Below are positions 1 to 64,000 of a stretch of DNA of 64,000 nt, one piece after another. This DNA comes from Thiosulfatihalobacter marinus (GTDB taxonomy: Bacteria > Pseudomonadota > Alphaproteobacteria > Rhodobacterales > Rhodobacteraceae), in contig NZ_JAECRZ010000001.1 in NCBI RefSeq assembly GCF_016019955.1, forward strand, positions 248,001 to 312,000, written 5' to 3'. How positions within the stretch are numbered: position 1 is the first letter of the stretch; every line of letters starts with the position of its first letter. Both the position numbers and the translations under genes were made by a program. Below the pieces are notes generated by a model. That model did not search any database. It had not been told where the DNA came from and was given only the letters and a program-made list of their open reading frames with translations.

Positions 1-114
1 TTCAACTATTTCACCGCCAGGGACGTGGTGCGCCATCCGCTGGTGGCGGCGATCATCGAAGCCTATGACGCGGATGCCCAACGCGCCATGGCCGACAGGT
101 CCAAGGGCGCCTGA
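1..114 (+). CDS. phoH: PhoH-like ATPase, C-terminal end only
   Basis: The window opens inside a plus-strand frame that ends with TGA at 112-114. The last 37 residues contain the stretch ARDVVRHPLVAAIIEAYD, which resembles the usual C-terminal end of PhoH-family ATPases, where a DVVRHPLV-type motif is followed by a short helix. In alphaproteobacteria phoH is normally followed by ybeY, a corC-type gene and lnt, all of which appear downstream here. The identification relies on this short tail plus gene order, since the ATPase core lies outside the window. Start and promoter are not visible. Confidence 0.7.
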   Translation, partial: FNYFTARDVVRHPLVAAIIEAYDADAQRAMADRSKGA

Positions 115-146
115 GCCTTCTTTTGGCCCCAAATATCCCGGGGGGG

Positions 147-175
147 GCCTTGAAAATCCACAAGATTTTCAAGGC
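147..175. terminator. Stem-loop between convergent phoH and piuC
   Basis: A perfect 12-bp inverted repeat (147-158 with 164-175) encloses a 5-base loop, between the stop of phoH and the stop of the convergent piuC gene. It is flanked by runs of G and C rather than a T tract, so it may be a bidirectional but not a classical intrinsic terminator. Confidence 0.5.
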
Positions 176-201
176 GGGGGGCTGGCCCCCCGCCACTACG
201 C

Positions 202-846
202 TCAACCGGCCCACATGCGGATCAGGTTGGAACGGGACTTTGACAACAACCGGCGCGGGTCCGGATCTTCTGTTGCATCGATCGCGCGCCACAGATCGAA
301 CAGGATCTCGCGCCGGGCCGGATCGCGCACCCAGCTTTGGAACCAGCCGATCACCACCAGCCGCTCGCCGCGCGTGACCGGGTTGACCCGGTGCAGCGTG
401 GTGGACGGATAGACGATCGCCTCGCCTTGCGGCAGCTTGAAGGGCCGATCCTCGATCCGGTCGCCGATCACCAGTTCGCCACCCGCATAGCTGCCCGGGT
501 CGGACAGGAAAAGGGTAAACGACACATCGGCCCGCGCCCCCGCGATCAGCGCATTGTCGACATGATCGCCGTATTGCCCGCCCCCCGCCGTTCGGCTGAC
601 GATCAGGCGGGCCGCGACGCGCGGATAGGCCACGGCCCGGAAACCGGGATGAGCCAGGAGCGTGGCTTGCACCTTGTCCAGCACGGCGCGGGTCCGGGCG
701 CTGTCGGCGGCCTGTTCGTTGTCCTTGACGGTCCGCGCGACGGTGCCCGCGGTGCGGCTGCCATCCTCGAACGGCAGATCGGCAGCGGCGGCGGACAGGA
801 CCGCCACCTCTGCCTGACTCAGCAGGTCACTGAGGACGATAGGCAT
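202..846 (-). CDS. piuC: PiuC/YbiX-type Fe(II)/2-oxoglutarate-dependent hydroxylase
   Basis: A 214-residue protein of the PKHD-type hydroxylase family. The iron ligands are visible as HVD in GDHVDNAL and a second His in TTLHRVNPV. The Arg of TRGERLVVIGW is the expected 2-oxoglutarate contact, and the C-terminal FQSWVRDPARREILFDL is typical of YbiX/PiuC. The family is generally linked to iron or siderophore uptake, but its exact substrate is not established. The ATG at 844-846 overlaps the TGA of the upstream secreted-protein gene (TGATG), so the two are probably translationally coupled. A GTG one codon upstream is a less likely start. Confidence 0.85.
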   Translation of the reverse strand: MPIVLSDLLSQAEVAVLSAAAADLPFEDGSRTAGTVARTVKDNEQAADSARTRAVLDKVQATLLAHPGFRAVAYPRVAARLIVSRTAGGGQYGDHVDNALIAGARADVSFTLFLSDPGSYAGGELVIGDRIEDRPFKLPQGEAIVYPSTTLHRVNPVTRGERLVVIGWFQSWVRDPARREILFDLWRAIDATEDPDPRRLLSKSRSNLIRMWAG

Positions 847-1664
847 CACACCCCCTGCCGCAGGGCGATGATCTCGATCCAGCCGGTGGCCACCGACAGT
901 TGCGAGGCGTCTGTGGCAGCCGTGTCGGAGGCAAGGCCGGGATAAAGCGCCTCCAGCCCGTCAAGCTGCTCCAGCACGTCGCGCCCGGCCTGTTCCCCGG
1001 CATCGGCCAGCGCCTGTGCGCGGGCGCGGGCAACGTTGTAAAAGCCCCAGCTGTCGCGGTATTCGATGGCGATGTCGACCGCTCCGTCCCCGGCAACACC
1101 TCCCGCGTAATCCGCCGCTGCCAGCGCCACCATGTCCTTGATGGACATGAGCCGGTCCCGCAGGCTTGCCCCCGGGGCGGCGGCGTTCCGGGCCAGCGCG
1201 GTCAACAATGCCTCGAACGCGGCACGCAGCTCGGCATCCTCGGCCCCGTCGCGCACGGCGGCGACAAAGGCGGCATCCTCGGCCCGAAAGCCGGGGGCAT
1301 CATAGCCGGCCAGCGCCGCTTCGATGTCTTCGTAGAACGCGTGATGGCTTTCTTCCATATGGGCGCGGGCGAGATCTCTTTCGCCGTCCAGGTACAGCTG
1401 GGCAATGATGCGGTAGGTGCCTTCGAAATAGCCCAGCTGCGTCAGGAACGCGGACGGGCCTTCGGACAGTTCGACGCCGGCCTCGCCGGATTCACCGGCC
1501 TCTCCGCCCTCGCTGGCATGGGCCGCGCTGCCGGGCAGGGTGCTGGCGACGCTGACGGCGCCGACAACAACGGGATGAGCCGCGGCCAGGGCGGTTGCGG
1601 CCACGGTGCCGGCCAGGGTCCATCGGCGGGGGGTGACGTTACGGAGGGTTTTGGGTGAGGTCAT
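846..1664 (-). CDS. Secreted alpha-helical protein of unknown function
   Basis: A 272-residue protein with a long N-terminal export signal: basic residues including an RR pair (PRRWTLAG, possibly but not certainly Tat) and a hydrophobic Ala/Val-rich segment ending near residue 50. A short Gly/Glu-rich linker follows, then a mostly helical domain. A segment HMEESHHAFYEDIEAAL with clustered His and Glu could bind metal, an inference supported only by linkage to piuC downstream. I do not recognise a named family. It is the first gene of the two-gene minus-strand unit. Confidence 0.7.
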   Translation of the reverse strand: MTSPKTLRNVTPRRWTLAGTVAATALAAAHPVVVGAVSVASTLPGSAAHASEGGEAGESGEAGVELSEGPSAFLTQLGYFEGTYRIIAQLYLDGERDLARAHMEESHHAFYEDIEAALAGYDAPGFRAEDAAFVAAVRDGAEDAELRAAFEALLTALARNAAAPGASLRDRLMSIKDMVALAAADYAGGVAGDGAVDIAIEYRDSWGFYNVARARAQALADAGEQAGRDVLEQLDGLEALYPGLASDTAATDASQLSVATGWIEIIALRQGV

Positions 1665-1698
1665 TGGATGATTCCTTCAATAACTGAGTATTTTTGTA

Positions 1699-1727
1699 GG
1701 AATAAAATCGAGTTCCTGGGCTGTCAA
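1699..1727 (-). promoter_or_regulatory. Promoter for the secreted protein-piuC unit
   Basis: On the minus strand a perfect -35 TTGACA (1722-1727) is followed after 17 bases by TATTCC (1699-1704), about 35 bases upstream of the ATG at 1664. The region just downstream is AT-rich against a GC-rich background. No recognised Irr, Fur/Mur or RirA box was seen. Confidence 0.55.
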
Positions 1728-1773
1728 CGGGTTTTGCCCTGTCGCCGGGGATTTTCCCGCGCTAAAGAAGGGC

Positions 1774-2274
1774 ATGACCATGGATATCGTGTTGGAAGAT
1801 GAACGGTGGGCGGCGCTGGATCTGGCGGCGCTGGCGCAACAGGCCGAAGCCGGTGTCTGCGCCGCTTTCGGCCTGTCCCCCGAGGGGTTCGAGATTGCGC
1901 TTCTGGCCTGTGACGACGCGCGGATCGCGGCGCTGAACGGGGATTTTCGCGACAAGCCCCAGCCGACGAATGTATTGAGCTGGCCCAGCGACGCGCGCGG
2001 GGCCGCACTCGACGGAGAGAGACCCACGCCACCCGAACCGGGGGTGCCGGAGATGCCCCGCGAGCTGGGCGATATCGCGATTGCCTTTGAGACCTGCCTG
2101 CGGGAGGCCGAATCGGCGGGCAAGCCCGTGGCCAGCCACGTGACCCATCTTCTGGTGCACGGGCTTTTGCACCTGCTGGGCTATGATCACGTTCGTGACA
2201 AAGATGCCACTTTGATGGAGGCGCTTGAAACGGACATACTTGGCAAGATGGGGATCGCGGACCCATATAGGTAG
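1774..2274 (+). CDS. ybeY: Endoribonuclease YbeY, rRNA maturation factor
   Basis: A 166-residue protein with the UPF0054 zinc signature H-x3-H-x5-H in HGLLHLLGYDH. The family is a single-strand endoribonuclease acting in 16S rRNA 3' end maturation and late 30S quality control. The start at 1774 has an AAGAAGGG ribosome binding site just upstream; a second ATG two codons later is possible. It is followed within about 30 bases by the corC-type gene, so ybeY, corC and lnt are likely one operon. Its usual upstream partner phoH is separated from it here by two minus-strand genes. Confidence 0.95.
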   Translation: MTMDIVLEDERWAALDLAALAQQAEAGVCAAFGLSPEGFEIALLACDDARIAALNGDFRDKPQPTNVLSWPSDARGAALDGERPTPPEPGVPEMPRELGDIAIAFETCLREAESAGKPVASHVTHLLVHGLLHLLGYDHVRDKDATLMEALETDILGKMGIADPYR

Positions 2275-2306
2275 AAATGGGGCATGTTCCCCGATGGAAA
2301 GGACCA

Positions 2307-3194
2307 ATGGGCGACAGTACCGACGGGTCTTCTGAGGCGGCGCAGCGCGCGCAGCCGGAAGGCCGGATATCTCGCAAGGGCGGATTTTTTCACCGCCTTT
2401 TTTCTTCTTCCAACGCCGAGAGCGACACTGTGCCGGGGCAGGCGGAGACGCCGGTCGTGCCGGCACCGCAGACCCATGGCATGATCAACCTGCGCCGGAT
2501 GCGGGTTGAGGATGTGGCGATTCCCAAGGCCGATATCGTGGCCGTGCCGACGACGATCACCAAGGACGAACTGGTGCGGCTGTTTCGCGAAAGCGGGCTG
2601 ACCCGGCTGCCGGTGTACGAGGGCACGCTGGATACGCCTATCGGGTTCGTTCACCTCAAGGATTTCGCGCTGAGCCACGGATTCAACGGATCCGGGGGCG
2701 CGTTTGCCATCAAGAAAGAACTTCGCCCGCTGTTGTTCGTGCCGCCATCGATGTCGATCGGCGTGTTGCTGACGCGGATGCAGACCGAGCGCCGCCACAT
2801 GGCGCTGGTGATCGACGAATATGGCGGGGTGGACGGGCTGGTGACGATCGAGGATCTGATCGAGCAGGTGATCGGCGAGATCGCGGACGAGCATGACGCC
2901 GACGAGGCCGAGTTGTGGACCGAGGAAAAGCCCGGCACTTATCTGGCGCTGGCCAAGACTCCGCTTGAGGAATTCGAGGCCGCGATTGGCCGGTCGCTGA
3001 CCCATTACGACGAGGTCGATGTCGAGGAAGTGGAAACACTGGGCGGGCTGGTGTTCATGCTGTGCGGCCATGTGCCCGCGCGCGGCGAAGTCGTGGAACT
3101 GCCGGACGGTGTGGAATTCGAGGTGGTGGACGCCGATCCGCGCCGGATCAAGCGGTTGCGGGTGATCTTGTCGGGGAGCAATGGAAATGACTGA
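2307..3194 (+). CDS. CorC/HlyC-type CBS-domain protein
   Basis: A 295-residue soluble protein with tandem CBS domains (about residues 55-190, including LPVYEGTLDTPIGFVHLKD and the LVIDEYGGVDGLVTIEDL signature) and a C-terminal CorC_HlyC domain ending EVVDADPRRIKRLRV. The membrane DUF21 domain of larger paralogues is absent, as in E. coli CorC. The family is linked to Mg/Co efflux or membrane homeostasis, without a defined reaction. The start at 2307 is preferred over an ATG at 2277 because GGAAAGGA lies directly upstream. It overlaps lnt. Confidence 0.9.
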   Translation: MGDSTDGSSEAAQRAQPEGRISRKGGFFHRLFSSSNAESDTVPGQAETPVVPAPQTHGMINLRRMRVEDVAIPKADIVAVPTTITKDELVRLFRESGLTRLPVYEGTLDTPIGFVHLKDFALSHGFNGSGGAFAIKKELRPLLFVPPSMSIGVLLTRMQTERRHMALVIDEYGGVDGLVTIEDLIEQVIGEIADEHDADEAELWTEEKPGTYLALAKTPLEEFEAAIGRSLTHYDEVDVEEVETLGGLVFMLCGHVPARGEVVELPDGVEFEVVDADPRRIKRLRVILSGSNGND

Positions 3195-4704
3195 AACGGT
3201 ATCGGGGCGCCGGGCGGCGGCTTCGCGCTGGCGTGGGATGGCCGGTCCATTGGCTGTTCCGCTGGCCGCCGGGGCGCTGGCGGGGCTGGGGCATCCGCCT
3301 TTCGATCTGTGGTTCCTGACGCCGCTGGGGCTGGCGGTCGGGATCTGGTTCCTGGGGCGGTGCGCCACGCCGGGGGCCGGCTTTCGCGCCGGGCTGGCGC
3401 TGGGCGCCGGGTATTTCGCGGTTGCGCTGCACTGGATCGTCGAGCCGTTTCTGGTGGATGCGCCGCGCTATGGCTGGATGGCGCCGTTTGCGCTGGTTCT
3501 GATGGCGCTGGGCATGGCGCTGTTCTGGGCGGTGGCGTTCTGGGGCGTGCGGCGGATGGGGCGGGCGACCTGGCCGGTTGTGCCGCTGCTGGCGCTGGGC
3601 GAGCTGACGCGCGCCTACCTGTTTGGCGGGTTCCCCTGGGCGATGCCGTCTTATGTGTTTGTCAACGGGCTGACCGGGCAGGTAGCGGCGTGGATCGGGC
3701 CGCACGGGGTGAATGTGATTATGTTTGCGCTGGCGCTGGCCGGGGCGCTGGCGCTGGGCGGACAGGGCCGGGCGCGATGGCCGGGCGGCGTGGTGCTGGC
3801 GGCGGGGATCGCGATATCCGCCCTGCCGGTGCCCGAGGCACCGCTGGCCGGGCCGGAGGCGCAGGTGGTGCGGCTGATCCAGCCGAACGCCCCGCAGGAT
3901 CAGAAATGGGATCCGGCCTATATGCGGATGTTCTTTGAGCGTTCGGTGGCGTTCACCGGGATGGGCGCGCAGCGCCCGGACCTGATCGTGTGGCCGGAAA
4001 CCTCGGTGCCGATCCTGCTGAACCGGGCGGACACGACACTGGCCGTCATCGCCGAGGCGGCGGCGGGCGCGCAGGTGGTCCTGGGCATCAACCGGCTGGA
4101 CGGCGAGCGGGCCTATAACTCGGCCATACGGATGGACGGGCAGGGCGTGGTGACGGATATCTATGACAAGCACCATCTTGTGCCCTTTGGCGAATATATT
4201 CCGCTGGGAGATCTGCTGGGCCGGTTCGGGCTGAGCGGGCTGGCCAGCCGCGATGGCAACGGGTTTTCCGCCGGGCCGGGGCCGCGACTGATGGATCTGG
4301 GGCCGGTTGGCCGGGCGCTGCCGCTGATCTGCTATGAGGCGGTGTTTCCGCAGGATGTGAACGGCGCGCCGGAACGTCCCGATCTGTTGTTGCAGATCAC
4401 CAATGACGCCTGGTTCGGCAATTTTTCGGGCCCTTATCAGCACCTGGCGCAGGCGCGGATGCGGGCCATCGAACAGGGGCTGCCGATGTTGCGCGCGGCC
4501 AATACCGGCGTGTCGGCGGCGATTGACGCGCGCGGGCGCGTGGTGGCCAGCCTGCCGCTGAACGAGGACGGGTTCCTGGACGTGGCCCTGCCGCCAAAGC
4601 TGGCCCCCACGTTGTATCCGCGCACCGGCGATTGGCCGCTGGCGGTGTTGCTGGCAATCCTTACCGCGGTCTTGGCGGTGCGCGCGCGGCGGGAAAGCAA
4701 TTGA
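3187..4704 (+). CDS. lnt: Apolipoprotein N-acyltransferase
   Basis: A 505-residue inner membrane enzyme that transfers the third acyl chain to the N-terminal Cys of lipoproteins. The N-terminal half has several membrane segments. The C-terminal half is a nitrilase domain with the catalytic triad visible as Glu271 (VWPETSVP), Lys328 (YDKHHLVPFGEY) and Cys382 (LICYEAVFP). The ATG at 3187 is preferred to one at 3181 because the GGGGAG ribosome binding site would otherwise be only two bases from the start. It overlaps the corC end by 8 bases, implying coupling. Length is normal for the family. Confidence 0.95.
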   Translation: MTETVSGRRAAASRWRGMAGPLAVPLAAGALAGLGHPPFDLWFLTPLGLAVGIWFLGRCATPGAGFRAGLALGAGYFAVALHWIVEPFLVDAPRYGWMAPFALVLMALGMALFWAVAFWGVRRMGRATWPVVPLLALGELTRAYLFGGFPWAMPSYVFVNGLTGQVAAWIGPHGVNVIMFALALAGALALGGQGRARWPGGVVLAAGIAISALPVPEAPLAGPEAQVVRLIQPNAPQDQKWDPAYMRMFFERSVAFTGMGAQRPDLIVWPETSVPILLNRADTTLAVIAEAAAGAQVVLGINRLDGERAYNSAIRMDGQGVVTDIYDKHHLVPFGEYIPLGDLLGRFGLSGLASRDGNGFSAGPGPRLMDLGPVGRALPLICYEAVFPQDVNGAPERPDLLLQITNDAWFGNFSGPYQHLAQARMRAIEQGLPMLRAANTGVSAAIDARGRVVASLPLNEDGFLDVALPPKLAPTLYPRTGDWPLAVLLAILTAVLAVRARRESN

Positions 4705-4729
4705 CCCGCCCGCATGCGGGGCGTATGGC
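4701..4729 (+). promoter_or_regulatory. Promoter upstream of the metK riboswitch
   Basis: TTGACC (4701-4706, containing the lnt stop codon) is separated by 17 bases from TATGGC (4724-4729). Transcription starting around 4736 would place the whole riboswitch at the 5' end of the transcript. Confidence 0.5.
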
Positions 4730-4742
4730 GCATTGGAAATCT

Positions 4743-4790
4743 GTCGTCACAACGGCTTCCTGGCGTGGCGATACAAACCCCAATGGAGCA
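4743..4790 (+). promoter_or_regulatory. SAM/SAH riboswitch controlling metK
   Basis: A roughly 48-base element that fits the SAM/SAH riboswitch class known from Rhodobacterales metK leaders. The P1 stem TCGTCAC (4744-4750) pairs with GTGGCGA (4765-4771) with one G-U wobble. Its loop carries the characteristic ACGGCTTCCTGGC. A short linker is followed by TGGAGCA just before the start codon, and the GGAG there (4785-4788) can pair with TTCC of the loop to form the pseudoknot. This would hide the metK ribosome binding site when ligand is bound, so translational repression of SAM synthetase by its own product is expected. Fold and class are inferred from sequence only. Confidence 0.9.
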
Positions 4791-4794
4791 TTTC

Positions 4795-5976
4795 ATGGCC
4801 AGACAGAACTATATCTTTACCTCTGAAAGCGTTTCAGAGGGGCATCCCGACAAGGTGTGCGACCGGATTTCCGACGCGGTGTTGGACGCGTTCCTGTCCG
4901 AAGAGCCCGAGGCGCGGGTGGCATGTGAGACCTTTGCCACCACCAACCGTGTGGTGATTGGCGGCGAAGTGGGGCTGTCGGACAAGGCCAAGCTGACCGA
5001 ATACATGGGCCGGATCGACGAGATTGCGCGCGACTGCATCAAGGATATCGGCTACGAGCAGGAAAAGTTTCACCACGAGACCGTGGAAGTGACCAACCTG
5101 TTGCACGAACAATCCGCCCATATTGCCCAGGGCGTGAACGCTGCCGACAACAAGGACGAAGGCGCGGGCGATCAGGGCATCATGTTCGGTTTCGCCACCA
5201 ACGAAACGGATGCGCTGATGCCGGCGCCGATCCAGTATTCCCATGCCATTCTGCGGCGTCTGGCCGAGGTGCGCAAATCCGGCGCCGAGCCGACGCTGGG
5301 CCCGGACGCGAAATCGCAGCTGTCGGTTGTTTATCGCGACGGCAAGCCGGTGGGGGTAAGTTCGATCGTGCTGTCGACACAGCACATGGACGAGACCATG
5401 ACCAGCGCCGATGTGCGCGCCGTGGTCGAGCCTTATATCCGCGAGACCCTGCCCGAGGGCTGGATCACCGATCAGACCGTGTGGCATGTGAACCCGACCG
5501 GCAAGTTCGTGATCGGTGGACCGGATGGCGATGCCGGGCTGACCGGCCGCAAGATCATCGTGGACACGTATGGCGGCGCCGCGCCGCATGGGGGCGGGGC
5601 GTTCTCGGGCAAGGATCCGACCAAGGTGGACCGCTCGGCGGCCTATGCCGCGCGCTATCTGGCCAAGAACGTGGTGGCGGCGGGCATGGCCGACAAATGC
5701 ACGATCCAGCTGAGCTATGCCATCGGTGTCAGCGAGCCGCTGTCGATCTATGCCGATACGCACGGGTCCGGCAATGTCGAGGATGCGGCGATCGAGAAGG
5801 CCGTGGGCGAGATCATGAACCTGACCCCGCGCGGCATTCGCCAGCATCTGCAACTGAACAAGCCGATCTACCAACGCACCGCGGCCTATGGCCATTTCGG
5901 GCGTCAGCCCAGCGAGGATGGCGGGTTCAGCTGGGAGCGCACCGATCTGGTGGAGGCGCTGAAGCGGGCGGTCTGA
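4795..5976 (+). CDS. metK: S-adenosylmethionine synthetase
   Basis: A 393-residue cytosolic enzyme making SAM from methionine and ATP. Family motifs are all present: [14 protein letters not shown] at the N-terminus, [10 protein letters not shown] in the middle and [19 protein letters not shown] near residue 270. The start at 4795 ([16 protein letters not shown]) follows the riboswitch-embedded GGAG by six bases. An in-frame ATG at 4714 would translate the riboswitch and is not credible. Regulation by the SAM/SAH element upstream is expected. Confidence 0.97.
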
Positions 5977-6017
5977 CGGCAGGCGGTTGCAAAACCGCAA
6001 AGATGCAAAAACCTGAC

Positions 6018-6055
6018 AAGGCCAAGGCTTTTCCCTGACGGAAGGCTTTGGCCTT
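6018..6055 (+). terminator. Stem-loop terminator after metK
   Basis: A 16-17 bp imperfect inverted repeat (6018-6034 with 6040-6055, two G-U pairs and one bulge) lies about 40 bases after the metK stop. The following T tract is weak (CTTTG), so efficiency is uncertain. Confidence 0.55.
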
Positions 6056-6103
6056 TGCCGTGTCTTGTGCCACCTTTGCGCTGCGAACAGAGAGGATTTC
6101 CGC

Positions 6104-6964
6104 ATGCTGATCGACGTTGCTTTGCCGCTTTCGCTGGCCTTCATCATGTTTTCCCTTGGTTTCGGGCTGACATTTGCCGATTTCGGACGGGTTCTGACCA
6201 TGCCGCGCGCGGTGCTGGTGGGCATGGCGGGACAGGTGGTGCTGGTGCCGGTGGTGGCGTATCTGCTGGTGATATTCACCAGCCTGCCGCCGGCGCTGGC
6301 CTTTGGGGTGATGTTGCTGAGCTTTTGTCCGGGTGGGGTGACATCCAACATCCTGACCAAGCTGGCGGGGGGCACGGTGGCGCTGTCGATCACGCTGACG
6401 GCGGTGGTCAGCCTGTTGTCGGTGCTGACGGTGCCGGCGCTGGTGGGCTGGGCGGCGGGGGCGTTCCTGACCGGGGACGCGCCCGAGATCAACGTGGCCG
6501 CGATTGGTTTTTCGATGTTTGCCATCACGGCCGTTCCTGTGGTGATCGGCCTGCTGATCCGTTTTGTCGCCCCGGACTTCGCGGCGCGGCGCGAGCGGAT
6601 GGTTTCGGGTGTCGCGCTGGTGTTGTTCGTGGTGATCGTGTTGGCGGCGCTGATCACCAACTGGGACATGTTCATTGCCAATATCGCCCGTTTGGGGCCA
6701 CTTCTTGTGGCGCTGAACCTTGTGCTGCTGATCCTGGGGATCGTGATGGCGCGCGTCCTTGGGCTGGGCGGGGGTGACGGGCTGTGCATCTCGATCGAGA
6801 TGGGGGTGCAGAACGCCGCGCTGGGCATCACCGTGGCCGGGTTGGTGGCGCAGACCGGGGGTATTCCCGAATACGCGGTGCCGGCGGCGCTTTATGGGAT
6901 CACGATGTATATCGTGACGATTCCGGGCATGTTCGTGTTGCGGATGTTGTTTGGCAAAGCTTGA
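6104..6964 (+). CDS. Bile acid:sodium symporter (BASS) family transporter
   Basis: A 286-residue, very hydrophobic protein with about nine predicted membrane segments. The N-terminal LSLAFIMFSLGFGLTF and the internal LLSFCPGGVTSNILTKLAGG match the conserved regions of BASS/SBF family Na-coupled carriers. Later VQNAALGITVAGL fits the second crossover motif. Bacterial members carry organic acids such as pyruvate or pantoate; the substrate here cannot be read from sequence. The start at 6104 follows an AGAGAGGA ribosome binding site. It stands alone between the metK terminator and trmB. Confidence 0.88.
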   Translation: MLIDVALPLSLAFIMFSLGFGLTFADFGRVLTMPRAVLVGMAGQVVLVPVVAYLLVIFTSLPPALAFGVMLLSFCPGGVTSNILTKLAGGTVALSITLTAVVSLLSVLTVPALVGWAAGAFLTGDAPEINVAAIGFSMFAITAVPVVIGLLIRFVAPDFAARRERMVSGVALVLFVVIVLAALITNWDMFIANIARLGPLLVALNLVLLILGIVMARVLGLGGGDGLCISIEMGVQNAALGITVAGLVAQTGGIPEYAVPAALYGITMYIVTIPGMFVLRMLFGKA

Positions 6965-7015
6965 CGGCGGGGGCCGCATTGGGCAAAGGCAGGCCCGCAA
7001 AGCAAAGTGAGAGCC

Positions 7016-7741
7016 ATGCCCGCCGATAACCACCCGGACAAACACCCCTCTGGCGCCCCGTGGCGCAATTTCTATGGCCGCTTCAAGGGCAAGGGCCTGC
7101 GCCCCAGCCAGGAGACCTATCTGAACGAGGACCTGGCCAGGCTGTCGCCCGGCAAGGTGGATTGGGAGACCAATCCCGAGCGCGCGCCGCTGGCGCTTGA
7201 CGCGCTGTTCGGGGGGCGGGACGTGTGGCTTGAGATCGGCTTTGGCGGGGGCGAGCACATGGTGCACCAGGCGGTGCAGAACCCGGATGTCGGCCTTATC
7301 GGCTGCGAGCCTTATATCAACGGCGTGGCGATGTTGCTTGGCAAGATCCGCGATGCCGGTGCCGGCAATCTGCGGGTGCATCCCGGTGACGTGCGCGACA
7401 TGTTCGACGTGCTGCCCACGGACAGCATCGCGCGCGCCTTTCTGCTGTATCCCGATCCCTGGCCCAAGAAACGCCACCACCGGCGCCGGTTTGTGACCCC
7501 TGAACATCTGGAGCCGCTGGCGCGGGTGCTCAGACCGGGGGCGATTTTCCGGGTGGCGACGGACATTCCCGATTATGTGCGTCAGACGCTGGAGCAAGTG
7601 CCCCGCCATGGATTCGAATGGCTGGCCGAGCGGCCCGCCGACTGGCGCACGCCCTGGGGCGACTGGATATCCACGCGCTATGAACAGAAGGCATTTCGCG
7701 AAGGGCGCACCCCGCATTACCTGACATTCAGAAAGACTTGA
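7016..7741 (+). CDS. trmB: tRNA (guanine-N7)-methyltransferase TrmB
   Basis: A 241-residue SAM-dependent enzyme that forms m7G46 in tRNA. The SAM-binding motif is EIGFGGGEH and the catalytic/tRNA-binding motif is DPWPKKRHHRRRF, both diagnostic of TrmB. The C-terminal WISTRYEQKAFREGRTPHYL is also typical. The ATG at 7016 is chosen over a GTG three codons upstream. It shares a neighbourhood with metK, which makes its methyl donor. Confidence 0.95.
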   Translation: MPADNHPDKHPSGAPWRNFYGRFKGKGLRPSQETYLNEDLARLSPGKVDWETNPERAPLALDALFGGRDVWLEIGFGGGEHMVHQAVQNPDVGLIGCEPYINGVAMLLGKIRDAGAGNLRVHPGDVRDMFDVLPTDSIARAFLLYPDPWPKKRHHRRRFVTPEHLEPLARVLRPGAIFRVATDIPDYVRQTLEQVPRHGFEWLAERPADWRTPWGDWISTRYEQKAFREGRTPHYLTFRKT

Positions 7742-7797
7742 AACCGCGCGTGTGATAACACTCATGAGGCGAGTATTTCAGATCAAAGGGGTGCCTC

Positions 7798-8862
7798 ATG
7801 CCCGATTACCGAATGACGAATTGCCATATCCATTTGTTCACGCTGGACCATGTGCCACAGAATTTCCCGGTGCCGATTGTCGGGTTTCTGCGCGGTCAGC
7901 CGGGGCTGATCAACGCCATTGCCTGGGTGTTGGAAAAAACCTTCTGGAAGGATCAGGGCGGGCAGGTGCGCCGTCTTGGCCGGATGGCGGCGGTGGGGCG
8001 CAAACCCACGCAGGAGGCGGTGTTGCGCAGCGTCCTGCATCAGTATTCGACGGGCACGCGGTTTGTGGTGTTGCCGATGGATATCGCGGCGGGGGGCTAT
8101 GACACGCCTGAAATATCGCTGGAACAGCAGCATTACGACTTGCATCGGCTGGCCAGCAAGCCGCAGTTCCGGGATTTGCTGGTGCCGTTTGCCAAGGTGC
8201 ACCCGGCGCGCGGGCAGGCGGCGTTTGACGAGTTTCGCAAATGTATCGAGGAGTACGGGTTCAGGGGGCTGAAACTGTATCCCAAGCTGGGCCATGCGCC
8301 CGACGACCGGCTGTTGATGGACAAGGTTTACCCCTATTGCGTGGACAACAACCTGCCGGTGATCACCCATTGTTCGCGCGGCGGGGTCTATGCCAGGGGC
8401 TGGGACAGCCGGCGCGGCGAGGAAATGGGCGCCCCGTTGCGCTATGTGCCGGTGCTGGAGGCGTTTCCCGAGCTGCGTATCAACCTGGCGCATTTCGGCG
8501 GCAGCCGGGAATGGGCGGATTACGTGGCCGGGATCGATCCGCTGGATCCGGCCGCGCGGCGGCGCAACTGGGTGACATGTATCCGTGACATGATCAATTC
8601 GGGCAAGTATCCGAACCTGTACACCGATATTTCCTATACGATGTTCGACTTCGAAGAGAACATGCCGTTTCTGGCGGTGTTCCTGGAAAAGGAGAGCCTG
8701 CGCAGGAAGGTGCTGTTCGGGTCGGATTACTACATGACCAAGCAAGAGGACCTGAGCGAGCGGGCGGTATCGATGCGGCTGCGCCACGCGCTTGGGGCGG
8801 ACGTGTTTCGCGAGATTTCCGAGGTCAATCCCACGCTGTGGCTGACCGGGGGGCATGGTTAG
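7798..8862 (+). CDS. Amidohydrolase (TIM-barrel metal-dependent hydrolase)
   Basis: A 354-residue member of the amidohydrolase_2-like superfamily. Metal ligand motifs run in order: NCHIHLFT (His10 and His12), [16 protein letters not shown] and the C-terminal LFGSDYY with the catalytic Asp. The fold is a TIM barrel with one or two divalent metals; relatives include decarboxylases and lactonases. There is no neighbour that fixes a pathway, so the substrate is unknown. The start has only a weak ribosome binding site (AAAGGGG about seven bases upstream). Confidence 0.85.
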
Positions 8863-8947
8863 GGCCCTGCCGGGGCAAATCGCGCCATGGACGGATGGCT
8901 GTTGTTGCGCTAACAGCGAAAAAAACGACCCAATAGGAAGCGCATTC

Positions 8948-10300
8948 ATGTCCGGCCACGGCACACCGATCCCGATGACATCCCACCCCTGCGGCCCGCT
9001 GACGGGCCAGGCGCATGTGCCCGGCGACAAGTCGATTTCGCACCGCTCGCTGATCCTTGGCGCGATGGCGGTGGGGGAAACCCGGATCAGCGGCCTTCTG
9101 GAGGGCGAGGATGTGCTGGACACGGCGCGCGCGATGCGTGCCTTCGGGGCCGAGGTGACGGATCATGGCGGCGGCGAATGGTCGGTGCATGGTGTGGGCG
9201 TGGGCGGTTTTGCCGAACCGCGGAACGTGATCGATTGCGGCAATTCGGGCACCGGGGTGCGGCTGATCATGGGGGCGATGGCCACGACCGGTATCACCGC
9301 CACCTTTACCGGCGATGCCAGCCTGAACAAGCGCCCGATGGCGCGGGTCACGGATCCGATCGCGCTGTTCGGGGCGCAGGCCGTGGGCCGGTCGGGCGGG
9401 CGGCTGCCGATGACCATCGTGGGCGCGGCCGATCCTGTGCCGGTGCGCTACGAAGTGCCGATGCCGTCGGCCCAGGTGAAATCGGCGGTGTTGCTGGCGG
9501 GGCTGAACGCGCCGGGACAGACCGTGGTGATCGAAAAAGAGGCCACGCGCGACCATACCGAGCGGATGCTGCGGGGCTTTGGCGCGCGGATCACCACCGA
9601 AAATTCCGATGCGGGACGGGTGATCACGCTGACAGGTCAGCCCGAACTGAAGCCGCAAACCATCGCCGTGCCGCGCGATCCCTCTTCGGCGGCGTTTCCG
9701 GTATGCGCCGCGATCATCACGCCCGGTTCGGACGTTCTGGTGCCCAATATCGGGCTGAACCCCACCCGAGCCGGGCTGTTCACCACGCTGCGCGAAATGG
9801 GCGCGGACCTGACCTATGAAAACGAACGCGAAGAGGGCGGCGAGCCGGTGGCCGATCTGCGCGCCAGGTTTTCGCCCGACCTGAAGGGTATCGAGGTGGA
9901 CCCGGCGCGCGCCGCGAGCATGATCGACGAGTATCCGGTCCTGTCGGTGGTGGCGGCTTTTGCGCAGGGAGATACGGTGATGAAGGGCGTCGGGGAATTG
10001 CGCGTCAAGGAAAGCGACCGGATCGACGCCATGGCCACCGGGCTGCGCCTGAACGGGGTCGCGGTGGACGAGGGCGAAGACTGGTGGATCGTGCACGGGC
10101 TGGGCCATGGCAACGTGCCGGGTGGCGCGACCTGTGAAAGCCATCTGGACCACCGCATTGCCATGTCGTTCATGGTGATGGGCATGGCCGCGCAAAACCC
10201 GGTAAGCGTGGATGACGGCGGCCCGATTGCCACCTCTTTTCCGATCTTCGAGCCGCTCATGGCCGGGCTGGGGGCCAATGTTGCGAGAGCCGATCGGTGA
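8948..10300 (+). CDS. aroA: 3-phosphoshikimate 1-carboxyvinyltransferase (EPSP synthase)
   Basis: A 450-residue enzyme of the shikimate pathway joining PEP to shikimate-3-phosphate. Overall it reads like the class II (CP4-like) form: [18 protein letters not shown] at the N-terminus, [42 protein letters not shown] and [11 protein letters not shown]-like [14 protein letters not shown]. The PEP-site loop reads GNSGTGVRL, with Gly where CP4 has the Ala tied to glyphosate insensitivity. The start at 8948 is supported by AGGAAG upstream; a longer frame to 8855 lacks homologous sequence. It overlaps the next gene by 4 bases. Confidence 0.96.
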
Positions 10301-10830
10301 GCCGCTATGCCAGGTCATTCGCCGCACTCAGCGTGATCACATCAGGGGTTTACGCGGTGTTGGTGACGCTTGGCCTGCGCAATCTCGTGGTGGGCGATCC
10401 GCCCATGCAGCCGTTTGATCTGCGCCTGCTGGGCTATACCTATTTTGAGGCCACATTTTACCTGGAACACCTGCCCGCCAGGGCCGTTGCGCTGTATGCG
10501 GGGCCCTTGCGGGCGCTGGATACGGTGTTTCCGGCATTGATGGGCCTTTGGCTGGGCTGGGCGCTGTGGGGGCTGACGCGCAATGTGCACGCCTGGAGCC
10601 GTGTGATCCTGATGGTGGTGCCGGGCGGTTATGTGATCATGGATCTGGCGGAAAACGCGCTGATCTCGGAGATGCTGCACCATGGGCCGGGCGCGATCAG
10701 CGGCGAGCTTGTCGCCCTGGCGAGCAGCTATACCGTGACGAAGTTCTTCACGCTTTTTGTTGCTTTTGCGCTTTTGTCGGTCATGATCGTGTTCAATGTG
10801 GGCAAGAAAAGACGCGGCTGGCGCGGTTGA
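10297..10830 (+). CDS. Membrane protein of unknown function, first of a tandem pair
   Basis: A 177-residue protein with about four membrane segments (near residues 9-27, 72-92, 104-124 and 146-168). It begins at a GTG overlapping the aroA stop (GTGA), so it is cotranscribed with aroA. It shares layout and motifs with the next gene: PFDLRLLGY near residue 45, a conserved D(T)VFPALMGL / D(I)LYPALLGL block, and a (D)LAEN / (D)YLEN motif in the third membrane segment. No named family recognised. Confidence 0.8.
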
Positions 10831-10850
10831 GCCGGCGGCGCGGAGAGCGC

Positions 10851-11354
10851 ATGAGGGCGGCATTCTGGATCAGTTTCGCGGGCGCGGCGGGGGTGTACCT
10901 GACCATGGTGCTGTGGTCGCTGCCTTTCGTTTCGGATGCCGCCGGTGGGCTGGCGCCGTTCGACATGCGCCCCCTGGGCTATTCCGGCGAGCAGGCCCGC
11001 GCGTTTCTGGCGGCGCTGAGCGACGAGGGGCGGGTCTTTTACATCGACGTGCAGCACAAGCTGGACATCCTCTATCCTGCCCTGCTGGGGCTGGCGCTGG
11101 TGCTTGGGTTCCAGCTGTTGTTTCCGCGTCCCTGGGCGATGGTGTTCTCGGTGATCGCTCTGGTTGGGGTGGCGGCGGATTACCTGGAGAATTACCTTGT
11201 CACCGTCATGCTGACCAGCGACGCGCCGGTGGCGGACAAGCTGGTGTCGCTGGCGAGCTTCTGGACGGTGAGCAAATCGCTGTCGGCGACGATCAGTTTC
11301 CTGGTTCTCTTGCTGGGGTTCGGCTGGATGGTTCTGCGCCGCTGGGGGCGTTAG
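10851..11354 (+). CDS. Membrane protein of unknown function, second of a tandem pair
   Basis: A 167-residue, four-segment membrane protein that is a divergent paralogue of the preceding gene: PFDMRPLGYS, then KLDILYPALLGLALVLGF, VAADYLENYLVTVML, and a final segment opened by VSLASFWTVSKSLSATI. In both proteins an acidic-Asn pair (AEN/LEN) sits in the third hydrophobic stretch. GAGAGC precedes the ATG. It lies between aroA and cmk, and a duplication within the operon is the simplest origin. Function unknown. Confidence 0.8.
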   Translation: MRAAFWISFAGAAGVYLTMVLWSLPFVSDAAGGLAPFDMRPLGYSGEQARAFLAALSDEGRVFYIDVQHKLDILYPALLGLALVLGFQLLFPRPWAMVFSVIALVGVAADYLENYLVTVMLTSDAPVADKLVSLASFWTVSKSLSATISFLVLLLGFGWMVLRRWGR

Positions 11355-11413
11355 CCGCTTGCATCCACGCGCCCGGATTGGGATAGAGGGGCGCGCAGAG
11401 GAACGGGGATTTC

Positions 11414-12034
11414 ATGAGCTTTACCATTGCCATAGACGGGCCCGCCGCGGCGGGGAAGGGAACCATTTCCAGGGCGGTTGCGGCACATTTCGGCTTTGCC
11501 CATCTGGATACCGGGCTGCTGTATCGTGCGGTCGGCGCGCGAGTTCTGGCCGGGGCGGACCCATTGGCGGCGGCGCGGGCGCTGGTGGCGGAGGATCTGG
11601 AGGCCGAGGGGCTGCGCGCGCCCGAAGTGGCGCAGGCGGCCAGCAAGGTGGCGGTGCTGCCAGAGGTGCGTGCGGCGCTGGTGGATTTCCAGCGTGCCTT
11701 TGCCCGGCGCGCAGGCGGCGCGGTGCTGGATGGGCGCGATATCGGGACGGTGATCTGCCCCGAGGCAGAGGCCAAGCTGTTCGTGACCGCAAGCGCCGAG
11801 GTGCGGGCCGGGCGACGGTATCTGGAGCTGGAGGCCGGGGGCGCGCAGGTGAGCCGCGAGCAGGTGCTGGCCGATGTGATCGAGCGCGACCGGCGTGACC
11901 GGGAGCGCGCCGAGGCGCCATTGGTTGCGGCGCGCGACGCGGTGGAAATTGACACGTCCCAGATGGATATCGACAGCGCGGTGGCGGCCGCGATTGCCGC
12001 CGTAGAAGCGCGAATGGAAGGGAAAAACCCATGA
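11414..12034 (+). CDS. cmk: Cytidylate kinase
   Basis: A 206-residue kinase phosphorylating CMP/dCMP with ATP. The P-loop GPAAAGKGT is at residues 8-16, followed by [12 protein letters not shown] (CMP site) and [13 protein letters not shown], with a C-terminal IDTSQMDID stretch typical of the family. It lies between aroA and rpsA as usual, although two membrane proteins precede it and a reductase plus an opposing ligase gene intervene before rpsA. Its stop overlaps the next start (ATGA). Confidence 0.96.
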
Positions 12035-13029
12035 AAATGCAACAGCTTGGTGGGTGCGGCCCGGTGTCGGCGCTGGGTGTCGGGGCGATGTCGTTCGGCA
12101 ATTTCTACGGGCCGACCACCGAGGCCAATTCCCACGCCATCCTTGATGCCGCGCTGGCCGCCGGTGTCACCCATGTGGACACGGCCAACGTGTATGGCAT
12201 GGGCGGATCGGAGGCGGCGATCGGCTCTTTCCTGAAGGCGCGCGGGGCGGGGACGCGGGCGCGGTTCTTCATTGCGACCAAGGCGGCGATCACCCGGGAC
12301 GACGCCGGAAACCGCTGTTTTCGCAATGACCTGGCGCATCTGGAGGCGGAACTGGATCAGAGCCTGGCGCGGATGGGCACGGATCATGTGGACCTGTTCT
12401 ATGTGCATCGGCGCGACCCGGATATGCCGATTGAAGACGTGGCCGGTGCGCTTGGTGAGTTGAAAAAGAAGGGCAAGATCAAGGGGATAGGTTTTTCCGA
12501 GATCGCGCCCGCGTCGTTGCGCCGGGCCGCCGCCGAGCATCCGGTGGATGCGGTGCAGTCGGAGTATTCGCTGGGGGTGCGCGCGCCCGAACTGGGGCTG
12601 GTGCAGGCTTGCAAGGATCTGGGCACGGCGCTGGTTGGCTTTGGGCCGGTGGGCCGCTCGTTCCTGACAGACGATCCGATCCCGCTGTCCCGCGTGCCCG
12701 ATCTGGGCTGGCTGAAGGTCAATCCGCGCTTTCAGGAGCCGAATTATTCCAACAATATCAAGGCGACAGACGCGTTTCGCGCGCTGGCGGCGGATATGGG
12801 CCTGCCCGCTGCGGCGCTGGCGATTGCCTGGGTTCTGGCGCAGGGCGCGCATGTGTTTGCCATTCCCGGCACGCGGTCTGTGGCGCATTTCGAAGAGTTG
12901 GTGACGGGCGCCGGGGTGGCGCTGAGCGCGGCGCAGCTGGCCGAGATCACGCGGGTGCTGCCGGCGGGCTGGGCGCATGGCGATCGCTATTCGGCGGGCC
13001 AATGGGTGGGACCGGAGCGGTTCTGCTGA
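12031..13029 (+). CDS. Aldo/keto reductase
   Basis: A 332-residue NAD(P)H-dependent oxidoreductase of the AKR superfamily, (beta/alpha)8 barrel. The catalytic tetrad can be placed as Asp and Tyr in HVDTANVYG, Lys in IATKAAI and His in LFYVHRRDP. The C-terminal [13 protein letters not shown] binds the cofactor phosphate in relatives. It resembles the group of YajO/PLR-like reductases that act on small aldehydes; the physiological substrate is unknown. Its ATG overlaps the cmk stop, so it belongs to the aroA-cmk transcription unit. Confidence 0.9.
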
Positions 13030-13090
13030 GGCCTGGGCGCGATTCGAGGGTTAATGCCCTTGTTTTGCAGGTTTTTTTGCTTCGGCGGCA

Positions 13091-13112
13091 CGTCGGTATT
13101 GCGTCGGTATTG
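13091..13112. repeat. Two direct copies of an 11-base repeat
   Basis: CGTCGGTATTG occurs twice back to back, with a degenerate third start (CATCGG) right after, in the intergenic space between two convergent genes. No function is suggested. Confidence 0.5.
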
Positions 13113-13188
13113 CATCGGCGCGCGGGCGGGCCGGACGCGCCGTTAACAGGGCGCGCGCCGGGATAAAGGCCACCCGGCGCAGCTGACC

Positions 13189-14742
13189 CTAGATTCCGAT
13201 TTCGTCACGCAACTGACGGCGCAGGATCTTGCCAGACGGCGATTTGGGCACTGTCTCGACCACGCGCAGGTGGCGGATCTGTTTGTAATGCGCCAACCGG
13301 CCCTCGAAGAACGCCTGAATGTCTTGCAGGCTTGGCGCGTTGCCGGCGGCGGCGGCGACAAAGGCCATGGGCACTTCGCCGGAAGCGTCATCGGGCACGC
13401 CGATCACCGCGGCATCGGTGACGGCCGGGTGGGCGAGCAGCGTTGCCTCCAGTTCCGCCGGGGCGACCTGAAACCCCTTGACCTTGATCAGCTCCTTGAC
13501 CCGGTCGGTCAGATAGAGAAAACCGTCTTCGTCGAACCGGCCAATATCGCCGGTATGCAGCCAGCCGTCCGGATCGATGGTTTCGGCGGTGGCGTCGGGA
13601 TTGTTGAGATAGCCCTTCATCACCTGCGGCCCGCGCACCAGCACTTCGCCGGTGTCGGTTGGCGCGAGCGATGCGCCGGTATCGGGATTGATGATGCGGC
13701 ATTCGGTATTGGGCACGGTCACGCCCGAAGCGCCCGGTTTGCCCTTGCCGCCGGGCGAGATGTGGCTGGCGGGGCTGAGTTCGGTCATGCCGTAGCCCTG
13801 TGCCACGGTGGTGCCCAGCCGTGTGGCCAGCGCCTCGGCCACGTCGCCCCCCAGGGGCGCGGCGGCGGAAAAGACCTGTTCGACATGCGACAGATCGTAG
13901 GTATCGACCACCGGATGCTTGGCCAGGGCCAGCGCCACCGGGGGCACAACCCACAGCCGACGGGTGCGGTATTTGCAGGCCAGCTCCAGGAACATTTCCA
14001 GATCGAACCGGGGCATGGTGACAAGCCCGCCGCCCGCCGCGAGATAGACATTCATCAGAACCTGAAGGCCGTAGATGTGGAAAAAGGGCAGGAACGCCAG
14101 GGTCAGTTCACCGGCGTCGACATCGGCCGGGGCCAGCATCTGGCTGATATTCACGACCAGGTTGCGATGGGTCAGCATCACCCCTTTGGGCAGGCCGGTG
14201 GTGCCCGAGGAATAGGGCAGGGCGACGACGTGATTGGCCGCATCCACCGGGGTCTGGGTATCCTGAGCGGGGCCCATGAGCGCAGAGAGCGGGGTTGTGC
14301 CCGGCGGGGCCTCGCCGATCACGACGATATCCTGCACGCCGGTGCCGCGCGCCGCCTGTGTCGCGATGTCGGCAAAGGGCGCCACGGTGATCAGCAGGTC
14401 GGCCCCGGCATCGGCCAGCTGATAGGCGACTTCGGGCGCGGTATAGGTGGGGTTGATCGTGGTGATCGTGCCGCCGGCCCAGGCGACGCCATGCGCCACG
14501 ACGCAATATTCGGGCAGGTTGGGCGCCATGATCGCCACACATTTTCCGGCCCCAAGCCCGGCGGCGTTCAGCCCGCCGGCCAGCGATTTGACCGCGGCGA
14601 TGAATTCCGCGCCGGTCATGGGCCGCCCGGAAGGCCCGTCGACAAGGATGGTCATGTCCGGGTCGATGCCGTCGAAGACACGTTGGGTCATGGTCTTGTC
14701 GCTGATCGGGACGGGCGGAAAGGGGCTGGTGATGGTTGACAT
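13189..14742 (-). CDS. AMP-dependent acyl-CoA synthetase, 4-coumarate:CoA ligase-like
   Basis: A 517-residue adenylate-forming enzyme of the ANL superfamily. Motifs run in order: YSSGTTGLPKGV (ATP loop), YGMTELSPASH, TGDIGRFDEDGFLYLTDR with the hinge, and the C-terminal catalytic Lys in PKSPSGKILRR. Sequence character is that of 4-coumarate:CoA ligase or aromatic/medium-chain acyl-CoA ligases; the exact acid is unknown. The start at 14742 has a strong AGGAGG upstream. It is a single minus-strand gene inserted between the aroA-cmk unit and rpsA. Confidence 0.9.
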   Translation of the reverse strand: MSTITSPFPPVPISDKTMTQRVFDGIDPDMTILVDGPSGRPMTGAEFIAAVKSLAGGLNAAGLGAGKCVAIMAPNLPEYCVVAHGVAWAGGTITTINPTYTAPEVAYQLADAGADLLITVAPFADIATQAARGTGVQDIVVIGEAPPGTTPLSALMGPAQDTQTPVDAANHVVALPYSSGTTGLPKGVMLTHRNLVVNISQMLAPADVDAGELTLAFLPFFHIYGLQVLMNVYLAAGGGLVTMPRFDLEMFLELACKYRTRRLWVVPPVALALAKHPVVDTYDLSHVEQVFSAAAPLGGDVAEALATRLGTTVAQGYGMTELSPASHISPGGKGKPGASGVTVPNTECRIINPDTGASLAPTDTGEVLVRGPQVMKGYLNNPDATAETIDPDGWLHTGDIGRFDEDGFLYLTDRVKELIKVKGFQVAPAELEATLLAHPAVTDAAVIGVPDDASGEVPMAFVAAAAGNAPSLQDIQAFFEGRLAHYKQIRHLRVVETVPKSPSGKILRRQLRDEIGI

Positions 14743-14809
14743 TGGCGTTCCTCCTGGGCGAAGGCTAGCGCGCGGGGCGCGAATTCCCAAACGAAACCGC
14801 CCAAAGCGC

Positions 14810-14838
14810 TTGCCAGCAGGGCGCAAAGCGAATATATC
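14810..14838 (+). promoter_or_regulatory. Promoter in the rpsA upstream region
   Basis: TTGCCA (14810-14815), 17-base spacer, TATATC (14833-14838). It points toward rpsA and directly precedes a short unit ending in an intrinsic terminator. Confidence 0.55.
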
Positions 14839-14844
14839 GCGCCC

Positions 14845-14914
14845 GTCGACAAGGCGATCAACGCCATAGAACAAGAGAGACGAGCAGGGTCGGAGCCTCC
14901 GGCCCTCTTTGTTT
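14845..14914 (+). ncRNA. Putative short leader or small RNA ending in an intrinsic terminator
   Basis: About 70 bases lie between the promoter above and a clear terminator. The 8-bp stem AGGGTCGG (14886-14893) pairs with CCGGCCCT (14899-14906), followed by CTTTGTTTT. No start codon with a reading frame is visible in it. It could be an independent small RNA, or an attenuated leader of rpsA with read-through into the 35-base repeats downstream. No known RNA family was recognised; the call is an inference from promoter and terminator signals. Confidence 0.4.
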
Positions 14915-14963
14915 TAGGGTTCGCCGGGTTGGCACACCGCCCGCAGGCAACGGGCATCAAGAC

Positions 14964-15103
14964 CGCCCTCAAGCAGCGAAGCGGTAGGGCACTCAATTCG
15001 CCCTCAAGCAGCGAAGCGGTAGGGCACTCAATTCGCCCTCAAGCAGCGAAGCGGCAGGGCACTCAATCCGCCCTCATGCCGCGAAGCGGCAGGGCATAGA
15101 TAA
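14964..15103. repeat. Four tandem 35-bp hairpin-forming repeats in the rpsA leader
   Basis: Units at 14964-14998, 14999-15033, 15034-15068 and 15069-15103. The core reads CGCCCTCAAGCAGCGAAGCG followed by GTAGGGCACTCAATT. Each unit has GCCCT at its left and AGGGC at its right that can pair. In the fourth unit the inner GCCGC-GAA-GCGGC also pairs perfectly, while the first three are nearly identical to each other but less perfect hairpins. There are no unique spacers, so this is not CRISPR. The array sits 60 bases upstream of rpsA and would be transcribed into its 5' leader. Confidence 0.9.
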
Positions 15104-15162
15104 AGACCGGCGGAGACAACCGCTCGGCCAGAAAAAATGTTTGTAAAGGAATGAAACGCCAG

Positions 15163-16842
15163 ATGGCTAATACAACCATGGAGGAATTCGAAGCCCTCCT
15201 GAATGAAAGCTTCGAAATGGACACCCCGAACGAGGGTTCGGTTGTCAAAGGCAAGGTTATCGCGATCGAAGCGGGCCAGGCCATTATCGATGTCGGCTAC
15301 AAGATGGAAGGCCGCGTTGATCTCAAGGAATTCGCAAATCCCGGTGAAGCCCCTGAAATCGCCGTTGGCGACGAGGTGGAAGTCTACCTGCGCGCGGCTG
15401 AAAACGCCCGCGGCGAAGCGGTTATCTCGCGCGAGATGGCCCGCCGTGAAGAAGCCTGGGACCGCCTGGAAAAAGCATATGCCGACGACCAGCGCGTCGA
15501 AGGCGCGATCTTTGGCCGTGTCAAGGGCGGCTTTACGGTTGACCTGGGTGGCGCCGTGGCCTTTCTGCCGGGCAGCCAGGTTGACGTGCGCCCCGTGCGC
15601 GACGCCGGCCCGCTGATGGGGCTGAAGCAGCCGTTCCAGATCCTGAAGATGGACCGTCGCCGTGGCAACATCGTTGTGTCGCGCCGCGCCATTCTGGAAG
15701 AGAGCCGCGCCGAGCAGCGCGCCGAAGTCATCGGCAACCTGACCGAGGGTCAGGCGGTGGACGGTGTGGTCAAGAACATCACCGAATACGGGGCCTTCGT
15801 TGACCTGGGCGGCGTTGACGGCCTGTTGCACGTCACCGACATGGCCTGGCGCCGTGTGAACCACCCGTCGGAGATCCTGTCGATCGGCGAGACCGTCAAG
15901 GTTCAGGTCATCAAGATCAACAAGGAAACCCATCGTATTTCGCTGGGCATGAAGCAGTTGCAGGACGATCCGTGGGATCTGGTGGCGGGCAAGTACCCGC
16001 TGAGCTCGGTCCACAAGGGCCGCGTGACCAACATCACCGATTACGGCGCCTTCGTGGAGCTGGAACCCGGTGTCGAAGGCCTGGTTCACGTCAGCGAAAT
16101 GTCCTGGACCAAGAAGAACGTGCACCCCGGCAAGATCGTTTCGACGAGCCAGGAAGTGGATGTCATGGTGCTGGAAATCGACGGTGCCAAGCGCCGCGTT
16201 TCGCTGGGTCTCAAGCAGACCATGCGCAACCCGTGGGAAGTGTTTGCAGAAACCCATCCCGAGGGCACGCAGGTGGAAGGCGAAGTCAAGAACATCACCG
16301 AGTTCGGCCTGTTCATCGGTCTCGAAGGCGAGATCGACGGCATGGTGCACCTGTCGGACCTGTCCTGGGACGAGCGTGGCGAAGAGGCCATTCAGAACTA
16401 CCGCAAGGGCGACGTTGTTCAGGCGGTCGTGTCGGAAGTGGACATCGACAAGGAGCGTATCTCGTTGTCGATCAAGGCTTTGGGCGGTGACAAGTTCGCA
16501 GAAGCCGTTGGCGGCGTGAAGCGTGGCTCGATCGTGACCGTGAACGTGACCGCGATCGAGGATGGCGGCATCGAGGTGGAATACGAAGGCATGAAATCCT
16601 TCATCCGCCGTTCGGACCTGAGCCGCGATCGCGCAGAGCAGCGCCCCGAGCGTTTCTCGGTCGGTGACAAGGTGGATGTGCGCGTGACCAACGTGGACAG
16701 CAAGACCCGCCGTCTGGGCCTGTCGATCAAGGCACGCGAGATCGCCGAAGAGAAAGAGGCGGTGGAACAGTATGGTTCGTCGGACTCGGGCGCATCGCTG
16801 GGCGACATCCTGGGCGCGGCCCTGAAGGGTGGCGACGAGTAA
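15163..16842 (+). CDS. rpsA: 30S ribosomal protein S1
   Basis: A 559-residue protein with six S1 RNA-binding domains. Repeated motifs of the form G-x-V-x-N-I-T-x-(Y/F)-G-A-F-V-x-L are seen, for example KNITEYGAFVDLGGVDGLLH and TNITDYGAFVELEPGVEGLVH. It is needed to bring mRNA to the 30S subunit. The start MANTTMEEFEALLNESFEMD fits alphaproteobacterial S1; an ATG at 15151 four codons upstream, closer to AAAGGA, is an alternative. The long repeat-rich leader suggests autogenous or leader-based control. Other members of the usual aroA-cmk-rpsA-ihfB group surround it. Confidence 0.96.
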   Translation: MANTTMEEFEALLNESFEMDTPNEGSVVKGKVIAIEAGQAIIDVGYKMEGRVDLKEFANPGEAPEIAVGDEVEVYLRAAENARGEAVISREMARREEAWDRLEKAYADDQRVEGAIFGRVKGGFTVDLGGAVAFLPGSQVDVRPVRDAGPLMGLKQPFQILKMDRRRGNIVVSRRAILEESRAEQRAEVIGNLTEGQAVDGVVKNITEYGAFVDLGGVDGLLHVTDMAWRRVNHPSEILSIGETVKVQVIKINKETHRISLGMKQLQDDPWDLVAGKYPLSSVHKGRVTNITDYGAFVELEPGVEGLVHVSEMSWTKKNVHPGKIVSTSQEVDVMVLEIDGAKRRVSLGLKQTMRNPWEVFAETHPEGTQVEGEVKNITEFGLFIGLEGEIDGMVHLSDLSWDERGEEAIQNYRKGDVVQAVVSEVDIDKERISLSIKALGGDKFAEAVGGVKRGSIVTVNVTAIEDGGIEVEYEGMKSFIRRSDLSRDRAEQRPERFSVGDKVDVRVTNVDSKTRRLGLSIKAREIAEEKEAVEQYGSSDSGASLGDILGAALKGGDE

Positions 16843-16873
16843 AGCGTTCCGCTTTTGCGCAAAAGACATGGAG

Positions 16874-16901
16874 AACCCCGCCGGAAACGGCGGGGTTTTT
16901 C
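16874..16901 (+). terminator. Intrinsic terminator after rpsA
   Basis: A perfect 10-bp stem (16874-16883 with 16888-16897), a GAAA tetraloop and a run of T at the 3' end, 30 bases after the rpsA stop. Confidence 0.9.
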
Positions 16902-16934
16902 TTTATTGGAGTGGCGGCGGGACCGGTCGGGCGG

Positions 16935-17264
16935 TCAGGGGCAGCCGAAGGGGACGAAGGTGCTGGCCATGCCTTCGTTCATCGTCATGATTGTCAGCAG
17001 GTTCGCCAATTCGGTTTCCCTGTCGGTCTGTGGGCAGATCCGGTAGTTGTCGATGCAGCCGGATGCGATGAAGGCGTCATTCTCTGCCAGAAATTCCTTG
17101 CGGATGCCGTCTTGTCCCAGCATGCCAAGCGCGTCGATTACGGCGTGCTGGTAGAGAGTGCATTTTGTCTCGCGCCAGCTTTGGTCCTGGGATTGCGCGG
17201 GCACGCCGTACAGGCCGAGAAAGATCAGCAATGCAAGCAGGGAAGAGGGCGCGCGCGAGGTCAT
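16935..17264 (-). CDS. Small exported Cys-containing protein, unknown function
   Basis: A 109-residue protein with a signal peptide: MTSRAPSSLLALLIFLGLY, with likely cleavage after AQS near residue 25. The mature part has four Cys (TKCTLYQ, SGCIDNYRICPQ, FVPFGCP) that could form two disulfides, consistent with periplasmic location. No named family recognised. A longer frame upstream to 17414 exists but the signal peptide fixes the start at 17264. It lies alone on the minus strand between rpsA and ihfB. Confidence 0.6.
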   Translation of the reverse strand: MTSRAPSSLLALLIFLGLYGVPAQSQDQSWRETKCTLYQHAVIDALGMLGQDGIRKEFLAENDAFIASGCIDNYRICPQTDRETELANLLTIMTMNEGMASTFVPFGCP

Positions 17265-17624
17265 GGGGGACTGCCCTTGAGGCTGACTGGGGTGTCGAGC
17301 GTTGCACGAGCGGGCCGGGGCTGCAAGCACAACGCCGGATGAATCCGTGCCGTTCGCAGGACAACAAGGCTGGGGTTCCGGCCCTTGAGGGGAAAGCTTT
17401 CCGTTGCGAATCAATGGCTTCTTTTCCGCGCTGCGGCGCGGGTTGTGGTATGGCGGGGGACGTGTGGACGGGCGGGGGCCTGCCGGAAAACCGGCGAAAA
17501 CGCCGGAAATGGGGTATAAAAGGCGATCTGGCGCAGCGATTCCGTTTTCCGTTTGGCGGGATTCTCCCTATAGTCGGGGCGATGCTTGCGACAAAGACTA
17601 GCACGCCCAGGGAGATGTGAACCG
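17265..17624. other. Intergenic region upstream of ihfB
   Basis: About 360 bases without a credible gene. A candidate -10 TATAGT lies at 17569-17574, about 50 bases before ihfB, with only a weak -35. Short repeated CCGG/GCCGG inverted motifs occur around 17480-17507, next to TATAAA at 17515-17520. No RNA gene was recognised. Confidence 0.4.
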
Positions 17625-17906
17625 ATGATCCGTTCGGAACTGATACAGAAGATTGCCGATGAAAACCCGCACCTTTACCAGCGTGACGTGGAGCGTATCG
17701 TGAACACGATCTTTGAGGAGATCACCGATGCGATGGCCCGTGGCGATCGGGTGGAGCTGCGTGGCTTTGGCGCGTTTTCGGTGAAGAAGCGCGATGCCCG
17801 TGTCGGGCGCAACCCGCGTACCGGAGAGTCGGTGGAAGTGGAAGAGAAACACGTGCCCTTCTTCAAGACGGGCAAGTTGCTGCGAGACCGACTGAACGGA
17901 AAGTAA
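17625..17906 (+). CDS. ihfB: Integration host factor subunit beta
   Basis: A 93-residue DNA-bending protein of the HU/IHF family, partner of IHF alpha. [17 protein letters not shown] at the N-terminus, then [18 protein letters not shown] and [12 protein letters not shown] (the beta-arm region with the intercalating Pro) are characteristic of the beta subunit. The start at 17625 fits family length. It is the usual neighbour downstream of rpsA and is followed after three bases by the LapA-type gene. Confidence 0.95.
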
Positions 17907-17909
17907 GAA

Positions 17910-18260
17910 ATGCGTTACATCCGCTATGCCTTTCTCGGCACCCTGGGAGCCGTGCTGGTGGCCGTTGCCCTGGCGAACCGGGATATCGTGACCCTGACCC
18001 TGTTGCCCCAGGCGCTTGGCGATCTGATCGGGGTGAACATGTCGATCTCGCTGCCGCTGTTCGTGGTGATATTCGGCGCGATCGTTGCCGGGTTGTTGAT
18101 CGGGTTCGTGTGGGAGTGGATGCGCGAGCATCGTCACCGGGCCGACAAGAGCCGGGCGGAGCGTGAGTTGCACCAGACCAGGCGCGAGATGCGCCGTCTG
18201 AAGGGCAAGCAGGCCGGGAACAAGGACGAGGTTCTGGCCCTGTTGGACGAGGCGAGCTGA
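17910..18260 (+). CDS. LapA-domain (DUF1049) membrane protein
   Basis: A 116-residue inner membrane protein with two membrane segments (about residues 5-25 and 45-70) joined by a short loop NRDIVTLTLLPQALGDL. A basic, charged C-terminal helix (EWMREHRHRADKSRAERELHQ) follows, predicted coiled coil. This layout fits the LapA/DUF1049 family related to E. coli LapA (YciS), which acts with LapB in LPS assembly control; a role here is inferred only from family. It is three bases from ihfB, so cotranscribed. Confidence 0.8.
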   Translation: MRYIRYAFLGTLGAVLVAVALANRDIVTLTLLPQALGDLIGVNMSISLPLFVVIFGAIVAGLLIGFVWEWMREHRHRADKSRAERELHQTRREMRRLKGKQAGNKDEVLALLDEAS

Positions 18261-18337
18261 GCCGCGTTGCGCATTTGAGTATTTTTGGAACAATGAAAGG
18301 GGCGGGCTGCGCCTCTTTTCGGTGTGGGTAAGGTGGC

Positions 18338-18997
18338 ATGGACATCCGGGTCAAGATTTGCGGGCTGAAAACCCCCGAAGATGTGGCGGCGGCGGTTGGC
18401 GCCGGGGCGGCCTATGTGGGGTTCGTGTTCTTTGACAGGTCACCGCGTTGCGTGGATGTGGAGACCGCGCGGGCGCTGGCGCTGGAGGTGCCGCCGGGGG
18501 TGGCCAAGGTGGCGCTGGTGGTGGATGCGCAGGATGCGGCGCTGGACGAAATTGTCGGAACGGTGCCGGTGGACATGGTGCAGTTGCATGGGGCGGAAAG
18601 CCCGGAGCGGGTGGCGGACATTCGGGCGCGGTACGGATTGCCGGTGATGAAGGCGATCGGCATCGCGGGGCCAGGGGACGTGGCGCAGATTGACCGGTAT
18701 GGCGCGGTGGCGGACCAGTTGCTGGTGGATGCCAAGCCGCCCCGGGGGGCGCAGTTGCCCGGCGGCAACGGGCTGGCGTTTGACTGGCGGTTGGTGAACC
18801 GCAAATACTGGCCCTGTCCGTGGATGCTGGCCGGGGGGCTGACGGCGGCAAACGTGGCCGAAGCGGTGCGCATGACGGGCGCGCGGCAGGTGGATGTAAG
18901 CTCTGGTGTGGAACGCGCGCCGGGGGTGAAGGATGCGGCGCTGATCCGGGGGTTTGTTTCGGCAGCACAGGTGCGGCCAGTGCCGGTGTTGCGCTAG
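18338..18997 (+). CDS. trpF: Phosphoribosylanthranilate isomerase
   Basis: A 219-residue TIM-barrel enzyme of tryptophan synthesis. The N-terminal [12 protein letters not shown] carries the catalytic Cys, and the distal [15 protein letters not shown] is the phosphate-binding end; the catalytic Asp is in LLVDAKPP. Tryptophan genes are split in this window: trpF and trpB are here, while trpA is 13 kb away on the other strand. No leader peptide or trp attenuator was recognised upstream. Confidence 0.94.
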
Positions 18998-19114
18998 GCG
19001 CCGTTGGCGGGCGCGTGGAGTGCCTGTGCGGAGTTGCGCCTGAAACGCTTTCCCGCTTGCCCTGTTGGTGCGTGCGTTTTAGGTAAGGCGGACGCAAGCG
19101 AAGGATACCCCCTC

Positions 19115-20368
19115 ATGGCCACCGATCTGTTCAATTCCTTCATGTCCGGTCCCGACGAAAAGGGCCGGTTCGGCATTTTTGGCGGGCGGTTTGTCAGCGA
19201 AACGCTGATGCCGCTGATCCTGGATCTGGAAGCGGAATACGAGAAGGCCAAGGACGATCCCGCGTTCTGGGCCGAGATGGACGATTTGTGGAAGCATTAC
19301 GTGGGCCGCCCGAGCCCGCTGTATTTCGCGCCGCGTCTGACGCAAAGCCTGGGCGGGGCGAGGATCTATCTCAAGCGGGACGAGCTGAACCATACGGGCG
19401 CGCACAAGATCAACAATGTGCTGGGTCAGATCATCCTGGCGCGGCGCATGGGAAAGACCCGGATCATTGCCGAGACCGGGGCGGGCCAGCATGGGGTGGC
19501 GACGGCCACTGTTTGTGCCAAGTTCGGGCTGAAATGCGTGGTTTACATGGGCGCGCATGACGTGCAGCGCCAGGCGCCCAACGTGTTCCGGATGCGCCTT
19601 TTGGGGGCCGAGGTGATCCCGGTGACGAGCGGGCGGGGGACGCTGAAGGACGCGATGAATGACGCGCTGCGCGACTGGGTCACGAATGTGCGCGACACGT
19701 TCTATTGCATCGGCACCGTGGCCGGGCCGCATCCCTATCCGGCGATGGTGCGCGATTTCCAGTCGATCATCGGCAAGGAAGTGCGCTGGCAGCTGGCCGA
19801 GCAGGAGGGTGAGGGCCGTCTGCCCGATACGGTGATTGCCGCGATCGGCGGCGGGTCCAACGCGATGGGGCTGTTTTTCCCGTTCCTGGATGACAAGGAG
19901 GTCAACATCATTGGCGTCGAGGCCGGCGGCAAGGGTGTGGACGAAAAGGTGGAGCATTGCGCCAGCCTGACCGGCGGGCGCCCCGGTGTGCTGCATGGCA
20001 ACCGCACCTACCTGTTGCAGGACGATGACGGGCAGATTCTTGAAGGCTATTCGATTTCGGCAGGTCTGGACTATCCGGGCATCGGGCCGGAGCATAGCTG
20101 GCTGCATGAGGTGGGACGCGCGCAGTATGTCAGCGTGACCGACAAGGAGGCGCTGGAGGCGTTTCAGTTCTGCTGTGCGCAGGAGGGAATCATTCCGGCG
20201 CTGGAGCCGAGCCATGCGCTGGCCCATGTGATGAAGATCGCGGGCGATCTGCCAAAGGACCATATCATCGTGATGAACATGTGTGGCCGGGGCGACAAGG
20301 ATGTGCAGACCGTGGCGCGCTATCTGGGGTTCGACATGAGCGATACCGAAGGGCGTGCGGCGCACTGA
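19115..20368 (+). CDS. trpB: Tryptophan synthase beta chain
   Basis: A 417-residue PLP enzyme condensing indole and serine. The PLP lysine lies in [14 protein letters not shown], the PLP phosphate loop is GGGSNAMG, and the catalytic Glu region [10 protein letters not shown] is intact. This is the standard TrpB1 type. The start at 19115 ([17 protein letters not shown]) matches family length; an upstream in-frame start at 19004 adds unrelated sequence. It forms the active complex with TrpA, encoded at 33483-34274. Confidence 0.96.
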
Positions 20369-20395
20369 GCGCGTTTTCCCTGAACGGATGTGACC

Positions 20396-20422
20396 GGGCG
20401 CCCGTAATCGGGCGCCCTTTTT
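20396..20422 (+). terminator. Intrinsic terminator after trpB
   Basis: A 9-bp perfect GC stem (20396-20404 with 20409-20417), a TAAT loop and five T. A second small hairpin (20447-20453 with 20460-20466) follows without a T tract. Confidence 0.9.
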
Positions 20423-20615
20423 GGTTTCAGGGGCTGTCCTAAACCGGGGTTTAGGCGGCTAAACCCGGGGTGCAGGCGGGGAGAATTAAACCGCAGTTCA
20501 ATGGTTCGTCCGATTTGCCCGGGTCAGTCTGGGGGCAGGCGAATACGCCGAAAACACCAGGCGGAAAACAAGAATCCCCCTGATCATCTACAGACACATG
20601 CAGCAAGGAAATCTC

Positions 20616-21137
20616 ATGACACGTATATTCCTCACTTCCACCGCCATTGTCATCGGTCTGGCATCGACCGCATTTGCCCAGGACTTTGTAACGCGCCTGG
20701 AGCGGTCCTTTGCCCGGGACGGATTTACCAAGATCGAGATCAAGCGCGGCAATGGCCAGGCCAAAGTCGAAGCCGTGCGCGACGGGATGCAGGTGGAAAC
20801 CGTTTACGATCTGGATACCGAAGAAGTGGTTTCGCATGAAGTCGGCCCGATCGGGGACGACGATGGCCGGGACGATGATGGCCATGATGACGATGATGGC
20901 CGCGATGACGATGGCCATGATGACGATGATGGCCGCGATGATGATGGTCACGACGATGATGGCCGCGATGACGATGGCCATGATGACGATGGCTATGATG
21001 ACGATGGCCATGACGATGACGGCGGCGATGACGATGGCAGCGACGATGACGGGCGCGATGACGATGGCGGTGATGATGGCGGTCGCGACAGCGATGGCGA
21101 TGGCGACAGCGATGGCGACAGCGGCGATCATGATTGA
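20616..21137 (+). CDS. Secreted PepSY-like protein with Asp-rich repeat tail
   Basis: A 173-residue protein. A signal peptide (MTRIFLTSTAIVIGLASTAFA, cleavage near residue 21) is followed by a short domain of about 60 residues that reads like a single PepSY unit: an amphipathic FARDGFTKIEIKRGNGQAKVEAV, then VYDLDTEEVVSHEV. The last 90 residues are pentapeptide-like repeats DDDG(R/H/Y/G/S), ending DSDGDGDSDGDS, which resembles calcium-binding Asp loops. Export to the periplasm or outside is likely. AAGGAA precedes the start. The next gene is a paralogue, and a membrane LuxR-type regulator follows. Confidence 0.75.
   Translation: MTRIFLTSTAIVIGLASTAFAQDFVTRLERSFARDGFTKIEIKRGNGQAKVEAVRDGMQVETVYDLDTEEVVSHEVGPIGDDDGRDDDGHDDDDGRDDDGHDDDDGRDDDGHDDDGRDDDGHDDDGYDDDGHDDDGGDDDGSDDDGRDDDGGDDGGRDSDGDGDSDGDSGDHD
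20855..21120 (+). repeat. Coding minisatellite of GATGACGATGGCC-type units
   Basis: Dozens of copies of GAY-GAY-GAY-GGC codons with a variable fifth codon encode the Asp-rich tail. Near-identical blocks such as GATGACGATGGCCATGATGA recur several times, so slippage or recombination could change tail length. Confidence 0.85.
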
Positions 21138-21271
21138 GGCCACGGCACGGATCGGCAGTTCCTGTCGGTCCGGGGCGGCATACTGCGCCTGGCGATGAAG
21201 GCGCAGCCTTTCCATGACCGGCTGGCGCCCGTATGATGCGGGGGCCAGCCAACATTTTTCGGATGGACTTT

Positions 21272-21808
21272 ATGACCAGGACAATCGGACACATTGTACG
21301 AACCGCCGTTGCGCTGGCGATGCTGGGGACCGCCGCTCTGGCGCAGAGCAGCGCGAACCCGCGGCTTGATGCGATCGTGCGGCAGTTGCAGGCGCAGGGC
21401 TATGACGACATCGCCATTGGCCGCACCTGGCTGGGACGGGTGCGTATCGAGGCCAGATCGGGAAATGCGGAGCGCGAGATCGTGGTCAACCCGCGCACCG
21501 GTGAAATCCTGCGCGACTATTGGGACGATGGGGAGGGCCGGGACGGGCAGAAGGGGGCATTTGGTGGTCTGATCGGGCGGACAAATGATCCCGATGAGTC
21601 GTCTGATGACGATGGGCAGGATGAAAGCGGAAGTGACGATGGGGGGCACGACGGCGGCGGCGACGATGGCAATGACGGCGGCGACGGGGACGGCGGCGAC
21701 GGGGACGGCGACGATGGTGGCGGCGACGATGGTGGCGGTGACGATGGCGGCGGCGACGATGGCGGCGGGGACGATGGCGGCGGGGACGATGGTGGTGACG
21801 ATGACTGA
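21272..21808 (+). CDS. Secreted PepSY-like protein with Asp/Gly-rich tail
   Basis: A 178-residue paralogue of the preceding protein. A signal peptide runs to about residue 25 (AMLGTAALAQ). The PepSY-like unit follows: LDAIVRQLQAQGYDDIAIGRTWLGRVRIEARS, then EIVVNPRTGEILRDYW. A charged linker leads to a tail of roughly 75 residues made of GGGDD and GDGD repeats. The start at 21272 follows GGATGGA; an in-frame ATG at 21263 is an alternative. Its tail lacks the His and Arg seen in the first protein. Function unknown; metal or calcium binding, or sensing for the adjacent regulator, is speculation. Confidence 0.75.
   Translation: MTRTIGHIVRTAVALAMLGTAALAQSSANPRLDAIVRQLQAQGYDDIAIGRTWLGRVRIEARSGNAEREIVVNPRTGEILRDYWDDGEGRDGQKGAFGGLIGRTNDPDESSDDDGQDESGSDDGGHDGGGDDGNDGGDGDGGDGDGDDGGGDDGGGDDGGGDDGGGDDGGGDDGGDDD
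21650..21800 (+). repeat. Coding GGC-GAC-GAT repeat tract
   Basis: Tandem 12-base units of the type GGCGGCGACGATGG encode the Gly/Asp tail. They differ in sequence from the tract in the preceding gene, so both expanded independently or diverged strongly. Confidence 0.8.
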
Positions 21809-21838
21809 ACGGTCGCGGGCTGAACCGGGGCGGCGCCG

Positions 21839-22351
21839 GTGAGACGGGCCGGTTTGCTTGGCGGGCTTGTGCTTTTGCAGGGGGTTGCGGCCTTGTTCTT
21901 TGTATCGGACATCGCGATGTCCGTGCTGGGGGTGCGCTCGACCCCGATCAGCTGGCAAACCCGGGAAATCCTTGAGATTGCCGCAGCGCTGGGGCTGGTT
22001 CTGGGCGTGGTCCTGGGGTGGCTGGCGCTGCGTCAGTCGATGGCGGGCAAGGCCCGGGCCGAAGCCAGCCTGCGCCAGGTGCAACGGGCGTTCCGGGACC
22101 ATCTGGAGGCCACGTTTCGCGACTGGGGGTTGACGCCGGCCGAACATGACGTGGCGCTTTTCTCTGTCAAGGGACTGTCAATTCAGGAGATTGCCGCCTT
22201 GCGCGATACGTCCGAGGGCACGGTCAAGGCGCAGAGCAATGCAATTTACCGCAAGGCCGGTGTCAGCGGGCGGGCGCAGCTCATGAGCCTGTTTCTGGAG
22301 GATTTGCTGGCAGAGGACGGCGCGGCGGCCTTGCAGGACCGCGCGGGCTAG
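21839..22351 (+). CDS. Membrane-anchored LuxR-type HTH regulator
   Basis: A 170-residue protein with two membrane segments (about residues 5-27 and 45-65), a short coiled linker (SMAGKARAEASLRQVQRAF) and a C-terminal GerE/LuxR-type helix-turn-helix (about 98-150: LTPAEHDVALFSVKGLSIQE, then TSEGTVKAQSNAIYRKAGVSGRAQLM). No receiver or autoinducer domain is present. It starts at GTG 30 bases after the second PepSY-like gene and is presumably cotranscribed. An inner-membrane one-component regulator controlled by the two secreted acidic proteins is possible but untested. Confidence 0.8.
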   Translation: MRRAGLLGGLVLLQGVAALFFVSDIAMSVLGVRSTPISWQTREILEIAAALGLVLGVVLGWLALRQSMAGKARAEASLRQVQRAFRDHLEATFRDWGLTPAEHDVALFSVKGLSIQEIAALRDTSEGTVKAQSNAIYRKAGVSGRAQLMSLFLEDLLAEDGAAALQDRAG

Positions 22352-22731
22352 GGGGCGGTTTTGGTGGCGTGTTGCGCCAGCACGCGCAGAGGCACGATGT
22401 CGAGCGCGCGTTGATGTGTGGCGGCAAGATCGACCTGCGGGGCGCAGCCTTCGTCATGGGCCTGGAGAAAGCGGGCGGCGCACAGGCACCAGTGATCCCC
22501 CGGTTGCAGCCCGGCAAAGTTGAACTCGGGCCGGGGGGTGGACAGATCGTTGCCGACATATTTGGAAAAGGCGAGAAATTCGGCCGTCATCACGGCGCAG
22601 ACGGTGTGGCTGCCCTGATCTTCGGGGCAGGTGTTGCAATGTCCGTCGCGGAAGAACCCGGTGACGGGATCGCCGGAGCAGGGGGCGAGATTGGTGCCCA
22701 GAACGTTGAAGCCGGGGTCTTTGTGGATCAT
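22348..22731 (-). CDS. DUF2237 family protein
   Basis: A 127-residue cytosolic protein matching the DUF2237 family: NVLGTNLAPCSGDPVTGFFRDGHCNT, then DQGSHTVCAVMTAEFLAFSKYVGNDLSTPRPEF, and PGDHWCLCAARF. Conserved Cys and His residues suggest possible metal binding, but no activity is known. MIHKDPGFNVLG at 22731 is the likely start; a longer form to 22806 adds nonconserved sequence. The 3' end overlaps the convergent LuxR-type gene by 4 bases. Confidence 0.85.
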   Translation of the reverse strand: MIHKDPGFNVLGTNLAPCSGDPVTGFFRDGHCNTCPEDQGSHTVCAVMTAEFLAFSKYVGNDLSTPRPEFNFAGLQPGDHWCLCAARFLQAHDEGCAPQVDLAATHQRALDIVPLRVLAQHATKTAP

Positions 22732-22863
22732 GGGGGCATGTTCGCATGGCCGCGGCGCCGCGCCAAGCGGCAATAGGCGCGCGCGCCGCGTTTCGGGGCG
22801 GGCCATTGCCGGGGTTTTGCCTTGCAGTGGATGATCCGGGTTCGGGACGGTGAGAAATTCGCG

Positions 22864-23280
22864 TCAGTCGTCGCGACCGGGTTCGTCGGGGTTGCTGGCG
22901 AACAGCGCGATCTTGTTGCCCTGGGGGTCGCGCAGGTAGGCGACGTAAAACTGCGGGCCATAGGAGGGGCGAAAACCCGGCTGGCCCTCATCCAGACCGC
23001 CTGCGTCGAGGGCCGCGGCGTGAAGGGCGCGCACCTGTTGCTGGCTGCGGGCCTCGAAGGCGACCATGGCGCCGTTGCCTGCCGTGGCCGGGCGCCCGTC
23101 GAAAGGAGGTTTTACGTAGAAATCCGGCAGAACCGGAGACTGGCCCGGCGCTGTGGGAAGCGTGTAGCTCAGGCCCTCGGGGCCTTCGGTCAGTTCATAG
23201 CCAAGCGCGGGCAGGAAGGCCGCGTAAAACCGTTTTGCACGCGCGATGTCGTTGGCGCCGACGGTGACATAGGCAATCAT
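22864..23280 (-). CDS. VOC (glyoxalase/bleomycin resistance) family protein
   Basis: A 138-residue single VOC domain: MIAYVTVGANDIARAKRFY at the start and FYVAYLRDPQGNKIALFA at the end, with a paired beta-alpha-beta-beta-beta layout. Such proteins bind a divalent metal as dimers, and activities range from isomerases to antibiotic binding; none can be assigned here. The first His of the classical metal site is replaced (TVGAND), so activity may differ. Confidence 0.8.
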   Translation of the reverse strand: MIAYVTVGANDIARAKRFYAAFLPALGYELTEGPEGLSYTLPTAPGQSPVLPDFYVKPPFDGRPATAGNGAMVAFEARSQQQVRALHAAALDAGGLDEGQPGFRPSYGPQFYVAYLRDPQGNKIALFASNPDEPGRDD

Positions 23281-23297
23281 GCTGCGTAGTCCTTTTT

Positions 23298-23325
23298 GGA
23301 AGGCGGAAGGCGGAAGGCGGAAGGC
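23298..23325. repeat. Four tandem 7-base repeats
   Basis: GGAAGGC occurs four times in a row just upstream of the VOC gene start, in the intergenic space to the divergent oxidoreductase gene. It is a simple repeat with slippage potential. Confidence 0.7.
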
Positions 23326-23443
23326 GCGTGCGCGCGGCCATGATAGGCCAGTTGCCTGTTCGGGCCAATACGTTGCGCCGTGACGTGGGCGGGGGCGCAT
23401 TTCGGATTGACGCAGGGGGCGGGTTTGGCAAAGGCTGAGCGCC

Positions 23444-24808
23444 ATGAAACAGATCAGTGAACCCGCCCGCCAGATCGACGTGATCCATGAAACCGATGTG
23501 CTGGTTGTCGGCTCCGGCCCCGGCGGATTGTCGGCGGCGCTGGCGGCGGCGCGGGCCGGGGTTGCGGTGACGCTGGTGGAGCGGTTCGGCTGTTTTGGCG
23601 GCAATATCACCGTGGTCGGGGTGGAGGGGATGCATTGGTATCGCCACGAGCACACGGTCGAGAGCATGGGCATTCCCAAGGAGTTCGAGGACGCGGCGAA
23701 AGAGGCCGGCGCGGCGGTGCCCGAGAGCCAGTCGCTGAGCTATGAGATCGACAGCGAGGGGTTCAAGCTGGTCGCGGACCGGATGGTGGAAAAGGCGGGG
23801 ATCCACCCGATGCTGCACCGCCAGTTCGTGGCGCCAATCATGCAGGGCGATGCGATCACCGGCATCATCACCGAGTCCAAGGCCGGGCGCGAAGCGATCC
23901 TGGCGCGGCGGGTGATAGATGCGACGGGGGACGCGGATGTGGCGCACCGGGCCGGGGCGCCCACGCGGCTGACCCCGCGAGAGGACATGATGGCGGCGAG
24001 TGTCATGTTTCATCTGGCCGGGGTGGACAAGGAGAAGTTCATGGAAGGGGTCAGGGCCGATCCGCAGACCTATGCCGATTGGGGCGGCGGGGGCGAGTGG
24101 AATATCGAGACCTCGGGCAAGGAGGACGAGATGTTCTCGCCCTTTCTGGGCAAGCCGTTTGCGAAGGCGATCAGGGCCGGGATCATTCCGGCGCATCTCA
24201 ACACCATTGCCGGGACATGGGGGGCGGTGCACGACACGGGCGAGCTGACCTATATGAACCTTGTGCATCTGGACGGGATCGACGGAACGGACCCGGACAG
24301 CCTGACGCGGGGCGAGATCGAGGGGCGCCGGCAGGCGATGCTGGCGATTGCGGCGCTGCGGCGGTTCACGCCGGGCTGCGAGGGCGCGCGGCTGAGGAAT
24401 TTCGGGATGAGCCTGGGCGTGCGGGACACGCGCAAGGTGGACACGATGTATCACATGCGCGAGGCGGATGTGCGCGAACAGGGCCGGTTCGAGGACAGTA
24501 TCGGCATTTTTCCCGAATTCATTGATGGGTATGGCGTGCTGATCCTGCCCACCACGGGGCGGTATTTCCAGATCCCGTATCGCAACCTGTTGCCAGGGCG
24601 CGTGAAGAACCTGCTTGTGTCGGGGCGCGCGACGGGGGCGGAGCGGATCGCCCACGCGGCCACGCGCAACATGGCGTGCTGTGCGGTGATCGGGCAGGGC
24701 GCGGGCGTGGCGGCGGCGCTGTCGGTCAGGCAGGGGCGTGACCTGGACAATGTGGACATCGGGGATATCCAGGCCGAGCTGGAGCGGCAGGGCGCGCGGG
24801 TTTGGTAA
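23444..24808 (+). CDS. FAD-dependent oxidoreductase
   Basis: A 454-residue flavoprotein. The dinucleotide-binding motif VLVVGSGPGGLSAALAAARAGVAVTLVE occupies about residues 16-43. VIDATGDADVAHRAGAP and the C-terminal LLVSGRATGAERIAHAATRNMACC fit the FAD_oxidored family (PF12831-like), related to the thiazole-synthesis and fumarate-reductase flavin fold. The substrate is unknown and no pathway genes are adjacent. The protein starts after a weak ribosome binding site and is divergent from the VOC gene. Confidence 0.88.
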   Translation: MKQISEPARQIDVIHETDVLVVGSGPGGLSAALAAARAGVAVTLVERFGCFGGNITVVGVEGMHWYRHEHTVESMGIPKEFEDAAKEAGAAVPESQSLSYEIDSEGFKLVADRMVEKAGIHPMLHRQFVAPIMQGDAITGIITESKAGREAILARRVIDATGDADVAHRAGAPTRLTPREDMMAASVMFHLAGVDKEKFMEGVRADPQTYADWGGGGEWNIETSGKEDEMFSPFLGKPFAKAIRAGIIPAHLNTIAGTWGAVHDTGELTYMNLVHLDGIDGTDPDSLTRGEIEGRRQAMLAIAALRRFTPGCEGARLRNFGMSLGVRDTRKVDTMYHMREADVREQGRFEDSIGIFPEFIDGYGVLILPTTGRYFQIPYRNLLPGRVKNLLVSGRATGAERIAHAATRNMACCAVIGQGAGVAAALSVRQGRDLDNVDIGDIQAELERQGARVW

Positions 24809-24859
24809 GCGCCCCGCCCCCGCCCCCGCCCTTGACCGGGGCCGGGCGCCGGGGAGGAA

Positions 24860-26026
24860 TTACTCTGTCGCCGCCGCGATGCGACGGAACATGGCGATAT
24901 TGCCGTCGGTCACGCCGTTTTCCTTGAACTGACGGTCGGCGGAGTTCATGGCGATCACGACACCGCGCCGCTGGTCGATATAGATATACTGGCCATAGAC
25001 CCCGATGCCGAAGAATTCGCCCGGGCGGGGATCCTTGGGCATCCACCACTGATAGCCATAGCGCAGCGCACCGGGGGCGGTTCTGGCGCTGGGGCGGGTG
25101 CTTTGGGCGATCCAGTCGGCGGGCACCACCTGTGTGCCGCCATACATGCCGTTCTGGGCGATCATCTGGCCAAAGCGGGCATAATCGCGGGTGCGGATGT
25201 TCAGCCCGCCCAGCACGAAGGCGGTCCCTTCGCCGTCGGTGATATAGGCGGGCGCGGCCTCGTATCCCAGCGGGGCGATGATCTTTTCGGCCAGCAGATC
25301 GGCAATGTCGCGCCCCGTCGCGCCCCGGATCACCATGCCCAGAACATGGGTGTCGATGGACACGTATTGCCACTGGCTGCCCGGCGCGGTGAAGCGGTCC
25401 GACAGCGCCCGGGTGAACCCGTCCATCGTGCCGCCCATGGCGATCACGCGGCCCATGCGGTTGATGTCGGAATTGAAGTCGAGATAATCCTCGTTGAAGG
25501 TGACGCCCGAGGACATCTGCAACACGTTGCGGATCGAGGCCCCGTCATAGGCGGTGCCAGCCAGGGAGGGGGCGTATTTCGTGACCGGATCCTCCAGGCT
25601 GTCGATCTGGCCCTCGGCCAGGATCACGCCAAAGAGGGCGGACAGGTAGGATTTTGCCACCGACCAGGAGATGCGCAGATCTTCGGGCCCGGTGCCCTTG
25701 TGGTAGCTTTCATGCACGATCTGCCCGTCGCTGAGCACGACAAGTGCCGTGACGTTGCGTTCGGCGATCCATTGCGCGGCGCCGTCGGGCAGGGCGATGT
25801 CATCGCCCCGGGGCAGGTCCGACACGGGGCCGTCCCCGCGCGGCACCGGGCGGGTGAGGAAGAGCCGGTCCATGTTGGAGAAGTTCCAGACGATCTTGTC
25901 CTCGGCAAAGAGTGAATTGACCGCCAGCAGCCGGTGGATTTCCTCGCGCTTCCAGACATAGGTGGCCACGCCGGCCAGCACGAGCAGCAGCAGGATGCGG
26001 CCCAGCCATTTTCCAAAGGTGCGCAT
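24860..26026 (-). CDS. Serine hydrolase, beta-lactamase class C-like
   Basis: A 388-residue protein anchored by one N-terminal membrane segment (about residues 9-25), catalytic domain in the periplasm. The SxxK nucleophile motif is SVAK (Ser122-Lys125), and QYVSIDTHVLG supplies the Tyr of the second motif. The family includes esterases, D-aminopeptidases and 6-aminohexanoate hydrolases as well as beta-lactamases; FGIGVYGQYIYIDQRRGVVIAMN at the C-terminus is closest to the 6-aminohexanoate-dimer hydrolase type. It should not be read as an antibiotic resistance gene. Confidence 0.88.
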   Translation of the reverse strand: MRTFGKWLGRILLLLVLAGVATYVWKREEIHRLLAVNSLFAEDKIVWNFSNMDRLFLTRPVPRGDGPVSDLPRGDDIALPDGAAQWIAERNVTALVVLSDGQIVHESYHKGTGPEDLRISWSVAKSYLSALFGVILAEGQIDSLEDPVTKYAPSLAGTAYDGASIRNVLQMSSGVTFNEDYLDFNSDINRMGRVIAMGGTMDGFTRALSDRFTAPGSQWQYVSIDTHVLGMVIRGATGRDIADLLAEKIIAPLGYEAAPAYITDGEGTAFVLGGLNIRTRDYARFGQMIAQNGMYGGTQVVPADWIAQSTRPSARTAPGALRYGYQWWMPKDPRPGEFFGIGVYGQYIYIDQRRGVVIAMNSADRQFKENGVTDGNIAMFRRIAAATE

Positions 26027-26092
26027 GGTGATTTTCCCCCAGTGTTTGCGCGCCAGTTGAGCAAATCAGGGGGCATTCGGGCAAGAGTAACG

Positions 26093-27136
26093 TCAGGGCA
26101 GGCGGGTGGGGGCCTGCCAATCGACCCAGCGGCCATGGAAATCGGCGCGCCCAAGGAACAGATCGTGTTCGCCGGGCCAGAGCCGCAGGCGCAGGGCCGC
26201 GCCGGGGCTTTGGCCGTCGGATTCATAGGACAGCCAGGCCAGGGGCGCGTCCGCGTGCGCGGCGCGGCCTGCGCCGGAAATGAGGTCTTCACCATGGGTC
26301 TGGATGTGGGCGGGGAAATATTGCCAGGCGACGGTGTGATAGATCAGGTGCAACGCGCCGGGGCGCGGGATGCGCAGGCGCGGTGCCAGCCAGTCGATGG
26401 CGTCGCCCCGGTCGACGGGGGCGTCCTGAAGCGCAAAGGCGGCGCGGGTGCGGGCCATGCGCTCGGACTGATCCGGCCAGAGATAGGCCAGCAGGCGCAG
26501 CTGGTCGGCGGGTTCGGTGGCGGCAAGCGGGTTGAGATCGACGCCGTGGCGGGCCGCGACCGTCAGTTGGCCGGGCGGGGGCAGGGGGCCGGACCAGTCG
26601 GGGGCCAGCGCCACGTTGCTGTCAGGGCCGTAGGCGGTACCGGCCAGCGTCATCCGAAAGCGGTCGAACATCAGGTTCAGACCGGCAGAGGCACCGAGTT
26701 CGGTGAGGTGGATGGGCAGGCTGAAGCGGTCTTGCAGCAGGTGCGCGGTGGCGATCAGCACGGCGGCGCGGCGCGGCTCGTTGGTTTGGGGTGCGTGATC
26801 GATCCAGCCGGACAGGAAGGTGTCGTGGGTTTGCAGCGCCGCCAGAACCGCGTCGCGCAGGCGCGTGTCGGGCACGTTGTGGGGCGGATAGGCGGCGATC
26901 AGATCGGCGTCGCGCTGTTGCAGGACAAGTGCGTGCAGCCCGCCGCAGATGCGCAGGGGCAGCGAGGCGCCCAGCGGGCCGATGTCGCCCTGCCAGGCCG
27001 CGCATTTGCGGGCCAGGGCGGTATCGGTGGGCCAATGGGTGGCCAGCAGGCGCAGCAGGCGGCCCATGAAGGGGCTGCCAAGCGCCTCGCAATGGCTGGC
27101 CTGATCGCGAAAGGCGGCGCTGAGGGTCTCGGTCAT
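26093..27136 (-). CDS. DUF2332 domain-containing protein
   Basis: A 347-residue protein matching DUF2332: N-terminal FRDQASHCEALGSPFMGRLLRLLA, internal LTELGASAGLNLMFDRF, which is methyltransferase-like, and a C-terminal HLIYHTVAWQYFP. Many members are annotated as unknown; the ELGASAGLNL stretch resembles a SAM-binding loop, so a methyltransferase fold is inferred. Its ATG overlaps the pth stop, so it is cotranscribed with pth. Confidence 0.85.
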   Translation of the reverse strand: MTETLSAAFRDQASHCEALGSPFMGRLLRLLATHWPTDTALARKCAAWQGDIGPLGASLPLRICGGLHALVLQQRDADLIAAYPPHNVPDTRLRDAVLAALQTHDTFLSGWIDHAPQTNEPRRAAVLIATAHLLQDRFSLPIHLTELGASAGLNLMFDRFRMTLAGTAYGPDSNVALAPDWSGPLPPPGQLTVAARHGVDLNPLAATEPADQLRLLAYLWPDQSERMARTRAAFALQDAPVDRGDAIDWLAPRLRIPRPGALHLIYHTVAWQYFPAHIQTHGEDLISGAGRAAHADAPLAWLSYESDGQSPGAALRLRLWPGEHDLFLGRADFHGRWVDWQAPTRLP

Positions 27137-27819
27137 TTGAACTTGTCCATCAGCTTTTGCAGCTTGGAGCGGCCGTCCTGTGGAGCGGCGTCCGGGGCCG
27201 GTTCGGGCGCGGGATCGGCGGCCCTGGGGGCAGGTTTGTTCGAGGCGCGCGGCGGGTTCACGCGCAGCGCGACCGCGTTCATGAACTTGCCGCTGTCCCC
27301 GTCCGCCAGATGTGGCGCGCCGTCGGAAAGGCCGCGCAAGAGGTCGTCCAGCCAGTTGGCATCGGCCTTGGGAAAATCGCGCAGCACATAGCCCGAGACC
27401 GCGTTCTTGTGGCCCGGATGGCCGATCCCGAGGCGCACGCGGTCATAATGCGGGCCGATATGCTGATGGATCGAGCGCAGGCCATTATGCCCGGCATGGC
27501 CGCCGCCGGATTTCACCCGGCATTTGCCCGGCGCGAGGTCAAGTTCGTCGTGGAACACGGTGATGTCGGTGCTGTCGAGCTTGTAAAAGCGCATCGCCTC
27601 GCCCACGGACTGGCCGGAGAGATTCATGAAGGTTTCGGGCTTGAGCAGCAGGATCTTGTTGCGCCCCAGCCTGCCTTCGGCGATGGCGCCCTGGAATTTG
27701 CCCTTCCACGGTGAAAAGCCGTGATCGGCGGCGATCCTGTCCAGCGCCATGAAGCCGATATTGTGGCGGTTGGCGGCGTATTTCGGACCCGGATTTCCAA
27801 GGCCGACAAAGAGTTTCAT
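27133..27819 (-). CDS. pth: Peptidyl-tRNA hydrolase
   Basis: A 228-residue enzyme that recycles peptidyl-tRNA. The catalytic His is in NRHNIGFMALD, FMNLSGQSV and FHDELDLAPGK carry the substrate-binding Asn and Asp, and GGGHAGHNGLRSI is the conserved loop. A Pro/Ala-rich tail of about 35 residues ending RSKLQKLMDKFK extends beyond the E. coli length, common in alphaproteobacteria. The start at 27819 (MKLFVGLGNPG) is fixed by homology. In many relatives rplY lies next to pth; here one gene separates them. Confidence 0.95.
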   Translation of the reverse strand: MKLFVGLGNPGPKYAANRHNIGFMALDRIAADHGFSPWKGKFQGAIAEGRLGRNKILLLKPETFMNLSGQSVGEAMRFYKLDSTDITVFHDELDLAPGKCRVKSGGGHAGHNGLRSIHQHIGPHYDRVRLGIGHPGHKNAVSGYVLRDFPKADANWLDDLLRGLSDGAPHLADGDSGKFMNAVALRVNPPRASNKPAPRAADPAPEPAPDAAPQDGRSKLQKLMDKFK

Positions 27820-27906
27820 GGCGCAAGTCCCGTTCGCAGGTGGTGGTTGCTCTATAGGTGGCGCGGGCTTAGGAATCAATCAGGGCAAGGCAGGAGAGCG
27901 GGCGGC

Positions 27907-28596
27907 GTGACGGTTTACACACTCAAAGGGGTCGGGATCGGGTTGCCCGATTGGCTGGTGGGCACCGCGATCGAGGACAAGATCCGCGCCGGGGACTATG
28001 AGAGCAAGGAAAGCGACGCGGCGCTGAAGCGGTTGCGCAAGGGCTGGACTGTGCTGGAGCTTGGCGCCGGGCTGGGCTTTGTCAGCTCGGTCTGTGCCTC
28101 GGTGGTGGGGGCCGAAAACGTGATCAGCGTAGAGGCCAATCCTCGGATGCTGGACCCGGTGCGCGCCAATCTGGAGCGCAACGGGTTTGGCGATGTGACC
28201 TTGTTGCATGGCGCGGTGGTGGGGGATGATCACACCGGGGAAACGGTGACGTTCCGCGCGGGCAAGCTGTTCTGGGGCGGGTCGATCGTGGCAGAGGGCA
28301 AGCACCATGATGACATGGTCGAGGTGCCCGCGCTGCCGATGTCGCATCTGTTGGCGATCTATGAGCCGAAATTCGTGATGATGGATATCGAGGGGGCCGA
28401 GGCGCAATTGTTCGAGCGGCCTTGGCCGCGCTGCGTGAAACATGTGGTGATGGAGATCCATCCCAGCCGGTATGAGAGCAACCGGGTGCTCCGCAAGATG
28501 GTGGACTGTATGTCGAAATCGGGCCTGACCTATGACCCGGTGATGAGCAACGGGCGCACGTTGGGATTCATGCGGGTGGCCAGGGGGCGGGGGTAG
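27907..28596 (+). CDS. FkbM-family methyltransferase
   Basis: A 229-residue SAM-dependent methyltransferase. Motif I is VLELGAGLGFVSSVCA, followed by ISVEANP (motif II acidic residue), and the FkbM hallmark KFVMMDIEGAEAQLF is present. Family members O-methylate sugars, lipids or natural products; the substrate here is unknown. A GTG at 27907 is the likely start. It sits alone on the plus strand between the divergent pth and the convergent rplY. Confidence 0.85.
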   Translation: MTVYTLKGVGIGLPDWLVGTAIEDKIRAGDYESKESDAALKRLRKGWTVLELGAGLGFVSSVCASVVGAENVISVEANPRMLDPVRANLERNGFGDVTLLHGAVVGDDHTGETVTFRAGKLFWGGSIVAEGKHHDDMVEVPALPMSHLLAIYEPKFVMMDIEGAEAQLFERPWPRCVKHVVMEIHPSRYESNRVLRKMVDCMSKSGLTYDPVMSNGRTLGFMRVARGRG

Positions 28597-28795
28597 GGCG
28601 CAATCGCCGGGTTCGGCGCGTTGGATCGATGATGGCGCGCCGGATGTGCCTGCCGTCGGGGTTGGCTTTGCGCGCGACGGCGCGCAGCCCTGTCAGGGGC
28701 CGGCCGTTCCCGGTGCCGGGCAGGTGGTGCCGCTTGTTCGGGCAGGTCCGCGCCATGGCGTGAGTTGGCTGTCCGGGCCATGTCTGCCACCCGAC

Positions 28796-28826
28796 AAAAA
28801 ACGGCGCCCCGATGGAGCGCCGTTTT
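28796..28826 (-). terminator. Intrinsic terminator of rplY
   Basis: A 10-bp stem (28798-28807 with 28817-28826) with a nine-base loop; on the minus strand it is followed by a run of T. It lies 30 bases after the rplY stop. Confidence 0.88.
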
Positions 28827-28855
28827 CAAAACCGTCGGGATAGCCCGAACAGGTC

Positions 28856-29497
28856 TTATTCTTCGGTGGCTTCTGCCTCGGCCTCGTCGCCTTCGGCCTC
28901 GTCATCTTCGTTATCCGAGGAGCGCAGGCTCGACGGGGCGGAGATGTTGGCGATCACGAAGTCACGATCGATCGTGGGCTTGGCGCCTTCGGGCAGGGTC
29001 ACGTCCGAGATGTGCACGATGTCGCCGATATCCAGGTTGGCCAGATCGACCGTGATGCTTTCGGGGATGTCGCCCGCGGTCACGTTCAGTTCCACTTCGG
29101 GACGCACGATCGTCAGCACGCCGCCCTTCTTGATGCCGGGTGCGATGTCTTCATTGATGAAATCGACATGGATGAAGAGGCTGATTTTCGAGGTGCGGCG
29201 CAGGCGCAGCAGATCGAGATGCGTGGGAAGGTCCTTGACCACGTCACGCTGGACGTTGCGGCAGATCACGCGCACGTCTTCCTGGCCTTCAACCTTGAGG
29301 TTGAACAGGGTCGACAGGAAGCGGCCTGCTTTCAGTTGCTTGAGCAGGACGTTGAACGGCACCTTGATCGGCAGCGGATCGGCCTCGCCACCATAGACGA
29401 CACCGGGAACGTAACCGTCGCGACGCGCCTGACGAGCGGCGCCCTTGCCTGTCCCCGTGCGTGCTTCGGCGTGAAGATCAGGAATCTGACCAGCCAT
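28856..29497 (-). CDS. rplY: 50S ribosomal protein L25 (CTC form)
   Basis: A 213-residue protein binding 5S rRNA. The N-terminal L25 domain ([23 protein letters not shown]) is followed by the TL5/CTC C-terminal domain ([18 protein letters not shown]). The last 20 residues are very acidic ([19 protein letters not shown]), as in other alphaproteobacterial forms. ATGGCTGGTCAG follows a weak ribosome binding site. Confidence 0.95.
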
Positions 29498-29623
29498 GTT
29501 GAATACTCCAATAGATAGGGCAGGGTGCCTCCAAGGCTGTCACCCCGCGTGAAGCCGCGTCCTTAACGCGGATTCGCCCGGTTGCAAAGGGGGTTTTGGC
29601 CCCGGAGCGGCGGTTTTTCGGCG

Positions 29624-30277
29624 CTATCGCTCACAATAGGCGCGCAGCACGCCATCGGCCTGTTGAATACGGTCATAAAGCGCGAATTCGGCGGCGCGGG
29701 CGGCGCGCAGTTTCGCCTCGACATCGGGCGAAAGGGGGGCGGGGATTTCGGGCGAGACATTCTTTTGCCTGGGTTCGACTTCGCGTCCGAAACGTTCGGC
29801 CAGGAAATCGCGCAGCAGGCGCTGGCGGTCATAGGCAAAGAGGTGGTGGATCGGCAGGCCGCGCCCCGCAAGCGTGAGAAAGCTGTGCTGGTTGCCGATC
29901 CCGGCGGGCCTGGACGGCTTGTCCGAGATCACGTCAAGCACGTAGTCGTCAAAGCTGACCCCGCCGTGGCAATGCTTGTTGTCGCCCATGCGATCCGGGC
30001 TGCGGTATCTGTACCAGCTGCGGATCACATCGACGGGATCGCGCATCACCGCGATACGTTCGGGCCTGAGACCGTAGGTTTGTTCGAGAAAGGGCGCAAA
30101 GCGTGCGTGGAACTTGCCCACGGTCATGTGTTTGGTGGCCTTGGTGAACACGATGTCGGCGGCGGGGCGCAGGGCAAGCTCGTAGGCGGTGGTGCCGGTT
30201 TTCGGCACGGAAAGAAACGCGAGATTCTGTTTGAAAAAGACCAGCAAATGACCTGCCCCTGATATGCCCGGCGACAC
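29624..30277 (-). CDS. Sulfotransferase family protein
   Basis: A 217-residue cytosolic protein. The PAPS 5'-phosphosulfate loop is visible as SVPKTGTTAYE (about residues 23-33), and AVMRDPVDVIRSWYRYR carries the 3'-phosphate-binding Arg and Ser. The overall size matches small bacterial sulfotransferases. The acceptor is unknown and no polysaccharide genes are adjacent. The start is a GTG (30275-30277), the only in-frame start before the loop and therefore uncertain. Confidence 0.8.
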   Translation of the reverse strand: MSPGISGAGHLLVFFKQNLAFLSVPKTGTTAYELALRPAADIVFTKATKHMTVGKFHARFAPFLEQTYGLRPERIAVMRDPVDVIRSWYRYRSPDRMGDNKHCHGGVSFDDYVLDVISDKPSRPAGIGNQHSFLTLAGRGLPIHHLFAYDRQRLLRDFLAERFGREVEPRQKNVSPEIPAPLSPDVEAKLRAARAAEFALYDRIQQADGVLRAYCER

Positions 30278-30320
30278 TATTGCGCGCCGGGCGGGGGCTG
30301 TCCAGTTGCCAGGGCGTGGC

Positions 30321-31484
30321 CTATTGCCAGCGGCCTTCGAAATCTTCCGGGATCAGAAGGATGTCGCGGTTCACCTCGTCAATGCGGCGATGCCCGCACA
30401 GCGCCATGGAGATGTCCATCTCGTTGTGGATCACGCGCAGCGCCTCTTCGACACCCTTCTGGCCCATGGCGCCAAGCCCGTAGACAAAGGCGCGCCCGAT
30501 ATAGGTGCCCTTGGCGCCCATCGCCATGGCCTTGAGCACGTCCTGGCCCGAGCGGATGCCGCTGTCGAGATGGACTTCGATCTTGTCGCCCACCGCATCC
30601 AGGATCGCGGGCAGGGCGCGGATCGAGGACAGCGCGCCGTCAAGCTGGCGCCCGCCATGGTTGGACACGATGATGGCGTCGGCCCCCACCGACAGGGCCA
30701 TCCTGGCATCCTCGGCATCCAGAATGCCCTTGAGGATGACCTTGCCGCCCCATTCTTCCTTGAGCTTGCGCACCTTGTCCCAATCCAGCGAGTGGTCAAA
30801 GCTCTCGCGGGTCCAGGCGCCCAGATCGGCCGCATCCGAGATGCCGTCGACATGGCCGACGATATTGCCGAAATTGCGCCGTTTGGCGCCCAGCATCTCG
30901 ATGCCCCAGGACCATTTCGTCATCAGGTTGGCAATGGTCGACGGCGTCAGTTTGGGCGGGGCGGAGAGGCCGTTTTTCAGATCCTTGTGGCGCTGGCCCA
31001 GAATTTGCAGATCCAGCGTGATCACCAGAGCCGAACATTTGGCATCCCTGGCACGCTGGATCAGGCGGCTGACATAATCGGTGTCACGCATGGTATAGAG
31101 CTGAAACCAGAAGGGTTTGGTGGTGGCCTCGGCAACCTCTTCGATCGAGTTGATCGACATGGTGGACAGCGTGAAGGGCACGCCGAATTTCTCGGCGGCG
31201 CGGGCGGCCTTGATCTCGCCATCGGCGCATTGCATCCCTGTGAGGCCCACGGGCGCAAGGGCGACGGGCATGGCCACGTCCTGACCGATCATCCGGGTTG
31301 CGGTGGACCGGTTGGTCATGTCCACGGCGACGCGCTGTTTCAGGTAGATCCTGTCAAAATCCGAGCTGTTCTCGCGAAAGGTCTGTTCCGTCCAGCTGCC
31401 GGATTCGGCGTAGTCGTAGAACATGCGCGGCACGCGGCGGTGATAGAGGCGTTTGAGATCGTCGATGCAGGTGATGACGGGCAT
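30321..31484 (-). CDS. lldD: FMN-dependent alpha-hydroxy-acid (L-lactate) dehydrogenase
   Basis: A 387-residue TIM-barrel flavoenzyme oxidising L-lactate or a related 2-hydroxy acid to the keto acid, feeding electrons to the respiratory chain. The catalytic His and substrate Arg are in VSNHGGRQLDGA; PVALAPVGLTGM and LDSGIRSGQDVLKAMAMGAKGTYIGRAF bind FMN. The sequence is close to LldD, though glycolate or mandelate dehydrogenases share the fold. It lies downstream of an MttB-family gene on the same strand with a 127-base gap, so cotranscription is possible. Confidence 0.9.
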   Translation of the reverse strand: MPVITCIDDLKRLYHRRVPRMFYDYAESGSWTEQTFRENSSDFDRIYLKQRVAVDMTNRSTATRMIGQDVAMPVALAPVGLTGMQCADGEIKAARAAEKFGVPFTLSTMSINSIEEVAEATTKPFWFQLYTMRDTDYVSRLIQRARDAKCSALVITLDLQILGQRHKDLKNGLSAPPKLTPSTIANLMTKWSWGIEMLGAKRRNFGNIVGHVDGISDAADLGAWTRESFDHSLDWDKVRKLKEEWGGKVILKGILDAEDARMALSVGADAIIVSNHGGRQLDGALSSIRALPAILDAVGDKIEVHLDSGIRSGQDVLKAMAMGAKGTYIGRAFVYGLGAMGQKGVEEALRVIHNEMDISMALCGHRRIDEVNRDILLIPEDFEGRWQ

Positions 31485-31611
31485 AATGGCTCACTTTCCC
31501 TCATATTGGTAAATGTTCTTTACCAATGAGGCCTGATTGACGCAACGGGAAATTGGCCGCAGGGGCGGCGGCACTGCGATAGCGGGACGTGAGTTCGCGC
31601 GAATGGGTCGG

Positions 31612-33183
31612 TCAGATCGTGTCGACCGCGCCGGCGCCGGAATAAACCTCGACGATATGCTTGTCGGCGGCTTTGGCAAGGGCGGCGATTTCGCGGCGCT
31701 GATCCTGCGACAGCACACCGCCTTTGGGCTGGGCGCTGATCGCGGCCAGCGCCTGATCGCGGGCGACATCAAAGGCCGCGCGGCGGCCGCAGGATTCGTA
31801 ATCGTCGCGCCCCATGCGCTGAAACACGCGCGGGATGTGCTGATCGCGGCACCCGGCGACGGTGTGGTCGCTGTCAAGGAAGTGGCCGCCCTGGGCGACG
31901 CGCATCATTTCATCGAAATTGAGCGCCTCGTCAGTGATGTCGGGGGTGCGGATGAAGCGGCGCGTCATGGCGCCGATCTCGTTGTCCAGAACGGCCTGCA
32001 CCGGGCTGAACACGGTGGCGCATTCCAGCTGGCCGATGCCGCCAAGGATGTCGGCGCCTGACAGGGCCACGGTTTGCATCAGGAGCGCGCGTTCGGCCAT
32101 CGACTGGTGATCGGCGTCGGGCGTGTCCGAGCCGGAGCCATAGGTGTGGGCCATGAGCCCATAGCCCTGTTTGACCATCTGGATCGAGAGGGCGGCGGCC
32201 TGAAGCGCCTCGACGCTGGATTGCAGGGCCGAGCCGGTGCGCATGTCGAGCGCGAACATCAGCGGCGTGGCGATCACCGGCAGGCCGGGCGAGAGCACAT
32301 GGGCCATTGTCACCATGCCGACGATCTCGGCCACGGCCATCAGCGCCAGCGCGGCGGGCGACAGCGGCGCGGTGCCGCCGGCGCTGGGCAGCGAGCAGGC
32401 ATGGACCGGGACGCCGTATTTGCCGCAGGCGATGATCACCTCGGTGTCCATGTGTTTAAATTCCAGCGGCGAGAAGGAACAGGTGATGGTGCTGGTGGAC
32501 GGATATGCGCGCAGGGCGTCTTCGCCCCCGGCGGCGATGGCGGCGATTTTCAGCAGGTAGTCGACGTTTTCCTTCTGGTAGGGCTGCATCCAGACATGTT
32601 TGTTGGTGTGGCTGGTGATGCGGGCATAGGAATGGATGTCGGACGTGACTTCGGGCACGCCATGCACGAAGGGATGGGCGATGAAGCCGACCTGATCAAG
32701 CGTGTCGGCCACGGCGGCGATCTCGCCCGCGGCGGTGAGATCCATGTTGCGGTATGAGGCATCGCGCGGATCGACATAGCCATGCCCGCCGGTGCCGGTG
32801 CGCAGGATGAAGCCCTTGTCGCCGCGCGGCACGTTCATGTCGAAGGGACGGGTCTTGCCCGCGAGGGTGCAGGATTTGGGCGTGGCGGCGAGCGCCTCGT
32901 TGACCAGCGCGCGGGGCAGGCGGAAGCGCCCGGCCTCGGCGGCTTCGGTGGCACCGGCCTTGCGCAGCGCCTCCTGGGCGGCGGGGTGCACGATGGTCAT
33001 GCCGTAATCTTCGAGCAGGGTGTGGACACGCTGTTTCAGTGTTTCAAGGCGGGTGTCGTCGAGAAAGCCGAACCCTGCGCGCGGGGCGATGATGTGATCC
33101 AGCGAAAAGGCATCGGCGCCGGCCCGGCTGACGGGTGGGTTCTTGCGGCCGCGACGTTTGCGGGGGGTGGTGTTCTGCTCCAT
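31612..33183 (-). CDS. MttB-family (trimethylamine methyltransferase-like) protein
   Basis: A 523-residue member of the MttB superfamily. It is continuous, with no in-frame TAG, so it belongs to the non-pyrrolysine group, whose characterised members demethylate quaternary amines such as glycine betaine onto a corrinoid protein. The conserved HIIAPRAGFGFLDDTRLE, GTGGHGYVDPRDASYRNMDL and CSFSPLEFKHMDTEVI are typical. No corrinoid protein gene is adjacent. MEQNTTPRKRRGRKNPP at 33183 is chosen as start. The substrate is unknown. Confidence 0.85.
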   Translation of the reverse strand: MEQNTTPRKRRGRKNPPVSRAGADAFSLDHIIAPRAGFGFLDDTRLETLKQRVHTLLEDYGMTIVHPAAQEALRKAGATEAAEAGRFRLPRALVNEALAATPKSCTLAGKTRPFDMNVPRGDKGFILRTGTGGHGYVDPRDASYRNMDLTAAGEIAAVADTLDQVGFIAHPFVHGVPEVTSDIHSYARITSHTNKHVWMQPYQKENVDYLLKIAAIAAGGEDALRAYPSTSTITCSFSPLEFKHMDTEVIIACGKYGVPVHACSLPSAGGTAPLSPAALALMAVAEIVGMVTMAHVLSPGLPVIATPLMFALDMRTGSALQSSVEALQAAALSIQMVKQGYGLMAHTYGSGSDTPDADHQSMAERALLMQTVALSGADILGGIGQLECATVFSPVQAVLDNEIGAMTRRFIRTPDITDEALNFDEMMRVAQGGHFLDSDHTVAGCRDQHIPRVFQRMGRDDYESCGRRAAFDVARDQALAAISAQPKGGVLSQDQRREIAALAKAADKHIVEVYSGAGAVDTI

Positions 33184-33338
33184 TTCGGGTCCTCCGGAGA
33201 TGAAAAACGCGGAAATGGCACACACCGATTAAAGCTCACTGCCTGCCGACTTGAGCGACCGAAGCGTAGCAGGGGCGGGAAATGGATCAAGAGATTTGTG
33301 GGAGTGAAGGCCCGGAATAAAGGCGTGCTCTGCACGCC

Positions 33339-33475
33339 GCCGGGCAGCGCCCGACCGCCCCATGGGCGGGCGCTTTTGTGAGGTTGGAGCCAGGCTCCAA
33401 CATGGTAGATATTGGATGGATAAAGCGCTTCGTTCAGAGGGTGTTTGCGCCCACCCCGGTCGGGCGCTGCCCGGC
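33339..33475. repeat. Intergenic element bounded by 19-bp perfect inverted repeats
   Basis: CCGGGCAGCGCCCGACCG (33340-33357) reappears as its exact reverse complement at 33457-33474; one more flanking base also pairs. Between them lie a GC-rich stem ending in CTTTT (near 33345-33377) and a perfect palindrome GTTGGAGCC-A-GGCTCCAAC (about 33383-33401). The whole block sits between mttB-like and trpA genes on the same strand. It may be a small non-coding repeat element or a compound terminator; no reading frame is credible. Confidence 0.7.
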
Positions 33476-33482
33476 ACAAACC

Positions 33483-34274
33483 TCAGGCCGAATGCGCGCC
33501 GTCGGAGAGGGTTTTTACAAACTCCAGCACTTCGGACACAGGCTTGCCTGCGCCGATCTGGCCGACGATGGCCGAGCCAACCACGGCACCGTCCGCGACA
33601 GAGGCGATGGCGCGGGATTTTTCCGGCGTGTTGATGCCGAAACCGACGATCACCGGCAGGTCGGTTGCCGCCTTGATACGCGCCACTTCGGGGCCGACAT
33701 CGCCCGCCTCGGCCTCGGCGGATCCGGTGATGCCGGTGATCGACACGTAATAGACAAAGCCGGAGGTGTTCTGCATCACCTTGGGCAGGCGCCGGTCATC
33801 GGTGGTTGGGGTTGCCAGGCGGATGAAATTCATGCCGGCGGCCTGGGCCGGGATGCACAGTTCGTCATCTTCCTCGGGGGGCAGATCGACCACGATCAGC
33901 CCGTCGATCCCGGCCGCCCTGGCATCGGACAGGAACTTCTCGACGCCGCGCGAATAGATCGGATTGTAATAGCCCATCAGCACGATCGGGGTGGTGGTAT
34001 CGGTCTTGCGGAACTCGGTCGCCAGATCGAGTGTTTTTTGCAGGGTCATGCCCGCGTCGAGCGCGCGCTGACCGGCCAGTTGGATGGTCGGGCCGTCGGC
34101 CATGGGATCGGTGAAGGGCAGGCCCAGTTCGATCACGTCGACCCCGGCGCCGGGCAGGCCCCGCACGATGTCCAGCGAGGTTTCGTAATCGGGATCGCCG
34201 GCCATGACATAGGCCACGAAAGCCTTTTTCCCGGCGGCCCGGAGCTCTGCGAATTTGGCGTCGATGCGAGTCAT
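33483..34274 (-). CDS. trpA: Tryptophan synthase alpha chain
   Basis: A 263-residue TIM-barrel enzyme cleaving indole-3-glycerol phosphate. The catalytic Glu and Asp are in [19 protein letters not shown] and [11 protein letters not shown], and the phosphate site is GFGINTPE and GSAIV. The start [29 protein letters not shown] at 34274 fits the family. It lies apart from trpF-trpB, which are on the plus strand 13 kb upstream, so the alpha and beta chains are not cotranscribed here. Confidence 0.95.
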
Positions 34275-34358
34275 CACCTGGTCCCTTTTGCTGATCGGTT
34301 CCCATGTGCCGGAACCGGCAGGGGAAATCAATCCCGCCCGCATTCGCACCGGGAGGGT

Positions 34359-34856
34359 TCAGAACCGGTAGTGATACCGCAGCAGCACGGTGTTTACCCC
34401 GGGATTGGTGGTGGAGATGCCGGCGTTGGATTTATGCACGAAGGCCAGCGACAGGGCGGCGTTGTTCTTCAGGGTATAGCCCAGCCCCAGCAGGGTGCGG
34501 AATTCCAGCGTGTCGCCCAGATCGTTCACCGCCGGACCTTCGAAATAGGCGCCGGGCATCAGGCTCAGCTCGGCAAACCAGCGGTCATCGAAATTGTACT
34601 TGTTGACGATCCCCGCCCCGACAAAGGCATCGCCTTCAAGATCGGTTCCCAGAACCGCGCCCCAGCTGACCGACAGGTTGCCGACACTGTAGAACGGGGC
34701 ACTTTGGTATTCCAGTTCGATGGCGGCGCTGTCGATGGCGTTGCCCAGCGAGAAGTCGGAATAGCCCAGCCCGACGATCACCTCCTGGGCGGGGGCGGGG
34801 GCGGCGGTGGCGGCAAGGCCGAGCGCGGCGAGACCGCAGAGCAGGGTATTCTTCAT
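34359..34856 (-). CDS. PagL-like lipid A deacylase / acyloxyacyl hydrolase homologue
   Basis: A 165-residue outer membrane protein: signal peptide (about residues 1-23, ending APAQ), then alternating beta strands and a C-terminal aromatic residue (YHYRF). LAFVHKSNAGISTTNPGVN matches the PagL family, which removes the 3-O acyl chain of lipid A. The catalytic His (141) and Ser (143) are present, but the position 12 residues after the Ser, where Pseudomonas PagL has its Glu, is Asn155. The activity is therefore uncertain. Confidence 0.75.
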   Translation of the reverse strand: MKNTLLCGLAALGLAATAAPAPAQEVIVGLGYSDFSLGNAIDSAAIELEYQSAPFYSVGNLSVSWGAVLGTDLEGDAFVGAGIVNKYNFDDRWFAELSLMPGAYFEGPAVNDLGDTLEFRTLLGLGYTLKNNAALSLAFVHKSNAGISTTNPGVNTVLLRYHYRF

Positions 34857-34955
34857 GGTGTGACTCCCTTGCCTGTCAAAACCGATGTCATGGCGGGAAG
34901 GATGCGCATGAATTGCGCGTATGGCAAGAGGGAGGCGGCAAAGCGTCAAGTGGGC

Positions 34956-35360
34956 CTAGGTGGGGGCGACGCCGATCATCCAGTTGGTGCCAAAGCGGTC
35001 ACGCACCATGCCGAATGCCGGGGCAAAGAAGACCGGCCCATAGGGCATGGTCACGTCGCCGCCCTCGGCCAGACGGTCGAATATGGCCTGGCCTTCCTCG
35101 GGGGTGGCGACGGAATGATTCACGCTAACCGACATTTGCGGCTGGAATGGCTGGCCCGGCATGGAGTCCGAGGCCATGAGCGCGTGCGCGCCCAGCATGA
35201 TATGCGAATACATCACCGCGTCCGACGGGGGCAGGTTTGCCTCGGGCGGGGCATCCGAGAAGCGCAGGATCTGGATTTCGTCGGCGCCGAACAGGTCGGC
35301 ATAAAAGGTCATGGCCTCGGCGGCGTTTCCGTCAAAGCGAAGAAAGGGCGCGAATGTCAT
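34956..35360 (-). CDS. VOC family protein, PhnB/YjdN-like
   Basis: A 134-residue VOC-domain protein: FLRFDGNAAEAMTFYADLFG at the N-terminus and GMVRDRFGTNWMIGV at the C-terminus are the signature of the PhnB/YjdN group (formerly labelled 3-demethylubiquinone methyltransferase-like). Known structures are dimers without clear catalytic metal, and the function is unknown. MTFAPFLRF at 35360 is chosen over a start ten codons upstream. It is divergent from ychF. Confidence 0.88.
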   Translation of the reverse strand: MTFAPFLRFDGNAAEAMTFYADLFGADEIQILRFSDAPPEANLPPSDAVMYSHIMLGAHALMASDSMPGQPFQPQMSVSVNHSVATPEEGQAIFDRLAEGGDVTMPYGPVFFAPAFGMVRDRFGTNWMIGVAPT

Positions 35361-35452
35361 GGGCTGGTCCTCCTGAAACCAGGGTAACACGCGGCTTGCG
35401 CCCCCTCCAAACTTTGCCTATTGCCACGACGAGTTTGTGACAGGAGGCCGGG

Positions 35453-36550
35453 ATGGGTTTCAAGATGGGGATCGTGGGGCTGCCCAATGTGGGCAAGTCG
35501 ACCCTTTTCAATGCGCTGACGCGGACGGCGGCGGCGCAGGCGGCGAATTTCCCGTTCTGCACGATCGAGCCGAATGTGGGCGAAGTGGGCGTGCCTGATG
35601 CGCGGCTGGACAGGCTGGCGGCGATTGCCAAGTCCAAACAGGTGATCCCGACGCGGATGACATTCGTGGATATCGCCGGGCTGGTGAAGGGCGCCAGCAA
35701 GGGCGAGGGGCTGGGCAACCAGTTTCTGGCCAATATCCGCGAGGTGGACGCGATTGCCCATGTGCTGCGCTGTTTCGAGGATGGCGATGTGACCCATGTG
35801 GAGGGGCGCGTCGATCCGGTGGCCGATGCGGACACGATCGAGACCGAGCTGATGCTGGCCGATCTGGAAAGCATCGAGAAGCGGCGCGCCAATCTGGTGC
35901 GCAAGCTGAAGGGCAATGACAAGGAGGCCCAGCAGCAGGACCGGTTGCTGGCGGCGGCGCAGGCGGTGCTGGAAGATGGCCAGCCCGCGCGGGTTGTCGA
36001 GGTGAACGCGGAAGACGCCAAGGCGTGGAAGCTGTTGCAGCTGCTGACCACCAAGCCGGTGCTGTATGTCTGCAATGTCGGTGAATCCGAGGCGGCGCAG
36101 GGCAACGCATATTCCGCCAGGGTGGCGGAAATGGCCGCGGCGCAGGGCAATTCCCATGTGATCATCTCGGCCCAGATCGAGGAAGAGATCAGCCAGCTGG
36201 AAGACGATGAGGCGGCGATGTTCCTGGAGGAAATGGGGCTGGAGGAGGCCGGGCTGGACCGGTTGATCCGGGCCGGATACGAGCTGTTGCACCTGGAGAC
36301 CTATTTCACCGTCGGTCCCAAGGAGGCGCGCGCCTGGACCATCCGGCAGGGCACGCTGGCGCCGCAGGCGGCGGGTGTGATCCATGGTGATTTCGAAAAG
36401 GGTTTCATCCGGGCCGAGACCATCGCCTATGACGATTTTATCGCCTGCAACGGCGAACAGGGCGCCAAGGAAGCGGGCAGGATGCGCGCCGAGGGCAAGG
36501 GATACGAGGTGAAGGACGGGGATGTTCTGCATTTCCTGTTCAACACCTGA
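35453..36550 (+). CDS. ychF: Redox-regulated P-loop ATPase YchF
   Basis: A 365-residue Obg-related protein that binds ribosomes and prefers ATP. The P-loop is GLPNVGKSTLFNALT near residue 10, VDIAGLVKGASKGEGLGNQFL is the switch region, and the TGS domain at the C-terminus starts around LETYFTVGPKEARAW and ends DGDVLHFLFNT. Length and order are normal. GAGGCC-type ribosome binding sequence is weak; ATGGGTTTCAAGATGGG is the family start. Confidence 0.96.
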   Translation: MGFKMGIVGLPNVGKSTLFNALTRTAAAQAANFPFCTIEPNVGEVGVPDARLDRLAAIAKSKQVIPTRMTFVDIAGLVKGASKGEGLGNQFLANIREVDAIAHVLRCFEDGDVTHVEGRVDPVADADTIETELMLADLESIEKRRANLVRKLKGNDKEAQQQDRLLAAAQAVLEDGQPARVVEVNAEDAKAWKLLQLLTTKPVLYVCNVGESEAAQGNAYSARVAEMAAAQGNSHVIISAQIEEEISQLEDDEAAMFLEEMGLEEAGLDRLIRAGYELLHLETYFTVGPKEARAWTIRQGTLAPQAAGVIHGDFEKGFIRAETIAYDDFIACNGEQGAKEAGRMRAEGKGYEVKDGDVLHFLFNT

Positions 36551-36565
36551 ACCGCGCGGTCAAGA

Positions 36566-36588
36566 GGGCGCCGGTTGGCGCCCTTTTT
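36566..36588 (+). terminator. Intrinsic terminator after ychF
   Basis: A 7-bp GC stem GGGCGCC (36566-36572) with GGCGCCC (36577-36583), GGTT loop and five T, 16 bases after the stop codon. Confidence 0.9.
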
Positions 36589-36729
36589 GTTTGAAAATGC
36601 CACAGGTTGCGGGGCTTTTGCGCCGGGGATCGGCCTGGAGAGTTGAAATCCGCGCGAAAACCCGCAGAACCGGGAGAGACTGATATCAGGGCGCGATGCG
36701 ACGCGCGGGTCCGGGGGGGATGGACAGCC

Positions 36730-37659
36730 GTGAGCACGGTGCTTTTGATCGAACAGACGCTGAACGGGCTGCAATTCGGGATGATGCTGTTCCTGATGGC
36801 GGCGGGGCTGACGCTGATCTTCGGGGTCATGGGGCTGATCAACCTGGCGCATGGATCGCTGTACATGGTGGGCGCCTTTGCCGCCGCCGCGGTGGCGGGG
36901 GCGACGGGATCGTTCCTGTTGGCGCTGGCGGCGAGCCTTGTGGCGGCGGCCCTTGCGGGTGTTGTGGTGGAGATGACGGTGATCCGGCGACTGTATGACC
37001 GGGATCATCTGGATCAGGTGCTGGCGACATTCGCGCTGATCCTGATTTTTTCGGAAGGCACGCGCTGGGTATTCGGCTCGTTCCCGCTGTTCCTGGACCG
37101 GCCTGACTGGCTTGCGGGGACGGTGATGCTGCCTTTTGGCATCGAGTATTCCCTGTACCGGCTGTCGATCATCGGGGCGGGGCTGGTGGTGGCTGCCGGG
37201 TTGTTCTGGATGATCGCGCGCACGCGGATCGGCATCCAGATCCGCGCCGGCGAGAACGATCGCGAGATGATCGGGGCGCTGGGGGTGAATATCGCGCGGC
37301 TTTACACGCTGGTCTTTGCGCTGGGCGCGGCGCTGGCCGGGATTGCGGGCGCGATGATCGGCGCGATCCAGTCGGTGCAGGTGGGCATGGGCGAGCCGGT
37401 GCTGATCCTGGCCTTCGTGGTGATCGTGATCGGGGGTATCGGATCGATCAAGGGGGCGCTGGTGGGCGCGTTGCTGGTGGGGCTGACCGACACGCTGGGC
37501 CGGTTGCTGTTGCCGCAGCTTTTCGGGCTGGTGATGGCGCCGTCGGCGGCGATGTCGGTGGGGGCGTCGTTGTCGTCCATGGCGATCTATATCCTGATGG
37601 CCGGGGTGCTGATCTTTCGGCCTTCGGGCCTGTTCGGGAGGGCCCGGGATGCGGCGTGA
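36730..37659 (+). CDS. livH: Branched-chain amino acid type ABC permease (LivH)
   Basis: A 309-residue inner membrane permease with about eight membrane segments. MAAGLTLIFGVMGLINLAHGSLYMVGAF and GGIGSIKGALVGALLVGLTDTL are the LivH signatures. It starts at GTG 36730 after a G-rich ribosome binding site and opens a four-gene operon with overlapping ends. Substrates of this class include branched-chain amino acids, amides and urea; the specificity lies in the binding protein, which is absent here. Confidence 0.9.
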   Translation: MSTVLLIEQTLNGLQFGMMLFLMAAGLTLIFGVMGLINLAHGSLYMVGAFAAAAVAGATGSFLLALAASLVAAALAGVVVEMTVIRRLYDRDHLDQVLATFALILIFSEGTRWVFGSFPLFLDRPDWLAGTVMLPFGIEYSLYRLSIIGAGLVVAAGLFWMIARTRIGIQIRAGENDREMIGALGVNIARLYTLVFALGAALAGIAGAMIGAIQSVQVGMGEPVLILAFVVIVIGGIGSIKGALVGALLVGLTDTLGRLLLPQLFGLVMAPSAAMSVGASLSSMAIYILMAGVLIFRPSGLFGRARDAA

Positions 37660-38632
37660 GCGCAGTCTGAACATGGCGTTGATGGCGGTTTTGCTGGTCT
37701 TTCCGCTATGGGCGTGGAGCGCGGATGAGCCGTTTCTGATCACGCTGAGCACGCGGGCGGTGATCTTTGCCATTGCCGGGGTGGGGCTGAATTTCGCGCT
37801 GGGGCTGGGCGGGCTGGTGAGCCTGGGCCACGCGGCGTTTTTCGGGATCGGGGGCTATGCGATGGGCATCCTGGCCTATCACGCGCAAACCTATACGCCG
37901 TTGATGGAATGGCCGCTGCTGATCGAGGGCAGCAAGGCGATGCCGGTGATCTGGGCGGTGGCGATCATGGCCTCGGGGCTGGCGGCGCTGGGCATCGGGG
38001 CGCTGTCGTTGCGCACGACGGGTGTGTATTTCATCATGATCACGCTGGCCTTTGCGCAGATGTTCTATTTCTTCACGATCAGCTGGCCCAGTTATGGCGG
38101 CGAGGACGGGCTTTCGATCTATGTGCGCAATGGCCTGTTCGGGCTGAACACGATGGATCCGATCACGTTTTATGCGATCAGCTATGGCTGGCTGGTGGTG
38201 GTTCTGTTCGTGGTGTCGCGCGCGGCGCGCGCGCCGTTCGGGCTGGCGCTGAGCGCGGCGCGCCAGAACGCGGCGCGGGTGCAGGCGGTGGGGCAGGTGC
38301 CCTATCGGCTTTATCTTGTGGCCTTTACCATTTCGGGCGCGATCACCGGGTTGGCCGGGGCGCTGTTTGCCGATCTGAACCGGTTTGTCAGCCCGACGAT
38401 GTTCAGCTGGCAGACCAGCGGCGAGATCATGGTGTTTGTCATTCTGGGCGGTGTCGGGCGGGTTTTTGGCCCGGTTGCGGGGGCGGCGCTGTTCATTTTG
38501 CTGGAGCATCTTCTGGGCGGTGTCAGCGAGTTCTGGCTGGTGTATCTGGGGGCGATCCTGCTGGGGGTGGTGCTGTTTGCGCGGGGCGGGCTTTACGGGC
38601 TGATCGCGGGCCGGGAGGTGGCGCATGACTGA
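37649..38632 (+). CDS. livM: Branched-chain amino acid type ABC permease (LivM)
   Basis: A 327-residue permease, partner of LivH. GVGLNFALGLGGLVSLGHAAFFGIGGYAMG and TGLAGALFADLNRFVSP plus GGVGRVFGPVAGAALF are the conserved blocks. It overlaps livH by 11 bases and livG by 8 bases. About eight to nine membrane segments are predicted. Confidence 0.9.
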   Translation: MRRERSLNMALMAVLLVFPLWAWSADEPFLITLSTRAVIFAIAGVGLNFALGLGGLVSLGHAAFFGIGGYAMGILAYHAQTYTPLMEWPLLIEGSKAMPVIWAVAIMASGLAALGIGALSLRTTGVYFIMITLAFAQMFYFFTISWPSYGGEDGLSIYVRNGLFGLNTMDPITFYAISYGWLVVVLFVVSRAARAPFGLALSAARQNAARVQAVGQVPYRLYLVAFTISGAITGLAGALFADLNRFVSPTMFSWQTSGEIMVFVILGGVGRVFGPVAGAALFILLEHLLGGVSEFWLVYLGAILLGVVLFARGGLYGLIAGREVAHD

Positions 38633-39380
38633 GCCGATCCTGAAGGTGGAGGGGCTGAGCAAGGCGTTTGGCGCGCTGGAGGCGAGCCGCGATATCTGGC
38701 TGGACCTGCGTCCCGGAGAGATCCACGCGCTGATCGGGCCGAACGGGGCCGGAAAATCGACGCTGATCCAGCAGATTGCCGGGGGGCTGGCACCGGATCG
38801 CGGGCGGGTGCTGTTTGACGGGCGCGACGTGACCGCGCTGAGCACGGCGGCGCGGGCGCGGCTGGGGCTGGGGCGGACGTTCCAGATCTCGTCGCTGGCG
38901 ATGGAATACACGGTGTTGCAGAACGCTGTGCTGGGGGCGCTGGGGCGGCGGGGCGGCGTGTTCAGGTTCTTCCGTCCCGTAATGCGGGACGCGGCCTTGC
39001 TGAAAGCGGCGCGCGCGGCGCTGGAGCAGGTTGGGCTGGCCGGAGTGGAGCGGGTGCGCACCGCTGAGTTGAGCCATGGGCAGCGGCGCCAGCTGGAAGT
39101 GGCGGTGGCGCTGACGCTGCGCCCGCGCGCCTTTCTGATGGACGAGCCGATGGCGGGGCTGGGCGCAGAGGGCACGCGCGCGATGACGGCTTTCCTGCGC
39201 AGGCTGAAGACGCAGGCGCCGATCCTGCTGGTGGAACATGACATGGACGCGGTTTTCGCGCTGGCCGACCGGATCAGCGTGCTGGTTTATGGCGGGATCA
39301 TCGCCAGCGGCAGCGTGCAGGAGGTGCGCGGCGATCCCGAGGTGCGCCGGGCCTATCTGGGCGAGGAGGGCGCGCCATGA
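38625..39380 (+). CDS. livG: ABC transporter ATPase (LivG)
   Basis: A 251-residue ATP-binding subunit. The Walker A motif is IGPNGAGKSTLI, the ABC signature appears as LSHGQRRQLEVAVAL, and Walker B is AFLMDEPMAG. The long segment between Walker A and signature (MEYTVLQNAVLGAL) is typical of LivG. It is located in the cytosol at the inner membrane and pairs with LivF. The stop overlaps the livF start (ATGA). Confidence 0.93.
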   Translation: MTEPILKVEGLSKAFGALEASRDIWLDLRPGEIHALIGPNGAGKSTLIQQIAGGLAPDRGRVLFDGRDVTALSTAARARLGLGRTFQISSLAMEYTVLQNAVLGALGRRGGVFRFFRPVMRDAALLKAARAALEQVGLAGVERVRTAELSHGQRRQLEVAVALTLRPRAFLMDEPMAGLGAEGTRAMTAFLRRLKTQAPILLVEHDMDAVFALADRISVLVYGGIIASGSVQEVRGDPEVRRAYLGEEGAP

Positions 39381-40066
39381 GCCTGTTGGACCTGTCGGGT
39401 GTGTCGGCCTTTTACGGGCCGAGCCAGGCGCTGTTTGATGTGTCGCTGACGGTGCAGCCCGGCGAGGTGGTGGCGCTGATGGGGCGCAATGGCATGGGCA
39501 AGTCAACCACGGTGAAAGTGATCTGCCGTCTGTTGAAGCATCGTGACGGCACGGTCGCGTTTGACGGGCGTGACATCGGGCGGTTGCCGGCGTTTCGCGC
39601 CGCAAGGGCGGGGATCGGGCTGGTGCCCGAGGGGCGGCGCTGTTTCGCCACACTGAGCGTGTTCGAGAACCTGATCGCGGCGGCGCGGCCGGGACCGTGG
39701 GATTTTGCGGCGGTGAGCGATCTTTTCCCGCGCCTGGGCGAGCGGCGCGACCAGGGGGCGGCCTCGCTTTCCGGCGGCGAACAGCAGATGCTGGCGATCG
39801 GGCGGGCGCTGATGACCAACCCGCGCCTGCTGATCCTGGACGAGGCCACAGAGGGGCTGGCGCCGGTGGTGCGCCAGGAAATCTGGGCGGCAATCGGGCG
39901 GCTGAAGGCGGAATCCGGGATGGCGATCCTGGTGATCGACAAGTCGATCCGGGAACTGGCGGCGGTCGCCGACCGGGCGGTGATCCTGGAAAAGGGTGTG
40001 AGTGTCTGGACCGGGCCGCTGGCGGCGCTGACGCCGGATGTGACGGACCGGTATCTGGGTGTGTAG
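39377..40066 (+). CDS. livF: ABC transporter ATPase (LivF)
   Basis: A 229-residue ATP-binding subunit: Walker A GRNGMGKSTTVK, the LVPEGRRCFATLSVFENL insertion of LivF, signature LSGGEQQMLAIGRAL and Walker B LLILDEATEGL. It ends the operon. No LivJ/LivK-type binding protein follows; the next gene is a porin 235 bases downstream. Confidence 0.93.
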   Translation: MSLLDLSGVSAFYGPSQALFDVSLTVQPGEVVALMGRNGMGKSTTVKVICRLLKHRDGTVAFDGRDIGRLPAFRAARAGIGLVPEGRRCFATLSVFENLIAAARPGPWDFAAVSDLFPRLGERRDQGAASLSGGEQQMLAIGRALMTNPRLLILDEATEGLAPVVRQEIWAAIGRLKAESGMAILVIDKSIRELAAVADRAVILEKGVSVWTGPLAALTPDVTDRYLGV

Positions 40067-40225
40067 GGCCGGCGGCGCGGGCGTGCCCGCCTGACTTGCG
40101 CGGTATCGCGCAGGTTGGGCGTGGCGGCGGGACGGGTGACGTGGGGTCATGGCCATTGCGCTACAGATGGAATTTTTCCTGATGTTTTTTCGTGGCTTGC
40201 CGTGACGAGACGCGCGGGATGTGGC

Positions 40226-40245
40226 ATCATTGTTCGTGTAATGAT
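40226..40245. promoter_or_regulatory. Small inverted repeat upstream of the porin
   Basis: ATCATT (40226-40231) and AATGAT (40240-40245) flank an 8-base spacer, about 55 bases before the porin start, in a locally AT-richer stretch. It could be an operator for a dimeric regulator; no binding protein is identified. Confidence 0.3.
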
Positions 40246-40301
40246 TGTGCCGAGTCGGCTGATATCCAGCCCGAGGCACTGTAAATCCCTGGAGTGAGAA
40301 C

Positions 40302-41402
40302 ATGAAAGTCCGTCGCATCAATCGTATTGGCACCAAGGCAGCATTGGCCGGGGTTGCGGGGCTGCTGGCAACGACGGCAGCGGCGCAGGAAAGTGCCGCT
40401 GTGGATTTCTATGGCCAGATCAACCCCACGTTCCTGTCGTTTGACGATGGCGTGAGCAGCACCGACATCCTGACGGACAACGATCATTCCAATACGCGGA
40501 TCGGCATGTGGGCGCGGGGGATTCTGGGTGTCGAGGGGCTGGATTTCAACTTTGAAACCGCGCTTGGCCTGCCGTCGTCCAGCGCGACTTCGCAGACCAA
40601 CACGCCGGACTGGACATGGGACGAAACCAAGCTTCGGAAGGTCGATCTGTCTTATGGCGGCAGCTGGGGCAAGGTTTATGTGGGTCAGGGCAGCATGGCG
40701 ACCGATGGCGCGTCCCAGAAGGACATGTCGGGGACCACGCTTGTCAATTATTCGGCGATCCCCGATTCCGCCGGGTCTTTCATGTTCCGCAATGCCGCCG
40801 GGGTGCTGACGACGCGTCAGGTGAAGGACAATTTCAAGGATCTGGACGGTGCGCGGCGTGCACGCCTGCGCTATGACACGCCGGAATTCTCGGGGTTCAA
40901 GCTGTCGGCGGCGATTGGTGAAGAGGTTCTGGCAACGGGCAACGACAATACCTATTACGACATTGCGGCCACCTATTCCGGGGGCAGCGACGCGGTGGCG
41001 GTGAGCGCCGCGCTTGGCACGGCCTGGACGGACGCGACGACGGGCACAAGCCGTCAGACCACAGGATCGGTGGCCGTGTTGCACAAGGATAGCGGCCTGA
41101 ACGGCGCGTTTTCCGCCGGTGCCGTGGATGGCGGCGGCGACTACCTTTATGCCAAGGTCGGCGTCATCCGGAACTGGCTTTCGGTCGGATCGACGGCTGT
41201 ATCTGTCGATTATTACGAGAGCAGCGATTTCGTCGTTGGTGAACGTGGGGATGCGGTTGGATTCGGGATTGTGCAGAAGTTCGACAAGCAGAACATTGAA
41301 GCCTATTTCGGATATCGGACCTACAGTCTGACCGACACCACGGGGGCGGTGGCCTATCGCGATGCCGAGCACTACATGCTTGGTGCGCGGTTCCGGTTCT
41401 GA
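40302..41402 (+). CDS. Outer membrane porin
   Basis: A 366-residue beta-barrel protein. The signal peptide ends in LLATTAAAQ near residue 29, then VDFYGQINPTFLSFDDG begins the first strand, as in trimeric general porins of Rhodobacteraceae. Alternating strands continue to the C-terminal MLGARFRF with the terminal Phe that guides BAM assembly. The region FMFRNAAGVLTTRQVKDNF may be part of the constriction loop. Upstream lies the LIV transporter; the porin has its own 235-base leader region. Confidence 0.9.
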   Translation: MKVRRINRIGTKAALAGVAGLLATTAAAQESAAVDFYGQINPTFLSFDDGVSSTDILTDNDHSNTRIGMWARGILGVEGLDFNFETALGLPSSSATSQTNTPDWTWDETKLRKVDLSYGGSWGKVYVGQGSMATDGASQKDMSGTTLVNYSAIPDSAGSFMFRNAAGVLTTRQVKDNFKDLDGARRARLRYDTPEFSGFKLSAAIGEEVLATGNDNTYYDIAATYSGGSDAVAVSAALGTAWTDATTGTSRQTTGSVAVLHKDSGLNGAFSAGAVDGGGDYLYAKVGVIRNWLSVGSTAVSVDYYESSDFVVGERGDAVGFGIVQKFDKQNIEAYFGYRTYSLTDTTGAVAYRDAEHYMLGARFRF

Positions 41403-41543
41403 CCTTGCGCAATTCGCTGCCCGGTGGGCGCGAAACTGGGCAGATGCCCCTTGCACCGGGCGGTGAGGGACTCTAGAAGAAGCCAGATTTTTTTGATTGC
41501 GCGCGGGGGTCGTCCCGCGCGCTGCTACTTATGGGGAATCCTG

Positions 41544-42878
41544 ATGCAGGTCACCGAAACGCTGAACGAAGGTCTGAAGCGCGGCTACAATATTGTCGTG
41601 TCCGCCGCGGAACTGGACGAGAAAGTCAACGAAAAGCTGGTCGAAGCGCAGCCCGAAATCGAGATGAAGGGGTTCCGCAAGGGCAAGGTGCCGATGCCGC
41701 TGTTGAGAAAGCAGTTCGGCGAGCGCCTGCTGGGCGAAGCCATGCAGGAAGCGATCGATGGCGCCATGACCCGGCATTTCGAAGAGTCGGGCGAAAAGCC
41801 GGCGCTTCAGCCCAAGGTCGAGATGAAGAACGGCGAAGAGTGGAAGCCGGGCGCCGACGTGGAAGTCGAGATGTCTTATGAGGCGCTGCCTGAAATTCCC
41901 GAGGTCGATCTGAAATCGGTCAGCCTGGAGAAAATGGTGGTCAAGGCCGATGAGGCCGCCGTGGAAGAGGCGCTGGGCAACCTGGCCGAGAGCGCGCAGG
42001 ATTTCAAGGCGCGCCGCAAGGGGTCCAAGGCCAAGGACGGCGACCAGGTGGTGATGGATTTTGTCGGCAAGGTTGACGGCGAGGCGTTTGAGGGCGGATC
42101 GGCGGAAGATTTCCCGCTGGTGCTTGGCTCGAACCAGTTCATCCCCGGCTTTGAAGAACAGCTTGTGGGTGTGAAGGCCGAGGAAGAAAAAGACGTGACC
42201 GTCACCTTCCCGGAAGAGTACCAGGCCGAGCATCTGGCCGGGAAAGAGGCCGTGTTCTCGTGCACCATCAAAGAGGTGAAAGAACCGACCGCCGCCGAAA
42301 TCAATGACGATCTGGCCCAGAAATTCGGGGCCGAGGATCTGGCCGGGCTGAAGGCCCAGATCACCGAGCGTCTGGAATCGGAATATGCCGGAGCCGCCCG
42401 CGCGGTGATGAAGCGCGCGTTGCTGGACAAGCTGGACGAAATGGTGTCGTTCGATCTGCCGCCGACGCTGGTGGAGGCGGAAGCCGGCCAGATCGCCCAT
42501 CAGCTGTGGCATGACGAAAACCCGGACGTGGAAGGCCATGATCACCCCGAAGTCGAGCCGACCGAAGAGCACACCAAGCTGGCAGAGCGCCGTGTGCGTC
42601 TGGGGCTGCTGCTGGCCGAACTGGGCCAGAAGGCCGAGGTGGAGGTGTCTGACGCGGAAATGACGCAGGCGATCATGAACCAGGCACGCCAGTATCCGGG
42701 CCAGGAGCGCCAGTTCTTTGAATTCGTGCAGCAGAACGCCCAGATGCAGCAACAGCTGCGCGCGCCGATCTTTGAAGACAAGGTTGTCGATTATGTGTTC
42801 GAACTGGCCACGGTGACCGACAAGGACGTGTCCAAGGACGATCTGCAAAAAGCGATCGAAGAGCTGGACGAAGAATAA
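41544..42878 (+). CDS. tig: Trigger factor
   Basis: A 444-residue ribosome-bound chaperone and peptidyl-prolyl isomerase. The ribosome-binding signature [17 protein letters not shown] is near residue 45, the FKBP-type PPIase domain ([20 protein letters not shown]) spans about 160-245, and the C-terminal chaperone helices follow. [19 protein letters not shown] at 41544 is the family start. It is a monocistronic gene with its own terminator. Confidence 0.96.
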
Positions 42879-42906
42879 AGATCGGGCGTAATGCCTGACC
42901 GGGATT

Positions 42907-42938
42907 GGCCCGGAGCCCATGAGGCTCTGGGCCTTTTT
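42907..42938 (+). terminator. Intrinsic terminator after tig
   Basis: An 11-bp stem with one G-U pair (42907-42917 with 42923-42933), a CATGA loop and TTTTT. Confidence 0.9.
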
Positions 42939-43034
42939 CTTGGGCGCGTCATGCGTATCGGTTTCGTGTCGTGCCGTGCTGTTTGGGTGCCATCTTTGGG
43001 CTGGTTGGATTTGGCGCCAGCCGAAGGGGTTGCC

Positions 43035-43139
43035 ATGGATTTCAAGGCATTCGGCAAGCAGGCCCATGATGCGTTCCGCGCCAATGATCGGGACGGCCCG
43101 ATCCGGATGCTGAACCTGAAGCGTTCCGCGAAAACCTGA
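43035..43139 (+). pseudogene. Possible truncated DUF1330-like gene
   Basis: A 34-codon frame with a fair ribosome binding site encodes an N-terminus like DUF1330 proteins: FGKQAHDAFRANDRDGPIRMLNLKRS. DGP..MLNL is the family start, but the frame ends right after and the rest of the domain is missing. Alternative frames in the next 110 bases (for example AFREN-like reading one base shifted) do not rebuild a clear domain. I read it as a decayed remnant. The remaining 42940-43255 holds no other gene. Confidence 0.35.
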
Positions 43140-43255
43140 CCCGGCGGATCTTGGCGGAGCGCGCGAAACGCTGAGGCAGGCCGCAGTGGAAGACAGCCGC
43201 CTGATCCGCATGATGCCTATGAAGGCCAGCGGGGATTTCGGGGCATAGGTGCGGG

Positions 43256-43735
43256 TCAGGGGCGCAGGCCGGTTTCCTGCAACAATCCCAGCCGCTTGGC
43301 CTCGTAATAATAGCCGCGCGCATACCATTGCACCGCCTTGTCGGGATCGCCGCCGGCCACGAGATTAGCGCCACGCAGGTATTTGACCGCGTATTTGAGA
43401 TTGGTTTCGGCATCCAGCAACCCGGCGGCATCGCCGCGATAGCCCATGGTGCGGGCGGTGGGCAGCTGGATCTGCATCAGGCCCAGATTGGGGCCGTTGC
43501 GCGCGCGCGGGCGGTGGGTGCTTTCGCGGATGATCACGCGGTGCACGAGCGATCGGGGCACGTCGTAAAGATCGGCGTATTGGTTGATCAGGCGGCGCAG
43601 TTCGGGGGTTTCATTGGGGTAGAGCGGCGGCGCGTTACGGTCAGGTTCCCGGCGCGACCCACAGGCCGAGAGCAGCGGTGCCGAGAGCAGGAACGCAACC
43701 AGGCGGCGGCGGGGCAGCGGGCGGTGGTCAGTCAT
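43256..43735 (-). CDS. Lytic transglycosylase (SLT) lipoprotein
   Basis: A 159-residue lipoprotein with lipobox LLSAC at the end of a short signal (Cys about residue 25). The SLT/goose-lysozyme-like domain shows the catalytic Glu in VIIRESTHRPRA and the downstream GLMQIQLPTARTMGY, and YAVKYLRG / AVQWYARGYY at the C-terminus. It cleaves peptidoglycan glycan strands with anhydro product formation. It overlaps the upstream glycosyltransferase-like gene by 8 bases. Confidence 0.9.
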   Translation of the reverse strand: MTDHRPLPRRRLVAFLLSAPLLSACGSRREPDRNAPPLYPNETPELRRLINQYADLYDVPRSLVHRVIIRESTHRPRARNGPNLGLMQIQLPTARTMGYRGDAAGLLDAETNLKYAVKYLRGANLVAGGDPDKAVQWYARGYYYEAKRLGLLQETGLRP

Positions 43736-44723
43736 GCGAAAGCCTTTGCAGGGACGCTTCGAGCCGGGGCGCGGACAGCGAGAAATGTTCGGCGATCAGC
43801 GTGAGGCGGTGGCGCCAGTCAAGCCGTTTGCGTGCCTGCACGTGGTTGTGATGGGCGAGGTCCGGTGTCCAGCGGTCCAACGCTTCGCGGATCACGTCGA
43901 GCCCTTCGGCCCGCGAAAAGAGCGGGATGTCGAGCACGGCCTCGGGCCAGAGCAGGCTGGCGAAGGATGCGTCCCCACGGGGCGGGACACCGGCAACCAC
44001 GGCGCCGGCGGCCAGAGAATCGGTCCAGCGGGCGGTGATATATTCTTCGGTCTTGTGGACATAGGGCGCGGGGGACACGAGGTTGGATGAGGCCAGCACG
44101 AATCTCGCACGTTTGTACCAGGAAAACAGATGCGCCATCTCGTCGTCGGCCTTGCCCATGGGCGGGCGGCCGTGAAAGAGGATGCCGCGCGCGGCACAAT
44201 CGGCGGCGGCGGCGGCGTCGTCTTCCCACACGGGCGGCTGGCGCCCGACCCGCAGAAGATCAAGATCGCGCTCGGGCGTGCCGCTGCCCAGGGTCAGCAC
44301 GTCGCTGCCCCAGGGCAGGATGGTGGTGGGCAGGCCGGAGATGGCGGCAAAGGCGGCGGCATCGTTGGGCCGGGTGACAAAGAGGTGGTCGAACTGCCCG
44401 GCAAGATCGCGCCGGTTGGCGTGATCGGTGTGGAAACTGTCGATGATCCAGGCGGCGGCGCGGTCATAGCCGTCACGCCAGCCCGGCGTGGTCAGCGCAA
44501 AGCGCAGATCGGCGGCTGTCATGGCGATGAACAGCACATGCGGCTTGCCCGCAACGGGCCGGCGGCGGCGCAGGCGGGCGAGGTGGCGGGCGAAGCCGGA
44601 CCCGTCGCCGGGCGCGCGCATGGCGGTGGCGTCCAGCTCTGAACAAGCCAGGGATATCAAGTGGTTGATGGGTGCCCAGCCGATATGGGGGCTGACTTTA
44701 TGAAGAATGACCAGCCCGCTCAT
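43728..44723 (-). CDS. Glycosyltransferase-like protein
   Basis: A 331-residue cytosolic protein with no signal peptide. The N-terminal half (VLFIAMTAADLRFALTTPGWRD, then AAWIIDSFHTDH) and C-terminal VLASSNLVSPAPYVHKTEEYITARWTDSLAAGAVVAGVPP resemble the CgeB/GT4-like two-Rossmann glycosyltransferases, where the last block binds the nucleotide sugar. A specific donor or acceptor cannot be stated. It is coupled to the transglycosylase gene downstream, which suggests but does not prove an envelope role. Confidence 0.6.
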   Translation of the reverse strand: MSGLVILHKVSPHIGWAPINHLISLACSELDATAMRAPGDGSGFARHLARLRRRRPVAGKPHVLFIAMTAADLRFALTTPGWRDGYDRAAAWIIDSFHTDHANRRDLAGQFDHLFVTRPNDAAAFAAISGLPTTILPWGSDVLTLGSGTPERDLDLLRVGRQPPVWEDDAAAAADCAARGILFHGRPPMGKADDEMAHLFSWYKRARFVLASSNLVSPAPYVHKTEEYITARWTDSLAAGAVVAGVPPRGDASFASLLWPEAVLDIPLFSRAEGLDVIREALDRWTPDLAHHNHVQARKRLDWRHRLTLIAEHFSLSAPRLEASLQRLSHD

Positions 44724-44801
44724 ACATGGCCCCGATCTGGTTGCTCTTTGCCCCTGTACGGGCGGTTGACGCGAGTATGGCAGCGGCGCGTGCAATAAGA
44801 A

Positions 44802-44832
44802 AGGCCGCGCCCGGAATTGCCGGGCGCGGCCT
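44802..44832 (-). terminator. Terminator of the rpsF-rpsR-rplI operon
   Basis: A 13-bp perfect GC-rich stem (44802-44814 with 44820-44832) and a five-base loop. On the minus strand it is followed by TTCTTATT. It lies 24 bases after the rplI stop. Confidence 0.85.
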
Positions 44833-44855
44833 GCGAAAACTTGCCTGAGAGAGGC

Positions 44856-45491
44856 CTATTTCTCTTCGGCGGTCTCTTCGGTGTTGTCCGTGGCACCGTC
44901 ATCGGATGCCGGGATCATGTCGTCGTCATCCGCGGCGGCGGCCCCGATATCGTCGAACAGTTCGGCGATTTCGAATTCTGCCTCGGCCTCGGCCTCGGCG
45001 GCCAGTTCCTGGATCGACTTGCCCGACGCCTGAAGCTCGGCTTCTTCTTCCGAGCGGGCGACGTTCAACTGGATCGTGACATCGACCTCGGGGTGCAGCA
45101 GCACGTGCACGTCATGCAGGCCCAGTTCCTTGATCGGCTTGGCCAGTGCGACCTGTTTCTTGTCGACCGAGAACCCACCGGCGGTGGCGGCATCGGCGGC
45201 GTCACGCGGGGTGACGGAGCCGTAGAGCGCGCCCGCGTCGGAGGCGGAGCGAATCACGATGAACTGCTGACCGGACAGGCGTTCGCCCAGAGCTTCGGCC
45301 TCTTTCCTGGTTTCCAGGTTGCGCGCTTCGAACTGCGCTTTCTGGGCCTCGAAGGACGCGATGTTGGCATCCGACGCGGTGAGAGCCTTGCCCTGGGGCA
45401 GCAGGAAGTTGCGCGCGAAGCCGGCCTTGACGTCGACAACGTCGCCCATCTGGCCCAGCTTGGCAACGCGTTCAAGAAGGATAACTTGCAT
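44856..45491 (-). CDS. rplI: 50S ribosomal protein L9
   Basis: A 211-residue protein. [36 protein letters not shown] is the L9 N-domain, followed by the long connecting helix and the C-domain. The last 60 residues are an acidic extension ([16 protein letters not shown], then a DDDD-rich end), longer than in enterobacteria but seen in Rhodobacterales. It is the last gene of rpsF-rpsR-rplI. Confidence 0.95.
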
Positions 45492-45504
45492 CTGTCAGGT
45501 CTCC

Positions 45505-45732
45505 TTATTTCACGGCGTAGGGCAGCAGGGCGAGGAAGCGGGCGCGTTTGATGGCACGGGCCAGTTCACGCTGCTTCTTGGCCGATACGGCGGTGATGCG
45601 GGACGGCACGATCTTGCCGCGCTCGGAGATGTAGCGCTGAAGCAGTTTCGTGTCTTTGTAGTCGATCCTGGGTGCGTTGTCGCCCGAGAAGGGGCAGACC
45701 TTGCGGCGGCGGAAAAACGGTTTTGCAGCCAT
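45505..45732 (-). CDS. rpsR: 30S ribosomal protein S18
   Basis: A 75-residue basic protein: [24 protein letters not shown], then [35 protein letters not shown]. This is the typical S18 sequence and length. It lies between rpsF and rplI with gaps of 13-26 bases; S6 and S18 bind 16S rRNA as a pair. Confidence 0.97.
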
Positions 45733-45758
45733 GACTTAGTGTCCTTTCTTCAAGCTGA

Positions 45759-46112
45759 TCAGCGGCGCTCGCGACGGGTGTCGCGGTCGTCACGTTTCTG
45801 CATCTGGATCGAGGGACCCTCGGCGTGCTCGTCGACCTTGATGGTCAGGACGCGCATCACGTCGTCATGCAGGCGCATCAGGCGTTCCATTTCCTGAACA
45901 GCCGGCGCGGGGGCGTCGGATTTCAGGAAGGCATAGTGGCCCTTGCGGTTCTTGTTGATCTTGTAGGCCATCGTCTTGACGCCCCAGTACTCGCTGTCGA
46001 TGACGTTGCCGCCATTGTCAGCCAGAACGGTGCCAAAATGTTCGATGAGGCTTTCTGCTTGCGCGTTGGACAGATCCTGGCGCGAGATGAAAACATGCTC
46101 GTAAAGCGGCAT
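45759..46112 (-). CDS. rpsF: 30S ribosomal protein S6
   Basis: A 117-residue protein: MPLYEHVFISRQDLSNAQAESL at the start, GVKTMAYKINKNRKGHYAFL in the middle and RVLTIKVDEHAEGPS near the end. The start at 46112 is the family start; an in-frame extension to 46262 is not conserved. First gene of the ribosomal protein operon, with its promoter at 46220-46247. Confidence 0.96.
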   Translation of the reverse strand: MPLYEHVFISRQDLSNAQAESLIEHFGTVLADNGGNVIDSEYWGVKTMAYKINKNRKGHYAFLKSDAPAPAVQEMERLMRLHDDVMRVLTIKVDEHAEGPSIQMQKRDDRDTRRERR

Positions 46113-46219
46113 GTGCTCTCCATTCATTTTCAGGCGCATTTCAAAGCGTGGGGCATCCGGCCTTTCGCGCCCCACCCACGAGAGACTGCGCGGTTCATAT
46201 CTTTGCGAAAGGATGGCGC

Positions 46220-46247
46220 TGTATAGCCGAAATCCGGCGGTGTGCAA
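46220..46247 (-). promoter_or_regulatory. Promoter of the rpsF operon
   Basis: On the minus strand TTGCAC (46242-46247), 16-base spacer, TATACA (46220-46225). This leaves a leader of about 100 bases before rpsF, in which an S6/S18 autoregulatory site might be sought; none was recognised by eye. Confidence 0.55.
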
Positions 46248-46389
46248 CCCCGTGGAAAACATGCGCGGAAAACCCCCGAAATGGGGCGCGGCCAGCGGCG
46301 ATTTCCCAACTGATGCCCCATTCTTGCCGGAATTCGCAATGAGGATGGTGGCAACGCAAATGACATCGGGCCAGCAAGGAGATCAGGAC

Positions 46390-46884
46390 ATGGTTGCGCT
46401 GACCAATTTCATGGAAGAGGCGCGCTCGCGGGTGGCGACGGTCGAAGGCAAGGGCCATTCGATGCCGGTGCGCGCGGCCTCGGTGATTTTCGGGTTCGGG
46501 TTCATCTGGGCCGGAACCGGGCTTTGGCTGGTGCCGGGGCTGGACATGACGCCCGGCGTCCTGCTGGCCAAGATGGGCCTGTCGATCCTGATGGTGACAG
46601 CCGGTGTGGGCATGACCCAGATCGCCACGGAAAAGCCGCGCATGGAACTGCATTTCGATGCGCGCAACCGTCAGCTTCTGGTTTATGAATCGCTGCCGCG
46701 CGGTCGAAAGCATGTGACGCGGGCAATCAATTACGAGGACATTGCGCGTGTCAACGTAACGGACACGTTGTTGCAGGTGCATGATGATTCCGGACGGGAA
46801 CTGGTGGCGATGACGCTGGACGGGCCACATGCGCGGCTGGACGCCATTGCGCAACTGCGCAGCCAGGCCATCTTTCCCGGCTGA
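46390..46884 (+). CDS. Small membrane protein of unknown function
   Basis: A 164-residue protein with two membrane segments (about residues 32-50 and 57-77: AASVIFGFGFIWAGTGLWLV and AKMGLSILMVTAGVGMTQIA) and a C-terminal soluble part of about 85 residues (MELHFDARNRQLLVYE, then VNVTDTLLQVHDDSGRELVAMTLDG) that looks like a small beta-rich domain. AAGGAGA precedes the ATG at 46390; an upstream ATG at 46339 lacks one. No named family recognised. It is divergent from rpsF. Confidence 0.7.
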   Translation: MVALTNFMEEARSRVATVEGKGHSMPVRAASVIFGFGFIWAGTGLWLVPGLDMTPGVLLAKMGLSILMVTAGVGMTQIATEKPRMELHFDARNRQLLVYESLPRGRKHVTRAINYEDIARVNVTDTLLQVHDDSGRELVAMTLDGPHARLDAIAQLRSQAIFPG

Positions 46885-46917
46885 TCCGGGGGCACGGCCA
46901 GGTCATCAATCATGAAA

Positions 46918-46944
46918 AAGGCCGACGGAGATCCGTCGGTCTTT
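46918..46944 (+). terminator. Terminator before fabD
   Basis: A 7-bp stem CCGACGG (46922-46928) with CCGTCGG (46933-46939), AGAT loop, preceded by AAAAAGG and followed by TCTTT. Confidence 0.75.
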
Positions 46945-47038
46945 CCGCACATGTTTGTTGAACAGCTTGACCCAAGGTCGTTGCGCCTCTGGTCCGGGCG
47001 CGGTATTCCCGGCAAAAGATGAACAAGGAGGACGGTCC

Positions 47039-47980
47039 ATGAGCCGCGCATTCGTTTTTCCCGGGCAGGGCGCACAGACCATCGGTATGGGCAAGGCATT
47101 GGCCGAGGCCTATCCGGCGGCGCGGGCCGTGTTTGATGAAGTGGACGACGCTTTGGGTGAAAAGCTGAGCACGCTGATCTGGGAGGGCTCGCAGGACGAT
47201 CTGACGCTGACGCATAATGCGCAGCCTGCGTTGATGGCGACCTCTCTGGCGGCGATGAAGGCGCTGGAGGCCGAGGGTGTCACGATTGCAGCGGCCTCTT
47301 ATGTAGCGGGACATTCGCTGGGTGAGTATTCGGCACTGGCGGCGGCGGGGGCGCTGACGATCACGGATGCAGCGAGGCTGTTGCGCAAGCGCGGCGAGGC
47401 GATGCAGAAGGCCGTTCCCGTTGGGCAAGGCGCCATGGCGGCCCTGCTGGGGCTGGATTTCGAAAAAGCGCGTGATGTGGCCAAGGTGGCGGCGGAGGGC
47501 GAGATCTGCCAGGCGGCAAATGATAACGATCCGGGGCAGGTGGTTGTGTCGGGCCACAAGGGTGCGGTTGAGCGCGCGGTGGAGCTGGCACGGGAACATG
47601 GCGCCAAGCGCGCGGTGTTGCTGCCGGTGAGTGCGCCGTTCCATTGCGCCCTGATGCGTCCGGCGGCAGAGGCCATGGCCGAGGCGCTGAGCCATGTGAA
47701 TATCGAGCGCCCTGCCGTGCCGGTGGTGGCCAATGTGGTGGCCGAGGCGATCAATGATCCGGCGACAATCCGGTCGCTGCTGGTGGATCAGGTGACGGGA
47801 TCGGTGCGGTGGCGCGAATCGGTTCTTTGGATGGCGCAGCACGGGGTCAGCGAAGCCTGGGAGATTGGGGCAGGCAAGGCGCTGTCAGGCATGATCCGGC
47901 GGATTGACCGGTCGATCACGTGCAGGTCTGTGGGCACGCCCGAGGATGTGAAGGCCGCCGCGGGCAGCCTGAACGGCTGA
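47039..47980 (+). CDS. fabD: Malonyl-CoA:ACP transacylase
   Basis: A 313-residue enzyme loading malonyl groups onto ACP. FVFPGQGAQTIGMG begins the domain, the active-site Ser is in AGHSLGEYSALAAAG, and SAPFHCALMRPA carries the catalytic His. ATG at 47039 follows AAGGAGG. It is the first of fabD, fabG, acpP, fabF, all on the plus strand. Confidence 0.96.
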   Translation: MSRAFVFPGQGAQTIGMGKALAEAYPAARAVFDEVDDALGEKLSTLIWEGSQDDLTLTHNAQPALMATSLAAMKALEAEGVTIAAASYVAGHSLGEYSALAAAGALTITDAARLLRKRGEAMQKAVPVGQGAMAALLGLDFEKARDVAKVAAEGEICQAANDNDPGQVVVSGHKGAVERAVELAREHGAKRAVLLPVSAPFHCALMRPAAEAMAEALSHVNIERPAVPVVANVVAEAINDPATIRSLLVDQVTGSVRWRESVLWMAQHGVSEAWEIGAGKALSGMIRRIDRSITCRSVGTPEDVKAAAGSLNG

Positions 47981-47988
47981 GGCGGGGT

Positions 47989-48033
47989 CAAGAATTTTGG
48001 AAAATTCTTGCGCATTTTCTTTGCAAGAAAATG
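47989..48033 (+). promoter_or_regulatory. Two adjacent perfect stem-loops between fabD and fabG
   Basis: CAAGAATTTT-GG-AAAATTCTTG (47989-48010) and CATTTTCTT-TGC-AAGAAAATG (48013-48033) form two AT-rich hairpins back to back in a 77-base gap. There is no T tract, so they look like mRNA processing or stability elements rather than terminators. Confidence 0.6.
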
Positions 48034-48057
48034 GTGCGGTGAACAAAGGATAGGGAA

Positions 48058-48795
48058 ATGTTTGATCTGACTGGAAAAGCGGCGTTGGTGACAGGCGCGT
48101 CTGGCGGTATTGGCGGGGCGATTGCCAAGGCGTTGCATGGTGCGGGCGCGACAGTGGGCCTGTCGGGCACGCGTGTCGAGCCGCTGGAAGCGTTGGCGGC
48201 GGAGCTGGGTGAGAGGGCGCATGTCATGCCGTGCGATCTTGGCGACGGCGCGGCCGTGGATGCGCTGCCAAAGCAGGCCATCGCGGCGATGGGCGCGGTG
48301 GATATCCTGGTCAACAATGCGGGGATCACCCGCGACCAGATTTTCATGCGCATGTCGGATGAGGAATGGCAGAGTGTTCTGGACGTGAACCTGACCTCGA
48401 CCATGCGTCTGTGCCGGGGCGTGATGCGCCCGATGATGAAGGCGCGCTGGGGGCGTATCGTGAATATCAGCTCGATCGTGGGCGCCACGGGCAATGCCGG
48501 GCAGGCGAATTATGCGGCCTCCAAGGCCGGGATGGTGGGGTTGACCAAATCCATCGCCTATGAGGTGGCCAGCCGCAACATCACCGTGAACGCGGTGGCG
48601 CCGGGGTTCATTGCCACGGCGATGACCGACAAGCTGACCGACGACCAGAAGGGCAAGATCAACGCCCAGATCCCGGCCAACCGAATGGGCACGCCGGAAG
48701 AGATTGCGGCCGCCGTGCTGTATCTGGCCAGTGCCGAGGCCGGGTATGTGACGGGGACCACCTTGCATGTGAATGGCGGCATGGCCATGTTGTGA
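48058..48795 (+). CDS. fabG: 3-oxoacyl-ACP reductase
   Basis: A 245-residue short-chain dehydrogenase reducing 3-ketoacyl-ACP with NADPH. The cofactor loop is VTGASGGIGGAIA, LVNNAGITRDQIFMRM follows, and the catalytic Ser-Tyr-Lys is in NISSIVGATGNAGQANYAASKAG. The C-terminal EIAAAVLYLASAEAGYVTGTTLHVNGGMAML is typical of FabG. Downstream is acpP after 227 bases. Confidence 0.95.
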   Translation: MFDLTGKAALVTGASGGIGGAIAKALHGAGATVGLSGTRVEPLEALAAELGERAHVMPCDLGDGAAVDALPKQAIAAMGAVDILVNNAGITRDQIFMRMSDEEWQSVLDVNLTSTMRLCRGVMRPMMKARWGRIVNISSIVGATGNAGQANYAASKAGMVGLTKSIAYEVASRNITVNAVAPGFIATAMTDKLTDDQKGKINAQIPANRMGTPEEIAAAVLYLASAEAGYVTGTTLHVNGGMAML

Positions 48796-48846
48796 ACCTG
48801 TCACCGCCCGTAACCGGGTGGGTCGCGGATCACGTGCCGAAAGCGT

Positions 48847-48874
48847 TTGCCTTGTTGGGTGGATGTGCTATAGG
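48847..48874 (+). promoter_or_regulatory. Promoter of acpP
   Basis: TTGCCT (48847-48852), 16-base spacer, TATAGG (48869-48874), leaving a leader of about 140 bases to acpP. Confidence 0.5.
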
Positions 48875-49022
48875 CGGCGAAGATTTTCCCGGGGTGCCTA
48901 CAGGGCAGGCTTGGGGCAGACCGGGCAGCCGGACAAGAACCGCCCTCGTGGGGCAAAAACCAGAGCCTGCCGTCAGGGTGGGAATTCAACGGGCCAGCTG
49001 GCCATGAAGATGAGGAAATGAC

Positions 49023-49256
49023 ATGAGCGACGTCGCAGACCGCGTGAAAAAGATCGTTGTAGAGCACCTGGGTGTGGAAGAGGACAAGGTTGTCGAGAAC
49101 GCCTCGTTCATTGACGATCTGGGTGCAGACAGCCTGGACACCGTGGAGCTGGTGATGGCCTTTGAAGAAGAGTTCGGCATCGAGATCCCGGATGACGCGG
49201 CCGAAACCATCCAGACCTTCGGCGACGCGGTCAAGTTCATCTCGGAAGCCGCCTGA
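49023..49256 (+). CDS. acpP: Acyl carrier protein
   Basis: A 77-residue acidic protein carrying 4'-phosphopantetheine on the Ser of [21 protein letters not shown]. It shuttles acyl chains for FabD, FabG and FabF encoded around it. The length and sequence are standard. It has its own promoter and a terminator, as expected for a highly expressed gene. Confidence 0.97.
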
Positions 49257-49301
49257 GCGTACCGGGTTGCCCTGCGGTCAAGCGGGGCGCCTGAGAGATT
49301 G

Positions 49302-49336
49302 AAACGCCCGCCTGCGCCTTGCGCGGCGGGCGTTTT
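49302..49336 (+). terminator. Intrinsic terminator after acpP
   Basis: AAACGCCCGCC (49302-49312) pairs with GGCGGGCGTTT (49324 onward), with additional TGCGC/GCGC pairing inside, followed by TTTT. Confidence 0.88.
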
Positions 49337-49496
49337 CGATTCCCGCGCCGATTGGGGGGGTGTTGTGATAGAGTGTTCGTGACCGACATGACGGTTTCCG
49401 CCGTGGATTTGCCGATTTGGCGATATCCCCGTGTGGCGGAACGGTGAAGGATCCATTTGACCAGAGCCTGGTCGAACGGCAGTTGGGAGGACAGCC

Positions 49497-50243
49497 ATGA
49501 TCATCTATCCAACAATCGAGCTGATGGGCGGGAAATGCGTTTCGCTGACGCGCGGGAGGCTGAGCGAGCCGTCGATCTGGCATGTCGACCCGGTAGAGAC
49601 AGCGCGGGGATTCGCTCAGGCCGGGGCCAGCTGGATGCATGTCACCGATCTGGACGGGGTGGCGGGGAGTGACCATGACAACGGTCCGCTGATCGAGGAA
49701 ATCATTCGTGCGGCGGGTATCCCGGTACAGCTGGGCGGCGGATTCCGGGCGCGCGAGCGGGTCGAGCAATGGATCGACAAGGGCGCCGGGCGCGTGGTGA
49801 TCGGAACGGCGGCGATTCGCGATCCGTCACTGGTGCTGGAACTGGCCAAGTATCACCCCGACCAGATTGTGCTGGCGATCGATATTTTCCAGGGGCAGCT
49901 GATGACCCATGGCTGGCAGGAAGCCAGCGCGATGCGCCCCGAAGACGTGCTGAGCGCCTTTGACGGCGCGCCGCTGGCCGGGGTGATCGTGACCGATATC
50001 GACAGCGACATCATGGATGGTGACGGGCAGATCGGGGTGATTGCCGGGCTGGCGGACCACACGCGCCATCCGGTGATCGCGCGGGGCACCGTGCGCGGGC
50101 CCGACGACGTATCGCGGCTGAATTACGTGCCGGGAATCGCCGGAACGATCATTGGCCGGGCGCTGTTTTCACGTGACGTGACTTTGGAAGACGCGCTGAA
50201 GCTGGCCCGGCCCGACACAGGCGCAAAGGCAGAGTTCATCTGA
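49497..50243 (+). CDS. HisA-like TIM-barrel protein
   Basis: A 248-residue paralogue of HisA (ProFAR isomerase of histidine synthesis). GGGFRARERVEQWIDKGAGRVVIGTAA and TIIGRALF are the two phosphate-binding sites, LAIDIFQGQLMTHGW retains the second catalytic Asp (129), and VIVTDIDSD the Thr/Asp. The first catalytic Asp (position 8 in HisA) is Glu here (PTIELMGGKC). No other his genes are near and it is not in a his operon. GGGAGGACAGCC precedes the ATG. It may be a redundant HisA or have a changed substrate. Confidence 0.8.
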   Translation: MIIYPTIELMGGKCVSLTRGRLSEPSIWHVDPVETARGFAQAGASWMHVTDLDGVAGSDHDNGPLIEEIIRAAGIPVQLGGGFRARERVEQWIDKGAGRVVIGTAAIRDPSLVLELAKYHPDQIVLAIDIFQGQLMTHGWQEASAMRPEDVLSAFDGAPLAGVIVTDIDSDIMDGDGQIGVIAGLADHTRHPVIARGTVRGPDDVSRLNYVPGIAGTIIGRALFSRDVTLEDALKLARPDTGAKAEFI

Positions 50244-50293
50244 ACGCGAAACCGGTTGCCACAACCGGGCCGCCGCCGCCGCGATGGCAGGTA

Positions 50294-50317
50294 ACGCGGC
50301 TGGGGGCCGCGTCTTTT
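50294..50317 (+). terminator. Terminator after the HisA-like gene
   Basis: ACGCGGC (50294-50300) pairs with GCCGCGT (50306-50312) around a TGGGG loop, followed by CTTTT. Confidence 0.7.
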
Positions 50318-50406
50318 GCTGCGCGGTTTCCTGCCCCGTGCTCTTGCCCATCGGGGGTGATGCGGGGTATGAGCAAAAAAAGACTTCTGAGGAAGGGCAC
50401 ATCATC

Positions 50407-51672
50407 ATGCGTCGTGTTGTTGTTACTGGGCTGGGGCTCGTTACGCCGCTTGCCAGCGGTGTCGAAGAAAGCTGGTCGCGGATTTTGGATGGGCAATCGG
50501 GGGCCGGGCCGATTACGCGGTTCGATGCCGAGGCATCGGGCGTGGCCACGACCTATGCCTGTGAAGTGCCGCGCGGTGACGGCAGCAATGGCACGTTCAA
50601 TCCCGATGACTGGATGCCGCCCAAGGAACAGCGCAAGATCGAGGATTTCATCCTTTATTCCATCGCCGCGGCCGAGATGGCCTGTCGCGATGCGGACTGG
50701 TTGCCCGAAGACGAAGAGGCGCGCCTTCGCACCGGCGTGATGATCGGGTCGGGCATCGGTGGTCTTGGCTCGATTGCGCAAACCGCGAACCTGATCAAGG
50801 AGCGCGGGCCGCGCCGGGTGTCGCCGTTCTTTATTCCGGGGGCGCTGATCAACCTGGCCTCGGGGCAGGTGTCGATCCGGTTCGGCTTCAAGGGGCCGAA
50901 CCATTCGGTGGTGACGGCCTGTTCCACCGGCGCCCATGCGATTGGCGATGCCAGCCGGATGATCAAATCGGGCGATGCGGATGTGATGATCGCGGGCGGG
51001 GGCGAAGCCTGTATCTGCGAGATCGGCATTGCCGGGTTCAACGCCTGCAAGGCGCTGTCGACAAAATATGCCGACAATCCACAGGCGGCGAGCCGTCCCT
51101 ATGACGGTGATCGCGACGGGTTCGTGATGGGCGAAGGCGCGGGCGTTGTGGTGCTGGAAGACTATGAGCACGCCAAGGCGCGCGGGGCGAAAATCTATGC
51201 CGAGGTGCTGGGCTATGGCCTGTCGGGCGACGCTTATCACATTACCGCGCCGTCCGAGGATGGCGACGGGGCCGAACGCTCGATGCGGGCGGCGCTGCGC
51301 AATGCCGGGCTGGAACCTGCGGATCTGGATTATGTGAACGCGCATGGCACATCGACCATGGCGGACACGATCGAGCTTGGCGCGGTAGAGCGGCTGATGG
51401 GCGATGCGGCGGGCAAGATCACTATGTCTTCGACCAAGTCGATGACCGGCCACCTGCTGGGCGCGGCCGGGGCAATCGAGGCGATATTCTCGATCCTGGC
51501 GATCCGCGATCAGGTGGCGCCGCCCACCATCAACCTGGACAATCCGGCGGTGGAATCGCCTGTGGACCTGGCCCCGAATGCCAAGCGTGAACGCGACATA
51601 AACGTGGCCTTGTCGAATTCCTTTGGCTTTGGCGGCACCAACGCATCGGTGATCTTCGGAAAGGTTGACTGA
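50407..51672 (+). CDS. fabF: 3-oxoacyl-ACP synthase II
   Basis: A 421-residue condensing enzyme extending acyl-ACP with malonyl-ACP. The catalytic Cys is in VVTACSTGAHAIG and the two His in NAHGTSTMADT and KSMTGHLLGAAGAIE. MRRVVVTGLGLVTPL at 50407 is the family start; the frame continues upstream without homology. Its TGA overlaps the mltG ATG, so the two are translationally coupled. Confidence 0.97.
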   Translation: MRRVVVTGLGLVTPLASGVEESWSRILDGQSGAGPITRFDAEASGVATTYACEVPRGDGSNGTFNPDDWMPPKEQRKIEDFILYSIAAAEMACRDADWLPEDEEARLRTGVMIGSGIGGLGSIAQTANLIKERGPRRVSPFFIPGALINLASGQVSIRFGFKGPNHSVVTACSTGAHAIGDASRMIKSGDADVMIAGGGEACICEIGIAGFNACKALSTKYADNPQAASRPYDGDRDGFVMGEGAGVVVLEDYEHAKARGAKIYAEVLGYGLSGDAYHITAPSEDGDGAERSMRAALRNAGLEPADLDYVNAHGTSTMADTIELGAVERLMGDAAGKITMSSTKSMTGHLLGAAGAIEAIFSILAIRDQVAPPTINLDNPAVESPVDLAPNAKRERDINVALSNSFGFGGTNASVIFGKVD

Positions 51673-52823
51673 TGTGGCGCGCGATTGCCTCGAACGCGAT
51701 CACGCTGTTGATCGTGGGGCTTTTCCTGTTGGGTGGTATCGTTCTGTTCGGCCAGTCGCAGTACAAGGCCGAGGGACCGCTGGAAGAGGCGATCTGTTTG
51801 CGGGTGGAGCGCGGTTCGAACATGAGCCGGGTTTCCCGCGATCTTGAGGGGAAGGGCGCGATTACCAATGGCACGCTGTTCCGGCTGGGGGCCGAGTATT
51901 CGGACAAGTCCGGGGCGCTCAAGGCCGGCAGTTTCCTGATCCCCGCCGGGGCCACGATGGCCGATATCACCGATATCGTGACCCGTGGCGGCGCCAGCAC
52001 ATGCGGCACCGAGGTGGTGTATCGCATCGGGGTAACGCAACAATCGGTGCAGGTGCGCGAACTGGATCCGGCGACGACAAAATTTGTCGAGGTGGCGGCG
52101 TTTGATCCCAAGGCGGAAGAATTCCCGCAGAGCTATACGCAAGTGCGCGGGCAGCCCGATACGCGCTATCGGATTTCCGTGGCCGAGGGTGTGACCAGCT
52201 GGCAGGTGATGGATGCCTTGCACGGCATCGATCTGCTGACGGGCGAGATTGAGCGGCCCGAGGAAGGATCGCTGGCGCCGGACAGCTATGAGGTGCGCGC
52301 CGGGGATACACGGGCCAGCGTTATCGAGCGGATGCAGGACGCGCAGCGCGTGTTGCTGGAAGCGGCCTGGGAAGGGCGGTCGGATGCGGTGCCGCTCTCA
52401 ACGCCGCAGGAGTTGTTGATCCTTGCCTCGATCATCGAGAAGGAAACCGGTGTGCCGGAAGAACGCGGAACGGTGGCCAGCGTGTTCGTCAACCGGCTCA
52501 AGCGCGGGATGCGGCTGCAAACCGACCCGACGGTGATTTATGGTGTCACCAAGGGCGAGGGCGTGCTGGGGCGCGGGTTGCGCCAGAGCGAATTGCGGCG
52601 GGAAACGCCGTGGAATACCTATGTGATTTCCGGATTACCGCCCACGCCGATTGCCAATCCGGGCCGGGCCAGCCTGGAGGCGGCGGCCAATCCCGAGACC
52701 ACGGATCTGATATTCTTTGTGGCGGATGGCACCGGCGGACATGCCTTTGCGGCCACTCTGGCCGAGCATAACCGCAATGTCGCCAAGTGGCGCCAGATCG
52801 AAGCCGAGCGCGCCAACCAATAG
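51672..52823 (+). CDS. mltG: Endolytic transglycosylase MltG
   Basis: A 383-residue inner membrane protein with one N-terminal membrane segment (about residues 7-26), a LysM-like region and the YceG catalytic domain. The catalytic Glu is in ILASIIEKETGVPEERGTVASVFVNRLKRGM; LQTDPTVIYG and YNTY-like WNTYVISGLPPTPIANPG complete the family signature. It cuts nascent glycan strands. It is the last chromosomal gene before the GTA cluster. Confidence 0.95.
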   Translation: MWRAIASNAITLLIVGLFLLGGIVLFGQSQYKAEGPLEEAICLRVERGSNMSRVSRDLEGKGAITNGTLFRLGAEYSDKSGALKAGSFLIPAGATMADITDIVTRGGASTCGTEVVYRIGVTQQSVQVRELDPATTKFVEVAAFDPKAEEFPQSYTQVRGQPDTRYRISVAEGVTSWQVMDALHGIDLLTGEIERPEEGSLAPDSYEVRAGDTRASVIERMQDAQRVLLEAAWEGRSDAVPLSTPQELLILASIIEKETGVPEERGTVASVFVNRLKRGMRLQTDPTVIYGVTKGEGVLGRGLRQSELRRETPWNTYVISGLPPTPIANPGRASLEAAANPETTDLIFFVADGTGGHAFAATLAEHNRNVAKWRQIEAERANQ

Positions 52824-52885
52824 GCGTGCCCGGCGGAGGCAATATGGGCGATCTGTGCGTTAACCTTATGATAATACGGTAAAAC

Positions 52886-52914
52886 TTGACCCGGCGTACG
52901 CTTTCGGGTAGAGA
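52886..52914 (+). promoter_or_regulatory. Candidate promoter of the GTA cluster
   Basis: TTGACC (52886-52891), 17-base spacer, TAGAGA (52909-52914), in an AT-richer stretch between mltG and the first GTA gene. In R. capsulatus the GTA promoter is driven by GafA with CtrA influence; no such site could be verified by eye. Confidence 0.5.
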
Positions 52915-52941
52915 TTGTGTCATGCTGGCAGACATGTGAAC

Positions 52942-52976
52942 AGGCCCCGGGGCAAGCGCCCCCGCGGGCCTTTTTC
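52942..52976 (+). terminator. Terminator-like hairpin in the GTA leader
   Basis: AGGCCC-CGGGGC (52942-52953) pairs, with a small bulge, with GCCCCC-GCGGGCCT (52958-52971) around an AAGC loop; TTTTT follows. It lies downstream of the candidate promoter and 50 bases before the first GTA start codon. It may end mltG transcripts, or attenuate GTA transcription. Confidence 0.7.
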
Positions 52977-53028
52977 ATGTGTTGCTTGTGCGGAGGGGGC
53001 AACCGCGCATGAGAGGCAATGAGCACAT

Positions 53029-53379
53029 ATGACCCTGACTTCCCCGCCTGAGGGCGCCACGGAACTGACCCGACGGATCGAAGAGCTGCGCGACGCGTTG
53101 CAGGTGGTTTGCACAAACCTCGTGCAATGTGACGAAACGGTCTTGCGCCCGGAACACCGGGCGCTGGCCGAGGCGAAACATTTGCTGGACCAGGTGCGTG
53201 CCTGTGTCCGGCTGGCCATTGAAACGGAGACACGCTTTGACAACAGAACCCGAACGCAAGCGGGATGTACCCGCGCCACAGCCCTTGATCTTGAAGGGGC
53301 ACGCGCTTCGATCCGGTGCCGACTGGATCGCCTCCGAACCTGCCGGGGTGCAGGCGGATTTCCTGGACAGTCTGAGTGA
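53029..53379 (+). CDS. GTA gp1, small terminase-like protein
   Basis: A 116-residue protein at the position of GTA gp1. The first 70 residues are helical (TRRIEELRDALQVVC, then RALAEAKHLLDQVRACVRLA), fitting the DNA-recognition subunit of a terminase that in GTAs has lost sequence specificity. The C-terminal third is read from DNA that also encodes the start of the large terminase in another frame (143-base overlap), so the true functional end may be nearer residue 70. Assignment rests mainly on position. Confidence 0.7.
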   Translation: MTLTSPPEGATELTRRIEELRDALQVVCTNLVQCDETVLRPEHRALAEAKHLLDQVRACVRLAIETETRFDNRTRTQAGCTRATALDLEGARASIRCRLDRLRTCRGAGGFPGQSE

Positions 53380-54649
53380 GGGAGAGCTTCTGGCTCTCCC
53401 TTTTCTGTTCGACTTCTGGGCGCTGCCGCACCAGCTTCCGCCCGAGGGAGACTGGAAGACCTGGGTGATCCTGGGCGGGCGCGGCGCGGGCAAGACCCGC
53501 GCCGGGGCGGAATGGGTGCGCATGATGGTCGAGGGATCGGGGCCGCTGGACGCAGGGCAGGCGCGGCGCGTGGCGCTGGTGGGGGAAACCATCGATCAGG
53601 TGCGCGAGGTGATGGTGATGGGCGAAAGCGGCATCATTGCCTGCTCGCCACCCGACCGCACGCCGGTCTGGGAGGCCGGGCGCAAGCGGCTGGTCTGGCC
53701 CAACGGCGCCATCGCGCAGGCGTTTTCGGCGCATGATCCGGAAGGGTTGCGCGGGCCGCAATTCGATGCGGCCTGGGTGGATGAGCTGGCCAAGTGGCGC
53801 AATGCGCAGGCGACCTGGGACATGTTGCAGTTCGGGCTGCGGCTGGGGGAGAATCCGCGCCAATGCGTGACCACGACGCCGCGCAATGTGGCGGTGCTCA
53901 AGGATCTGCTGAAGGCGCCCAGCACGGTGCAGACCTCGGCGCCGACCGAAGCCAACCGCGCCAACCTGGCCGGAAGTTTTCTGGAAGAGGTGCGCGCGCG
54001 CTATGCGGGATCGCATCTGGGGCGGCAGGAACTGGACGGGGTGCTGCTGGATGATCTGGAAGGGGCATTGTGGAAACGCGAGCATCTGGATGCGCGGCGG
54101 TTGAAGAAGGCGCCGGATCTGGATCGTATCGTGGTGGCGGTGGATCCGCCGGTGACGGGCCACGCGGGATCGGACGAATGCGGCATCGTGGTTGTGGGCG
54201 TGTGCATGCAGGGCGCAGTCAGGGACTGGACGGCGGTGGTGCTGGACGACGTGTCGGTACGGGCGGCCAGCCCGGACAACTGGGCGCGCGTGGCCATAGC
54301 CGCCATGGAAAGCTGGGGGGCGGACAAGCTGGTGGCCGAGGTTAACCAGGGCGGCGACATGGTTCAGGCGGTGTTGCGGCAGGTCGACCCGCTGGTGCCG
54401 TTCAAGGCGGTGCGGGCCTCGCGCGGGAAAGTGGCGCGGGCCGAGCCGGTGGCGGCGCTGTACGAGCAGGGCCGGGTACGCCACATGGCCGGGCTGGACG
54501 TGCTGGAAGACCAGATGTGCGCCATGACCATGCAGGGGTTCGAAGGCACCGGCAGCCCGGACCGGGTGGACGCGCTGGTCTGGGCGTTGACCGAGCTGAT
54601 CGTGGAACCGGCCGCCAAGTGGCGCCGCCCCCGATTTCGCGCGCTTTAG
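53237..54649 (+). CDS. GTA gp2, terminase large subunit
   Basis: A 470-residue packaging motor. The Walker A motif is ILGGRGAGKTRAGAEW (about 78-93), Walker B lies in FDAAWVDELAKW, TTTPRN is the coupling motif, and the C-terminal RNase H-like nuclease has VVAVDPPVTGHAGSDECGIVVVG and a later DRVDALVWALTEL. The start is inferred as TTG 53237, six bases after GGAGA, because the only in-frame ATG upstream lies far inside gp1. An ATP-driven DNA translocase and nuclease for headful packaging. Confidence 0.93.
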   Translation: MTTEPERKRDVPAPQPLILKGHALRSGADWIASEPAGVQADFLDSLSEGELLALPFLFDFWALPHQLPPEGDWKTWVILGGRGAGKTRAGAEWVRMMVEGSGPLDAGQARRVALVGETIDQVREVMVMGESGIIACSPPDRTPVWEAGRKRLVWPNGAIAQAFSAHDPEGLRGPQFDAAWVDELAKWRNAQATWDMLQFGLRLGENPRQCVTTTPRNVAVLKDLLKAPSTVQTSAPTEANRANLAGSFLEEVRARYAGSHLGRQELDGVLLDDLEGALWKREHLDARRLKKAPDLDRIVVAVDPPVTGHAGSDECGIVVVGVCMQGAVRDWTAVVLDDVSVRAASPDNWARVAIAAMESWGADKLVAEVNQGGDMVQAVLRQVDPLVPFKAVRASRGKVARAEPVAALYEQGRVRHMAGLDVLEDQMCAMTMQGFEGTGSPDRVDALVWALTELIVEPAAKWRRPRFRAL

Positions 54650-54789
54650 AGGCGCAACACCCACCGCGCGGTGGGCTTGCGACGATTTAAGACAATCCCG
54701 CGATAACGGGTCTTGTCCAAGGCGGGCAAGGCAACAGGCCGGGGCGGCAAGGGCCGGACCGGTATCGCAGAACGTAGGAGCTTCAGACG

Positions 54790-55971
54790 ATGGTATTTGA
54801 TTTCTTTCGGCGGGGAGCGGCAGAGGTGCCCGAGCAAAAGGCAAGCGCGACCGGACCGGTCGTGGCCTGGCACAGCGCGGGCCGCGTGGCCTGGAGCCCG
54901 CGCGATACCGTGTCTCTGACGCGGACAGGCTTTGCGGGCAATCCGGTGGGGTATCGGTCGGTCAAGCTGATCGCCGAGGCCGCAGCCGCGCTGCCATTGG
55001 TGTTGCAGGATACCGAGCAGCGTTATGACACGCATCCAATGCTGTCGCTGGTCAGCGCGCCGAATGCGGCGCAGGGACGGGCAGAGCTGTTCGAGGCGCT
55101 CTATGGGCAGCTATTGCTGACCGGTAACGGCTATGTCGAGGCGGTGGGGGCCGATCGTGGCCTGCCGCTGGAGCTGCATGTGCTGCGCTCGGACCGGATG
55201 AGCGTGGTGCCGGGCGCCGATGGCTGGCCGGTGGGCTATGAATACGCGGTGGGCGGGCGCAAGCACCGGTTTGACGCCAGCGGGCTGTCGCCAATCTGCC
55301 ATGTGAGGAATTTCCATCCGCAGGACGATCATTACGGGTTTTCGCCGATGCAGGCGGCGGCCATGGCGCTGGACGTGCACAACAGTGCCTCGCGCTGGTC
55401 CAAGGCGCTGCTGGACAACGCGGCGCGCCCGTCGGGGGCGATTGTTTACAGCGGGGGCGAGGGGCAGGCCAGTCTGAGCCCGGATCAGTATGATCGGCTG
55501 GTAAGCGAGATGGAAAGCCAGCATCAGGGCGCGCGCAATGCCGGGCGGCCGATGCTGCTGGAAGGCGGGCTGGACTGGAAGCCCATGGGGTTCAGCCCCA
55601 GCGACATGGAATTCCAGAAAACCAAGGAAGCCGCCGCGCGCGAGATTGCGCTGGCCTTCGGGGTGCCGCCGATGCTGATCGGCATTCAGGGGGATGCGAC
55701 CTATGCCAATTACCAGGAGGCCAACCGGGCCTTTTACCGGCTGACGGTGCTGCCGCTGGCGACGCGGGTCGCGGCCGCCATTGGCACTTGGCTGAGCGGG
55801 TTCGCGGGTGAGAAGGTGACGCTGAAGCCGGATCTGGATCAGGTGCCCGCGCTGGCCGCCGAACGCGATGCGCAATGGGCGCGGGTGGTCTCGGCGGATT
55901 TCCTGAGCACGGGCGAGAAGCGCGCCTTGCTGGGGTTGCCGGCGCAGGCGGACGGTGATGCGCATGATTGA
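54790..55971 (+). CDS. GTA gp3, portal protein (HK97 family)
   Basis: A 393-residue portal: GNPVGYRSVKLIAEAAAALPLVL near the N-terminus, LLLTGNGYVEAV, then FHPQDDHYGFSPMQAAAMALDVHNSASRW and PPMLIGIQGDATYANYQEANRAFYRLTVLPLA, all classical HK97-type portal blocks. It forms the dodecameric ring through which DNA enters. A 140-base gap with a perfect 16-base palindrome (54660-54675) separates it from the terminase. Confidence 0.95.
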   Translation: MVFDFFRRGAAEVPEQKASATGPVVAWHSAGRVAWSPRDTVSLTRTGFAGNPVGYRSVKLIAEAAAALPLVLQDTEQRYDTHPMLSLVSAPNAAQGRAELFEALYGQLLLTGNGYVEAVGADRGLPLELHVLRSDRMSVVPGADGWPVGYEYAVGGRKHRFDASGLSPICHVRNFHPQDDHYGFSPMQAAAMALDVHNSASRWSKALLDNAARPSGAIVYSGGEGQASLSPDQYDRLVSEMESQHQGARNAGRPMLLEGGLDWKPMGFSPSDMEFQKTKEAAAREIALAFGVPPMLIGIQGDATYANYQEANRAFYRLTVLPLATRVAAAIGTWLSGFAGEKVTLKPDLDQVPALAAERDAQWARVVSADFLSTGEKRALLGLPAQADGDAHD

Positions 55972-56191
55972 TCAGCGAATGGGCTTTGAACCGTTCGATT
56001 GTGCCCCCGCGCTTCGGCTGGAGGCGCAGGAGCGGGTCACGAAGCTGCAATTCGACAGCCTGAACCGGCGGCTGGACAAGTTCGAAGAGTTGATGGAGCG
56101 GCTGGAGCGGCGGCTGTGGCTGACGGTTTACGGCGTGGTGGGTGTAATTCTGGCGCAAGCGTTTCAGAGCTTGTTGAACGCGGTGCCCTGA
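55964..56191 (+). CDS. GTA gp3.5, small coiled-coil/membrane-like protein
   Basis: A 75-residue protein: an amphipathic coiled coil (LEAQERVTKLQFDSLNRRLDKFEELMERLERRLW) followed by one hydrophobic segment (LTVYGVVGVILAQAFQSLL). This matches the small gene between portal and protease in RcGTA clusters, whose function is not known. It overlaps the portal end by 8 bases. GTG 55955 is an alternative start. Confidence 0.8.
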   Translation: MIDQRMGFEPFDCAPALRLEAQERVTKLQFDSLNRRLDKFEELMERLERRLWLTVYGVVGVILAQAFQSLLNAVP

Positions 56192-56213
56192 GCGGCACGG
56201 GAAAGGATCGGAT

Positions 56214-56771
56214 ATGGATATGGATACCGGACTGGAACGGAAATTCGCGCGATTTGGCGACGCGCTGAGCGTGCAGGATGGCGCGGTGATCGCGGGCTAT
56301 GCCTCGGTGTTTGGCGCGGTCGATCAGGGTGGCGACGTGGTGCAGAAGGGCGCCTATGCCGGATCGCTGGGCACGTTGAAGGCCCAGGGGCGGCGGGTGA
56401 AGATGCTGTGGCAGCATGACCCTGCGCAGCCCATCGGCATCTGGGACGAAGTGCGCGAGGATGCCAGGGGGCTGTGGGTGAAGGGGCGGCTGCTGACCGA
56501 TGTCGAGAAGGGGCGCGAGGCCGCCCGGCTGATCGAGGCCGGTGCGATTGACGGCTTGTCCATCGGCTATCGCACGGTGAAGGCGGCAAAGAATGACAAG
56601 GGCCAGCGGCTCTTGAAGGAACTGGAGCTGTGGGAAGTGTCGCTGGTGACATTCCCGATGCTGCCCAGTGCGCGGGTGGCGGCCAAGGGGGAGACCCCGG
56701 AAACCGATGCCGTCTTGCGTGAATTGGCGGCGGCCTTTGAGGACGCCCGCCGGGAGCTGGCGCGCGACTAG
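56214..56771 (+). CDS. GTA gp4, prohead protease
   Basis: A 185-residue HK97-type serine protease. GYASVFGAVDQGGDVVQKGAY is the N-terminal signature, the catalytic His is in MLWQHDPAQPIG and the Ser in GAIDGLSIGYRTV, with WEVSLVTFPMLPSA carrying the third residue region. It matures the capsid protein encoded next. Two ATGs (56214, 56220) are possible. Confidence 0.93.
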   Translation: MDMDTGLERKFARFGDALSVQDGAVIAGYASVFGAVDQGGDVVQKGAYAGSLGTLKAQGRRVKMLWQHDPAQPIGIWDEVREDARGLWVKGRLLTDVEKGREAARLIEAGAIDGLSIGYRTVKAAKNDKGQRLLKELELWEVSLVTFPMLPSARVAAKGETPETDAVLRELAAAFEDARRELARD

Positions 56772-56802
56772 CGCCGGCAGAAACTCAAACAAGGATCAAT
56801 GG

Positions 56803-57984
56803 ATGAGTAAGACCGAGACGAAGGCTCGGACCGGGGGAGATCTGTCTCCGGTGGCCGATGTGAAGTCTGCCGTGGCGGGTTTCATGACCGATTTCAAAAA
56901 CTTTTCGAACGATGTTGATGACCGACTGAAGAAACAGGAAGAGCGTATGACCAAGCTTGAACGTAAATCTCTGACCACCGCGCGCCCGGTTCTGGCCGCG
57001 AGCGCCGATTTTGACGCCCCCCATCAGAAGGCGTTCAACGCCTATCTGCGGTCGGGCGAGGATGACGGGCTGCGCGGCCTGGAACTTGACGGCAAGTCCA
57101 TGTCGAGCGCAGTGAACAGCGATGGTGGCTATCTGGTGGATCCGCAGACCGCCGACAGCATCAAATCGGTGCTCAACGCGACGGCGTCGATCCGGGCGAT
57201 CGCCAATGTGGTGAATGTCGAGGCGGGATCCTATGACGTTCTGATCGACTCGACCGAGGCGGGCGCCGGCTGGGCGGATGAGACCTCTGCGCGCGGCGAG
57301 ACCGGCACGCCCACGATCGAGCGGATCACCATCGCGCTGCACGAGCTGTCGGCGCTGCCCAAGGCCTCGCAGCGGCTGTTGGATGACAGCGCATTTGACA
57401 TCGAAGCCTGGCTGGCGGGCCGCATTGCCGACAAGTTTGCCCGCGCCGAGGCGGCGGCCTTTATCAATGGCGACGGCGTGGACAAGCCGACCGGTATCAT
57501 GACTCACCCGACCGTGGATGACGCGGCCTGGAGCTGGGGCAATATCGGCTATGTGGCCACCGGTGTGGACGGCGATTTCGACGGCGGCGAGGCGCTGATC
57601 GACCTGGTCTATGCGCTGGGGGCTCAATATCGCGCGAACGGTACCTTCGTGATGAATTCGAAGACCGCAGGCGCGGTGCGCAAGCTCAAGGACGCGGATG
57701 GCCGTTTCCTGTGGTCGGACGGTCTGGCGGCGGGCGAACCTGCGCGCCTGCTGGGCTATCCGGTGCTGATTGCCGAGGACATGCCGGACATTGCTTCGGG
57801 TGCGGATGCGATTGCCTTTGGCGATTTCAACACCGGTTACACGGTGGTGGAACGCCCGGACCTGCGGGTGCTGCGCGATCCGTTCAGCGCCAAACCGCAT
57901 GTGCTGTTTTATGCCACCAAGCGTATCGGCGGCGACGTGAGCGACTTTGCCGCGATCAAGTTCTTGCGCTTCTCGGTCTCGTAA
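56803..57984 (+). CDS. GTA gp5, major capsid protein (HK97 fold)
   Basis: A 393-residue capsid protein. The first 100 residues are a charged delta/scaffold region (VDDRLKKQEERMTKLERK) that gp4 should remove; the mature protein would start near DAPHQKAFNAYLRSGE. HK97-fold motifs follow: SSAVNSDGGYLVDPQTADSI, LSALPKASQRLLDDSAFD, FINGDGVDKPTGIM and MNSKTAGAVRKLKDADG. The start at 56803 follows AAGGA. It is likely the most abundant particle protein. Confidence 0.95.
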   Translation: MSKTETKARTGGDLSPVADVKSAVAGFMTDFKNFSNDVDDRLKKQEERMTKLERKSLTTARPVLAASADFDAPHQKAFNAYLRSGEDDGLRGLELDGKSMSSAVNSDGGYLVDPQTADSIKSVLNATASIRAIANVVNVEAGSYDVLIDSTEAGAGWADETSARGETGTPTIERITIALHELSALPKASQRLLDDSAFDIEAWLAGRIADKFARAEAAAFINGDGVDKPTGIMTHPTVDDAAWSWGNIGYVATGVDGDFDGGEALIDLVYALGAQYRANGTFVMNSKTAGAVRKLKDADGRFLWSDGLAAGEPARLLGYPVLIAEDMPDIASGADAIAFGDFNTGYTVVERPDLRVLRDPFSAKPHVLFYATKRIGGDVSDFAAIKFLRFSVS

Positions 57985-58124
57985 GGGGCCGGGCGGACCG
58001 GGCGGGAAACCGCCCGTGTCCAGGCGCGCGCCACAAGCCTTGCGTTGTCCAGCCGTTCCCCTCCGACAGAGCGACGCAGGGGCGCGCGCCAATCCCCAAG
58101 AGGGGCAGATTTTGGAGTTTTTCC

Positions 58125-58724
58125 ATGATGTTAGTCGAAGAGACCTCGGTGCCGCCATCGGCCCTGCCGGTCGATGAATTCAAGGCCCATTTGAGATTGG
58201 GCAGCGGATTTTCCGATGAAAGCCTTCAGGACGGCGTTCTGGAAAGCTTTTTGCTGGCGGCGATGAGCGCCATCGAAGCCCGTACCGGGAAAGTCCTGAT
58301 CGAGCGCGCGTTTTCCTGGACCCTGTCCCATTGGCGCAATGCGCAGATGCAGGGGTTGCCGGTGGCGCCGGTGACACAGGTGACGGGCGTGACGCTGGTG
58401 GATCGGCAGGGAGATGCCGTGACCGTTGCCCCCAGCGCCTACCGGCTGGTGCAGGATCACCAGCGCCCGGCGCTGCGCCCGCTTGGCAGTTGCCTGCCGG
58501 GCGTTCCCGATCAGGGCAGTGTCGTGATCGGGTTTGTCGCGGGCTTTGGTGCGGCGTGGAGCGACGTGCCCGCCGATCTGCGCCAGGCGGTGCTGATGCT
58601 GGCGGCGCATTACTATGAGTACCGGCATGAAACCTCGTTGAGCAGCGGCTGTATGCCGTTCGGCGTGACCAGCCTGTTGGAACGCTATCGCCCGGTGCGG
58701 CTGCATATGGGGGCGGGGCTGTGA
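58125..58724 (+). CDS. GTA gp6, head-tail connector (adaptor)
   Basis: A 199-residue protein of the phage gp6-like connector type: EFKAHLRLGSGFSDESLQDGVLESFLLAAMSAIEARTG is the helical N-terminus and VPADLRQAVLMLAAHYYEYR the conserved C-terminal helix. It forms the adaptor ring under the portal. ATG 58125 is followed directly by a second ATG at 58128. The 140-base gap before it shows no other gene. Confidence 0.88.
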   Translation: MMLVEETSVPPSALPVDEFKAHLRLGSGFSDESLQDGVLESFLLAAMSAIEARTGKVLIERAFSWTLSHWRNAQMQGLPVAPVTQVTGVTLVDRQGDAVTVAPSAYRLVQDHQRPALRPLGSCLPGVPDQGSVVIGFVAGFGAAWSDVPADLRQAVLMLAAHYYEYRHETSLSSGCMPFGVTSLLERYRPVRLHMGAGL

Positions 58725-59059
58725 AGACACATAACCTGACCCGAAAACTGGTGCTGGAGGCGCCGGTCACGTCTGATGACGGGCTGGGCGGGAGGACAAC
58801 CGGCTGGCAGGAGCTGGGAACGATATGGGCCGAAGTGACACGCCGCACGGCGCGGTCGCGGCGCGTGGGAGAAACGGCGGTGAGTTCGGTGGGCTATCGG
58901 ATCGTGGTTCGCGGCGCTCCGGTTGGTGCCCCGTCGCGCCCGAAGGCCGGGCAGCGCCTGGTCGAGGGCAGCCGGGTTTTTCGGATAGAGCACGTGGCCG
59001 AGGCAGACGCGGCGGGGCGCTACCTGTTGTGCCGGGCGACAGAGGAGCATGTGACATGA
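58721..59059 (+). CDS. GTA gp7, head closure/stopper protein
   Basis: A 112-residue protein of the SPP1 gp16-like head-tail joining family: LTRKLVLEAPVTSDDGLGGRTTGWQELGTIWAEVTRRT is typical for these small beta-barrel stoppers. It begins at a GTG that overlaps the gp6 stop and its own stop overlaps the gp8 start, indicating tight coupling. Confidence 0.85.
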   Translation: MKTHNLTRKLVLEAPVTSDDGLGGRTTGWQELGTIWAEVTRRTARSRRVGETAVSSVGYRIVVRGAPVGAPSRPKAGQRLVEGSRVFRIEHVAEADAAGRYLLCRATEEHVT

Positions 59060-59472
59060 GCTATGCGCTTGCGGATGCGTTGCAGGCGGCGGTCTTTGCA
59101 CGCCTGTCGGGAGATGCCGGCCTGAATGCCGTGGTCCAGGGGGCGGTGCATGATGCGTTACCCGCCGGGGCCTTGCCTGAAACCTATGTGATGCTGGGGC
59201 CGGAAACCGTGATTGACCGCTCGGACATGGATGGCGAGGGGGCGGAACACCGTTTCGTAGTGTCGGTGCACTCCTCGGCCAGCGGCTTTGCCAATGCCAA
59301 ACGCGCCGCCGTGGCGGTGAGCGCCGCGCTGCATCACGCCGATCTGCCGCTCAGTCAGGGGCGGCTGATCTATCTGAATTTCGAACGGGCCGTGGCCAAG
59401 CGGGACACAACCGCCGGCCAGCGCCGTATCGACCTGCGATTCCGCGCGCGCGTGGAAAACGACCAACCCTAA
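59056..59472 (+). CDS. GTA gp8, tail terminator (DUF3168)
   Basis: A 138-residue DUF3168 protein: ALADALQAAVFARLSGDAGLNAVVQGAVHDALP at the start, YVMLGPETVIDRSD and the C-terminal RRIDLRFRARVENDQ. It caps the tail tube at the head end. ATGA overlap with gp7. Confidence 0.9.
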   Translation: MSYALADALQAAVFARLSGDAGLNAVVQGAVHDALPAGALPETYVMLGPETVIDRSDMDGEGAEHRFVVSVHSSASGFANAKRAAVAVSAALHHADLPLSQGRLIYLNFERAVAKRDTTAGQRRIDLRFRARVENDQP

Positions 59473-59488
59473 CCATTGGAGGCACGAC

Positions 59489-59902
59489 ATGGGTGCTCAG
59501 AACGGCAAGGATCTTTTGATCAAGGTGGACCTGACCGGCGACGGTCAGTTCGAGACAATCGCGGGGCTGCGTGCCACGCGGATCAGCTTTAACGCGGAGA
59601 GTGTGGATGTCACGTCGCTGGAGAGCCAGGGCGGATGGCGCGAGTTGCTGAGTGGCGCCGGGGTGAAATCGGCGGCGATTTCGGGGTCGGGCGTGTTCAA
59701 GGACGCAAGCACCGACGAACGCGCGCGCCAGATCTTCTTTGATGGCGAAACGCCGGATTTCCAGGTGATCATCCCGGATTTCGGGACCGTGGAAGGCGGC
59801 TTTCAGGTGACGTCGATCGACTATGCGGGCACGCATAACGGCGAGGCAACCTATGAGCTGTCGATGGCGTCGGCGGGCGCGTTGACCTTCTCGGCGCTTT
59901 GA
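59489..59902 (+). CDS. GTA gp9, major tail protein
   Basis: A 137-residue tail tube protein of the phage TP901-1/major tail type: MGAQNGKDLLIKVDLTGDGQFETIAGLRATRISFNAESVDVTS, then ISGSGVFKDASTDERARQIFFDG and YELSMASAGALTF. It has a strong GGAGG ribosome binding site. Confidence 0.93.
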   Translation: MGAQNGKDLLIKVDLTGDGQFETIAGLRATRISFNAESVDVTSLESQGGWRELLSGAGVKSAAISGSGVFKDASTDERARQIFFDGETPDFQVIIPDFGTVEGGFQVTSIDYAGTHNGEATYELSMASAGALTFSAL

Positions 59903-59903
59903 G

Positions 59904-60239
59904 ATGGCCAATCCCTGGGCAGGCGAGGCCGAACTGGTGATCGACGGCGAGCGCCGCAGGCTCAAGCTGACGCTTGGGGCGCTGGCCGAGCTGGAAGCCG
60001 GGCTAGGGGCCGACACGCTGGTGGCTCTGGTCGAGCGGTTCGAGGCCGGTGGGTTTTCGTCGCGCGACGTGCTGGCCCTGATCGTGGCCGGGCTGCGCGG
60101 CGGCGGATGGCAGGGGCGCGCGAACGACCTGATGCAGGCCGATATCGAGGGCGGCCCGATGCAGGCCGCTCAGGTTGCGGCGCAATTGCTGGCGCGGGCC
60201 TTTGTCGTGCCGGGGCGGGGGGCGGATGCGCAGCTTTGA
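59904..60239 (+). CDS. GTA gp10, tail assembly chaperone
   Basis: A 111-residue protein matching GTA gp10: ANPWAGEAELVIDGERRRLKLTLGALAELEAGLGADTLVALVERFEAG and a C-terminal AAQLLARAFVVPG. Such proteins bind the tape measure during tail assembly. Its end overlaps gp10.1 by 14 bases, near a run of six G (60217-60222). Confidence 0.88.
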   Translation: MANPWAGEAELVIDGERRRLKLTLGALAELEAGLGADTLVALVERFEAGGFSSRDVLALIVAGLRGGGWQGRANDLMQADIEGGPMQAAQVAAQLLARAFVVPGRGADAQL

Positions 60240-60435
60240 CTGGCCGGTGTTGATGCGCGCCGCGTTTCAGGGGCTGCGCCTGTCACCCGAGGCATTCTGG
60301 GCCCTGACCCCGGCGGAATTCGCGCTGATGCTGGGCGAGGGGGCGTCGGCGGCGCCCCTGACCCGCGGCGGGCTGGACGATCTGCTGCGCATGTATCCCG
60401 ATGAACGCAATGGAGTGCGAGATGACAGAGATTGA
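60226..60435 (+). CDS. GTA gp10.1, second tail assembly chaperone
   Basis: A 69-residue protein of the small phage tail assembly chaperone type found between gp10 and the tape measure: FDWPVLMRAAFQGLRLSPEAFWALTPAEFALMLGE and a C-terminal LTRGGLDDLLRMYPD. It may be made alone from ATG 60226 or as a frameshifted extension of gp10. It overlaps the gp11 start by 14 bases. Confidence 0.88.
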   Translation: MRSFDWPVLMRAAFQGLRLSPEAFWALTPAEFALMLGEGASAAPLTRGGLDDLLRMYPDERNGVRDDRD

Positions 60436-61081
60436 AGGTTTGGACGACCTGGAAACCCAGGTGGATGCGCTGGAAGTGAGCCTGGGTCAGACGGTGGCCG
60501 TGGCGGCCGGGTTTGACAGCGAACTGGCCCGGATGCGCGAGTCGCTTTCGGCGACGGGTCAGGATGTGGCCACGCTGGAAAAGGGCATGAGCCGGGGGCT
60601 GCGCAAGGCGTTTGATGGCGTGATCTTTGACGGGATGAAGCTGTCGGATGCGCTTGAAACGGTGGCGCGTTCGATGATCGATGCCACCTACCGCGCTGCG
60701 CTGAACCCGGTGGCGGATCAGCTGGGCGGTGCGCTTGCAAACGGAGTTGGCGGGCTGGTCGAGGGGTTGTTGCCCTTTGCGGATGGCGCCGGGTTCGCGC
60801 AGGGGCGGGTGATGCCTTTTGCCAATGGTGGCGTTGTATCGGGTCCAGTGACCTTTCCGATGCGCGGCGGCACCGGGTTGATGGGCGAGGCCGGGCCAGA
60901 GGCGATCATGCCGCTGGCGCGAGGCGCGGATGGCAAGCTGGGCGTGCGCGGCAATGGCGGTGGATCGGTCAATGTCGTGATGAATATCTCGACCCCGGAT
61001 GCGGACGGGTTTCGCCGGTCCCAGGGCCAGATCGCCGCCCAGATGAGCCGCGTGATCGCGCGTGGACAACGCAACCGGTAA
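60422..61081 (+). CDS. GTA gp11, short tape measure protein
   Basis: A 219-residue protein, short for a tape measure as expected for the short-tailed GTA particle. An N-terminal coiled region (LDDLETQVDALEVSLGQTVAV) is followed by a Gly-rich hydrophobic centre (ADQLGGALANGVGGLVEGLLPFADGAGF) and GLMGEAGPEAIMPLARGADGKLGV, the common C-terminal tape measure motif. MTEIEGLDD at 60422 is the chosen start. Confidence 0.9.
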   Translation: MTEIEGLDDLETQVDALEVSLGQTVAVAAGFDSELARMRESLSATGQDVATLEKGMSRGLRKAFDGVIFDGMKLSDALETVARSMIDATYRAALNPVADQLGGALANGVGGLVEGLLPFADGAGFAQGRVMPFANGGVVSGPVTFPMRGGTGLMGEAGPEAIMPLARGADGKLGVRGNGGGSVNVVMNISTPDADGFRRSQGQIAAQMSRVIARGQRNR

Positions 61082-61094
61082 CGGAGGGAAAGCA

Positions 61095-61727
61095 ATGGGA
61101 TTTCATGAAGTCAGGTTTCCCGCCAACTTGAGTTTCGGCTCGATCGGCGGACCCGAGCGGCGCACGGATGTGGTGACGCTGGCCAACGGTTTTGAAGAGC
61201 GCAACACCCCCTGGGCGCATTCGCGCCGCCGTTATGACGCGGGTATCGGGATGCGGTCATTGGACGATATTGAAACGCTGATCGCGTTTTTCGAGGCGCG
61301 GCGCGGGCAGATGTACGCGTTCCGCTGGAAGGACTGGTCCGATTACAAATCCTGCCGCGCCACCGGCGAGGTGGGATATCGCGACCAGGTTATCGGAACC
61401 GGCGACGATACGACCACGCAGTATCCTTTGGTCAAGACCTATCGCTCTGGCGCGTTCACCTATGAGCGTCCCATCGTGAAACCCGTGGCCGGATCGGTCC
61501 GGCTCGGGCTGTCGGGGGACCCGTTGCAGGAGGGTGTGCACTATGAGGTGAATGCCGAAAACGGGATCATCACCCTGGCGGAGCCGGCCGGGGCCGAAAC
61601 CCAGATCACCGCCGGATTCGAATTTGACGTGCCGGTGCGGTTTGACACGGATCGCATTCAGACCAGCGTTGCCAGCTTCCGGGCCGGGGACGTGCCGAAT
61701 GTGCCGGTGGTGGAGGTGCGTGTCTGA
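61095..61727 (+). CDS. GTA gp12, distal tail protein (DUF2460)
   Basis: A 210-residue DUF2460 protein: MGFHEVRFPANLSFGSIGGPERRTDVVTLANGFEERNTPWAHSRRRYD, then FFEARRGQMYAFRWKDWSDYKSC. It forms the ring at the tail tip that connects tube and baseplate hub. ATGGGATTTCATG follows GGAGGG. Confidence 0.93.
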   Translation: MGFHEVRFPANLSFGSIGGPERRTDVVTLANGFEERNTPWAHSRRRYDAGIGMRSLDDIETLIAFFEARRGQMYAFRWKDWSDYKSCRATGEVGYRDQVIGTGDDTTTQYPLVKTYRSGAFTYERPIVKPVAGSVRLGLSGDPLQEGVHYEVNAENGIITLAEPAGAETQITAGFEFDVPVRFDTDRIQTSVASFRAGDVPNVPVVEVRV

Positions 61728-62614
61728 TGGCTTTCCAAGACGCATTGCGCACCCATCTGGAGACCGGGCTGACCACGGTGGCGCGCGCCTGGGGGATCAC
61801 GCGCGCGGACGGCGAGGCGTTCGGGTTTACCGACCATGATCGGGATCTGACCTTTGAGGGGCTGACATTTCGCGCGCAAAGCGGATTGTCGGCCGGCGCG
61901 CTGGAGCAAAGCTCTGGCCTGTCGATCGACAATACCGAGGCGCTGGGCGTGCTGAGCGATTTGTCGATCAGGGAAGAAGATATCGATGCGGGCCGGTATG
62001 ACGGCGCGCAGGTGGTGGCCTGGCTGGTGAACTGGGCCGATGTGCGCGAGCGCAGCTTGCTTTTTCGCGGCGGCATCGGTGAAATCCGGCGGTCGGGCGG
62101 GGCGTTTCGTGCCGAATTGCGCGGGCTGTCGGAAGCCTTGAACCAGCCCATGGGCCGGGTTTACCAAAAGCCGTGTACGGCGGTTCTGGGGGATGCACAG
62201 TGCCGGTTCGACACGGCGCAGGGCGGGTATTTTGCGCGGCTGGATGTCGCAGAGTTGGAGGACAACCGGATCTTTCGCTGGGTCGGGCTGGGCGATTTTG
62301 AGCCGGGCTGGTTCACCAACGGGTTCACGACCATCGAAACCGGCGCGGCGCAGGGGCTGTCGGGAACCGTCAAGCGCGACTATGTGGATGGCGAGGGCAG
62401 GCGGATCCTGGAATTGTGGGAACCGATCCGCGCCGCGGTGCAGCCCGGCGACAGGGTCCACCTGGTGGCCGGGTGTGACAAGCGGTTCGAAACCTGCCGG
62501 TTGAAGTTTTCCAATGCGCTGAACTTTCAGGGATTCCCGGATATCCCCGGGGAGGATTGGTTGACCAGCTACCCGGTGCGGGCGGGCGACAATTCAGGCG
62601 GGAGTCGCCGCTGA
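61727..62614 (+). CDS. GTA gp13, baseplate hub protein (DUF2163)
   Basis: A 295-residue DUF2163/phage BR0599-like protein. ITRADGEAFGFTDHDRDLTFEGLTF opens the domain and Cys pairs in KPCTAVLGDAQCRFD and GCDKRFETCRLKFSN are conserved; a metal or iron-sulfur site at these four Cys is reported for the RcGTA hub and is plausible here. It overlaps both neighbours by one base (TGATG), a sign of strict coupling. Confidence 0.92.
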   Translation: MAFQDALRTHLETGLTTVARAWGITRADGEAFGFTDHDRDLTFEGLTFRAQSGLSAGALEQSSGLSIDNTEALGVLSDLSIREEDIDAGRYDGAQVVAWLVNWADVRERSLLFRGGIGEIRRSGGAFRAELRGLSEALNQPMGRVYQKPCTAVLGDAQCRFDTAQGGYFARLDVAELEDNRIFRWVGLGDFEPGWFTNGFTTIETGAAQGLSGTVKRDYVDGEGRRILELWEPIRAAVQPGDRVHLVAGCDKRFETCRLKFSNALNFQGFPDIPGEDWLTSYPVRAGDNSGGSRR

Positions 62615-63054
62615 TGGATGAATTTTCCGCGCGTGTGGTGGCCGAGGCGCGCAGCTGGATCGGAACGCCCTATGTGCATCAGGCCGCCCGAAAGGGGGCG
62701 GGCACGGATTGCCTTGGCCTGATACGGGGCGTGTGGCGGCATCTTTACGGCGAAGAACCCGAGCGGGCTCCGGCCTATAGTCGGGACTGGTCGGAGCCGC
62801 AGGGTGACGAACGGCTTTGGGCCGCGGCGCGGCGGCATTTGCTGGCGCGCCCATTGGACACGCTGGCGCCGGGAGGCGTGGTGTTGTTCCGCATGAAGGC
62901 CGGTTGCGTGGCCAAACACCTGGGTGTGGTGGCGCAGACCGGCGCCAATGCGAGCTTTGTGCACGCCTATTCGGGCCACGGAGTGGTGGAAAGCCCAATG
63001 AGCGCGCCGTGGCGTCGGCGCGTGGTCGCCTGTTTCGAATTTCCAAGGAGTTGA
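62614..63054 (+). CDS. GTA gp14, NlpC/P60-type cell wall peptidase
   Basis: A 146-residue peptidase at the tail tip. The catalytic Cys is in GAGTDCLGLIRGVWR and the His in AKHLGVVAQTG, with FVHAYSGHGVVE following. It would cut recipient peptidoglycan peptide links during DNA delivery. Start ATG 62614 overlaps the gp13 stop. Confidence 0.93.
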   Translation: MDEFSARVVAEARSWIGTPYVHQAARKGAGTDCLGLIRGVWRHLYGEEPERAPAYSRDWSEPQGDERLWAAARRHLLARPLDTLAPGGVVLFRMKAGCVAKHLGVVAQTGANASFVHAYSGHGVVESPMSAPWRRRVVACFEFPRS

Positions 63055-63057
63055 ACA

Positions 63058-64000
63058 ATGGCAACTGTAGTTTTGGCGGCGGCTGGCGCCGCGATTGGCG
63101 GCGGGCTGGGCGGCGGAATTGCCGGGGTCTCGTCGGTTGCGATCGGGCGGCTTGTGGGCGCAACGGCCGGCCGGTTGATCGATCAGGCCATTCTGGGCAA
63201 CGGCTCGAATGTGGTGGAAACCGGCAGGATTGACCGGTTTCGCCTGACGGGATCCGCCGAGGGCGCCGCCGTGTCGCGGGTTTATGGCCGGATGCGGGTT
63301 GCCGGGCAGGTGATATGGGCCTCGCAGTTCATGGAGACTGTCTCGGTTTCGGGTGGTGGCAAGGGGGCGCCGACCCAGCCCAAGACGCGATCCTACAGCT
63401 ATTCCGTTTCGCTTGCGATTGCCTTGTGTGAAGGTGAGATCCGGGACGTGGGGCGTGTCTGGGCGGATGGGATCGAGCTGTCCAGATCCGATTTGAACAT
63501 GCGGGTCTATACCGGCAGCGCGGATCAGTTGCCGGACCCCAAGATGGAGGCCATCGAGGGGGCGGGGAACGTACCCGCCCATCGCGGCACGGCCTATGTC
63601 GTGTTCGAGGATCTGGCGCTGGAGCCATTTGGCAACAGGGTACCCCGGTTCAATTTCGAGATTGTGCGCGGGACGCCCGAAGGCGTCGTGGATGCCGGAT
63701 CGGACATGGGCCGCAGCGTACAGGCTGTCGCCCTGATGCCCGGGACGGGTGAATACGCGCTGGCCACGACCCCGGTGCGCTTGCAGGTGGGGCCGGGACA
63801 TTTTCAGGCCACCAACGAACACACCCCGTCCGGCAAGACCGATTTTGTAACCTCTGTCGATGCGATCGAGGCGGAACTGCCCAATTGCGGTTCCGCCTCG
63901 CTTGTCGTCAGCTGGTTTGGCAATGATCTGCGCGCCGCACAATGCGAATTGCGCCCCAAGGTGGAGCAAACCGAACTGGACGGTGACACCATGCCCTGGG
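63058..64000 (+). CDS. GTA gp15, baseplate 'megatron' protein, N-terminal part
   Basis: The last gene is cut by the window edge; 314 residues are visible. It starts MATVVLAAAGAAIGGGLGGGIAG after AAGGAG, has an amphipathic Gly/Ala N-terminus and then SAEGAAVSRVYGRMRVAGQVIWASQF and RSYSYSVSLAIALCEGEIRDVGRVWADG, the GTA host-specificity/TIM-barrel protein signature. The complete protein normally exceeds 1000 residues and penetrates the recipient envelope. Confidence 0.9.
   Translation, partial: MATVVLAAAGAAIGGGLGGGIAGVSSVAIGRLVGATAGRLIDQAILGNGSNVVETGRIDRFRLTGSAEGAAVSRVYGRMRVAGQVIWASQFMETVSVSGGGKGAPTQPKTRSYSYSVSLAIALCEGEIRDVGRVWADGIELSRSDLNMRVYTGSADQLPDPKMEAIEGAGNVPAHRGTAYVVFEDLALEPFGNRVPRFNFEIVRGTPEGVVDAGSDMGRSVQAVALMPGTGEYALATTPVRLQVGPGHFQATNEHTPSGKTDFVTSVDAIEAELPNCGSASLVVSWFGNDLRAAQCELRPKVEQTELDGDTMPW

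What the first reader, a model, noticed from the sequence alone, without database searches (positions are those of the whole stretch)
20616..22351. Two secreted acidic PepSY-like proteins plus a membrane LuxR-type regulator: possible undescribed sensing module
Two tandem paralogues each carry signal peptide, one PepSY-like unit and an extreme Asp tail; the third gene is a two-segment membrane protein with a LuxR DNA-binding domain and no known sensor domain. The acidic tails look suited to bind Ca or other cations. The set could be a periplasmic ion buffer or sensor coupled to gene control.
Basis: inference. Interest (0 to 1): 0.6.

Follow-up and report, generated by a model that had tools for sequence, protein, structure and literature searches.

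The report
PepSY-linked membrane LuxR regulator module
Bacteria of the Rhodobacteraceae group carry a conserved gene set in which secreted, often strongly acidic PepSY-like proteins sit beside a membrane-anchored gene regulator, apparently a single-protein version of the PepSY-controlled two-component sensors known elsewhere.

Summary
In detail: window 20616-22351 holds two secreted Asp-tailed PepSY-like proteins and a two-helix membrane protein with a LuxR-type DNA-binding domain.
A conserved operator was found, TAAAC-N4-GTTTA, usually in an array at 0/+21/+47. The perfect site occurs once in the 4.16-Mb host genome, at this promoter, and goes with the regulator across 120 genomes (Fisher p=2e-13).
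In distant relatives the regulator family sits with PepSY plus cytochrome b561 or a ferric-reductase-like gene; in six close relatives that reductase gene has the operator. Tail and first gene vary; the second PepSY protein and the regulator's outer loop are the constant parts.
Best reading: the PepSY protein gates the membrane-bound LuxR factor through that loop, in response to envelope metal or redox state, as DbfQ gates the kinase DbfS in Vibrio. Gating, signal and cation binding are inferred. New variant of a known kind.

The parts
19115..20368 (+). trpB-like gene upstream (named by inspection); flank, not part of the module
   Evidence: a homologue lies upstream in 40 of 80 named loci
20396..20417 (+). 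intrinsic terminator-like hairpin that separates the upstream gene from the module
20440..20453 (.). operator site 1, TAAACCGGGGTTTA, perfect palindrome
   Evidence: only perfect match in the 4.16-Mb genome
20460..20473 (.). operator site 2, one TAAAC half at +20
   Evidence: offset scan, z 5.9 at +21 and 5.1 at +20 over 58 non-redundant upstream regions
20487..20500 (.). operator site 3 at +47, one mismatch
   Evidence: offset scan z 7.0 at +47
20616..21137 (+). gene 1: secreted PepSY-like protein with Asp-rich tail (tail about 20856-21134)
21272..21808 (+). gene 2: secreted PepSY-like protein with the conserved T-x-L-G-R ... R-D motif and Asp/Gly tail (tail about 21527-21805); the constant PepSY partner
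21839..22351 (+). gene 3: membrane-anchored LuxR-type regulator (TM1 about aa 7-29, external loop about 30-45, TM2 about 46-64 running into a linker helix, HTH about 98-150)
21926..21973 (+). predicted external loop of the regulator with Pro36, Trp39, Glu43
   Evidence: each identical in 69 of 69 aligned sequences (window plus 68 of the 80 named loci)

Best explanation
This is a self-contained envelope signalling unit. The regulator is held in the inner membrane by a two-helix hairpin with its LuxR DNA-binding domain in the cytoplasm (predicted). The gene-2 PepSY protein is secreted and binds the short external loop of the hairpin through its conserved basic motif, holding the regulator in one state; a change in envelope metal or redox state changes that contact and so the regulator's activity (inferred). 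The regulator acts at a TAAAC operator array in front of its own operon (site shown by conservation, binding inferred). It thereby sets the amount of its own PepSY partner and of the secreted acidic proteins, whose Asp tails probably collect cations at the envelope (inferred). In close relatives it also controls a ferric-reductase-like membrane protein (operator shown, control inferred).
For: Linkage: gene 2 ends just upstream of the regulator, same strand, in 79 of 80 named loci (L068 has only 10 nt upstream). In the host genome all three hits of the gene-2 profile (E<=0.01) lie beside its two membrane regulators. Operator: 40 of 76 upstream regions share the top 4+4 dyad against 12 and 9 for the best dyad in two shuffles; a perfect site within 1 kb upstream of gene 2 in 60 of 80 (79 loci and window); once in the host genome, where the reversed pattern occurs 4 times; array 0/+21/+47; a 47-bp pair of near sites in two PepSY-cytochrome b561-regulator operons (L022, L023) and a perfect site in a third (L019). 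In 120 family genomes 33 of 60 sites lie 0.65-2.0 kb upstream of a regulator; 41 of 51 genomes with a main-class regulator have a site against 10 of 69 others. Interface: Pro36, Trp39, Glu43 in 69 of 69; the close homologue without PepSY in reach (L017) has lost Pro36, Trp39, Arg42, Glu43 and Glu46. Gene 2 has invariant Leu39, Thr52, Leu54, Gly55, Arg56, Ala61, Arg68, Arg81, Asp82 in 68 of 68; gene 1 has none in 50. Iron/redox link: cytochrome b561 (12), ferric-reductase-like (1) or diheme cytochrome c (2) genes beside 15 of 43 regulators; operator at -125 of the ferric-reductase-like gene in the 6 closest orthologues. Precedent: DbfQ, a periplasmic PepSY protein, binds the kinase DbfS at 30 nM, with basic DbfQ residues facing acidic DbfS residues (PMC12714742, section 8 and passages).
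Against: No binding, expression or mutant data. 20 of 52 main-class regulators have no TAAACYNNRGTTTA site within 3.5 kb upstream; one of these (G034:C3) has a perfect looser site, and G378 and G363 have under 0.7 kb of contig upstream. Of 22 upstream regions of other regulator types and of odd cases, only 6 had a site better than 5% of shuffles; the host's second PepSY-regulator pair (L130), L113, L133, L118 and the PepSY-regulator-ferric reductase operon L020 had none (two regions were under 90 nt). Six of 43 regulators have neither PepSY nor an electron-transfer gene nearby. Three divergent PepSY-linked regulators depart from the loop motif: L113 second copy (Pro36 and Trp39 changed), L132 and L133 (Pro36 changed). 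The ferric-reductase link was found through the operator; of 13 homologues 6 have the site and 7 do not, including G002, which has the regulator. 25 of 60 family sites lie elsewhere with no orthologous target in common. Genes 1 and 2 miss the Pfam PepSY cut-offs and Foldseek gave no match at E<=1e-3.
Confidence: 0.55

Rival explanations
1. The membrane hairpin is itself the sensor (quinone, redox, pH or cation), and the PepSY proteins are only products under its control, working as periplasmic metal or electron-transfer helpers.
For: Asp24 in TM1 (66 of 69) and Glu46 at the start of TM2 (68 of 69) are conserved, and an acidic residue stands at these places in nearly all rows of the other classes, unlike the loop motif. 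Some regulators have cytochrome b561 or diheme cytochrome c but no PepSY gene in reach (L118, L121, L122, L134). PepSY_TM-type systems are tied to iron reduction (PMC8238504, passages).
Against: The loop motif goes with gene-2-type PepSY in 69 of 69 aligned loci and is lost in L017, which has no PepSY in reach (but see the three divergent exceptions). In Rhodobacteraceae the PepSY gene is kept while no heme gene was noticed among the recurrent flank genes.
Confidence: 0.26
2. The TAAAC operator belongs to another regulator (its 5-4-5 palindrome has the spacing recalled for CRP/FNR-type sites) and the membrane LuxR factor acts elsewhere.
For: The operator was assigned to the regulator only by association; LuxR-type operators recalled from other systems look different; the host's second pair has no such site.
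Against: The site is rarer where a main-class regulator is absent (10 of 69 genomes against 41 of 51; some of the 69 have weaker regulators). It precedes the PepSY-cytochrome b561-regulator operon L019, whose only parts in common with the window module, among those searched for, are PepSY and the regulator. Among flank clusters in at least 6 loci the only other DNA-binding gene noticed is an IHF-like one in 16 of 80 loci, in conserved synteny.
Confidence: 0.13
3. One reading: a periplasmic calcium or cation buffer, with the Asp tails as the sensing element.
For: Extreme Asp tails (net -48 and -33); an acidic-tailed ORF lies upstream of gene 2 in 57 of 73 loci against 7 of 231 control stretches.
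Against: Tails are weak or missing in a minority that keep PepSY and the regulator (10 of 79 under 15% D/E); the host's second pair has no acidic tail. No calcium-specific gene was noticed in the neighbourhoods examined.
Confidence: 0.12
4. The acidic proteins are envelope or extracellular structural proteins (adhesion, mineral or salt related) and the regulator only sets their amount.
For: In some loci the first gene keeps an acidic or Gly/Ser-rich tail without a detectable PepSY domain (L051, L060, L074, L085, L105). Three stray operator sites lie before other secreted low-complexity proteins (L259, L275, L279).
Against: Does not explain the constant PepSY partner nor the cytochrome and ferric-reductase links.
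Confidence: 0.07

Closest known systems
DbfQRS of Vibrio cholerae and other PepSY-two-component modules (PMC12714742)
   Same: Small secreted PepSY protein encoded upstream of a membrane signalling protein; feedback on its own operon; two PepSY genes upstream in P. aeruginosa, of which only the adjacent one is predicted to bind the sensor, like gene 2 against gene 1 here.
   Different: There a histidine kinase and response regulator; here one membrane-anchored LuxR protein and no kinase or receiver domain. That paper's neighbourhood screen used kinase and response-regulator domains, and the word LuxR does not occur in its main text.
UipA/UipRS of Microbacterium (seen only through passages of the review PMC8963506)
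   Same: PepSY protein with a negatively charged metal-binding face, near a regulatory system.
   Different: UipA has a tandem of PepSY domains and a membrane span, with a two-component system nearby; here a single PepSY-like unit, a low-complexity Asp tail and a one-component regulator.
SHP / diheme cytochrome c / cytochrome b operons with Orf1-RR-SK1 (PMC2909971, passages)
   Same: Heme electron-transfer genes beside a sensor that has a periplasmic accessory protein (Orf1); distant relatives of the present regulator sit beside diheme cytochrome c (L121, L122) and, in L122, a DUF1924 gene.
   Different: Two-component sensors there; a membrane LuxR factor here. That Orf1 is a PepSY protein was not checked.
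LIC13292 family regulators (NCBIfam NF047608)
   Same: Best named match of the regulator (63 bits, C-terminal half).
   Different: Far below the family cut-off of 200 bits; the match covers aa 78-160 only.
PepSY_TM ferrisiderophore and metal reductases (FoxB, CrpH; PMC13038864, passages)
   Same: PepSY units in periplasmic metal or redox chemistry.
   Different: PepSY fused to transmembrane heme helices; here PepSY is a free secreted protein.

Membership tests
PepSY domain proteins (PF13670/PF03413) | passes Pfam curated cut-off | tested here: not met
   gene 2: 21-23.5 bits against 24.3; gene 1: 16.9 bits with tail cut; 7 of 68 gene-2 family members reach E<=1e-3 for PepSY_2
PepSY domain proteins (PF13670/PF03413) | homology to clear PepSY members by profile comparison | tested here: met
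   A2 against A5: 97.9%, E 3.2e-13; 11 of 11 members of A5 match PepSY_2; A2 against A4: E 1.1e-19
PepSY domain proteins (PF13670/PF03413) | helix plus four-strand PepSY-type fold | tested here: inconclusive
   AlphaFold model pLDDT 89.4, helix then four strands; YpeB, YpmB, DUF2874 and vibriolysin propeptide chains at Z 5.1-6.4, but unrelated chains score as high or higher and Foldseek is not significant
LuxR/GerE-type transcription factors | GerE helix-turn-helix domain | tested here: met
   26.7 bits against 23.5; VraR DNA-binding domain is the nearest solved relative by sequence
Acyl-homoserine-lactone LuxR receptors | autoinducer-binding domain | tested here: not met
   no such domain among matches up to E 10; the N-terminal part is predicted as a two-helix membrane hairpin
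PepSY-two-component (DbfQRS-like) modules | small secreted PepSY gene just upstream of the signalling gene | tested here: met
   79 of 80 named loci, the last having 10 nt upstream
PepSY-two-component (DbfQRS-like) modules | histidine kinase and response regulator in the module | tested here: not met
   gene 3 has neither kinase nor receiver domain; none noticed among flank clusters present in at least 6 of 80 loci (by inspection)
PepSY-two-component (DbfQRS-like) modules | direct binding of PepSY protein to sensor | not testable with these tools
   complex prediction and binding assays not available
LIC13292 family (NF047608) | NCBIfam cut-off of 200 bits | tested here: not met
   63 bits
UipA | tandem PepSY domains with transmembrane anchor | tested here: not met
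   a single PepSY-like stretch followed by an Asp tail; UipA features taken from passages of a review

The most novel reading that the evidence does not exclude
A family of kinase-free envelope sensors across Alphaproteobacteria: a secreted PepSY protein gates a two-helix membrane LuxR transcription factor that binds DNA while anchored, reporting periplasmic metal or redox state and controlling, by lineage, secreted polyaspartate proteins, cytochrome b561 or a ferric reductase, through related operator arrays.
Probability: 0.48. Interest if true: 0.78.

Novelty: new variant of a known kind. Interest (0 to 1): 0.62.

Why it matters
PepSY proteins are common, yet what they do to their neighbours was shown only recently, with the kinase DbfS. 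If a PepSY protein can also gate a one-component membrane transcription factor, PepSY gating is a general way to carry envelope state to genes, and this minimal pair is easier to study than a kinase cascade. The operator gives a ready reporter for finding the signal, and the Asp-tailed proteins a natural test of polyaspartate cation binding.

Tried and rejected
Chance or frame artefact: the Asp tails leave several other frames open, but the plus frame is the one conserved with signal peptide and PepSY core in many genera.

Housekeeping neighbourhood as the function: trpB (40 of 80 loci) and a DUF2237-like gene (30 of 80; name by inspection) are conserved synteny in Rhodobacteraceae; the distant relatives read have other neighbours, so they were not taken as partners.

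Larger regulon: 15 stretches around further perfect sites in relatives were read (the sites of G013, G030, G035 and of other families were not), and all 27 family sites not upstream of a regulator. Apart from the ferric-reductase-like gene in six genomes no orthologous target recurred; two of the 27 are PepSY operons at contig ends, and three (L259, L275, L279) precede other secreted low-complexity proteins. In the host genome the one-mismatch sites listed with loci, besides 20487, fall in or near unrelated genes (one further site, C66, had no locus and was not read).

First gene always a PepSY protein: rejected. By profile it is found in 52 of 79 loci; in several others a secreted acidic or low-complexity protein without a detectable PepSY domain takes its place, and one (L047) had simply been missed.

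Structure look-ups gave little: Foldseek not significant, VIA-align Z 5.1-6.4 for PepSY-like chains against 8.4 for an unrelated Mediator chain, no solved structure by sequence for the gene-2 family at E<0.1.

Literature: no paper on a PepSY-LuxR module came up in the ten searches; of the hits only 15 of 1,533 and 8 of 461 were listed, and only open-licence PMC papers are held, so this is weak evidence. Six papers were opened (PMC8963506, PMC12004947, PMC8238504, PMC13038864, PMC12714742, PMC2909971) and seen as passages found by term, with one section read in PMC12714742; the others only in listings.

Limits of the counts: searches use TAAACYNNRGTTTA, derived from related loci, so they are not an independent discovery test. 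The tally of 43 was counted by hand from loci fetched; one search fetched 30 loci of a longer match list. L026-L031, L128, L129 and L135 were dropped as weak or DNA-binding-domain-only matches, and L112, L125, L131 as repeats. Alignments used part of what was held: A2 the window and 67 of 79 gene-2 loci, A3 the window and 68 of 80 regulators, A4 the window and 49 of 51 gene-1 domains.
Full report
WHAT IS THERE. Three plus-strand genes lie between a terminator-like hairpin after trpB (20396-20417) and a converging gene (22348-22806). Gene 1 (20616-21137) and gene 2 (21272-21808) have signal-peptide-like starts, one PepSY-like unit and Asp-rich tails of 93 residues each (54 Asp, net -48; 33 Asp plus 3 Glu, net -33). 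Gene 3 (21839-22351) has two hydrophobic helices and a LuxR/GerE domain. The gaps are 134 and 30 nt. No terminator-like site was called between the genes; one promoter-like match lies at 21209-21237. The host is in one genus group with Shimia genomes: several same-genus genomes have contigs of the same length as named Shimia contigs (inference from contig lengths).

IS THE PEPSY CALL SOUND. Pfam puts gene 2 just under its cut-off and gene 1 further below, and only 7 of 68 gene-2 relatives reach E<=1e-3 for PepSY_2. But the gene-2 profile matches clear PepSY_2 proteins from the wider regulator family (11 of 11 of these match PepSY_2), and gene 1 matches gene 2 by profile. The model of gene 2 (pLDDT 89.4) is a helix followed by four strands after the signal helix; PepSY-like solved structures appear among the second-look matches, though not above unrelated ones. 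I call it a divergent PepSY.

CONSERVATION. In 60 related genomes 34 have a regulator match at E<=1e-3, some to the DNA-binding domain only. The gene-2-type PepSY gene lies just upstream of the regulator on the same strand in 79 of 80; the last has only 10 nt upstream. Gene 1 is recognised by profile in 52 of 79. In the host genome the gene-2 profile finds three places: gene 2, gene 1 and a protein beside the host's second membrane regulator. That second pair has no acidic tail.

CORE AND ACCESSORY PARTS. Gene 2 has nine invariant residues in 68 sequences; gene 1 has none in 50. The acidic tail of gene 2 is strong in 61 of 79, intermediate in 8 and weak in 10. An acidic-tailed ORF lies upstream of gene 2 in 57 of 73 loci, against 7 of 231 control stretches. 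In several loci the first gene keeps the secreted low-complexity or acidic character without a PepSY domain. Several Natronohydrobacter and Roseibaca loci have no recognisable first gene and only a short, weakly acidic tail. So the constant unit is gene 2's PepSY domain plus the regulator.

THE OPERATOR. Upstream regions share TAAAC-N4-GTTTA: the top dyad occurs in 40 of 76 regions, against 12 and 9 for the best dyads in two shuffles. In 1.09 Mb of named loci there are 76 sites with at most one mismatch; 47 lie within 350 nt upstream of the operon start as called (44 of 79 loci); of the other 29, 24 lie 356-875 nt upstream of it, 22 of these in loci where the first gene had not been recognised. 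A perfect site lies within 1 kb upstream of gene 2 in 60 of 80 (79 loci and the window). In the host genome the perfect site occurs once, at window 20440, and 11 sites have at most one mismatch; the reversed pattern as control gives 4 and 95. Over 58 non-redundant regions further sites stand at +20/21 and +47 (z 5.9 and 7.0); the window has them at 20460 and 20487. In 120 genomes of the family 33 of 60 sites lie 0.65-2.0 kb upstream of a regulator (32 of 52 main-class regulators and one weaker); 41 of 51 genomes with a main-class regulator have a site, 10 of the 69 others, some of which have weaker regulators; two more sites lie at contig ends before PepSY genes.

THE WIDER FAMILY. In the class, 18 of 289 genomes have the regulator at E<=1e-10. 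Of 43 distinct regulator genes in fetched loci 33 have a PepSY gene near; 12 have cytochrome b561 (one of them divergent), one a ferric-reductase-like gene, two diheme cytochrome c; 6 have none of these (domain checks on examples). The order PepSY - cytochrome b561 - regulator recurs. L019 of this type has the perfect operator, and L022 and L023 have a 47-bp pair of near sites, so operator and regulator appear to travel together across different partner genes; but only 6 of the 22 regions tested there beat 5% of shuffles, and L130, L113, L133, L118 and L020 did not. In G013 a ferric-reductase-like gene starts 10 nt after the regulator stop (L020, L200). In six other genomes the related gene stands apart from the module with a perfect operator at -125; these are the six closest of 13 homologues (88-100% identity), and were first met through the operator; the other seven, including G002, which has the regulator, have no site. 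The host genome has no such gene at E<=1e-60.

HOW IT PROBABLY WORKS. The model of the regulator (pLDDT 90) has helix 2-30, a short loop and one long helix 39-96 that runs from the membrane to the DNA-binding domain. Charges favour N-in/C-in. The loop residues Pro36, Trp39 and Glu43 are invariant in the 69 PepSY-linked sequences aligned. L017, the one close homologue without a PepSY gene in reach, has lost them, although L015 and L016, of about the same distance, keep them. Three more distant PepSY-linked regulators deviate (L113 second copy at Pro36 and Trp39; L132 and L133 at Pro36), so the contact may have shifted there. I infer that gene 2 docks on this loop. In V. cholerae the periplasmic PepSY protein DbfQ binds DbfS with a Kd of 30 nM, with basic DbfQ residues against acidic DbfS residues; in P. 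aeruginosa the adjacent of two PepSY proteins is predicted to bind BqsS and the distal one not (PMC12714742; section 8 and passages read). Gene 2 and gene 1 fit that pattern. The signal is not known; the links to ferric-reductase-like and cytochrome genes, and reports that PepSY_TM-type systems take part in iron reduction (PMC8238504, passages), make metal or redox state the first candidates. Calcium is not excluded.

WHAT IS SHOWN AND WHAT IS INFERRED. Shown by computation: the genes, their conservation, the operator array and its link to the regulator, the constant and variable parts, the neighbours in relatives. Predicted: membrane topology and folds. Inferred: docking, gating, binding of the operator by gene 3, cation binding, the signal, and whether the regulator activates or represses.

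COMPARISON WITH THE KNOWN. It works like a PepSY-two-component module but is not one: the kinase and response regulator are absent. The host genome has such a classical set elsewhere (L001: response regulator and kinase named by inspection; the PepSY hit passes the Pfam cut-off), so both forms live in one genome. It is not a member of the LIC13292 family by cut-off. Ten literature searches found no description, within an open-licence library and with two listings capped.

VERDICT.

Noticed in passing
L001 (host genome C22:217306-220479): A classical PepSY - response regulator - histidine kinase set with a second, divergent PepSY-like gene and a DUF4405-like membrane gene beside it (named by inspection); the kinase segment contains RSRSLWD, the motif that PMC2909971 gives for sensor SK1.
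   Followed up: partly
L113/L131 (G286:C4:247064-248070): Two PepSY-regulator pairs stand tail to tail, one with a long Asp tail and one without.
   Followed up: no
L064, L067, L111: First and/or second secreted proteins end in a shared motif like Y(L/V)T(G/A)G followed by Asp and hydrophobic residues, after Gly/Ser-rich tails; possibly a sorting or secretion tag.
   Followed up: partly
L018 and L024 (G029, G035): The regulator gene is split into two pieces by stops or a frame change while the PepSY gene upstream remains; possible decay or sequence error.
   Followed up: no
L017 (G033:C3): Regulator homologue without PepSY in reach; a small secreted protein of another kind lies upstream, and the external loop residues are changed.
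   Followed up: partly
L071, L090, L097: An additional PepSY gene of the gene-2 type lies about 2-3 kb upstream of the regulator, with a further perfect operator site upstream of it.
   Followed up: no
L262 (G350:C56:21424): A perfect operator lies 45 nt upstream of a 644-aa ORF that looks like a multicopper oxidase (by inspection).
   Followed up: no
L259, L275, L279 (G352, G371, G414): Stray operator sites precede small or large secreted proteins of low complexity (Gly/Ser-rich, Ser/Asp-rich, acidic), a hint of a wider class of targets.
   Followed up: no
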